A stretch of DNA of 30,731 bases from a virus, in IMG/VR virus record IMGVR_UViG_3300030329_001338, positions 1 to 30,731 of that record; one strand, written 5' to 3'. This document shows, piece after piece, positions 1 to 30,731 of this stretch. How positions within the stretch are numbered: the stretch's first letter is position 1; every line of letters begins with the position of its first letter. A program made the position numbers and the translations under genes. The notes under the pieces were generated by a model, which did not search any database, was not told the origin of the DNA, and worked only from the letters and a program-made list of their open reading frames with translations.

Positions 1-1
1 A

Positions 2-2044
2 GGTATGATTATGTCTGACATATTTGCTTTACAAAAAATATACGCAAGACAAATGATACCTGATATTTTACTTACAAGAAAATACGGTGATCCTAATGGT
101 TTAGGATTTAAATTTATTGAAGACGGTGAAATGTCTGGATTCTTTCCTGGACTTATGACTGTTGCTAATGAGTTTAATATGAAAATAGCAATGGGTGCAG
201 GTAAAAATGTTTATTATCGAGGAACTGGTGGTGGTTTATTTAAAAAAAAATTTGGATCTGTAGGTGGCAATACTGGTTTAGATGCTGCATTTGGTAGTGG
301 AATATATTTAACTAAAGATCCTAAAGTAGCTAAATCATATGGTAAAAATGTTAAAACACATTCTGTTAATATTAATAAACCTTATAAAATAACTACTGAT
401 AATGAAATAGTAGAATTGTTTAGAAAAGCAGGAGTTAAAGATCCTGAATTAGCATTACAAGAAACATGGCTAAAACACTTTGAAGCATTAGATAAAAAGA
501 TAGGTGTAAAAGAAGCTATGAAAAATCCAAGACATTATAGAAATATTAGCCCTATGGATTTTCAAAAAAAATATCAAACACCTGCTTTTATTAAAGCAAG
601 AAAATGGTTAGAAGCAAATGGTCATGATGCTTTAATTGTTGAAATAAAACAAACAGGAACTTCTTCAATTAAAAGAAGATTTACAGACGATCAAACAATA
701 GTATTTGATTCTAAAAATGTAAAACAAATAAATGTCGATACAAGATCAAAAGCTGATATTATTAAAGAACGAGATCAAATATTAGGTGATCTTGAAGCGT
801 CTATAGAACTTATTAAAGGAACATATGGATTACCTGCTAATCCTCATGCATGGACTTCGATAGCAATGAGAACCATGAAACACTACAACGCATTAACTAT
901 GCTTACAGGTTTTATGGCAGCAATACCAGATGTAGCTCGTATTACTATGACTTCAGGAATTAAAAGAGGATTTAGAACTCAATTCGAATTATTAGGTGAT
1001 TTTCTTGGAGATGGTAAATTATTTAAAATGGGTAAAAAAGAAGCTCAATCTTTTGGTGAAGCAGTTGATATGGTTACAGGTCAAAGAGCTATGCTATTTG
1101 CTGATGTAGGAGATATGTTTGGACTTGCAAATAAATTTGAAGGTGGAATGGGTAAACTATCTGCTATTAACTTTATGTATATTAACCTTATGTCTAGATG
1201 GACAGAAATGGCTAAATCAATGGCTTCAGTTACTATTGGTTCTAGAATAATTGAAGACTCAATTCTTTGGGGTAAAGGAACATTAGGTGATAAATGGAAA
1301 ACTGCATTAGCATCATCAGGTATTGATAAAGAAATGGCTAGAAGAATAGCTGTTCAATTTGAAAAATATGGAACTAAAACTAAACATAATTTTATGGCTA
1401 ATACTTCTCAATGGGATGATGTTGCAGCAGTAGATGCATTTGGTGCAGCGTTAAATAAAGATATTAATATAACAATTGTAACTCCAGGTTTAGGAGATAC
1501 ACCTAAATGGATGAGTACTGAATTAGGTTCAACATTAGCTCAATTTAAAAAATTTGCTATGTCATCAACTCAAAGAATGTTGATGAGAGGTATGCAAGAA
1601 AGAGATTTAGATTTTTTATTTGGAGCTATGATGTTAATGGGATCAGGTATGCTTATTGATGGTATTTATCACAAAACTAGATTTAATAGAGATTATGGAA
1701 AATTATCTCTTACTCAAAAACTTATGAACGCTTTTGATAGATCAGGATTAGCTGGAATATATACTGATGTTAACAAAGCTATAGAAACATTAACTGATAA
1801 TAGATTTGGACTATCACCATTATTAGGAGAGAAAAGACCATACGGATCTTCTATGAGATGGAAAATGGGAACTGCCTTCGGAGCTTCTGGAGGACAAATA
1901 TATAATATCTTTGACATCATGTATGATGTTACAGGTGGCAAATACAATCACCACACAGCAAAGAATGTGCGTAGATTGATACCATTTCAGAATGTATGGT
2001 ATCTGGATTGGTTGTTTGACGACATACAAAAAGGACTACATTAA
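2..2044 (+). CDS. Polyvalent internal virion protein with ART-like domain (5' partial)
   Basis: The frame is open to the left edge, so this is the C-terminal part of a longer protein; the first ATG visible is at 5. Counting from there, YRGT at about 71-74 and GSGIYLTKD...AKSYG at about 97-113 look like an ADP-ribosyltransferase (PARP-like) fold. Near residue 210 a HDALIVE stretch, followed by an IVFDSKNVKQI stretch, matches the usual end of such phage ART modules. The remaining 400 residues are helical, Met-rich and Gly-rich, and end in IPFQNVWYLDWLFDDI. That ending is typical of giant internal virion or ejection proteins of marine podoviruses. Likely role: packaged in the head and ejected with the DNA. 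The stop codon overlaps the next gene by one base (TAATG). The virion role is fairly sure, ART activity less so. Confidence 0.7.
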   Translation, partial: GMIMSDIFALQKIYARQMIPDILLTRKYGDPNGLGFKFIEDGEMSGFFPGLMTVANEFNMKIAMGAGKNVYYRGTGGGLFKKKFGSVGGNTGLDAAFGSGIYLTKDPKVAKSYGKNVKTHSVNINKPYKITTDNEIVELFRKAGVKDPELALQETWLKHFEALDKKIGVKEAMKNPRHYRNISPMDFQKKYQTPAFIKARKWLEANGHDALIVEIKQTGTSSIKRRFTDDQTIVFDSKNVKQINVDTRSKADIIKERDQILGDLEASIELIKGTYGLPANPHAWTSIAMRTMKHYNALTMLTGFMAAIPDVARITMTSGIKRGFRTQFELLGDFLGDGKLFKMGKKEAQSFGEAVDMVTGQRAMLFADVGDMFGLANKFEGGMGKLSAINFMYINLMSRWTEMAKSMASVTIGSRIIEDSILWGKGTLGDKWKTALASSGIDKEMARRIAVQFEKYGTKTKHNFMANTSQWDDVAAVDAFGAALNKDINITIVTPGLGDTPKWMSTELGSTLAQFKKFAMSSTQRMLMRGMQERDLDFLFGAMMLMGSGMLIDGIYHKTRFNRDYGKLSLTQKLMNAFDRSGLAGIYTDVNKAIETLTDNRFGLSPLLGEKRPYGSSMRWKMGTAFGASGGQIYNIFDIMYDVTGGKYNHHTAKNVRRLIPFQNVWYLDWLFDDIQKGLH
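1966..1974 (+). repeat. TGTGCGTAG dispersed motif, copy 1
   Basis: Exact copy of the directional 9-mer TGTGCGTWG. It lies inside the end of the virion protein gene, 70 bases before the first tail fibre start. Confidence 0.6.
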
Positions 2045-4257
2045 TGGCTATTACTATTTCTGACACAGAACCTCGTGTCCAATATACTGCAACATCAGGA
2101 CAGACTAGTTTTTCTGTTCCTTTTGAATTTTTTACAGTAAACGATATTAAAGTTTACAATGGTTCTTCATTATTATCATACAATGCTTCACCATCATCAG
2201 CTTCACAATATTCGGTTTCAGGAGCAGGAGTTTCTGGTGGAGGATCAATTACATTAGGGGGTGGGGCTACTCTTAATGATGTAATTACTATTTATAGAGA
2301 TTTAGCAATAGCTAGATCTACTGACTTTCCAACTTCAGGTGCTTTTCAAATATCTTCATTAAATGATGAATTAGATAAAATTATAGCTATGTGTCAACAG
2401 CTTGAAAGAGATTTAAAATTCTCTCCAAGAGCTGCAGCAACAACAGCAAATACATTTAATATTACTTTTCCTAACCTTGCAGCAAACAAAGTATTATCAG
2501 TAAATAGTTCTGGTAATGGATTAGAGTTTGCTCAAGATATAACTGACATTACAACAATTGCAGGTATAGCATCTCATGTAACTACTGTTTCCGGAATTGC
2601 ATCAAATGTAACTTCGGTAGCAGGTAATGCAACAAATATTAATACAGTAGCTACAAATATTGGATCAGTAAATACGGTAGCAGCAGATATTACAAAAGTA
2701 GTAGCAGTCGCAAATGATTTAGCTGAAACAGTTTCTGAAATTGAAACAGTAGCAGATGACTTAAATGAAACTACTTCTGAAATAGATACAGTAGCTGGAT
2801 CTGTAGTTAATGTAGATGCAGTAGGAACTAATATTGCTTCAGTAAATACATTAGCAGGATTAAATACAGAAATTACAAATTTAAATGCTAAAGCAACTGA
2901 AATAGGTAGATTAGGTACAACACAAGCTGTTGCTGACTTGGCTACATTAGGTACAACTAGCATGGTGTCTAATATAAACACACTTGCAGGTATTACAAAT
3001 TTAGATAATTTAGCTGATGCACATGCAGCAGTTACTTCTGTTAATAATAATTTAGCAGCAGTACAAAACTTTGCAGATGTTTATAGAATATCAAGTTCAG
3101 CACCAACTTCAAGTTTAAATGTTGGTGACCTATATTTCGACACTACTGCTAACGAATTAAAAGTTTATAAATCTTCTGGATGGGCAGCTGCAGGTTCTAC
3201 AGTTAATGGAACATCTCAAAGATATACTTATAACATTACAGGTACACCAACTACAGTTACTGGAGCAGATGCAAATGGAAACACTCTTGCTTATGATGCA
3301 GGATATGCAGATGTATATTTAAACGGAGTAAGATTATCAGGAGCAGATATTACAATTACTTCAGGTACTTCAGTAGTATTTGCTAGTGCTTTAGCAGCAG
3401 GTGATGTTGTTGATATTGTAGCTTATGGAACATTTAATGTTGCGTCAGTTAATGCAGCTAACATAGATGCAGGAACATTAAACATTGCAAGAATTGGAGA
3501 TGATTCAATTACAAATGCTAAAATGGCAGATGATGCAATTGATTCAGCTCAAATAGCAGATGGTGCAGTTGATAATGTTCATCTTGCTAATAATGCAATT
3601 ACAATTAACGGATCAGCAGTACAATTAGGTGGTTCAGTTACAGTAGGTGAAACTAAACCTACTATATCAAGTTTAACTCCTAGTGTTATTACTAACGATC
3701 CTTCTAATGTAGTTATTGCAGGAGCAAATTTTGTAGCAATACCTAGAGTACACGCAATTAATACTTCAACAGGAATATGGTATGAAGCAAGTACAGTTAC
3801 TTATACTTCTGCTTCATCAATAACAGCAAACTTTACATTAACTGTTGATTCAGCAAATTACAGAATTAGAGTTGAAAACCCAGATGGTAATGCAGTTATA
3901 TCTGGTGCTAGTGCATTAAATGTAAGTGATGCACCTGCTTGGACAACAGGAGCAGGATCTCTTGGAACAATAGCTGGTAATTTTTCAGGAACAGTTGCAA
4001 CAGTAGCAGCAACAGGAGATACAATTGCTTATACAGAAGTATCTTCTCCTTTAGTTTTAACAAACGCATCTTCAGCTAACTGTGCGTTGAACAGCTCATC
4101 AGGAGCAATTACAACTTCAGACTTTGGTGGTTCAAGTACAGCAGCAACTTTATATACTTTTACTATCAGAGCAACAGACGCACAAGGACAAACAAGTGAT
4201 AGAGTATTTACATTACAATCATCATTTGGTGCAACAGGAGGAGCACAATTTAACTAA
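2044..4257 (+). CDS. Tail fibre protein with T7 gp17-like N-terminus
   Basis: 737 aa. Residues 1-135 (RVQYTATSGQTSFSVPFEFF... LNDELDKIIAMCQQLERDLK) match the T7 tail-fibre N-terminal domain, which anchors fibres to the podovirus tail. Residues of about 165-300 form a long heptad-like repeat of short TVAxxxxNI/TVSEIE units, a probable trimeric coiled coil. A short fibre motif (SSSAPTSSLNVGDLYFDTTANELKVY) follows near 350. Residues of about 540-640 resemble an IPT/TIG Ig-like fold and the last 100 a cadherin/He_PIG-like fold. It starts in a TAATG overlap with the virion protein gene and ends in another with the next fibre gene. Likely the structural fibre shaft to which the downstream tip proteins attach. 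Confidence 0.85.
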   Translation: MAITISDTEPRVQYTATSGQTSFSVPFEFFTVNDIKVYNGSSLLSYNASPSSASQYSVSGAGVSGGGSITLGGGATLNDVITIYRDLAIARSTDFPTSGAFQISSLNDELDKIIAMCQQLERDLKFSPRAAATTANTFNITFPNLAANKVLSVNSSGNGLEFAQDITDITTIAGIASHVTTVSGIASNVTSVAGNATNINTVATNIGSVNTVAADITKVVAVANDLAETVSEIETVADDLNETTSEIDTVAGSVVNVDAVGTNIASVNTLAGLNTEITNLNAKATEIGRLGTTQAVADLATLGTTSMVSNINTLAGITNLDNLADAHAAVTSVNNNLAAVQNFADVYRISSSAPTSSLNVGDLYFDTTANELKVYKSSGWAAAGSTVNGTSQRYTYNITGTPTTVTGADANGNTLAYDAGYADVYLNGVRLSGADITITSGTSVVFASALAAGDVVDIVAYGTFNVASVNAANIDAGTLNIARIGDDSITNAKMADDAIDSAQIADGAVDNVHLANNAITINGSAVQLGGSVTVGETKPTISSLTPSVITNDPSNVVIAGANFVAIPRVHAINTSTGIWYEASTVTYTSASSITANFTLTVDSANYRIRVENPDGNAVISGASALNVSDAPAWTTGAGSLGTIAGNFSGTVATVAATGDTIAYTEVSSPLVLTNASSANCALNSSSGAITTSDFGGSSTAATLYTFTIRATDAQGQTSDRVFTLQSSFGATGGAQFN
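4081..4089 (+). repeat. TGTGCGTTG dispersed motif, copy 2
   Basis: Exact copy of TGTGCGTWG within the 3' end of the fibre gene, about 170 bases before the start of the LamG/SPRY fibre gene. Confidence 0.6.
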
Positions 4258-5612
4258 TGGCATCAACATATTTAACAAAAACTTTTAGTGGTTCAGGTAA
4301 TAGAAAAACATTTACTATTTCTGTATGGATTAAAAGAAGTAAATTAGGTGGAAATCAACACCCTATTATAGGAGTAGGTGGTAGTGGAAGCTATGCTAGT
4401 AATTTATACTTCCAATCAGGTGATCAATTAGATTTTTGGAATTATTCTAATGGTTCTTATGCTGGAAGAAAAACTACTAATAGAAAATTTCGAGATACTA
4501 CAGGATGGTATAATATTGTTGTAGCAGTAGATACAAGTTCTAATCAATCAACAGCAGACGATAGAATAAAAATATATGTAAATGGAGAAAGGATAACTTC
4601 ATTTTCGACAAGCAGTAATCCAAGCCAAGATCAAACTTTTGAATATAGTTCAGCATCAGCACACGAAATAGGAAGAAATGGAGACAACGCTCATGTTTTC
4701 GATGGTTATATGTCGCATTTTCATTTTGTAGATGGTTCACAATTAGAGCCAACAGTATTCGGTTCCGTGGATAGTAGTACAGGACAATGGAAAATAAATA
4801 CTTCGCCAAGTTTTACTCCAGGCACAAATGGTTTTACAATTTTAAAAGACGGAAATACAATTACAGACCAATCAACTAACAGTAATGATTTTACTTTAGC
4901 AGCTGGGACATTATCTCAATCAAAAGATAATCCAAGCCAAGTATTCGCAACTTTAAATCCAGAAGAATGTGGAATGAACTCTGGTGCTACACCGACTAAT
5001 GGTAATTCAACTTTTGGAACTGCAGCAGCTCAATGGCATACTGAAGCATCAACTTTTGGAATTACAAGAGGAAAATATTATTGGGAAACTCAAATGAGAG
5101 ATGCAGGTGGTGACAGAAGAATGAGATGGGGAATGGTTAATGAAAAAAATTTAAGCTATACTGGAAATAATAAAGTTTTATTTGGTTCAGATAAAAATGC
5201 TATTGGTTTTAAAACTAATGGAGAAAGTGCAACAGACCATGGATATGGAGTTGGTTCAAGTGAAACAACTTTATCTGGAGATATAAACTCAGATAATGGT
5301 GTTTATGGTTTTGCAATAGATTATGATAATCAAAAAATGTGGGGAAGTTATAATGGCTCATGGTTAAATTCAGGTGATCCTACTAATGGTACAAATGGAA
5401 TTGATGTTAGTTCTTATTATAATATTGGTGATCCATTATTTCCATGTTGGACAACTCACAATTCATATATAGATTTTAATGCTGGAAATGGAACATTTGC
5501 TGGAACAGCATTAACTGGAACAACTTACAGCGATGTCGATGGCAATGGGGTATTTAAATATACTGTTCCAACAAATTTTAGATGTTTAAGTTCGAAAGGA
5601 ATTAATCAATAA
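4257..5612 (+). CDS. Tail fibre/tip protein with LamG-like and SPRY-like domains
   Basis: 451 aa. Residues 1-165 (FTISVWIKR..., WYNIVVAVDTS..., RIKIYVNGERI..., GYMSHFHFVDG) form a concanavalin A-like/laminin-G lectin fold. Residues of about 270-440 (GKYYWETQM, VYGFAIDYDNQKMWGSYNG, FPCWTTHNSYIDFNAG) resemble a SPRY/B30.2 domain. Such pairs are common in marine phage receptor-binding proteins and are expected to bind cell-surface glycans or proteins. It is coupled to the preceding fibre by TAATG and followed by a strong AAGGAG site for the next gene. Receptor binding is inferred from the domains and position. Confidence 0.8.
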   Translation: MASTYLTKTFSGSGNRKTFTISVWIKRSKLGGNQHPIIGVGGSGSYASNLYFQSGDQLDFWNYSNGSYAGRKTTNRKFRDTTGWYNIVVAVDTSSNQSTADDRIKIYVNGERITSFSTSSNPSQDQTFEYSSASAHEIGRNGDNAHVFDGYMSHFHFVDGSQLEPTVFGSVDSSTGQWKINTSPSFTPGTNGFTILKDGNTITDQSTNSNDFTLAAGTLSQSKDNPSQVFATLNPEECGMNSGATPTNGNSTFGTAAAQWHTEASTFGITRGKYYWETQMRDAGGDRRMRWGMVNEKNLSYTGNNKVLFGSDKNAIGFKTNGESATDHGYGVGSSETTLSGDINSDNGVYGFAIDYDNQKMWGSYNGSWLNSGDPTNGTNGIDVSSYYNIGDPLFPCWTTHNSYIDFNAGNGTFAGTALTGTTYSDVDGNGVFKYTVPTNFRCLSSKGINQ

Positions 5613-5621
5613 GGAGATATT

Positions 5622-6668
5622 ATGGCTCATACTGGAATAAATAAATGTGATGATTACTTTAAATTAAGAGCTTATGATGGCTCAGGTTCTAATGTCACAA
5701 TATCTGATTTAGGATTTAATCCTGACCTTACTTGGATCAAAAAAACTGATTCTTCTAGTGCAGGAGAAATTTACAGCACAGTTAGAGGTGTTACAAAATA
5801 TATAATACCAAGTACAGATGACCAAGAAGATACTAATGTTAATGGTTTAACAGCATTTGGTACTGGTGGTTGGACAGTTGGTGGAAATGGATTAGGTGGA
5901 AGTGGTAATTATATTTCATATAATTGGAAAGCAGGAACAACATCTGGTTTATCTGGTGGTTCAATTACACCTGATGGTTATTCATTAAATACAACAGCAG
6001 GAATATCAATTATAAAGTACGAAGGTACAGGTTCAGCAGGAGCAACAATAGCACACGGCTTAGGAGTTACACCAAATCTTATAATTATAAAAAAATTAAG
6101 TGGGGCAGATAACTGGACTTGGAAATCAGATGGTGGAGTTAGTGGTTATACTGGTTTTACTAAATATATGTACCCAAACAATTCAGGTGTTGGAGTTGCA
6201 ACAGATAGTTCAAATGAATTTCAACATTCTCCAAATTCAACAACATTTACTTTAGGAAATAATGGTGGTGTAAATGGAAGTGGTGCAAAATATGAAGCAT
6301 GGTGTTTTGCTAATAAAACTGGATTTTCACGAGTAGCTGGGTATCGTGGCAACGGATCTAGTGATGGTGTATTTTTACATTTCGGCTTTAAGCCAAAATG
6401 GGTTGTAGTTCACAGACTAGATAGTGGTGATGCCTGGGCTATGGTAGATGATGTTAGAGATGCAATACCACATCCAAATAACTATAGATTATATTGGCAT
6501 CAAAATAATGCACAAGATACAAGTATAGATGTATGTGACTTTCTTTGGAATGGGATAAAATTTAGAACTTCTGATGGCTCAATAAATGATACAGGTGGAG
6601 TTTATGTTATATGGGCAATTGGACAAACAACAGTAGGAACAAATAATGTTCCTGCTACAGCAAGGTAA
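5622..6668 (+). CDS. Tail fibre-like protein (DUF7483-like)
   Basis: 348 aa, starting after AAGGAGATATT. It contains two copies of a motif in which a Gly-rich turn is followed by GLGVTPNLIIIKK (about residues 145-157) or FGFKPKWVVVHR (about 250-262). Both are followed by Trp-rich beta strands. The layout matches DUF7483-type proteins that sit in marine phage fibre clusters. There is no enzymatic motif. The position between other fibre genes suggests a second adhesin or tip subunit. The gene ends two bases before the next ATG. Family assignment is from memory of motif style and is moderately sure. Confidence 0.65.
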   Translation: MAHTGINKCDDYFKLRAYDGSGSNVTISDLGFNPDLTWIKKTDSSSAGEIYSTVRGVTKYIIPSTDDQEDTNVNGLTAFGTGGWTVGGNGLGGSGNYISYNWKAGTTSGLSGGSITPDGYSLNTTAGISIIKYEGTGSAGATIAHGLGVTPNLIIIKKLSGADNWTWKSDGGVSGYTGFTKYMYPNNSGVGVATDSSNEFQHSPNSTTFTLGNNGGVNGSGAKYEAWCFANKTGFSRVAGYRGNGSSDGVFLHFGFKPKWVVVHRLDSGDAWAMVDDVRDAIPHPNNYRLYWHQNNAQDTSIDVCDFLWNGIKFRTSDGSINDTGGVYVIWAIGQTTVGTNNVPATAR

Positions 6669-6670
6669 TT

Positions 6671-6988
6671 ATGACAAAAGCACGAGATATAGCAGATATA
6701 GCAAGTAACCTTTCAGCAAATGCAGGAAAGGCAATTGTAGTTAACAATGCTGGTAATGAATTAGTTTTTGGTGATGCAGGTTCTTCTGACATTTATGGAT
6801 TTGTAAAAACTAATGGAACAGGAACACAAAAAGAAGATTTAATTGTTCATTATACAGGTGGATCAGATGATTTAGATGTAGCATCTAATGATGGAACACA
6901 AACTGATTTATATGATGAGTCTTTTATAGCTAAAAGAAATCTATCATTTAGTGTTAATTCTGATGGCGAATTATTAGTCACAGTCTAA
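6671..6988 (+). CDS. Short tail fibre-associated protein
   Basis: 105 aa. The N-terminus (MTKARDIADIASN) is the short helical head often seen at the start of marine phage fibre proteins. The rest is Gly/Asp-rich beta sequence ending LSFSVNSDGELLVTV. It is too short for a whole fibre and may be a small tip, cap or chaperone. It lies directly after the DUF7483-like gene, with a 2-base gap and no strong ribosome site, which suggests coupled translation. Specific role unknown. Confidence 0.55.
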   Translation: MTKARDIADIASNLSANAGKAIVVNNAGNELVFGDAGSSDIYGFVKTNGTGTQKEDLIVHYTGGSDDLDVASNDGTQTDLYDESFIAKRNLSFSVNSDGELLVTV

Positions 6989-6991
6989 AAA

Positions 6992-7000
6992 TGTGCGTAG
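6992..7000 (+). repeat. TGTGCGTAG dispersed motif, copy 3
   Basis: Exact copy of TGTGCGTWG, here in a true 45-base intergenic gap, 34 bases before the ATG at 7034 and upstream of its TAGGAG ribosome site. Confidence 0.65.
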
Positions 7001-7033
7001 TAATATTATTAATAATTAAATAGGAGTATACAT

Positions 7034-7915
7034 ATGGCAACTTTAAATCTCGGTAGAATTAAACCAGTCTTTCGTGGAGCTTACTCTGGATCAACAGCTT
7101 ATGTTGTTGATGATATTGTAACTCACGGAAACGAATCTTTTATTTGTATTCAAGCTCATGGAGCTGGTACACAAGCAACATCTCAAACAGCTTATTGGAC
7201 TAAGTTAGCTGCTAAAGGTACAGATGGTACTGATGTAGGAACAACAATAACAACTCAAGGTGATTTACTTTACAGAGATGGAAGTGGACTACAAAGACTA
7301 GCTAAACCTGCGTCTGATATGTATTTAAAAAATACTTCAGCAGGTGCAGTTCAATGGTCGGCTTTATCATCTGACTTTGTAAAAATTGCAGGTGGTAGTA
7401 CAACTGCATCAAATTATATTGATATTACAGGTTGTTTTTCAACAGACTATAAATTGTATAAACTATTAATAAATTTTACTTTTGATGGTGGTAATTATTT
7501 GGAGGTAGGATTGTTAAAAGCCTCCGACAATAGTTTAGATGGTGGTGATTATTATGTAAGAGCAAATGGAGAATATTCAGATAGCTCTAGTGGAAATAGC
7601 AGATGGACTGGGGGTGCAAATCAAAATACTTATAACCAAAGCGATAATCAGGGTTTTAGAGTAGTTAACACTTGGCAAAATAATTATTCAAGTGAGCATA
7701 GTATGACAGAAATGACTTTGGATAATCCAATAGCAACAAGAAAGACAATGATACAACATACCACAATCTGGTCTCAAAGTAATTATGTGGGTCAATCTCA
7801 TGGACAGGGTATGATTGATAACACAAATTCGCATAGTGGAATTAGACTTGGTGCTAGTGGTTCATCAAATTTTACAACAACTGGCTATTATGCTATTTAT
7901 GGATTGAAAAATTAA
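7034..7915 (+). CDS. Tail fibre protein with carbohydrate-binding-like N-terminal module
   Basis: 293 aa, start preceded by TAGGAGTATACAT. Residues 12-60 (FRGAYSGSTAYVVDDIV... FICIQAHGAGTQ... YWTKLAAKGTDG) resemble the small chitin/carbohydrate-binding module found at the head of many phage fibres. A short collagen-like GTDGTD linker follows. The C-terminal half is beta-rich with Asn/Ser/Gly repeats (about 125-290) and ends in a YYAIYGLKN strand, a common end of fibre tips. It is the fifth and last fibre-type gene of the cassette and has its own intergenic gap carrying a TGTGCGTAG motif, so it may be separately regulated. Host receptor unknown. Confidence 0.7.
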   Translation: MATLNLGRIKPVFRGAYSGSTAYVVDDIVTHGNESFICIQAHGAGTQATSQTAYWTKLAAKGTDGTDVGTTITTQGDLLYRDGSGLQRLAKPASDMYLKNTSAGAVQWSALSSDFVKIAGGSTTASNYIDITGCFSTDYKLYKLLINFTFDGGNYLEVGLLKASDNSLDGGDYYVRANGEYSDSSSGNSRWTGGANQNTYNQSDNQGFRVVNTWQNNYSSEHSMTEMTLDNPIATRKTMIQHTTIWSQSNYVGQSHGQGMIDNTNSHSGIRLGASGSSNFTTTGYYAIYGLKN

Positions 7916-7924
7916 GGAGACAAT

Positions 7925-8149
7925 ATGAAAAAAACTATACACAATGTTCTTACTGGTGAAATACAAACTATTGATATGACTTCAGAAGAAGAACAAAATG
8001 CTGTTGCAAGACAAGAAATAACAGAAAGCAACATTGAAGCAAATAAAGTTAAAGCAGAAGAACATACAGCTTTAAAAGCTAGTGCTAAAGCAAAATTAAT
8101 TGCTGGTGAACCTCTAACTGAAGACGAAGCCGACACAATCGTGTTGTAA
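7925..8149 (+). CDS. Small acidic helical protein following the fibre genes
   Basis: 74 aa, with a strong AAGGAGACAAT site. The N-terminus MKKTIHNVLTGEIQTIDMTSEE is a short beta hairpin. The rest is a charged Ala/Lys/Glu-rich helix ending KLIAGEPLTEDEADTIVL. Similar short proteins sit just after fibre genes in many marine phages; a fibre-assembly role is plausible but unproven. No catalytic motif. Confidence 0.6.
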   Translation: MKKTIHNVLTGEIQTIDMTSEEEQNAVARQEITESNIEANKVKAEEHTALKASAKAKLIAGEPLTEDEADTIVL

Positions 8150-8161
8150 TGGGGGATTGAT

Positions 8162-8374
8162 GTGTACATGCTTAATATTATATTATGCTCTATAGTATTA
8201 AATACTTGCACTAATCCTTTACCAATAAATACATATCCTACTTATTACGAATGTGCTCATGCAGGTTATAAAGATGCATTAGCAAGAATAGAATCTTATC
8301 ATCCTGAAGATGTTAATAAGACAGGTACTCTTATTAAATTTTATTGTCAAAAAATTGAGGAAGTAAATTCATGA
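8162..8374 (+). CDS. Small secreted protein with conserved cysteines
   Basis: 70 aa. The best start is GTG at 8162, six bases after GGGGG; ATG at 8168 is an alternative. A hydrophobic N-terminus (MLNIILCSIVLNTCT) looks like a short signal peptide. The mature part carries Cys in YYECAHAGYKDAL and in IKFYCQKIEE, spaced like the pair in the protein at 10734-10949. Its stop overlaps the next start (ATGA). A periplasmic, disulfide-containing role near lysis is inferred only from layout. Confidence 0.55.
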   Translation: MYMLNIILCSIVLNTCTNPLPINTYPTYYECAHAGYKDALARIESYHPEDVNKTGTLIKFYCQKIEEVNS

Positions 8375-8610
8375 GAAAGAAAAAGATTACTTCTGCCAGT
8401 GAGTTGACAAATGCAATGACAGCTGTAAGACTTTCTTCGCATGAAAAGATTTGTGCAGAAAGAATGAAGAACTTGATTAAGTCAATGGATGAATTAAAAA
8501 AAGATGTTAAAGAGATGAAAGCAGATATGAATAGATGGAAAGGTGCAGGTGGAATTATTATTTTACTTGGTGGACTAATTGGATCTGTTTTCTATTTTTT
8601 TATGAAATAG
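8371..8610 (+). CDS. Small coiled-coil protein with C-terminal membrane anchor
   Basis: 79 aa. Residues of about 25-55 are a charged coiled coil (ERMKNLIKSMDELKKDVKEM). They are followed by one hydrophobic segment (GGIIILLGGLIGSVFYFF, about 60-77) and a single Lys. The layout is that of XhlA-like or other tail-anchored phage membrane proteins found near lysis genes. It starts in a 4-base ATGA overlap, so it is translationally coupled to the preceding gene. Function not established. Confidence 0.6.
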   Translation: MRKKKITSASELTNAMTAVRLSSHEKICAERMKNLIKSMDELKKDVKEMKADMNRWKGAGGIIILLGGLIGSVFYFFMK

Positions 8611-8613
8611 ATT

Positions 8614-9375
8614 ATGTTTAAAGGACACAGAATAGTAGTTATAGGAGATGCACATGACTCTCCACATATACCCCAAGACAGATTTAAATGGATTGGGAAA
8701 TACATTAAAAAAATAGAACCTGACTATATTATTCAAATAGGTGATTGGGCTTCATTCGATAGCTTAAGTTATTTTCAAAAAAATTCTTCTCAAGCTGGTA
8801 AACTTAAAGATGCCTTTATGGTAGACATAGATTCTTTAAGATCCTCTATTGATTTGCTAGACAAATATATTGACAATGACAGAATACCTAGACATTGCAC
8901 ATTCGGTAACCACGAACAAAGAGTTTATAAGTTTGAAGAAGGAATCCCAGAAATACAGGGTATGATGAAAAAGGAGCTTCATGATACTTTTTTATTGCGT
9001 AACTGGAAAATTTCTCCTTACGGAGCATTTAAACATATAGGGGGGGTGGCCTTCACTCATTGCCCATTGAATATTATGGGAAAAGAATATGGTGGAAAGA
9101 ACTGCGAGGTTCAAATAGCTAATGATGCAACTAATGATATAGTATTCGGTCATACTCACAAATACAGAGATTGGAAAGCTCCTAAAATAGGAGATAGAAA
9201 TTATGTTCGAATAGTTAATGTAGGTTGTGCGTTGCCTTTTAATCATGTTGAGGAGTATGCTAAATTGAATTTAACTGGATGGAGTTGGGGAATAGTCGAA
9301 CTCGGAATCTGGGAAAATCACATCCAAGAAAGTCAATTTATTTCTATGGATAGATTGGAGAAACAATATGCTTGA
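8614..9375 (+). CDS. Calcineurin-like metallophosphoesterase
   Basis: 253 aa. The metallophosphatase motifs are complete and in order: GDAH (D12, H14), GDW (D44), GNHE (N99, H100), a lone FTH (H149) and GHTH (H180, H182). These bind two metal ions and hydrolyse phosphomono- or diesters. Phage members are often placed with lysis or late genes; the substrate is unknown (protein, nucleotide or DNA ends). The gene starts three bases after the previous stop without a good ribosome site. A TGTGCGTTG motif lies inside its 3' part. Confidence 0.85.
   Translation: MFKGHRIVVIGDAHDSPHIPQDRFKWIGKYIKKIEPDYIIQIGDWASFDSLSYFQKNSSQAGKLKDAFMVDIDSLRSSIDLLDKYIDNDRIPRHCTFGNHEQRVYKFEEGIPEIQGMMKKELHDTFLLRNWKISPYGAFKHIGGVAFTHCPLNIMGKEYGGKNCEVQIANDATNDIVFGHTHKYRDWKAPKIGDRNYVRIVNVGCALPFNHVEEYAKLNLTGWSWGIVELGIWENHIQESQFISMDRLEKQYA
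9226..9234 (+). repeat. TGTGCGTTG dispersed motif, copy 4
   Basis: Exact copy of TGTGCGTWG inside the metallophosphatase gene, 134 bases before the small gene at 9368 and about 230 before the endolysin start. Confidence 0.55.
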
Positions 9376-9469
9376 TAAACTAAAAGAGAAATGGAGCAAC
9401 TTTAAAGATTTCGTTGAACGAAAGTGGAACGAATTTAAAGAAAGTTTATATAGGAGTTATGATAAATGA
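9368..9469 (+). CDS. 33-aa amphipathic helical peptide
   Basis: This short gene (MLDKLKEKWSNFKDFVERKW...) starts 8 bases inside the metallophosphatase gene, after TGGAGAAACA, and ends in an ATGA overlap with the endolysin gene. The sequence is one amphipathic helix with Trp, Phe and Lys/Glu faces. The overlaps at both ends argue that it is translated and couples the endolysin. It could be membrane-active, but its role is unknown. Confidence 0.5.
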   Translation: MLDKLKEKWSNFKDFVERKWNEFKESLYRSYDK

Positions 9470-9873
9470 TTACTTCAGCTAACGAATGGGATGCAGAGAG
9501 ATGGCCAAATTTTTCTCCTGATGAATTTAAATGTCAAGGTTCTGGTGAATTAAAAATATCACCTGTAGTATTAGACTTTTGCCAAGCATTTAGAAATATG
9601 CACGGTAAAGGAGTTTCTATTAACTCTGGTTATAGATGTCCTGATCATAATAATTCGGTATCTTCTACAGGAATGGATGGCCCACACACAACAGGTTTTG
9701 CAGTAGATATAGGTACTAATACACAAACACAATACAAGTTAATTAGATTTGCATTAAACTACAATCCTCAAGCAATGGGTATTGGGGTTGCAAAGACATT
9801 TACTCATATTGATTTTTTAACAACAGATAACGGTGATAAGTATGCTGTTAGACCAAATGTTTGGAAGTACTAA
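9466..9873 (+). CDS. Endolysin, peptidase M15 (D-Ala-D-Ala/L-Ala-D-Glu type)
   Basis: 135 aa. FSPDEFKCQGSG and INSGYRCPDHNNSV are the signature strands of Peptidase_M15_3. Zinc ligands are in the HxxGxAxD motif (H74, D81) and in FTHIDF (H114). The size is that of a single catalytic domain, as in small phage endolysins that cut peptidoglycan peptides. There is no signal peptide, so release should depend on the holin-like gene that follows with a one-base TAATG overlap. Confidence 0.88.
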   Translation: MITSANEWDAERWPNFSPDEFKCQGSGELKISPVVLDFCQAFRNMHGKGVSINSGYRCPDHNNSVSSTGMDGPHTTGFAVDIGTNTQTQYKLIRFALNYNPQAMGIGVAKTFTHIDFLTTDNGDKYAVRPNVWKY

Positions 9874-10253
9874 TGTGGTTCTCAGCTCTTAAATTAGGAT
9901 TAAACGCAGCAACACACATCTATAAAAAAAAGCAAGAAACTAAAATGTTGATGTCAGATGCTCAAGCTAAACATGCTCAAAAAATGGCTTCTGGAGAATT
10001 AGAATATTCTGGTAAGCTATTAGAAGCTCGTCAATCGGATTGGAAAGACGAGGCAGTTTTGATAATTCTCACTTTGCCAATTTTGGTGATCGCTTGGGGA
10101 GTTTTCAGTGACGATCCGGGAGCAGCAGAAAAGATTAAAATGTTCTTTGAACAATTCCAACAGCTCCCTTCATGGTTCACAAATTTGTGGATTCTCGTTG
10201 TAGCATCGATATACGGTATCAAAGGTACTCAGATATTTAAAGGCAAGAAATGA
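9873..10253 (+). CDS. Holin-like protein (GTA-type holin family)
   Basis: 126 aa, starting at the ATG that overlaps the endolysin stop; an in-frame TTG at 9861 is less likely. A charged helix is followed by a SDWKDE motif and two clear hydrophobic segments (about residues 61-78 and 101-116) with a short basic tail (KGTQIFKGKK). This order matches the holin family named from gene transfer agents, where a third weak segment can be present. Together with the adjacent M15 endolysin it forms the lysis pair. The product is inferred from topology and neighbours. Confidence 0.7.
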   Translation: MWFSALKLGLNAATHIYKKKQETKMLMSDAQAKHAQKMASGELEYSGKLLEARQSDWKDEAVLIILTLPILVIAWGVFSDDPGAAEKIKMFFEQFQQLPSWFTNLWILVVASIYGIKGTQIFKGKK

Positions 10254-10336
10254 AGTTTGTAAAGTTAGGAGTATACTTTATTCTAACTTTATTATGGTCA
10301 TCGTTATTAATATTAACAACATTTAATTTTGTATGA
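10250..10336 (+). CDS. 28-aa single-TM peptide
   Basis: A small gene (MKFVKLGVYFILTLLWSSLL...) fits exactly between the holin-like gene and the next gene. It has ATGA overlaps at both ends (10250-10253 and 10333-10336). It is almost entirely one membrane helix. Perfect overlap at both ends is strong evidence that it is real. A lysis accessory or holin-modulating role is a guess. Confidence 0.55.
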   Translation: MKFVKLGVYFILTLLWSSLLILTTFNFV

Positions 10337-10737
10337 GAAAAAAACAACCATTAAATATATCTGAAGAAGCAGCAGTTCAAATGCCGATGAAAACGGTAGC
10401 TTCGCTAATTTGCATGGTAGCAATTGGCACTTGGGCATATTTCGGTATCAATGAAAAACTTAATCAACATTCAACTAAATTAGAATTGTTTGAAAAAGAT
10501 TTACAACACAATACAGAATTTAGAATTAAATATCCTCGTGGAGAATTAGGTCAATCTTCTGGAGAAGCCGAACTTTTCATGCTTGTGGAACATATGGCAG
10601 GTTTGATTGAGTCTATGGATGAAGAACTTAAAGGAATGAGAAATAATAAAATTAATATTGATTTTTTAAAAGAACAAGTTTCAAAACTACAAATAGATGT
10701 AGAGAAATTAATTAGAAAAAATGGAGCACATGAATGA
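10333..10737 (+). CDS. Membrane-anchored coiled-coil protein
   Basis: 134 aa. A short cytoplasmic N-terminus, one TM helix at about 19-38 (TVASLICMVAIGTWAYFGI) and a long charged exodomain with two coiled-coil stretches (about 45-65 and 85-130). The topology (N-in, single TM, periplasmic coiled coil) is that of an i-spanin-like protein. The length and central YPRGELGQSSGEAE segment resemble a conserved small marine phage protein. It overlaps its neighbours by ATGA on both sides. Spanin function is inference. Confidence 0.6.
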   Translation: MRKKQPLNISEEAAVQMPMKTVASLICMVAIGTWAYFGINEKLNQHSTKLELFEKDLQHNTEFRIKYPRGELGQSSGEAELFMLVEHMAGLIESMDEELKGMRNNKINIDFLKEQVSKLQIDVEKLIRKNGAHE

Positions 10738-10949
10738 TAGAAATGGTATTTGCTTTATTACTCCTACAAGACCACAAAATTATAGAACATCGTTACCACA
10801 ATTCGTTATCAAGTTGTCTTAAAGCTAAGCGTTATGCTATGAAGGATAAAAATCCTGGTGATAGAGTAGTTTATAAATGTATTCAGTCTAAGGCAAATAT
10901 AGAAGTTTATATGGGGGAGAAAAAAATTCTCTCGTTAATCCTTGAATAA
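10734..10949 (+). CDS. Small secreted two-cysteine protein
   Basis: 71 aa, start in an ATGA overlap. The hydrophobic N-terminus MIEMVFALLLLQ is a minimal signal or anchor. The body has two Cys (SLSSCLKAKRYAMKD ... VVYKCIQSKA), a spacing and context like the protein at 8162-8374. This suggests a distant paralogue or the same small family. Likely periplasmic with a disulfide. Function unknown. Confidence 0.55.
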   Translation: MIEMVFALLLLQDHKIIEHRYHNSLSSCLKAKRYAMKDKNPGDRVVYKCIQSKANIEVYMGEKKILSLILE

Positions 10950-11118
10950 GAAAACTTACAAATACTTGAAAGATCATGCTACAGATATTACATATGAAAA
11001 TGAAGTTGATAAAAACTTCTTGGATGACTTAGCTAACAACACACCAAATGAAGAACAATTCAAAGAAAAAAAGCTGGGTAAAGTCAAAACAAATAATCGT
11101 AAGAGTAGGCGATTGTAA
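10942..11118 (+). CDS. Small hydrophilic protein (TTG start)
   Basis: 58 aa if it starts at TTG 10942, eight bases inside the previous gene; no ATG is available near the start. The sequence (NKKTYKYLKDHATDITYENEV... KTNNRKSRRL) is charged with a basic tail. It overlaps the next gene by 71 bases in another frame, so at least one of the two starts is uncertain. No recognised family. Confidence 0.4.
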   Translation: MNKKTYKYLKDHATDITYENEVDKNFLDDLANNTPNEEQFKEKKLGKVKTNNRKSRRL

Positions 11119-11248
11119 GTATTGTGAAAAAGAAATAATCAATACTGATAGTTTTGTCAGTTTTTATCAGTCTGGACATGCTCATTATCAGTGTATGAAG
11201 ATAGAAGACGAAAAACAGCAAAAAGACCCAAAACACAATCAAGATTAG
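11048..11248 (+). CDS. Small zinc-ribbon-like protein
   Basis: 66 aa. It has a Lys-rich N-terminus, then CKYCEKEI...GHAHYQC, that is CxxC followed about 20 residues later by HxHxxC. This is a one-zinc fold typical of tiny phage proteins. It starts within the preceding small gene. The start is uncertain, but the zinc motif supports the frame. A nucleic-acid or protein-binding role is possible. Confidence 0.5.
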   Translation: MKNNSKKKSWVKSKQIIVRVGDCKYCEKEIINTDSFVSFYQSGHAHYQCMKIEDEKQQKDPKHNQD

Positions 11249-11322
11249 ATTTTAAAGCTCCATATCTTAACGGAGAGTGCCCTTCAGGCATAAATACGGT
11301 ATCAAGGTACCCCCAAATATAG
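11191..11322 (+). CDS. Possible 43-aa protein (GTG start), weak
   Basis: An open frame from GTG 11191 to TAG 11322 gives a peptide with a basic head (YEDRRRKTAKRPKTQSR) and a protein-like tail (LNGECPSGINTVSRYPQI). It overlaps the zinc-ribbon gene and has no clear ribosome site. It is listed because the tail does not look random and fills an otherwise empty stretch at the end of the rightward block. Confidence 0.25.
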   Translation: MYEDRRRKTAKRPKTQSRLDFKAPYLNGECPSGINTVSRYPQI

Positions 11323-11338
11323 ATGCTTCTGTATTAGC

Positions 11339-11608
11339 TTAATTTAGCTTGTTACCGTCTTCTCGGTATTTTTCTGATTGAATAGTAGCTAAAGCTGATG
11401 AAAGTAGATCTATAAAAAAAGGTTTCTTATTATATTGGGAAGATAAGGTCATTGTTGCTGAAACTAATGCAACAAGTGTCGCATCTACATTTCCTCTTTT
11501 AAGTATGTCTACCGTTAGGTAGTCATTTAATTCTTCTAAAGATTCAACGCAATGCGATAGCTTTAATTTTCGTTTTTTAAATTCCTTTTTCAAATCTAAT
11601 ATACTCAT
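11339..11608 (-). CDS. Hypothetical protein, last gene of leftward block
   Basis: 89 aa, predicted mostly helical (MSILDLKKEFKKRKLKLSHC... VALVSATMTLSSQYNKKPFFIDLLSSAL). No known motif. It is separated from the SSB gene by a 450-base non-coding leader. The partial motif AGTGCGTTG (minus strand, 11640-11648) lies about 30 bases upstream of its start, and there is no strong ribosome site. It is convergent with the rightward lysis block. Confidence 0.55.
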   Translation of the reverse strand: MSILDLKKEFKKRKLKLSHCVESLEELNDYLTVDILKRGNVDATLVALVSATMTLSSQYNKKPFFIDLLSSALATIQSEKYREDGNKLN

Positions 11609-12056
11609 ATCATAAGATTATATTTGGCTCAAGAACTAGCAACGCACTTGTTTCCATCTTGAATTAAGCAGTATACCTAGGACTGCTAATTAATCTGCAC
11701 CAAATAATCTGTTTTCTCAACCTTTTCTTATAGTTAACTGGTTTCCACGAAAACAATATTAATATTTCGCTTACTATAACCCATATGCAGTACCCTTAGT
11801 AAGTAAAGCTGCATTGTTGGAATATCCATATTAATACCAGCGAGGGGTAAAAACCTACTCTTTCTAAATAGGTACCAACCCCCTCGCTAGAAGGAGTATG
11901 TTGGATGAAACAAAAACACCCTTCATACATTTAAAGTCCTGTATGATTTCAGGACTATCTCGGCTTTGTTTATATGGTGTTAATTCACCAACCAGGAATT
12001 AATTTAATAGGTTTTCCTGGATCACACTTAAGTGCTTACTTCCTAACCAAGAATAT
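11609..12056. other. Non-coding, hairpin-rich region between SSB and the last early gene
   Basis: No convincing gene is present. Inverted repeats: ATGCAG/CTGCAT (11785-11790/11809-11814); AGCGAGGGG/CCCCTCGCT (11839-11847/11880-11888) enclosing ACCTA/TAGGT; AGTCCT/AGGACT (11935-11940/11951-11956); CCAGGAA/TTCCTGG (11992-11998/12014-12020); and the palindrome CACTTAAGTG (12025-12034). On the + strand an AAGGAG lies at 11891-11896 before short frames. A structured leader or small RNA is likely, but neither strand nor function can be fixed. Confidence 0.5.
11839..11888. other. 50-nt two-tier stem-loop
   Basis: A 9-bp perfect outer stem (AGCGAGGGG with CCCCTCGCT) encloses an internal loop and a 5-bp inner stem (ACCTA with TAGGT) with an 11-nt loop. 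It is much more G+C-rich than the flanking AT-rich sequence and lacks a T-run on either side, so it is not a simple terminator. Candidate small RNA domain or regulatory leader element. Confidence 0.5.
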
Positions 12057-12446
12057 TTAAAACTGATTATCGAAATCGCCACCAGTATCAGAAGCTGCAG
12101 GTGTTCCACCTTTAGATTCAGATTTACTGCCGACCATTCTAATAACACCAGAGTATCTAGGTACTATAACTTCAGTTACATACCTATTATTGCCATTTGC
12201 ATCTTTGTAAGATCTAGTTTCAATCTCACCTTCAACATATAGCAATGTACCTGTTTTTGCATATTTGCCCATTGTATCTGCGATACGAGGATCAAATACT
12301 ACAATCTTGTGCCAAGTAGTTTTTTCATTATCTTTAATCTTCTTATTAGTAGCTAAAGATAAATTACAGAAGTTATCACCATTTTTGGTTTTTTTAACTT
12401 CTGGATCAGCACCTAATCTTCCGATTAACATGACTTTATTTATCAT
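12057..12446 (-). CDS. ssb: Single-stranded DNA-binding protein
   Basis: 129 aa. The N-terminal OB fold carries the SSB signature (MINKVMLIGRLGADPEVK, then NLSLATN, WHKIVVFDPRIAD, GTLLYVEGEIETRSYKD) over about residues 1-105. A flexible Gly/Ser linker follows, then an acidic tip ending DFDNQF, the protein-interaction tail. It coats ssDNA during replication and recombination. The start overlaps the upstream annealing-protein gene by 11 bases, which ties it to the exonuclease/annealing operon. Confidence 0.95.
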   Translation of the reverse strand: MINKVMLIGRLGADPEVKKTKNGDNFCNLSLATNKKIKDNEKTTWHKIVVFDPRIADTMGKYAKTGTLLYVEGEIETRSYKDANGNNRYVTEVIVPRYSGVIRMVGSKSESKGGTPAASDTGGDFDNQF

Positions 12447-12936
12447 TGTCAGACCTCTCTTTCTTCATTTTATTAACATTTACTATTTTGATATTACTAT
12501 CAAGTTTACTTGCTCTACCTTTTGCTTTAACTTCATCAGGTAATTCATCTTCTGAATAGACGAATCCATGTAAACCTAATAACTTAAGAACACATCTGTC
12601 ATAAGCTCTTTTCTCTGCCATTGCATATGGATAAGAATTTTTAGTATTTTTAGGTGAAGACTCACCATATGATACTACTTGTATTTTACGCTCATTACCT
12701 TTGTCTAATACAGCAGTACATTTTATAACTACAATACCATCAGCAGAATTAGTTTCTACTTCCTCGTATTTATATCTTATACCATTTTCAGCACCTGCTT
12801 GTTCAATGAATCTATGATACATTACCCAAGTTCCGTGGCAATCCCACAGAGCTTTGTACTGACCTTGCTCATCTTTTTGATCAAGGTTTAATTTTTTAAG
12901 TATAGCTAATGCTCTACTATCAATTGGTTTTCCCAT
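12436..12936 (-). CDS. Putative single-strand annealing recombinase (ERF/Rad52-like)
   Basis: 166 aa from ATG 12936, chosen over an upstream in-frame start because GAGGAACC precedes it and the upstream gene ends just before. The core has a beta-rich half (WVMYHRFIEQAG..., VVIKCTAVLDKGN...VVSYGES). It then has a helix, YPYAMAEKRAYDRCVLKLLGLHGFVYSEDE, reminiscent of the ERF/Rad52-type motif in which an Ala-rich helix with Lys/Arg follows a Gly turn. Placed between the YqaJ exonuclease and SSB, the standard order of a phage recombination set, it probably anneals ssDNA. The family call is moderate; context is strong. Confidence 0.6.
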   Translation of the reverse strand: MGKPIDSRALAILKKLNLDQKDEQGQYKALWDCHGTWVMYHRFIEQAGAENGIRYKYEEVETNSADGIVVIKCTAVLDKGNERKIQVVSYGESSPKNTKNSYPYAMAEKRAYDRCVLKLLGLHGFVYSEDELPDEVKAKGRASKLDSNIKIVNVNKMKKERSDNDK

Positions 12937-12937
12937 T

Positions 12938-13270
12938 TTAGGTTCCTCTTTCTGTGTACAGGTTATTAACTTGTGCTTTAGACACTCTGTACACATATGC
13001 CTTAGCACCACTTGAGTTTTTTCTCTTATCAGTTCTCTCAATTTTACCGAGTTTAAATAACTCCGTTACTCTTGGTCTAACTGTAAAAGGACTCAAATTC
13101 AGTAATTCAGCAACCTCATCAGCTGTTGCTCCAAAGTTTCCTTTATTACAAATTACATCATAAACTTTTTTTCTTATAGTTTCAGCTCCTGCTTTTATTA
13201 ATTCAGCAGCTTCCAACGATGTTCCATCTTCCTTACTTCCTGGGGATAATGGGTATAATGGTTTCTCCAT
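12938..13270 (-). CDS. Winged-helix DNA-binding protein
   Basis: 110 aa from ATG 13270, which has AAGGAG seven bases upstream; the longer frame to 13300 is unlikely. Residues of about 35-90 (VYDVICNKGNFGATADEVAELLNLSPFTVRPRVTELFKLGKIER) are a MarR-like winged helix: helix, turn, recognition helix and wing. The tail SSGAKAYVYRVSK completes the wing. It overlaps the exonuclease gene by 38 bases and stops one base before the annealing-protein ATG. Possibly an operon regulator or an origin-binding factor. Confidence 0.7.
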   Translation of the reverse strand: MEKPLYPLSPGSKEDGTSLEAAELIKAGAETIRKKVYDVICNKGNFGATADEVAELLNLSPFTVRPRVTELFKLGKIERTDKRKNSSGAKAYVYRVSKAQVNNLYTERGT

Positions 13271-13841
13271 CACTAAACTCCTTTGAGTTAAAATTTTCAA
13301 AACTTATATAATCAGGTGGAGCTTTCTTTTTCTCCACAAAATGCCAAAACAATATTTCAGCATTTTCTAACTGATCTTGAAACTCTTTATCTTCAGTTAC
13401 TTCCATAACTTCATATTTCATGTTTCCAAAAAACATCGATACATAAACTTTAGGATATTTAGTAACCATCAAATAATGTTGCAATTGGGCTTTATATCTA
13501 TCTGCAACTTTCTTTGGATTACTAAATGCATTTGTATGCTTACATTCTACAATTGCTTTATCATCATCTAATATTAAACCATCTACATGAGCATACATAT
13601 AAGGATATTTTTCATGAAAAAATGGAGTTTGATAACCAGTAACTTTTAATCCAGTTTGTTTTTCAAACCACTTAATATTAAAATCTTCAGTATGTATTCC
13701 CATTTGCACAGGTAACACATCTGTTAAATCTGCAGGTTCGGTTTCACCTGTCTTCTCTTGCCATAACTCATACCAATTACCTTGGTATAATCTTGTGGCA
13801 TCAGAGCCACCTATTCCTTGCTTTCTATCAAACTCTATCAT
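13233..13841 (-). CDS. YqaJ-like viral recombinase / exonuclease
   Basis: 202 aa. The lambda-exonuclease/YqaJ fold motifs are all present: GIGGSDA (9-15), the Glu of GIHTED (52), HVDG (85-88, catalytic Asp), VECKH (98-102, the ExK pair) and QLQHYL (119-124). The enzyme resects dsDNA ends 5' to 3', giving ssDNA to the annealing protein and SSB encoded downstream. It starts in a 4-base ATGA overlap with the upstream small gene. Confidence 0.88.
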   Translation of the reverse strand: MIEFDRKQGIGGSDATRLYQGNWYELWQEKTGETEPADLTDVLPVQMGIHTEDFNIKWFEKQTGLKVTGYQTPFFHEKYPYMYAHVDGLILDDDKAIVECKHTNAFSNPKKVADRYKAQLQHYLMVTKYPKVYVSMFFGNMKYEVMEVTEDKEFQDQLENAEILFWHFVEKKKAPPDYISFENFNSKEFSDGETIIPIIPRK

Positions 13842-14059
13842 TTATAAATTCCTTCCTTTTCATTATAATGATTATTCCAGTATTTTATATTTTTATCTGC
13901 TATTTGATTATTTCTATTTTTTTTATCAAATTTAATTATTCCTTTAATTGCATATGATGTACGCATTTCTTCGTGAGTAAAAAAAGGATTACCTTTTCTA
14001 AAATACATATTTAACATTAATTGTAATTGTAAATAAAACCATCTTTCAAGTTTTTTCAT
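13838..14059 (-). CDS. Small basic hypothetical protein
   Basis: 73 aa, Lys/Asn/Tyr-rich (KKLERWFYLQLQLMLNMYF..., KFDKKNRNNQIADKNIKYWNN). No motif recognised. Its stop overlaps the exonuclease start (ATGA), and a purine-rich GGAGGAAC site precedes its ATG. Operon membership suggests a nucleic-acid-related accessory role, unproven. Confidence 0.55.
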   Translation of the reverse strand: MKKLERWFYLQLQLMLNMYFRKGNPFFTHEEMRTSYAIKGIIKFDKKNRNNQIADKNIKYWNNHYNEKEGIYK

Positions 14060-14092
14060 ATTGTTCCTCCAATTTTCCAGTATTGTTTATCT

Positions 14093-14410
14093 TTAAGTTT
14101 TTTTATATCTTCCTGTAAACTTATTAACGATGGATCTAACTTTAAGACCAAGACTTTCGGCTTTTGTCTTTTTGAGTTTTTGCCACCTTTCTTTTTTTTC
14201 TTTTTCATGTTTCAACCTCAACTTTTCTATTTTATTTACATATTCCCATGGCAAAGTACCATGCAATATCTTATTAGCTGTCGCAACATATATGTCATCA
14301 TCATATTCGATTTGCTTATAAAATTTAAGCAACCTCATACGAAACAACATTGTTCTGTTGTGTGGAGCTGAATAATCTATCTTATTCTTGCGTTTCAGAT
14401 CCCTTATCAT
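14093..14410 (-). CDS. Basic helical hypothetical protein
   Basis: 105 aa and strongly basic. It is mostly helix (NKIEKLRLKHEKEKKERWQKLKKT, about residues 58-82) with an N-terminal region MIRDLKRKNKIDYSAPHNRTMLFRMRLLKFYKQ. It overlaps the MazG-like gene by 29 bases. No family recognised; the charge suggests DNA or RNA contact. Confidence 0.5.
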   Translation of the reverse strand: MIRDLKRKNKIDYSAPHNRTMLFRMRLLKFYKQIEYDDDIYVATANKILHGTLPWEYVNKIEKLRLKHEKEKKERWQKLKKTKAESLGLKVRSIVNKFTGRYKKT

Positions 14411-14696
14411 CTACAAATGTTCCTTCTCTAAATTTATCAACAAGTCCTTGTAACTCTTTTTCTTTAACTTTAAACTTATCCGTTATCGTTTTAGCTTTAA
14501 CAAGATAATGGACAGCATCTAACAATTCTTCAATTGTTTCATCTATCCATTGGTCTAAAGGTCTTTCGTTAGAGTCCATAGTTTTACCAAACTTCTCCAT
14601 GCCTTGCATGTGTCGTTTCATAACTATGTCAACTACCTTGTTGACAATAGGATCATTCGTGATTTCATGAGATTTAAAATCTGGATTTATTGTCAT
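14382..14696 (-). CDS. MazG-like nucleotide pyrophosphohydrolase
   Basis: 104 aa from ATG 14696, which overlaps the upstream stop as ATGA; an in-frame extension upstream is not needed. Helical with ERPLDQWIDETIEELLDAVHYL (about 44-65). The ExxEExxD arrangement (E53, E56, E57, D60) is that of all-alpha NTP pyrophosphohydrolases, which bind Mg2+ and hydrolyse (d)NTPs or alarmones. Other metal-binding residues are not obvious, so activity is unproven. The gene sits directly after an XRE regulator. Confidence 0.6.
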   Translation of the reverse strand: MTINPDFKSHEITNDPIVNKVVDIVMKRHMQGMEKFGKTMDSNERPLDQWIDETIEELLDAVHYLVKAKTITDKFKVKEKELQGLVDKFREGTFVDDKGSETQE

Positions 14697-14932
14697 GTAT
14701 TTGCACCTTTTGGAGTTAATGTTATTTGCATATCTAGAGCATCTGCCCAACAACAGAATAGCCAACCACTTGGCTTCCGGATTCCACATTCCCATTTAGA
14801 AACTAAACCTTTAGCTACCCCTAAAACTTCATCCATTTCTAATTGAGATATACCTTTAGCTTTCCTCGCATTAACAAATTGAGGAATAACTTGGTTATGG
14901 AATATTGGCCCCAATGCTTCTTGATTTGCCAT
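14693..14932 (-). CDS. XRE-family regulator, probably translated from a leaderless transcript
   Basis: 79 aa. Residues of about 17-60 form a Cro/CI-type helix-turn-helix (NARKAKGISQLEMDEVLGVAKGLVSKWECGIRKPS). There is no dimerisation or protease domain, so it is more Cro-like in size. No ribosome site precedes ATG 14932. Instead the promoter TTGACA-16-TATGTT at 14939-14966 places transcription start at or next to the A of the ATG, as for lambda cI from PRM. It begins the MazG-exonuclease-SSB transcript and is the first candidate ligand for TGTGCGT sites around its own promoter. Confidence 0.75.
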   Translation of the reverse strand: MANQEALGPIFHNQVIPQFVNARKAKGISQLEMDEVLGVAKGLVSKWECGIRKPSGWLFCCWADALDMQITLTPKGANT

Positions 14933-14938
14933 AATTCA

Positions 14939-14966
14939 AACATACGCACAAAGAACAAAATGTCAA
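14939..14966 (-). promoter_or_regulatory. Leftward sigma-70 promoter of the XRE gene
   Basis: On the minus strand: perfect -35 TTGACA (14961-14966), 16-bp spacer, -10 TATGTT (14939-14944). TGTGCGT (minus, 14944-14950) touches the -10, and an inverted TGTGCGT (plus, 14974-14980) lies just upstream of the -35, giving an operator-like bracket. Confidence 0.65.
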
Positions 14967-14973
14967 CACCCAA

Positions 14974-14982
14974 TGTGCGTTG
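14974..14982 (+). repeat. TGTGCGTTG dispersed motif, copy 5 (XRE promoter region)
   Basis: Exact copy of TGTGCGTWG, opposite in orientation to the leftward genes here. It pairs as an inverted repeat with TGTGCGT on the minus strand at 14944-14950, on the other side of the -35 box. Confidence 0.65.
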
Positions 14983-15006
14983 CCATCCCTCTCGATCAGG
15001 CAACGC
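14977..15006. other. 8-bp perfect hairpin upstream of the XRE promoter
   Basis: GCGTTGCC (14977-14984) pairs with GGCAACGC (14999-15006) across a 14-nt loop. It lies in the 100-base gap between the two XRE genes and includes part of a TGTGCGTTG motif. It could weaken read-through from the upstream operon or be part of an operator. Confidence 0.5.
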
Positions 15007-15032
15007 TATGGGACTAGATGTACGATCGATCA

Positions 15033-15326
15033 CTAGCTATTATGGGCTTCTATGGATGACTCCAATGCCATAAATTCGTTAATATTCCAGTTATTTTCTT
15101 TGCATAAATGTACTAATTGTACAGCAAATATTCTATTAATACCTTTTTCCCACTTTTGAACTTGTTGAAAAGTCACATTACATTGTGCTCCAATATTTGA
15201 TTGTGTGAGTTTCGATTTCTTTCTTAATTCTTTAAGATGCTGACCGATTTCATAAGTTAAATTATCTTCCTGACTAACAAAACTAGCTTCTTTAGTCCAT
15301 TGATTTATTTTATTTTCTTGTTTCAT
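15033..15326 (-). CDS. XRE-family helix-turn-helix protein
   Basis: 97 aa. Residues of about 26-82 are a canonical HTH_3 domain (IGQHLKELRKKSKLTQSNIGAQCNVTFQQVQKWEKGINRI), with the recognition helix at NVTFQQVQKWE. A 25-residue N-terminal arm and short tail flank it. It overlaps the DnaA-like gene by 17 bases and has an AGAGGTG site. It is the last gene before the internal promoter at 14939-14966. Likely a Cro/CI-like switch protein. Confidence 0.8.
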   Translation of the reverse strand: MKQENKINQWTKEASFVSQEDNLTYEIGQHLKELRKKSKLTQSNIGAQCNVTFQQVQKWEKGINRIFAVQLVHLCKENNWNINEFMALESSIEAHNS

Positions 15327-15807
15327 TTAACACCTCTGTTTTTAAATAGTTATAGACTTTATGATTATTAGGAATTTTCCAAAATGAAGAACTCCCAATT
15401 CTTGTTTTTACATAATGAATAACACTTGTGTGATCTCTATTCATTATTCTAGAAATTTCTGGAAAAGATAAAGCAGTACATTCTCTCATTAAATTCGCTA
15501 TCATAGATCTCGGTATCACTAAATACTGATCTCGACATTTACCTATTAATTCAACTTTAGAAACTTTAAAATAGTTAACAACAACATTGTAAATTGTTTC
15601 TACTATTTTTTGATTATTAATAACTGGCCCAGCTGGAATATCTGCTGGTCTATTAGGTATGATAACTTTTTTAATTTTTTGACGAAGTGCTGCACCTGAT
15701 CTAAAACCATTTCTAAATGCAGTACGGTATATGACAAACTCCTTATTTGTAAGTCCTTCAAATTCAGGAGCATTCCGTGCCATAGAATAAACATGTTTAA
15801 AATCCAT
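15310..15807 (-). CDS. DnaA domain IV-only DNA-binding protein
   Basis: 165 aa. Residues of about 66-140 (IVETIYNVVVNYFKVSKVELIGKCRD...PRSMIANLMRECTALSFPEISRIM) and NRDHTSVIH at 123-131 are the DnaA C-terminal double-stranded-DNA-binding domain. It has no AAA+ or domain I sequence, so it can recognise DnaA boxes but cannot load helicase by itself. It may recruit or block host DnaA, or mark the phage origin. The first 60 residues are a novel basic head. It starts in a TAATG overlap with the upstream gene. Confidence 0.85.
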   Translation of the reverse strand: MDFKHVYSMARNAPEFEGLTNKEFVIYRTAFRNGFRSGAALRQKIKKVIIPNRPADIPAGPVINNQKIVETIYNVVVNYFKVSKVELIGKCRDQYLVIPRSMIANLMRECTALSFPEISRIMNRDHTSVIHYVKTRIGSSSFWKIPNNHKVYNYLKTEVLNETRK

Positions 15808-16127
15808 TAAACATTTCCTTTCCTTCTAGATGCTTCAAGCGTTCTCCATATTTCGATACGCAATACAGCAGTTTGTCGTTTATTTGTCAACTCTTTTAAA
15901 TGCTCAAGTCCTTCTTTTTTTAATTTTAACATTTCTAAAAAATCAGCACTTGCATAATAAGAATGTTCAGCTTTAGAAACAGGTAAATCGCTATGTTCCA
16001 TAACATATTTACCTTTGGTATGCTTTTCGGCATCTTTCATTGACTCTTGACTTGCTGTAATTTTAGCATGTGTTTCATCAGTACTTGCTAAATATTCAAC
16101 AGCTTTTTCTACATCATCTAGTTTCAT
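15807..16127 (-). CDS. Helical hypothetical protein
   Basis: 106 aa from ATG 16127, which has GGAG seven bases upstream inside the preceding gene; the longer frame to 16163 lacks support. It is all-helical and charged (MKLDDVEKAVEYLASTDETHAKI..., MLKLKKEGLEHLKELTNKRQTAVLRIEIWRTLEASRRK). The C-terminal third looks like a coiled coil. Similar proteins accompany DnaA-like or recombination genes in marine phages. Function unknown. Confidence 0.55.
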   Translation of the reverse strand: MKLDDVEKAVEYLASTDETHAKITASQESMKDAEKHTKGKYVMEHSDLPVSKAEHSYYASADFLEMLKLKKEGLEHLKELTNKRQTAVLRIEIWRTLEASRRKGNV

Positions 16128-16377
16128 ACGGTATCTCCATTGATTGTAATAATTCTTCGACATAACTTTTTACTTTTTTAGTAGATTTATCATGTCGTTT
16201 ATTAAAAGCTCTGATAAAATGTATTATATCCATTTCACCAATTTCTATCCATTCGCCTTTGCTTTCGGATAGATATTTTTCTTTGAGCTGTTCATCCATA
16301 TCACAAGGAATTGTATTTCCTAATGCTCTTGACAAATTAATTATTGTCTTGAGTTTGAGTGGCGTTCCCCTGTTCAT
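16114..16377 (-). CDS. Hypothetical protein
   Basis: 87 aa from ATG 16377 (GGGAG upstream); a further ATG at 16431 inside the preceding gene is possible. Sequence MNRGTPLKLKTIINLSRALGNTIPCDMDEQLKEKYL... then HFIRAFNKRHDKSTKKVKSYVEELLQ. Helical, no motif. It overlaps both neighbours (41 and 14 bases), so it is co-translated with them. Confidence 0.45.
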   Translation of the reverse strand: MNRGTPLKLKTIINLSRALGNTIPCDMDEQLKEKYLSESKGEWIEIGEMDIIHFIRAFNKRHDKSTKKVKSYVEELLQSMEIPYETR

Positions 16378-16963
16378 CAAACATACTCCCTTCTGATTCA
16401 CTACTTTCATATTCTTCAACTGATTGATCATATGGCATTTGCCATGCTCCTGTTTTTGGCCAGATTTTAACTATGCCAGAAACATGACCTTCAAAAGCAA
16501 ATGATCCCCATTCATTTAAAAATCCAAACTCATAAAATCTACTTATTAACCAATCTTCAGTTACATCAAAATCTTTATAATCTGTATATTGATATTCAAA
16601 AATTTGACATGTAGATTTACCTTTAGTTTTAGTTGGTACTTTGTGTATCAATGGAATGTAATGAGTTCTCCATCCATCAGGTTTTAATTTGGAATAATTA
16701 ACTTGTATTTCTTTATCTTTGTTATCAAAGTAAGTAATACTTCCATCAAAACCACCACAATCACCACCACCTGAAAATGGTACTTCAAGTTTATGTATTC
16801 CTTGTTCAACCATTTTTTCAAATACAGGTTTAAGTATATTTGAGTTTTTCTTTTCTACTTGTTCAGCAAATCTTTGCTGTTCTTTTTCGTAGTCCCACCA
16901 TTTTTTATCATCAGTATCGGTATCAAATGTTGTTCCTACTAATGTTATATCATGTGCTCTCAT
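16337..16963 (-). CDS. DUF6878-like protein
   Basis: 208 aa. An N-terminal helix is followed by VEQGIHKLEVPFSGGGDCGGFDGSI (about residues 51-75). That Gly-rich GSGDxG-type motif is typical of DUF6878-like proteins. The C-terminal part has aromatic strands (FYEFGFLNEWGSFAFEGHVSGIVKIW) and an acidic tail. It starts in an ATGA overlap with the DUF6915-like gene. These families travel together on phages and plasmids, but no activity is known to me. Confidence 0.55.
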   Translation of the reverse strand: MRAHDITLVGTTFDTDTDDKKWWDYEKEQQRFAEQVEKKNSNILKPVFEKMVEQGIHKLEVPFSGGGDCGGFDGSITYFDNKDKEIQVNYSKLKPDGWRTHYIPLIHKVPTKTKGKSTCQIFEYQYTDYKDFDVTEDWLISRFYEFGFLNEWGSFAFEGHVSGIVKIWPKTGAWQMPYDQSVEEYESSESEGSMFDEQGNATQTQDNN

Positions 16964-17292
16964 AACTTATGTTGTCCTTTCACCATCCATGGAGTTAGTC
17001 TTATTTGTTTAATCCAATCATCAAAGCTCGGAATCCATCCTAAATCTTCGACAATATGTTTCTCTACTATTAGTCGTACAGGAACAGCTTTACCATCGCT
17101 ATTCGTTATCGTATGACCAAATTCTTTTTCGGCAGCAAAACATCCTTCAGCATGATGTCTTAATGCTCTATGTGCAAAATGGGTAGAAAGTTTTTTACTT
17201 TCATCCATCCAATCATGGATCTTCTGATAATCATCAGTAATACCACCCCATTTTTTTACACTTGATTTACTATGATAATAACAATTTGCCAT
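16960..17292 (-). CDS. DUF6915-like protein
   Basis: 110 aa. Conserved landmarks: YHSKSSVKKWGGI, DYQKIHDWMDESK (about 22-34), HRALRHHAEGCFAAEKEFG (about 41-59), VPVRLIVEKHIVEDLGWIPSFDDWI (about 70-94) and a final WM. The many His and Asp residues in fixed places (HxxxxH and a later EKHIVEDLG) look like a metal site. AAGGAG precedes its start. It is coupled to the DUF6878-like gene downstream and the small zinc protein upstream. Confidence 0.65.
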   Translation of the reverse strand: MANCYYHSKSSVKKWGGITDDYQKIHDWMDESKKLSTHFAHRALRHHAEGCFAAEKEFGHTITNSDGKAVPVRLIVEKHIVEDLGWIPSFDDWIKQIRLTPWMVKGQHKL

Positions 17293-17521
17293 CTTTCTCC
17301 TTTGGTGCTGTTAAATTTGCAGGATGTTGTTGTCCTTCAAAATCTATATGCATTATATTACATTGATGTTTTTTACACCAAACTTGTAATCCAAGTTTTG
17401 TCCATCCTATATCATAACCACCCCATTCGGACATACTTACTCCTAATGGTTTTTGTTTTATACATTTACCACAATGTAAATATTGTAATATTGATAATTT
17501 ATTTGTTAATTTTCTAGGCAT
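17270..17521 (-). CDS. Small Cys/His-rich protein, probable zinc binder
   Basis: 83 aa. LHCGKCIKQKP and VWCKKHQCNIMHIDFEGQQHP provide CxxC plus CxxHxC, a probable zinc site. The GxxVWCxxHxxNxxHIDFEG segment is a recognisable conserved core of small proteins next to DUF6915-type genes. It overlaps the DUF932 gene by 8 bases and the next gene by 23, which makes a tight four-gene cassette. Confidence 0.6.
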   Translation of the reverse strand: MPRKLTNKLSILQYLHCGKCIKQKPLGVSMSEWGGYDIGWTKLGLQVWCKKHQCNIMHIDFEGQQHPANLTAPKEKDGKLLLS

Positions 17522-18431
17522 ATAAATTTTCCCAATATTTAGATTGCATCATTTCAGCTACTTGTTTCTCTCTTTTTCTCGAAACATTGTAAACTGCTCC
17601 TCTGGTGATTGGATGTGTTGCCCAGTCAGTTGCAGTTTGATAAACCGCAAAAACTGTATTGCCATATTTAGCAACATACTTACTCCATAAAGAGTCCAAA
17701 TCACGCATAACAATGACACTGTTATTATCGATATCGAGATTTCTTTTATTTGTGTTAGCCAAGGTTTTTCTGAAACATTCCGTAACATCTGTTACCTCTA
17801 CTTTCTTTTGCATCATTTTAAACATTTCATCGCCCATTTCTTTATGGCTTTCTAAACCATCACGAAATTCAGCGACACTATAGGTAATATCCTTTTTGGA
17901 ACTATGTTTATTATAAACAGTAAATGTCCAATCAGGTCTTACCATTCCATTTAAACACCACATATAGATGGAAGAAAACATAATTTGTTGTCCCCATTGT
18001 CCATCAAGTGATGAGTAAATTCTTACTTGTGGAATAATACATTCGTTAGCTCTTTTATTAGAGTCTAAATATATTTGTTTATTCCAAAAGTTTATATTCC
18101 TTCGGTATTTTTTACCATCAGCATATACCCAATCTTCTGTTGTTATTTTCCATTTATAAATATCAGGTACGGCATCTAAAATTACTTCGTTAACCTTTTC
18201 TGCTAAATCAGAATACGGTCTAACTATGTAATCATCAGAGTGAATACCAAGTAATTTACCATTATCTTTTCTTACTAAAGCATATCTATTAACTGGTAAC
18301 ATTTGTGGTGTACCACCATGTTGTTTCCAATCATAATCTCTATATTTTAGTTGTACTTTACGAACATCAAAATACGCACTTTCGTCTATTGTGAGTAGCG
18401 TATTCGGTTTCATTTGTGTAGCTAATTGCAT
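17514..18431 (-). CDS. DUF932 (phage/plasmid-like) protein
   Basis: 305 aa from ATG 18431, which follows an AAAGAGG site. A longer frame to 18524 exists but would run through a 7-bp hairpin, so I prefer the shorter start. Motifs: YALVRKDNGKLLGIHSDDYIVRPYSDLAEKV (about 52-82), PQVRIYSSLDGQWGQQIMFSSIYMWCLNGMVR (about 136-168) and the C-terminal AVYQTATDWATHP. These match the DUF932 family, abundant in phages and plasmids and of unknown biochemical function. First gene after the structured leader 18432-18705. Confidence 0.75.
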   Translation of the reverse strand: MQLATQMKPNTLLTIDESAYFDVRKVQLKYRDYDWKQHGGTPQMLPVNRYALVRKDNGKLLGIHSDDYIVRPYSDLAEKVNEVILDAVPDIYKWKITTEDWVYADGKKYRRNINFWNKQIYLDSNKRANECIIPQVRIYSSLDGQWGQQIMFSSIYMWCLNGMVRPDWTFTVYNKHSSKKDITYSVAEFRDGLESHKEMGDEMFKMMQKKVEVTDVTECFRKTLANTNKRNLDIDNNSVIVMRDLDSLWSKYVAKYGNTVFAVYQTATDWATHPITRGAVYNVSRKREKQVAEMMQSKYWENLYA

Positions 18432-18705
18432 AAGACCTCTTTCTTTCTTTCTTTCATATCGAGTCAGTCCCCAACATTCGTTGGGGGCTAACCATAATTG
18501 TAATTCAATAGGATCACCGATCATACGCCTTCCTATTCAGGTGTAGTTGCGAACTACAATGGGTGTGTCATTACAATAGCACACTTCTGCCAAGCAGTCG
18601 GTATGAGTTAAAGACTCCGACAAGTCTATTGCTATGAAGCCGAGCAGCAATTGTTTACTGGTATACCTGGGCTTAACATTAGGGAGCTAATTCCTAATGG
18701 CAATT
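18432..18705 (-). promoter_or_regulatory. Structured leader upstream of the DUF932 cassette
   Basis: 274 bases without a likely gene between ParB-like and DUF932. Stem-loops: CCCCAAC/GTTGGGG (18469-18486), TGTAGTT/AACTACA (18542-18558), CTGC/GCAG (18587-18597), GTCG..GAGT/ACTC..CGAC (18597-18621), ATTGCT/AGCAAT (18628-18651) and CATTAGG/CCTAATG (18677-18699), plus the palindrome GGTATACC (18660-18667). GAAA repeats precede the ribosome site. It looks like an RNA regulatory leader, for attenuation or antitermination; the mechanism is unknown. Confidence 0.5.
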
Positions 18706-19443
18706 CTATCTTTTATAATCATACAGCTCTAATCTTATTTTATTCTTTTCAGCTGTACCTGTATTATAAATTCTTTCTATATTTACTATAAAATCATTTC
18801 TACTACCTTGATTTTTCAATTTAGCAGAATTGTGTTCTAATCTTCTTTTAAAGATTTCCCACTTAAATGTTTTATCTCTAAACACAGCTAACATAGCTGC
18901 AATAAAGTTTTTCTTTTTATAGTATTGGAAAAATTCACCTATCCATTTTAATCGTCTAGCTTGAGTTTTTCCCCATTCTAAATCGGTAATTTTAAATTCA
19001 CCATTTTTAAATGCTCTAGTAATTCTACTATCAAAGAATCCTTTGCCATTAAGCATAGCAACAGACCATAGAATAGGCATGTCATATGTTTTAACAAACC
19101 ATTCTAATAGTTTATATTCTTTGTTACCTAATTTAACATGGCTCATTAAATAATCAGTTAATGTCCATTTTTTAGTATTAGCATTTAATGCTCTTACATC
19201 ATCTAATTCAAATTTATCTTTGATGATGTATGTTATAGGAAAACCACATAGTTTATATGCTTCTAATCTATGTTGTCCATCTTGTACCCTCATATTTTCA
19301 TCTACTATGATAGGCATTTGCAGATCTTTTTCTTTAATAAGCTCTGCTAATTTTCTTACCCAAGGTTCATGTATAGATCTATTACCTTTTACATATTTAA
19401 ATTGAGTAAGGTTACTAGTTTTATATATTTTATCGTTTGGCAT
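18706..19443 (-). CDS. ParB/sulfiredoxin-fold (ParB N-terminal-like) protein
   Basis: 245 aa. Residues of about 10-95 carry the ParB N-terminal motifs: NRSIHEPWVRKLAELIKEKDLQMPIIVDENMRVQDGQHRLEA (QDGQHRLEA at 54-62) and YIIKDKFELDDVRALNANTK. This fold acts as a CTPase/DNA clamp or as a small nuclease in phage proteins. The rest is basic and helical without a known HTH. Ribosome site AGAGGTAAAA. Possible roles: host gene control, nicking at an origin, or modification. Only the fold is secure. Confidence 0.75.
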   Translation of the reverse strand: MPNDKIYKTSNLTQFKYVKGNRSIHEPWVRKLAELIKEKDLQMPIIVDENMRVQDGQHRLEAYKLCGFPITYIIKDKFELDDVRALNANTKKWTLTDYLMSHVKLGNKEYKLLEWFVKTYDMPILWSVAMLNGKGFFDSRITRAFKNGEFKITDLEWGKTQARRLKWIGEFFQYYKKKNFIAAMLAVFRDKTFKWEIFKRRLEHNSAKLKNQGSRNDFIVNIERIYNTGTAEKNKIRLELYDYKR

Positions 19444-19582
19444 TTTTACCTCTTTTTTTCTTTACTGGTTTATTTTCAGGATAAACAATTTTACAATCCG
19501 TAAAAGTGCTTAACCACTTCTTATGTTTAGTCCAAGTAAACTTTTCAGGTTTCTTGGGATCTTTATTTATTTTTACTTTCAT
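19430..19582 (-). CDS. 50-aa basic protein
   Basis: A short gene with a good GAGGAG site. It encodes MKVKINKDPKKPEKFTWTKHKKWL...CKIVYPENKPVKKKRGKNAKR and ends 14 bases inside the ParB-like gene. Lys-rich throughout with a Trp/His centre. No family recognised; probably nucleic-acid binding by charge. Confidence 0.5.
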   Translation of the reverse strand: MKVKINKDPKKPEKFTWTKHKKWLSTFTDCKIVYPENKPVKKKRGKNAKR

Positions 19583-19591
19583 ATATACTCC

Positions 19592-19747
19592 TCAAAACCA
19601 ATCTTTCATATTGGCAACTTTAAATTTATGAGTTCGTGATCTTTGCTTATCAGCAAACTCTTGTGCTTCTTTTTCAAAAATAAAACAATTGTTGCTAAAC
19701 AAGCTCCAATTGTCTTCTTTCTTTTTTGACCAAATAACACAATACAT
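19592..19747 (-). CDS. 51-aa hypothetical protein
   Basis: Starts in a TAATG overlap with the upstream gene stop at 19747 and ends just before the ribosome site of the 50-aa gene. Sequence MYCVIWSKKKEDNWSLFSNNC... FEKEAQEFADKQRSRTHKFKV. It looks like a small alpha/beta protein in which a short strand pair is followed by a helix. Function unknown. Confidence 0.5.
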   Translation of the reverse strand: MYCVIWSKKKEDNWSLFSNNCFIFEKEAQEFADKQRSRTHKFKVANMKDWF

Positions 19748-20001
19748 TAATCTGCTTCCCAAGTTTTAACTAAAACTTCTTCTGGTAAAGAATTTTTTTT
19801 AGCTTGTTCGGCAGCATTATCCATTTTAAAGTTATACCGAGCTTCTTCGGCATCAAGTTTTTCGAACATTCTTTCTTCTTCAGAATGAATACCAAGATCT
19901 TTTAAACCTTGATCAAATTGTTCGGTATCAATCTTACATTCAGCATAATCTGTTTGTAATTTTTCGAGTTTATCTAAAAACTCTTGTTTAGTTTTTCCCA
20001 T
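19747..20001 (-). CDS. Acidic helical hypothetical protein
   Basis: 84 aa, AGGAG five bases before ATG 20001. All-helical, acidic (TKQEFLDKLEKLQTDYAECKIDTEQFDQGLKDLG..., EKLDAEEARYNFKMDNAAEQAKK). Likely a coiled-coil hairpin. It overlaps the upstream stop by one base. No known family. Confidence 0.5.
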   Translation of the reverse strand: MGKTKQEFLDKLEKLQTDYAECKIDTEQFDQGLKDLGIHSEEERMFEKLDAEEARYNFKMDNAAEQAKKNSLPEEVLVKTWEAD

Positions 20002-20213
20002 TATATCTCCTGTGGAGTCATTGCTTGGACTCTTATAAATGGTTTAACATATTGTATTCCATGTCTTTTATAGATAGCTTTTTTGCCATAAAGTTTTCTA
20101 TATTTATCTACATCTTGAGCTTTAGCATTTGGTATAGATATAGTAGTCATTACTCGTTTATTTTCCGCAAATGCTTGAGCTTTATTTAATACTCTTTGAT
20201 TAAATTGTTTCAT
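20001..20213 (-). CDS. Small basic hypothetical protein
   Basis: 70 aa, basic, with helix (FNQRVLNKAQAFAENKRV), strand and KAQDVDKYRKLYGKKAIYKRHGIQYVKPFIRVQ. ATG 20213 has no clear ribosome site; a later ATG (MTTISIPNAK) could be the start. Coupled by TAATG to the next gene. Unknown function. Confidence 0.45.
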   Translation of the reverse strand: MKQFNQRVLNKAQAFAENKRVMTTISIPNAKAQDVDKYRKLYGKKAIYKRHGIQYVKPFIRVQAMTPQEI

Positions 20214-20277
20214 AAAGTTATCACCATTATTATCATTACAAACAGGAACAAAACACAGCAGTAAAAATCTATACTAC

Positions 20278-20361
20278 TCATAATGCTCCTGTTCCTTTCA
20301 TTCCTAGGTATGAAAGTAAACCTATTACAACTATTCCTAAAATAAATAGACCTAAAACCAT
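20278..20361 (-). CDS. 27-aa single-TM peptide
   Basis: A tiny gene (MVLGLFILGIVVIGLLSYLG + MKGTGAL) whose start lies inside the end of the preceding membrane-protein gene, with GGAG seven bases upstream. It is almost all one membrane helix with a short tail. The good ribosome site and tight overlap support translation. Possibly an early host-membrane effector. Confidence 0.45.
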   Translation of the reverse strand: MVLGLFILGIVVIGLLSYLGMKGTGAL

Positions 20362-20543
20362 TGTTTAGCTCCATTTGGTTCTTTATCCTTTTTTCTTATT
20401 TCATAAGGAACTTCTACTTTTTCTGGCATATGTTTGCTAACAGCAATACATAGTCCAATAAAAGCTCGGATAGGAAACATAATTATTATCCATATCCATT
20501 TTGCTAATACATTCATTAGCCAGTTTTGGATTTTATTCCACAT
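20352..20543 (-). CDS. Small membrane protein, first gene after the early promoter
   Basis: 63 aa from ATG 20543 (AGAGGT six bases upstream). An upstream GTG frame would overlap the -10 box and is excluded. An amphipathic Trp-rich N-terminus leads into a TM helix (about 14-36, WIWIIIMFPIRAFIGLCIAV) and a charged tail. Being the first leftward early product, it may act on the host envelope; no family recognised. Confidence 0.55.
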   Translation of the reverse strand: MWNKIQNWLMNVLAKWIWIIIMFPIRAFIGLCIAVSKHMPEKVEVPYEIRKKDKEPNGAKQWF

Positions 20544-20567
20544 TGTATACCTCTTTCTATATTTATT

Positions 20568-20595
20568 ATTATACACTTATTAATTGTAAGGTCAA
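20568..20595 (-). promoter_or_regulatory. Leftward early sigma-70 promoter
   Basis: On the minus strand: -35 TTGACC (20590-20595), 16-bp spacer, perfect -10 TATAAT (20568-20573). Expected start is near 20561, giving a 17-nt leader with AGAGGT before ATG 20543. It lies just downstream of the bidirectional terminator, so it starts a new leftward transcript. Confidence 0.75.
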
Positions 20596-20630
20596 TGCCA
20601 TTCGGCAGCACCTCAACCGTTTTTGCCCCC

Positions 20631-20662
20631 ATCGTGTTTTTTAGAATAATTCTAAACACGAT
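20631..20662. other. Imperfect stem-loop beside the terminator
   Basis: ATCGTGTTT...AGAAT pairs with ATTCTAAACACGAT with a bulge of three T. It lacks an adjacent T-run, so it is not a terminator on its own. It is flanked by the two GCCCCCAT repeats (20625-20632, 20670-20677). Confidence 0.4.
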
Positions 20663-20708
20663 AAAAAAAGCCCCCATAGTAATAATTACTACGAGGGCTT
20701 AATTTTTT
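20663..20708. terminator. Bidirectional intrinsic terminator
   Basis: AAGCCC (20668-20673) pairs with GGGCTT (20695-20700) and AGTAAT with ATTACT inside. A7 lies to the left (a T-run on the minus strand) and T6 to the right. It should end the leftward transcript of the 20713-21433 genes and any rightward transcript entering from the left. Confidence 0.75.
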
Positions 20709-20712
20709 GATG

Positions 20713-21225
20713 TTATCCAGCTAATAGTTTATTAGCTTCAGCTAACATCATATCTTTTTCAGCTTTATCTACATAAACCTTATCAGTAACATTTCCTCTT
20801 TTAGATTTAGGTACATAATCTTTATCAAAGATTTTCTTATACTCATCCTCTAAAGTACTAACAATTATTTTACTTCTTCTACAATTCAAAGTTTGAGCTT
20901 TAACTTTAAATAACGCAGAAGATAATTTACCTTTAGAGATTTCAGTACCTACATCTTCTCGTGTGTACTTTTTCAATTCCTCTTTGGATTTATCCAACGA
21001 AGAATTACACATTTCATCGTGTCTAGCCATTGAACCATATACAGAATCAAAATTCCATTCTGCAATTCTAGCCCAATCTTGGCAGTCTATGAAAGGTGTA
21101 ATTATTGATTGAACAAAAGTTCTTACACCTTCTTTCACAGCTTTCTCATTATCATCAAGGACTAACTCCATATTAAGCAATCTGCTTTCAGGATCGTCTT
21201 TGTATATGTTTTTTACATTATCCAT
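20713..21225 (-). CDS. Hypothetical protein, charged and helical
   Basis: 170 aa, strong AAGGAG site before ATG 21225. Mostly helix with Lys/Glu pairs. Landmarks are DCQDWARIAEWNFDSVYGSMARHDEMCNSSLDK, TLNCRRSKIIVSTLEDEYKKIFDKDYVPKS and a C-terminal AEKDMMLAEANKLLAG. No known family. It forms a two-gene transcript with the 21227 gene, ended by the terminator directly after it. This position, next to the large non-coding region, suggests very early expression. Confidence 0.6.
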   Translation of the reverse strand: MDNVKNIYKDDPESRLLNMELVLDDNEKAVKEGVRTFVQSIITPFIDCQDWARIAEWNFDSVYGSMARHDEMCNSSLDKSKEELKKYTREDVGTEISKGKLSSALFKVKAQTLNCRRSKIIVSTLEDEYKKIFDKDYVPKSKRGNVTDKVYVDKAEKDMMLAEANKLLAG

Positions 21226-21226
21226 A

Positions 21227-21433
21227 TTATACTCCTTTGTTAATTGGATTTACTTTAATTTCACCATAGCCAGTTAATTCACTATCTATGATTGCAACCT
21301 CATCAGTATTATTTACCGATTCAGCTACATCTCTCTTAATAGCCAACTCCTCAACTCGCTTGATTTTATCGCTATCTTCACGAATCTTAAAATAAGCTAT
21401 TAACTCTTTAGCTCTTTCAGATATCTTAATCAT
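21227..21433 (-). CDS. Small acidic hypothetical protein
   Basis: 68 aa with the best ribosome site of the leftward genes (AGGAGG before ATG 21433). Helical first half (ISERAKELIAYFKIREDSDKIKRVEELAIKR) and a short beta tail. No motif. First leftward gene out of the structured 21434-22041 region; no clear -35/-10 was found for it. Separated by one base from the next gene. Confidence 0.55.
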   Translation of the reverse strand: MIKISERAKELIAYFKIREDSDKIKRVEELAIKRDVAESVNNTDEVAIIDSELTGYGEIKVNPINKGV

Positions 21434-21472
21434 ATCATCCTCCTAGTTATTTAATTAACCCATATCATTTAA

Positions 21473-21660
21473 CACTCATGGGATTACTCGAGCAGTCATC
21501 ATGAGGCAAAGCTGAATGACACATGGGACACAGGAGTCCCCATTAGGAAATTGTTCACAATTTGCCTTATGGGTTGCACCTTGTGTGCGACTCTCGTGTC
21601 CTCGTCTACGACCATGTTCATTCAGGCAAACTCATGATACAAGCGAGTACATTCCGTGTG
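21473..21660. ncRNA. Candidate structured RNA, nested multi-stem fold
   Basis: Nested perfect pairings: TACTCG/CGAGTA (21485-21490/21644-21649); ATCATGAG/CTCATGAT (21498-21505/21631-21638); CTGAATGA/TCATTCAG (21512-21519/21618-21625), stacked with ACATGG/CCATGT (21521-21526/21612-21617) apart from one bulged C. Inside is a 14-bp hairpin at 21539-21573 with loop TTCA, one T.T mismatch and one bulged G. About 48% G+C by hand count against roughly a third in genes. No likely gene. Strand uncertain; a packaging-site DNA structure is the alternative. Confidence 0.5.
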
Positions 21661-21685
21661 TGTGGGGGCCCCATAGAGATACTGA

Positions 21686-21751
21686 TAAATAATGGGAAAT
21701 GCTTCCCTAAGGACGCATTTAGCAGCTCCTTTCAGCTGCGACCATTATTTA
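21686..21751. other. Second stem-loop domain of the non-coding region
   Basis: A 10-bp outer stem TAAATAATGG/CCATTATTTA (21686-21695/21742-21751) encloses GCAGCT/AGCTGC (21722-21727/21734-21739, loop CCTTTC). A competing hairpin GGGAA/TTCCC (21694-21698/21703-21707) shares two G with the outer stem, so the element could switch between two folds. Confidence 0.5.
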
Positions 21752-21779
21752 GAGGGATTAGAATCGTACAGCTGTTGAA

Positions 21780-21805
21780 ATAATATCGACCAAAGGAGAT
21801 ATTAT
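21780..21805 (+). promoter_or_regulatory. Hairpin presenting a ribosome site in its loop
   Basis: ATAATATC (21780-21787) pairs perfectly with GATATTAT (21798-21805). The 10-nt loop holds AAAGGA of a strong ribosome site (AAAGGAG 21792-21798), and the 3' arm includes the start of ATG 21804. Translation of the following mini-ORF should depend on this hairpin. Confidence 0.5.
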
Positions 21806-21827
21806 GATTACAGCTAGTAGATTATAA
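21804..21827 (+). CDS. Possible 7-codon leader peptide (MITASRL)
   Basis: ATG 21804 follows AAAGGAG at ideal spacing but reads only seven codons before TAA. With a strong ribosome site and no longer frame, it is either a regulatory leader peptide or a decoy. It lies about 240 bases ahead of the small terminase gene. Confidence 0.35.
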   Translation: MITASRL

Positions 21828-21849
21828 ATCTTGTATGGGGAACCAGAGC

Positions 21850-21923
21850 ATCGCCTGTGGCGATACCTTATTCAGATCTTAATGTAATTATACCAAGGGA
21901 GATCGTAAGAACCGTAGGTTCTT
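21850..21923. other. Two tight GC-rich hairpins
   Basis: ATCGCC-TGT-GGCGAT (21850-21864) and AAGAACC-GTA-GGTTCTT (21907-21923) are perfect stems with three-base loops. No T-run follows either, so they are not terminators. They are part of the hairpin-dense leader of the late genes. Confidence 0.5.
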
Positions 21924-21944
21924 GCCCAATACTAGATATAGTGT

Positions 21945-21953
21945 TGTGCGTAG
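21945..21953 (+). repeat. TGTGCGTAG dispersed motif, copy 6
   Basis: Exact copy of TGTGCGTWG, sitting in the loop of a TGTTG/CAACA hairpin (21942-21958), 89 bases before the small terminase ATG. Confidence 0.65.
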
Positions 21954-21982
21954 CAACATCTACTAAAGTGCTAATATAATGC

Positions 21983-22027
21983 TTGACAAGGAGAAATTCT
22001 ACCACTACGAACAGTTAGGGGTAGAAT
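21983..22027 (+). promoter_or_regulatory. Candidate late promoter with operator-like inverted repeat
   Basis: TTGACA (21983-21988), 17-bp spacer, weak -10 TACGAA (22006-22011). A perfect 8-bp inverted repeat ATTCTACC/GGTAGAAT (21996-22003/22020-22027) brackets the -10 and the expected start. The strong -35, poor -10 and symmetrical repeat suggest a regulated promoter for the rightward terminase-capsid genes. Confidence 0.5.
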
Positions 22028-22041
22028 AATAAAAGCGTTAT

Positions 22042-22413
22042 ATGAGCGAACTAACAGAGAAACAGAAGAAGCTAGTAGATACCATCGTAACAACTGGTTG
22101 TAGCATCAAGGATGCAGCTAAAACAGCTGGATATTCAAGTAAAGGAAGCGAAGAAGCAGGGAGAGTAAGTGCAAGTCGCACACTACGATTACCAAAGGTA
22201 CAGAGTTATATGCAACGAAGTATAGCAAATACTCTAGGACTTGGTGCAGTGAGTGCGTCTAGGAAACTTATCGACCTGTCTTCAGGAGCGAGAAGTGAGT
22301 ATGTCCAACTCGAAGCATCGAGAGATATACTAGACAGAGTAGGATTAAGAGCACCTGACAAGGTGGCTCATAATATTCAGGGCGATATTAAGATTAACAT
22401 CGACCTAAGTTAA
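22042..22413 (+). CDS. Terminase small subunit
   Basis: 123 aa. LTEKQKKLVDTIVTTGCSIKDAAKTAGYSSKGSEEAGRVSASRTLRLPKVQSYM (about 3-57) is the Terminase_2-type N-terminal helix-turn-helix that recognises the packaging site. ASRDILDRVGLRAPDKV is the usual C-terminal part. It forms a ring that hands DNA to the large subunit. There is no ribosome site at ATG 22042, which follows an inverted repeat, so translation may be leaderless-like or controlled. The codon use is less AT-rich than in neighbouring genes. Confidence 0.85.
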   Translation: MSELTEKQKKLVDTIVTTGCSIKDAAKTAGYSSKGSEEAGRVSASRTLRLPKVQSYMQRSIANTLGLGAVSASRKLIDLSSGARSEYVQLEASRDILDRVGLRAPDKVAHNIQGDIKINIDLS

Positions 22414-22564
22414 ATGTGTCGGTACTACCGACTCTTTGTCCACACGCCTCATTCGAGGGGTGGGGGCAAAAACCCCATCGTCTAGATGACTAGTGGAGTT
22501 GAACAAGCAACAGAGCTTAAAATAAGCATGTTGTGGAAATTAAATTATTCGTTATCATAGTAAT
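22414..22564. other. Non-coding gap after small terminase
   Basis: 150 bases with hairpins GTCGGT-ACT-ACCGAC (22418-22432) and TGGGG/CCCCA (22461-22477), and the DnaA-box-like TTGTCCACA (22436-22444, one mismatch to TTATCCACA). A 13-base TGGGGGCAAAAAC is the reverse complement of 20619-20631. No terminator T-run is evident. Candidate origin or packaging element. Confidence 0.35.
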
Positions 22565-22717
22565 ATGGCTAAGAAAAAATTTAATATAGAAAAGGTTGCC
22601 CATGAAACTAGGGCAAAGTACAAAAAGACTAGTCAAGCTAGTAGAAGACCAAAATTTAGTTCAATGAACAAATCCCAAAAAAGAAGTTTTAAGGCATACA
22701 ACAGGCAGGGCAAATGA
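22565..22717 (+). CDS. 50-aa basic protein
   Basis: MAKKKFNIEKVAHETRAKYK... RRPKFSSMNKSQKRSFKAYNRQGK: about one third Lys/Arg, with no clear ribosome site. Its stop overlaps the next start as ATGA. Probably nucleic-acid binding; no family recognised. Confidence 0.5.
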   Translation: MAKKKFNIEKVAHETRAKYKKTSQASRRPKFSSMNKSQKRSFKAYNRQGK

Positions 22718-22881
22718 AGGTGTTATGGGATTTATGGTATTATACCATTATTCTCATAATACTTATTTGCTGGACTTTATTCCTAATATCGGCATATTGC
22801 TCATATGCAATACAAGAGATATTTAGAAAAATTTATGATATGGCAACTTCACAATCGAAGGGAAATCCTGATAGGAGTTAG
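22714..22881 (+). CDS. 55-aa single-TM protein
   Basis: MKVLWDLWYYTIILIILICW... one strong TM helix (about 8-31) and a polar tail (YDMATSQSKGNPDRS). It starts in a 4-base overlap with the basic 50-aa gene. Function unknown. Confidence 0.5.
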   Translation: MKVLWDLWYYTIILIILICWTLFLISAYCSYAIQEIFRKIYDMATSQSKGNPDRS

Positions 22882-22912
22882 TTGTTTTATCATTGGTGCG
22901 TTGATATTTTAA
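22805..22912 (+). CDS. Possible 35-aa TM peptide overlapping the previous gene
   Basis: In another frame, MQYKRYLEKFMIWQLHNRRE then a membrane helix ILIGVSCFIIGALIF. The second half extends beyond the 55-aa gene. The type (short basic head, one TM, end at LIF) is common among phage micropeptides. There is no good ribosome site, hence moderate-low confidence. It includes the near-motif GGTGCGTTG (22895-22903). Confidence 0.35.
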   Translation: MQYKRYLEKFMIWQLHNRREILIGVSCFIIGALIF

Positions 22913-22956
22913 TCATTATTTTATAATCATCTCCTTTCCCACAACAAAGAGGTATT

Positions 22957-23166
22957 ATGTATTATAAAGTTAATGTTTGGAAGAATGACGAATTAAAAAA
23001 AGAAATTTACTATAAGGCAGATAATGATATTATTGCAATGCAAAAAGCAAGTGCTGCTATCCCTGATGGCTGCAGAGCAACATATGAGGAAATCGATGAA
23101 AAAATATACATCCAAGAAACCGAAACCAAAATCAAAACCGAAACCGAAGCCCAAGCCGAAGTCTAG
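22957..23166 (+). CDS. Hypothetical protein with low-complexity tail
   Basis: 69 aa, AAAGAGG site upstream. Residues 1-50 are a small alpha/beta fold (YYKVNVWKNDELKKEIYYKADNDIIAMQKA...). The tail QETETKIKTETEAQAEV is encoded by a hexamer-like GAAACC repeat that also encodes a Lys-Pro repeat in the +1 frame (23096-23176). The tail may therefore be a by-product of the embedded gene. Function unknown. Confidence 0.5.
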   Translation: MYYKVNVWKNDELKKEIYYKADNDIIAMQKASAAIPDGCRATYEEIDEKIYIQETETKIKTETEAQAEV

Positions 23167-23176
23167 TGGCTACTAA
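23096..23176 (+). CDS. Embedded Lys-Pro-repeat micropeptide
   Basis: 26 codons from ATG 23096, preceded by GAGGA five bases upstream. It reads MKKYTSKKPKPKSKPK..., nearly pure Lys and Pro, and ends SSGY. It lies out of frame in the end of the 22957 gene and runs 10 bases into the HNH gene. The ribosome site, start and regular KP repeat are hard to explain by chance. A cationic nucleic-acid or envelope-active peptide is possible. Confidence 0.5.
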   Translation: MKKYTSKKPKPKSKPKPKPKPKSSGY

Positions 23177-23462
23177 AGAGGAAAAGGTTTGGATGGACAA
23201 GGTAGCCCAATTGGGTTGCTTTGTCTGTCAAAGACCTGCCACATTACATCATATAAGAAATAATGGAAAAGGTAATGTTGGAATGGGAAGGAGAAGCTCC
23301 CATTTTGAAGTAATACCTTTATGCCATGAACATCATCAAGGCAATACAGGGATTCATTTAGATAAGAAAAATTTTGAAAAGAAATATGGTACTGAAAAGG
23401 AAATACTTGATTTAGTTAAACAACAAGTTAAGGAAGAAGAATGTCGTTCATCAATACTTTAA
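23166..23462 (+). CDS. HNH nuclease, Ref-like (RecA-dependent nuclease family)
   Basis: 98 aa from GTG 23166, which overlaps the previous stop; ATG 23193 is an alternative but would shorten the conserved head. Motifs: CFVC (C18, C21), TLHHI (H28, H29), SSHFEVIPLCHEHHQG (H46, C53, H56, H57), GIHL and FEKKYG. This is the order of Ref/NinG-like HNH nucleases, with structural zinc plus catalytic His. It may cut D-loops or branched DNA and help packaging next to terminase. Confidence 0.75.
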   Translation: MATKEEKVWMDKVAQLGCFVCQRPATLHHIRNNGKGNVGMGRRSSHFEVIPLCHEHHQGNTGIHLDKKNFEKKYGTEKEILDLVKQQVKEEECRSSIL

Positions 23463-23629
23463 GTTTAAAAGATAGAAGAAGATTAAGAAAGATTGTAAAA
23501 AAAACACATCTAAGTTATTATCCTACACACATGATAACAGATTATGAAGCTGACAAACTCATTGAAGCATTTGGTGAAGAAACAGTTTATAAAATGTTAC
23601 AAGCGAATGTAGGTAAAAATGTCGATTAA
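23441..23629 (+). CDS. Small basic hypothetical protein
   Basis: 62 aa. MSFINTLSLKDRRRLRKIVKKTHLSYYP then TDYEADKLIEAFGEETVYKMLQANVGK. It overlaps the HNH gene by 22 bases and the large terminase by 11. Its position suggests a small partner of packaging or of the nuclease; no family identified. Confidence 0.55.
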   Translation: MSFINTLSLKDRRRLRKIVKKTHLSYYPTHMITDYEADKLIEAFGEETVYKMLQANVGKNVD

Positions 23630-25151
23630 TTTTAATTACAAACCTGAAGGTGATACATTAAAAAAATTCATGAAGTCTGACGACTTCTTCAGAGGTTTAA
23701 GAGGGCCAGTTGGATCTGGCAAATCAGTATCTTGTTGTATAGAAATTTTTAGGAGAGCTTTACTACAGCAGAAAAACGCTGAAGGTAAGCGTAAATCTCG
23801 ATGGGCAGTAATTAGAAATACTAACCCACAATTAAAAACTACAACAATTAAAACATGGCTAGATTGGTTTCCTGAAGAAACTTGGGGAAACTTTGCTTGG
23901 TCAGTACCATATACTCATAGGATCAATAAAGGTGATATAGAATTAGAAGTTATATTCCTAGCTCTTGATAGACCTGAAGATGTTAAGAAATTATTATCTT
24001 TAGAATTAACAGGCGTATGGGTAAACGAAGCTAGAGAAATACCTAAATCAATTATTGATGCTTGTACTATGAGGGTAGGAAGGTTCCCATCTATGAGAGA
24101 TGGTGGTGCTACTTGGTATGGAGTTATAGCAGATACCAATGCACCAGAAGAAGATCATTGGTGGCCAATAATGGCAGGAGATGTTCCTGTACCAGATCAC
24201 ATATCTCGTGATGAAGCTCTCATGTTAATTAAACCTGACAACTGGAGTTTTCATACACAACCACCTGCAATGCATGAAAAAAAAGATAAAGATGGTTTTA
24301 CTACAGCATATGACAATAATGATCTTGCAGAAAATAAAAAAAACCTAACCCCAAAATATTATCCTAATATTATTAGAGGTAAAACAAAAGGATGGATAGA
24401 TGTTTATGTTTTAAATAAACTAGGTGCTATAGAAGAAGGTAAACCTGTATATCCAAATTATAAACAAGAACTTCATATGTCTAAAGAAGAACTTAAAGCA
24501 ACTATTACTCAACCTATTGTAATAGGAATTGACTTTGGATTAACACCTGCAGCAGTCTTTGGTCAAAGAACAGCTTTAGGTAGATGGAATATATTAAACG
24601 AGCTTGTTTGTTTTGATATGGGTGTTATGAGATTTTCAGAATTACTCAGAGGTGAGATAGCTAAAAACTATAAAAACTTTGATATACAAATTTACGGAGA
24701 TCCTGCTGGAGATTTTAGATCACAAACAGATGAAAGAACTCCTTTCTCAATTATGAGGAACTATGGATTAAAAGCATTACCTGCACCATCTAATGATGTT
24801 GCTTTAAGAATTGAATCTGTAGATACAGCTCTACAAAGACTCATAGATGGTAAAGCAGGATTTACGATTGATCCCAAATGTATTAATCTTAAAAAAGGAT
24901 TTAATGGTGGTTATCATTATAGAAGACTACAAACATCTGGTGATCGATATGATGAGAAACCATTTAAGAATAGATACTCCCATGTTCACGATGCTCTCCA
25001 ATATCTAATGATGGGTGCTGGAGAAGGTAGAACTTTATTAGCAGGTAGATCACAATCTAAACCTGTTATAGCTAAAAAGGAATGGGATGTATTTGCTGGA
25101 CAGAAAACAAAGAAACGGAAAGTATGGGATCTATTCAAGAGGAATGGTTAA
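23619..25151 (+). CDS. Terminase large subunit
   Basis: 510 aa. Packaging ATPase with Walker A GPVGSGKS (29-36) and acidic GVWVNEARE as Walker B (132-140). The C-terminal RNase H-like nuclease has IGIDFG (D305), GDPAG (360-364, D361) and HVHDAL (D458). It pumps DNA into the prohead and cuts the concatemer. The length is usual for marine podovirus terminases. It begins within the preceding small gene. AT-rich codon use like the structural genes. Confidence 0.93.
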   Translation: MSINFNYKPEGDTLKKFMKSDDFFRGLRGPVGSGKSVSCCIEIFRRALLQQKNAEGKRKSRWAVIRNTNPQLKTTTIKTWLDWFPEETWGNFAWSVPYTHRINKGDIELEVIFLALDRPEDVKKLLSLELTGVWVNEAREIPKSIIDACTMRVGRFPSMRDGGATWYGVIADTNAPEEDHWWPIMAGDVPVPDHISRDEALMLIKPDNWSFHTQPPAMHEKKDKDGFTTAYDNNDLAENKKNLTPKYYPNIIRGKTKGWIDVYVLNKLGAIEEGKPVYPNYKQELHMSKEELKATITQPIVIGIDFGLTPAAVFGQRTALGRWNILNELVCFDMGVMRFSELLRGEIAKNYKNFDIQIYGDPAGDFRSQTDERTPFSIMRNYGLKALPAPSNDVALRIESVDTALQRLIDGKAGFTIDPKCINLKKGFNGGYHYRRLQTSGDRYDEKPFKNRYSHVHDALQYLMMGAGEGRTLLAGRSQSKPVIAKKEWDVFAGQKTKKRKVWDLFKRNG

Positions 25152-25588
25152 TCTATTTCCATCCTAGAGGAACAGAAAGATATGCCAAATGGATTAAGTG
25201 GTGGAAACCTCCACATGGCTTTGCCCATTGTGGTGCTTTTAAATATATAGCTAAACATGACATATGGGAGCATGTTCATTTTACTCATGCAGGTATTAGA
25301 ACAGAACTAATAACTCCTGATGACATGACTAAATTTTTAACCTTTCTAACTGATTATGAAATCTTAGTATGTCCTGTCAAAGACGACTATCAATTCTTTA
25401 GGATTAAAGAAATAAGCTGTGTATCACTTATTATGAGATTGATTGGCTTCTACAGGTGGTACATCATTACCCCATACCAACTATATTGTGCGTTGATAAA
25501 AGCTGGATATAAGTCATTTTGGTCTAAACCTAGGACAAATAATGATCGAGAAACCAAAGACAGCTCAGGAACTATTAGAAGAACTTGA
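25124..25588 (+). CDS. Conserved hypothetical, possible Cys-peptidase-like fold
   Basis: 154 aa from ATG 25124; an earlier in-frame ATG at 25082 would overlap terminase by 70 bases. Landmarks: GFAHCGAFKYI (Cys), VHFTHAGIRTEL, EISCVSLIMRLIGFYRWYIITPYQLYCALIKAGY. The Cys-containing CVSLIM...TPYQLY part and the preceding His are reminiscent of NlpC/P60 or permuted papain-like proteins in this genome position, but a full catalytic triad is not shown. Between terminase and portal; might act in prohead maturation. Confidence 0.5.
   Translation: MGSIQEEWLIYFHPRGTERYAKWIKWWKPPHGFAHCGAFKYIAKHDIWEHVHFTHAGIRTELITPDDMTKFLTFLTDYEILVCPVKDDYQFFRIKEISCVSLIMRLIGFYRWYIITPYQLYCALIKAGYKSFWSKPRTNNDRETKDSSGTIRRT
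25487..25495 (+). repeat. TGTGCGTTG dispersed motif, copy 7
   Basis: Exact copy of TGTGCGTWG inside the end of the Cys-protein gene, 47 bases before ATG 25542 and followed at 16 bp from TTGTGC by TATAAG. Confidence 0.6.
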
Positions 25589-25688
25589 AGATTTACATCA
25601 GCAAGAAGATCAAGTAATGGATCAGTTAAAAGAACTTATTGGTGGTACTGATGACTTTGATGACTTTACAGATGAAGGTATTGATTAA
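25542..25688 (+). CDS. 48-aa acidic protein
   Basis: MIEKPKTAQELLEELEDLHQQEDQV... ends GGTDDFDDFTDEGID. A coiled-coil helix followed by a very acidic tail. It overlaps the previous gene by 47 bases and ends in a TAATG overlap with the next, strong evidence that it is real. Could bind capsid or DNA-mimic; function unknown. Confidence 0.6.
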   Translation: MIEKPKTAQELLEELEDLHQQEDQVMDQLKELIGGTDDFDDFTDEGID

Positions 25689-26368
25689 TGGGACAAGACA
25701 ATAATAAAGGTGCTGGAGATACTCAAGTTTCAGGAATGGAACATGAACTTACTAAACAAGGTAAAATAAACAAAGGTATTAAAACTTCTACATACGGAGA
25801 AACAAAAACTACAGCTGCAAAAGATGAAAGTGATTTTCATACAGCAGGTCAAAAAGATTCAATAAATACTCCTTTCACAGCAGTTAATGTTATAGGTAAT
25901 TTAACATTAGGATGGACAAATGCTGGTTCTAAAAAAACAAGAGAATATTTTACAGGTAATGTTTTAACTTCAAAAGGTTATACTCATAAAGGAACACATT
26001 ATGGTAAAGAATCTTTTAATCAATTATCAGCAGAAGAAAAAGAAGAAATTTATGGTGAGTATATGTCAGATAGAATGTCTGGTAAAACAGATGCATATGG
26101 TAATCCTATAGGTGGATGGAGAAAAGAAAATATTAAACATAGAAAAGCAGATGGTACTATGACTACTAGAGAAGTTTGGATGGGTGGAAATGATAATGAT
26201 GGTGTCCAACCAAAATCTGAAACACAAATTTTACAAGAAAATGTTGACGCTTCTAAAAAAGATCAAGCAGCTGATCAACAGGCAGATTATTCTAAAAAGA
26301 AAAGACTTTCGGTAACAAGCTCAAGATCTCTATTTGCCAATGAAGGTGGTAGAGGATTTTTTAACTAA
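25688..26368 (+). CDS. Hypothetical virion-region protein
   Basis: 226 aa, hydrophilic, Gly/Lys/Thr-rich. FTAVNVIGNLTLGWTNAGSKK and LSAEEKEEIYGEYMSDRMSGK are folded-looking parts. The end RSLFANEGGRGFF is a short C-terminal motif type seen in small podovirus virion proteins. Start in TAATG overlap. A structural or assembly role upstream of the portal is likely, but the family is not known to me. Confidence 0.5.
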   Translation: MGQDNNKGAGDTQVSGMEHELTKQGKINKGIKTSTYGETKTTAAKDESDFHTAGQKDSINTPFTAVNVIGNLTLGWTNAGSKKTREYFTGNVLTSKGYTHKGTHYGKESFNQLSAEEKEEIYGEYMSDRMSGKTDAYGNPIGGWRKENIKHRKADGTMTTREVWMGGNDNDGVQPKSETQILQENVDASKKDQAADQQADYSKKKRLSVTSSRSLFANEGGRGFFN

Positions 26369-26379
26369 AGGAGAAAAAC

Positions 26380-26595
26380 ATGGATAAAGATTTTTTAAAA
26401 TATCTAAGAACACAACAAAAGAAACATGGTGTTACTTGGGAAGATAAATCTTACCGTGACCAAAAGATCGAAATGGAACATAAAAAAGGAAACACAAGTT
26501 TTCCTGCTACTGATTCTGACATCGATTCTTTATGGGGTTCAGGAGCAGTTGAACACGGTTGGGATTATATGGCAAAAAAAAAGAAAAATAAATAA
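26380..26595 (+). CDS. Small hypothetical protein before the portal gene
   Basis: 71 aa, AAAGGAG site. MDKDFLKYLRTQQKKHGVTWEDKSYRDQKIEMEH... HGWDYMAKKKKNK: charged, with a Trp-rich tail and Lys run. TAATG overlap with the portal gene. Unknown role. Confidence 0.55.
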   Translation: MDKDFLKYLRTQQKKHGVTWEDKSYRDQKIEMEHKKGNTSFPATDSDIDSLWGSGAVEHGWDYMAKKKKNK

Positions 26596-28163
26596 TGGAA
26601 TATTTAGATACAAGTGATGTACCTATCACAAATAGTCACGATGGTGCAGCAGCAATCCTTAAAAAATATAAGGAAGCTCAAAACATAAAAGATTATTGGA
26701 AAGACAAATTTGAAGAAGCATATGAATATTGTCTTCCTAATAGAGAATCTTTTTATGATGAAGCACCAGGTCAAAAAAGAACAGATAAAATTTTTGATGA
26801 AACTGCAGTAGTAGGAGTACAAGAATTTGCTTCTAGACTACAAGCAGGTATTGTTCCTACATTTGCAAGATGGGCAGATTTTCAAGCTGGTTCAGAAGTT
26901 CCTCCAACTCAAAAATCATTTATTAATTTAGAGCTAGATAGAATTACTGATTATGTATTTCAAGTATTACAAAATTCTAATTTTAATCAAGAAGTCCATG
27001 AATCATTTATGGATTTAGCAATTGGCACAGGTATTATTCTTGTAGAAGAAGGTGATGCTGTTAATCCAATTAAATTTTCTGCAGTACCATTAACAAGAGT
27101 TTGTTTAAATACAGGCCCAGATGGTTCTATTGATTCTATATACAGAACAAGATATTGCAAACCTCATGAAATAAATATTTTATATCCAAGAGCTATATTA
27201 CCTGAAAACTTCGATCCTTTAAAAAATAAAAAGAAAGTTAAAATAATTGAAGCTGTATACAAAATACACGAAGATAATGTTGAAAAATATAAAATGTGTG
27301 TTGTTATGGAAAACCCAAAACATATTCTTTTAGAAGAAATGTATGAAGGTGAAGGTTCTTGCCCATATTTAGTATTTAGATGGAACAAAGCATCTGGTGA
27401 AGTTTATGGTAGAGGCCCAGTATTTAATGCAATGGGTGCTATTAAAACTTGTAATTTAACAATCGAATTAATATTACAAAATGCACAGATGTCAGTATCT
27501 GGAGTATATACTTATGAAGATGATGGCGTAATTAATCCTGATAACATTTCACTTGTTCCCGGATCTCTAATACCTGTAGCTCCAGGTTCTAAAGGTTTAC
27601 TACCAATTCAATCAGCATCTAATTTTGATGTAGCTCAATTAGTATTAAATGATATGCGTCAAAATATTAAAAAAGCATTATACATGGAAGCATTAGGTAG
27701 ACCTGAAGGAACACCTATGACAGCAACAGAAGTTTCTGAAAGAATGGCAGATCTATCAAGACAAATAGGTTCTTCTTTTGGTAGACTTCAATCTGAATTT
27801 ATAGCTCCATTGTTAAAAAGAATTATTAGAATTTTATCCAAACAGGGTAGAATAGAAATCCCTAAAGTAAACGGTAGGGAAGTTAAAATAGCTCCTCGTT
27901 CACCTCTAGCACAAGCACAACATTTACAAGATGTTGCTGATGTAACTAGATTCAACGAAATAATTGCAGGAACATTTGGCCCACAAATGATTAATTTAAT
28001 TGTGGATCAAAATGAAACTGCAAAATATTTAGCTGAAAAAATGAACTTACCAGAGAAGCTAATTAGAAACGAACAGGAGCAACAAGAGTTGGTTAATCGT
28101 TTACAACAACTAAGTGCTTCTGGACAAGCACCAGAGGAGGGTGAAGCTCCACCAGGAGCATGA
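26595..28163 (+). CDS. Portal protein (T7-like head-tail connector)
   Basis: 522 aa, the length of T7 gp8-type connectors. Landmarks: YWKDKFEEAYEYCLPNRESFYDE (about 30-55), FASRLQAGIVPTFARWADF (about 80-100), LDLAIGTG-like MDLAIGTGIILVEEG, YLVFRWNKASGEVYGRGPVFNAM (about 260-282), GTPMTATEVSERMADLSRQIGSSFGRLQSEF (about 375-405). It forms the 12-mer ring through which DNA enters and leaves. It follows directly on small genes with overlap and precedes Bbp19 and scaffold genes, the classic podovirus order. Confidence 0.93.
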   Translation: MEYLDTSDVPITNSHDGAAAILKKYKEAQNIKDYWKDKFEEAYEYCLPNRESFYDEAPGQKRTDKIFDETAVVGVQEFASRLQAGIVPTFARWADFQAGSEVPPTQKSFINLELDRITDYVFQVLQNSNFNQEVHESFMDLAIGTGIILVEEGDAVNPIKFSAVPLTRVCLNTGPDGSIDSIYRTRYCKPHEINILYPRAILPENFDPLKNKKKVKIIEAVYKIHEDNVEKYKMCVVMENPKHILLEEMYEGEGSCPYLVFRWNKASGEVYGRGPVFNAMGAIKTCNLTIELILQNAQMSVSGVYTYEDDGVINPDNISLVPGSLIPVAPGSKGLLPIQSASNFDVAQLVLNDMRQNIKKALYMEALGRPEGTPMTATEVSERMADLSRQIGSSFGRLQSEFIAPLLKRIIRILSKQGRIEIPKVNGREVKIAPRSPLAQAQHLQDVADVTRFNEIIAGTFGPQMINLIVDQNETAKYLAEKMNLPEKLIRNEQEQQELVNRLQQLSASGQAPEEGEAPPGA

Positions 28164-28164
28164 T

Positions 28165-28446
28165 ATGTCTTGGAAAGATCTAAAGAAAGAAAAGCCCAAG
28201 GTTACAAATAGCATAGATGGTTATGTAAGATCCAATGAAGACGAAGCAAAATTAAATAAACATTTTGCAAATGTCTTTAAAGGTGATGAAGCAAAACAAG
28301 TTTTAGACTATTTGAAATCTATCACAATAGAAGCTGTTGCTGGGCCAAATATAGATGGCAACAGATTATTCCATTTAGAAGGGATGCGTTTTCTAGTTGG
28401 AATTATTAACACACGCATAAAAAAAGGAGAAAATGATGGCAGATGA
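28165..28446 (+). CDS. Bbp19-like virion-associated protein
   Basis: 93 aa from ATG 28165 with AGGAG seven bases upstream; the longer frame inside the portal gene is rejected. FANVFKGDEAKQVLDYLKSITIEA... NRLFHLEGMRFLVGIINTRIKKG matches the small Bbp19 family encoded between portal and scaffold in many podoviruses. A helical adaptor role is presumed. Its end overlaps the scaffold start. Confidence 0.7.
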   Translation: MSWKDLKKEKPKVTNSIDGYVRSNEDEAKLNKHFANVFKGDEAKQVLDYLKSITIEAVAGPNIDGNRLFHLEGMRFLVGIINTRIKKGENDGR

Positions 28447-29182
28447 TAATGCTAGTGCAGCACCAATCGCCACTGAAACACCTTCAGAGGTAACTAAACC
28501 TGAATATGTTCAGGATAAGTTTTGGAATGCTGACACAAAAGAAGTTAATATAGAAAATTTAGCTTCTTCATATAACTCTTTGGAATCTAAACTAGGTTCA
28601 AGAACAGAGGACTTAACAAAGCAAATCAGGACTGATCTTGAAAATGAAAGACTTAGTAAAGTACCAGAAAGTTATAAACTTAATGTTCCTGAAATAGAAA
28701 ATACTAAAATTACTATTTCAGAGGATATGCCTATAGTACAATGGTGGGGTAAAACTGCTAAAGAAGCAGGTTTATCTCAAGAACAATATGATGCTGGAGT
28801 AAATGCATTTATAGACAATGCTACAGCTAATCTTCCTAACCCAGAATTAGAAAAACAAAAACTAGGTGATTCTGGTAAAGAAAGAGTTGAAGCTGCAAAC
28901 ATGTGGTCTAAAAAACATTTAAGTGCAGATGCTTATAATGCAATTTCAGATTTTGCATCAACAGCAAATGGAGTTAAAGCCATTGAAGAAGTAATGAAAC
29001 TTACCAAAGACAGCAGTATGCCTACATCTCAAACACAAATAGATGTTTCTGCTAATATAGATGATTTAAAATCTATGTTAAATGATCCGAGGTATTATGA
29101 TAGTGCTAGGAGAGATCCTGCATATGTCAGACGAGTAACGGAGCTATATGAAAAGGCATACAAAGGGCAAAAGCAAAGTTAA
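28436..29182 (+). CDS. Capsid scaffold protein
   Basis: 248 aa from the second of two ATGs; GGAG is six bases upstream of it and only three from the first (28433). Acidic N-terminus, helical middle (LESKLGSRTEDLTKQIRTDLENERL), then VPESYKLNVPE, a common phage scaffold segment, and a basic C-terminal helix (RRVTELYEKAYKGQ) that would bind the capsid protein. Position just before the major capsid gene fits T7 gp9-like assembly proteins. Confidence 0.8.
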   Translation: MADDNASAAPIATETPSEVTKPEYVQDKFWNADTKEVNIENLASSYNSLESKLGSRTEDLTKQIRTDLENERLSKVPESYKLNVPEIENTKITISEDMPIVQWWGKTAKEAGLSQEQYDAGVNAFIDNATANLPNPELEKQKLGDSGKERVEAANMWSKKHLSADAYNAISDFASTANGVKAIEEVMKLTKDSSMPTSQTQIDVSANIDDLKSMLNDPRYYDSARRDPAYVRRVTELYEKAYKGQKQS

Positions 29183-29417
29183 GTTTAATTACAAAAAACT
29201 TAAAAAGCCAATTAAATGGCTTGACTGTGTATCGCAAACAGGTTGGTTATCAGCAGCACAAGTAGATGCTGCTGAACCAGCTAAATGTGTTACAGGAGAG
29301 TTCTGGGTATTCAAAGATACAGATGCATATATCACACTATTTGGCACCTATTCCTACGATGAAAAAGGTGAAATAGAATTTGGAGAAGTTATAACTATTC
29401 CCAAAAAATGGATATAA
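29148..29417 (+). CDS. Conserved hypothetical between scaffold and capsid
   Basis: 89 aa. Basic head, then PIKWLDCVSQTGWLSAAQVDAAEPAKCVTGEFWVFKDTDAYITLFGTY: a compact beta fold with paired Trp and Cys. CGGAG upstream of ATG 29148, start 35 bases inside scaffold. Its position between scaffold and capsid suggests a head-assembly or regulatory role; no family identified. Confidence 0.55.
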   Translation: MKRHTKGKSKVKFNYKKLKKPIKWLDCVSQTGWLSAAQVDAAEPAKCVTGEFWVFKDTDAYITLFGTYSYDEKGEIEFGEVITIPKKWI

Positions 29418-29418
29418 T

Positions 29419-29427
29419 TGTGCGTTG
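29419..29427 (+). repeat. TGTGCGTTG dispersed motif, copy 8
   Basis: Exact copy of TGTGCGTWG at the start of the 149-base gap before the capsid gene, directly preceded by TATAAT (29413-29418). Confidence 0.65.
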
Positions 29428-29512
29428 TTAATACATATCAATATATAATATTCCTATTCCAAGACCTTTTAAATGTCTATGATTGCCCTTAACTGGACAA
29501 CAATCCCCTGCA

Positions 29513-29539
29513 TTGAAAAGATAATCGGTTAACTATAAA
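29513..29539 (+). promoter_or_regulatory. Possible promoter of the capsid gene
   Basis: TTGAAA (29513-29518), 15-bp spacer, TATAAA (29534-29539) in the intergenic gap, 28 bases before ATG 29567. Spacer is short, so this is weak alone. A dedicated capsid promoter would fit the need for high expression. Confidence 0.35.
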
Positions 29540-29566
29540 TAAACGCTTAACAAAAGGACATGCATA

Positions 29567-30394
29567 ATGGCAACTTCAATAACTAATGCCTTTATAACTC
29601 AGTTCGAAGCTGAAGTTCACATGGCTTACCAAAGAATGGGAAGCAAGTTGAAAAACTTAGTTAGAACAGTTAATGGTGTCAACGGAAACACTGTTAAGTT
29701 TCAGAAAGTAGCAAAAGGATCTGCTAATACTAAAGCAAGACATGCTGAAGTAGTAGCAATGGATCTAGCTCACAGCAATGTGTCTGCTACTCTAACTGAT
29801 TACTATGCAGCTGACTATGTTGATAAACTTGACGAGTTAAAGGTAAACATAGACGAAAGACAAGTTGTAGCTCAATCTGCAGCGTACGCTCTTGGTAGAA
29901 AAACTGACCAAGTGCTTATCGATGTACTTGATAGTGCAACATCTATCGCTAATAATGTAAACAGTTCTGCTACTGGTATGTCTTTGATCAAAGCAAAGAA
30001 CATGATGGAAGTATTTAACGGAAATGATGTTCCTGATGATGGTCAGAGATACTGGGTAGTTGGGCCGAAACAATGGTCAGATCTATTATCAATAGATCAG
30101 TTTTCTAGAGTTGAGTATGTAGGGCCAAGCGAACTTCCATTCCCTGGTGGTATTACTGCTAAGAGATGGTTAGGTTTCTTGTTCTTCGTACACTCTGGTT
30201 TATCAAAACCTTCTTCGGACAGAAAAACATTAGCTTTCCATAAATCATCAATTGGTTGTGGAATTGGATCTGATGTAAGAACTGAAGTTAACTACATCCC
30301 TGAAAAAGTATCTCACCTAATAACTTCAATGTTATCTTTAGGTGCAGTAGAAATTGATGGTGATGCTGCAAGAGTCCAACTTTGTGCAGAATAA
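29567..30394 (+). CDS. Major capsid protein
   Basis: 275 aa after AAAAGGACATGCATA. NAFITQFEAEVHMAYQRMGSKLKNLVRTVNGVNGNTVKFQKVAKG at the N-terminus, DYYAADYVDKLDELKVNIDERQVVAQSAAYALGRKTDQVLIDVLD (about 78-125) and VVGPKQWSDLLSIDQFSRVEYVG (about 163-187) are characteristic of the HK97-fold capsid group of marine podoviruses. It follows the scaffold and precedes a small head protein. Codon use is richer in G+C than its neighbours, as expected for the most expressed gene. Confidence 0.88.
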   Translation: MATSITNAFITQFEAEVHMAYQRMGSKLKNLVRTVNGVNGNTVKFQKVAKGSANTKARHAEVVAMDLAHSNVSATLTDYYAADYVDKLDELKVNIDERQVVAQSAAYALGRKTDQVLIDVLDSATSIANNVNSSATGMSLIKAKNMMEVFNGNDVPDDGQRYWVVGPKQWSDLLSIDQFSRVEYVGPSELPFPGGITAKRWLGFLFFVHSGLSKPSSDRKTLAFHKSSIGCGIGSDVRTEVNYIPEKVSHLITSMLSLGAVEIDGDAARVQLCAE

Positions 30395-30415
30395 TAATTA
30401 AGGAGATAATATAAC

Positions 30416-30667
30416 ATGGCTTACGCAACTGATAATCCAATCAAAAAGGTAGCTCAGATGGGTGGCAACTCTCTTTGGTTTTATACTGACGGAGATGCGA
30501 CTTCAGCTATCGTAGGTAGTGGTTACTTCAATTCAGCTTACGCAGAGCTTAAACAAGGTGATATGATCCTTGTTGCAGCTAGTGTAGGTGGCACTATGGA
30601 ATCTGATTTACTTGTAGTAGATTCAGCTACAGGTGCGACTACTGTAACAACTGCTAAATTAGCATAA
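30416..30667 (+). CDS. Small head decoration-type protein
   Basis: 83 aa with AAGGAGATAAT upstream. MAYATDNPIKKVAQMGGNSLWFYTDGD is a recognisable start of small beta proteins encoded just after marine podovirus capsid genes. The rest is beta-rich with GTMESDLLVVDSATGATTV. A capsid decoration or head fibre function is inferred from position. Confidence 0.6.
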   Translation: MAYATDNPIKKVAQMGGNSLWFYTDGDATSAIVGSGYFNSAYAELKQGDMILVAASVGGTMESDLLVVDSATGATTVTTAKLA

Positions 30668-30682
30668 CGCTAGTTTTCGATT

Positions 30683-30715
30683 TAGGGGGAGCAATCCCCC
30701 TAGATCATTTTTTTT
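30683..30715 (+). terminator. Intrinsic terminator after the capsid genes
   Basis: TAGGGGGA (30683-30690) pairs with TCCCCCTA (30695-30702); the loop GCAA is a stable GNRA tetraloop. Five bases later comes T8 (30708-30715). It should strongly reduce transcription into the tail genes, raising capsid mRNA relative to downstream genes. Confidence 0.9.
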
Positions 30716-30721
30716 AAAATT

Positions 30722-30731
30722 ATGGCAACAA
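30722..30731 (+). CDS. Start of next gene, cut by the window edge
   Basis: ATG GCA ACA begins seven bases after the T-run of the terminator. Only three codons are visible. By podovirus gene order this could be a tail-tube or head-completion gene, but nothing in the sequence decides it. Confidence 0.3.

Follow-up and report, generated by a model that had tools for sequence, protein, structure and literature searches.

Frpo and ssi elements have been known from conjugative plasmids, which pass into cells as single-stranded DNA. A promoter re-forms within the stem of the Frpo hairpin, with the 3' arm serving as the non-template strand, and the RNA runs off the 5' side. Frpo elements have been described as ssDNA stem-loops that are required for the expression of downstream genes from incoming single-stranded DNA (PMC9849209), and Frpo1 and Frpo2 have served as search queries (PMC11541004); in the open-licence PMC literature we found no paper tying Frpo to phages. 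The complementary-strand origins or ssi sites of M13 (ori-), G4 and phiX174 (PAS) are comparable to the phage element described here in that both would act as folded ssDNA starting RNA primers. GOLLD, ROOL, OLE and other large phage and bacterial RNAs (PMC12286853) resemble it in being large, ornate, phage-borne and covarying; unlike them, the element had no match in Rfam and the evidence points to ssDNA.

The DNA analysed (the window, a 30.7-kb virus record of 30,731 nt) belongs to a marine tailed phage whose nearest named relative is Pelagibacter phage EXVC031P Hodr (TerL 68%, TerS 57%). Around a non-coding stretch at 21434-22041, leftward early genes (SSB, YqaJ exonuclease, a DnaA C-terminal HTH protein, DUF932, a ParB-like protein and, below the Pfam cut-off, a Sak-like protein) diverge from rightward late genes (TerS, TerL and portal-type), and the phage proteins that were scanned yielded no polymerase, helicase or primase. 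The features of the locus are the following:

21227..21433 (-): first gene of the leftward early operon, 68 aa, taken from the ORF list; its template is the + strand bearing the element, and its homologues flank the element in relatives.
21473..21660 (+): D1, an extended imperfect hairpin whose internal loops AGCA/AAG and GCAAAG/GCAAA are conserved, supported by the folding z score, covariation and covariance model R1.
21485-21490/21644-21649 (+): outermost helix of D1, 6 bp.
21498-21505/21631-21638 (+): second helix, 8 bp.
21512-21519/21618-21625 (+): third helix, 8 bp; past a bulged C at 21520 follow the fourth helix, 6 bp (ACATGG/CCATGT), and then the inner hairpin.
21655..21676 (+): conserved junction CGTGTGTG..GGGGNCCCATAG, common to D1-type relatives and in part to relatives with a differing 5' hairpin.
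21669..21840 (+): D2, a branched domain with the closing helix CCCCATA/TATGGGG, drawn from predicted folds and its occurrence in relatives.
21841..21930 (+): D3, small hairpins, ending at about 21930.
21897-21927, inside D3: GGGAGATCGT followed by AAGAACC-GTA-GGTTCTT and GCCC.
21983..22011 (+): TTGACA-17-TACGAA, the probable late promoter of terS, 3' of the element; TTGACA is conserved upstream of terS in relatives.
22042..22413 (+): terS, small terminase (PHROG 51/2538, Pfam Terminase_2).

Several further observations were made elsewhere in the window. A strong leftward intrinsic terminator (20668-20700, - strand, 15 bp stem and T-run) lies within the early operon and had the most extreme structure z in the window scan. 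Another non-coding stretch, some 440 bases long (11610-12056) and flanked by leftward ORFs, contains a GC-rich hairpin near 11838-11893 (AGCGAGGGG...CCCCTCGCT), and a GAAACC hexamer repeat of 7.5 copies (23116-23160) forms the terminal part of a small ORF located between terS and terL.

A preliminary description had proposed a new structured RNA at 21473-21660. The fold itself was borne out: the four nested helices of 6, 8, 8 and 6 bp were present as claimed, followed by the inner hairpin, and the + strand folded as RNA reached -79.8 kcal/mol against -49.6±4.1 kcal/mol for dinucleotide shuffles (z -7.45), with 0 of 200 shuffles as good. The z score was -6.3 for the + strand with DNA parameters and -5.5 for the - strand. 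The G+C contrast also held (47.9% against 33.4% for the window), as did the lack of a credible gene: two overlapping + ORFs (58 and 73 aa) are not gene-like, the loops vary freely, and in relatives the ORFs differ or are absent. As to extent, the hairpin stood, while the interval proved to cover only the 5' third of an element of about 490 bases (approximately 21440-21930), which gave z -9.2 when folded as DNA; with both strands at about -9 to -10 as DNA, folding energy alone does not discriminate the strand. Scanning Rfam with both gathering and E-value thresholds returned nothing credible, GOLLD, ROOL and OLE included, which places the structure outside the Rfam families; the preliminary description had recognised no known phage RNA class in it. 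A tRNA/tmRNA scan and a blastn search of the region against named phages returned no match.

Relatives were collected by means of TerS and TerL, yielding 145 loci. In nearly all of these the stretch 5' of terS was non-coding and rich in predicted structure, with fast sequence turnover, and in every relative found the element had the leftward early operon on one side and terS on the other. The exact D1 motif occurred in 56 contigs, always adjacent to terS, to a leftward-gene homologue or to both, and terS followed directly in 55 of them; the 56th contig stops before terS would be reached. This position would fit a pac/cos packaging site recognised by TerS, a possibility raised in the preliminary description, but the R2 module that ends the element in most relatives (see below) also occurs in plasmids and inoviruses, both of which lack a terminase, terS is internal in full-length contigs, and no clear end falls at the element. 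With no sign of pac/cos, we consider a packaging site hardly credible. The element likewise has the orientation of terS and lies upstream of it, as would a leader or antitermination RNA of the late operon. This explanation is highly improbable, because the conserved TTGACA promoter sits between the element and terS, so that late transcripts would exclude the element; in Hodr the corresponding TTGACA-17-TATACT was the best + promoter within the 30 kb examined.

Covariation among homologues, which the preliminary description had named as a check, was found. The architecture of D1 remained constant while its helices were altered on both sides, with two-sided changes at 22 of 47 pairs (69 cells against 25±3.7 in shuffled alignments; 0 of 500 shuffles as high, and slid controls far lower). 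A covariance model of D1 (R1) matched 17 of the 72 loci searched, essentially all at the same place; plasmids, inoviruses and F gave no D1 match. In the closest relative (L198, TerL 97%) the inner part of D1 is exchanged: at 3480-3618 it carries an inner module that differs from that of the window and is nearly identical to one in other clades, a case of module exchange through recombination. In Hodr, a giant inverted repeat at 17560-17790 has arms that take in the leftward gene's ribosome site and the region of its start codon, along with a mirrored copy.

To determine which strand is constrained, we folded 45 elements with Watson-Crick pairs only and counted the 1x1 mismatches inside stems. 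G.T exceeded A.C on the + strand (54 against 17), with the reverse on the - strand, and the trend was seen in three groups and in 8 of 10 independent families, phylogenetic non-independence inflating several of the counts reported here. Selection therefore acts on the + strand alone, and the element is a non-coding single-strand fold for which a strand-symmetric cruciform is insufficient. The same asymmetry bears on a double-stranded origin or cruciform, for example a replication origin bound by the DnaA-domain protein of the phage. Gene direction and GC skew both switch at the element, and the phage does encode a DnaA C-terminal HTH protein, but the asymmetry rules out a strand-symmetric cruciform as the sole constraint, DnaA-box-like sites were not in excess, and no iterons or repeats were present within the region; we regard this explanation as very unlikely. 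The protein in question (15310-15807, - strand) is a stand-alone DnaA C-terminal DNA-binding domain and a possible initiator or modulator of host replication.

The loops were used to ask which molecule is folded. Stable loops in DNA include C-GNA-G and TTTA, while structured RNAs favour GNRA and UNCG. The apical loops likewise showed a strand bias: among triloops GNA made up 20 of 59 (7 of 103 in shuffles) and TNC 2, with GNA in excess of TNC in six of six families; TTTA outnumbered TAAA by 10 to 3, and 66 tetraloops included one GNRA and no UNCG. These loop types are suggestive of DNA, an argument weakened because the intrinsic terminators of these phages likewise lack GNRA and UNCG, although as an RNA control the terminator loops were too few to be informative (n=29).

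A + strand non-coding RNA, large and structured in the manner of GOLLD/ROOL and expressed during infection, would account for the strong covariation, the RNA folding score, the G+C contrast and the excess of G.U over A.C, which fits RNA as well. However, no position-conserved sigma70 promoter was found on the + strand upstream of D1 and no U-run terminator 3' of the element, so that a discrete RNA gene with its own promoter, searched for as sigma70, and its own terminator was not seen. In some relatives the ribosome site of the leftward gene abuts the hairpin, GNRA and UNCG loops are almost absent, and the R2 fold was correct only under DNA parameters. Such an RNA would also leave R2 in F Frpo, in virion strands and in the probable transferred strand of plasmids unexplained, and we judge it unlikely. 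What stood of the preliminary description is thus a conserved, covarying single-strand structure between divergent genes beside terS; the missing promoter and terminator, the loop types and the R2 kinship speak against RNA as the working molecule, and its passing remark on an origin came nearer the mark than its title.

In most relatives the element ends in R2, a cloverleaf of about 75-86 bases with the pattern GCGA..GGGATCGTTACCC-GAAT-GGGCCAAGAC...GGCTTGG..hairpin..TAGAGCCC..CGC. The module covaried (34 two-sided cells against 13.3±2.6; 0 of 500 shuffles as high), and the consensus fold (at least 80% of pairs) was recovered in 13 of 16 sequences with DNA parameters and in 1 of 16 with RNA parameters. 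A pattern search found R2 in 47 viral contigs, about half from outside these phages. Fifteen of the 47 bear inovirus Rep (Rep_trans) and/or Zot homologues, and in all 15 R2 lay on the Rep/Zot strand, i.e. the virion strand. By blastn, R2 was found in Pf1 and Pf prophages, the Sphingopyxis tailed phage VSN-002 and 89 plasmids, many of them alphaproteobacterial; the covariance model matched none of M13, G4 and phiX174, in contrast to Pf1. A cmsearch match also fell in a tailed-phage locus of a Rhodobacterales MAG (L202), between a leftward ORF and the ORF preceding terL. An R2 search of three MAGs gave no match and was insensitive, since cmsearch matches L202 from one of them.

All R2 matches listed were intergenic, bar record-level exceptions among phages, and among the plasmid matches listed no annotated feature lay under R2, the PLSDB gene tables being incomplete. 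On the plasmid maps read, its neighbours were SOS/establishment-type genes (psiB, umuDC, DUF932, methyltransferase and vapBC). In five of five rhizobial and Caulobacter plasmids with an identifiable relaxase, mostly related plasmids, R2 was on the strand opposite the relaxase gene; because this is the expected arrangement, R2 in these plasmids probably lies on the transferred strand. Several plasmids and VSN-002 carry two R2 copies apiece, and double positions include 20823-20889 and 35565-35630 (L242), 8760-8826 and 26937-27002 (L243), and 2450-2503 and 5006-5065 (L239); paired copies may represent a module serving more than one operon. The window itself gave no score with the R2 covariance model, and 21897-21927 appears to be an R2 remnant, the sole trace of R2 that it has kept.

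Searching 65 kb of F with an R2 covariance model built without any F sequence, we obtained matches at 58110-58167 (E 6e-5) and 63499-63555 (E 0.06), the latter weak on its own; being 92% alike, the two amount to one independent match counted twice. The first site is upstream of ssb and the second is 5.4 kb away, past a hok-type gene, and R2 lies on the transferred strand. These positions agree with those given for Frpo2 and Frpo1 (PMC9849209), namely upstream of ssb with about 5 kb between the two, and on this comparison of sequence and place the matches coincide with Frpo2 and Frpo1 in that order. The ParB-like, DUF932 and SSB genes of the phage early operon are present in the F leading region too. 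The phage element resembles F Frpo: it is non-coding and folds on one strand, and that strand is the template for a neighbouring early operon containing genes of the ssb/psiB/ParB/DUF932 type; this placement on the template strand of the early or leading operon was seen in the window (+ element, leftward operon), F, VSN-002 and several plasmids. Phage relatives and F also share the order of leftward gene, large 5' hairpin, further hairpins and 3' cloverleaf R2. They differ in that the phage element occurs in tailed dsDNA phages and the sequence of its 5' hairpin is unrelated, and the window lacks a full R2 and has weak promoter boxes.

Promoter-like boxes were scored along the stems of 43 elements. 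Read from apex to base, as in the Frpo geometry, 3' arms had a mean -35/-10-like score of 5.2 against 3.3 for 5' arms (p 2e-4), and the 3'-arm excess held in 11 of 13 family groupings. Good examples of such promoter-like boxes were seen in Hodr (TTGTTA-16-TATATT), in L058 and L072 (TTGACT-16-TATCAT) and in L130 (TTTACT-17-TATAAT); the 3'-arm boxes of the window scored 3.1.

The structure is conserved, selected on the + strand only and invariant in place and orientation, and R2 of the relatives is homologous to Frpo1/Frpo2 of F and to inovirus and plasmid modules. We favour a folded-ssDNA reading because the kinship of R2 with Frpo decides, together with the promoter-like boxes in the 3' arms. 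Accordingly worded, 21473-21660 is probably the 5' hairpin of an Frpo/ssi-type folded-ssDNA initiation locus of about 490 bases that starts leftward RNA on the + strand, a membership to which, in the case of the window, position, strand and relatives lend support rather than an R2 of its own. Once exposed, the + strand would fold into the large hairpin, the branched domain and the terminal cloverleaf module, and would recruit host machinery, either primase or, as F Frpo does, RNA polymerase. The recruited enzyme would start RNA synthesis leftward on the + strand, and this RNA could prime the complementary strand, be the first mRNA of the leftward early operon, or both. Candidate sources of the single-stranded + strand are displacement during replication and 5'-to-3' resection at an end by the YqaJ-type exonuclease of the phage. 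We infer the ssDNA state in this phage, the recruitment of an enzyme and a mode of working in the window like that of its relatives.

The R2 family is absent from Rfam and from the annotation of the records examined, and with its covariance model it is possible to find such elements well outside the small set of E. coli sequences that has served until now. It is possible, although we lean against it, that SAR11-type tailed phages pass early in infection through an ssDNA stage, in which the first genes would be transcribed and the second strand primed at a folded ssDNA locus that shares R2 with F Frpo, inovirus virion strands and rhizobial transferred strands. A signal for starting on ssDNA would be surprising cargo for a double-stranded DNA virus; if the proposal is true, a single cloverleaf would be in use in tailed phages, filamentous phages and plasmids, revealing an unsuspected ssDNA step in tailed-phage infection.
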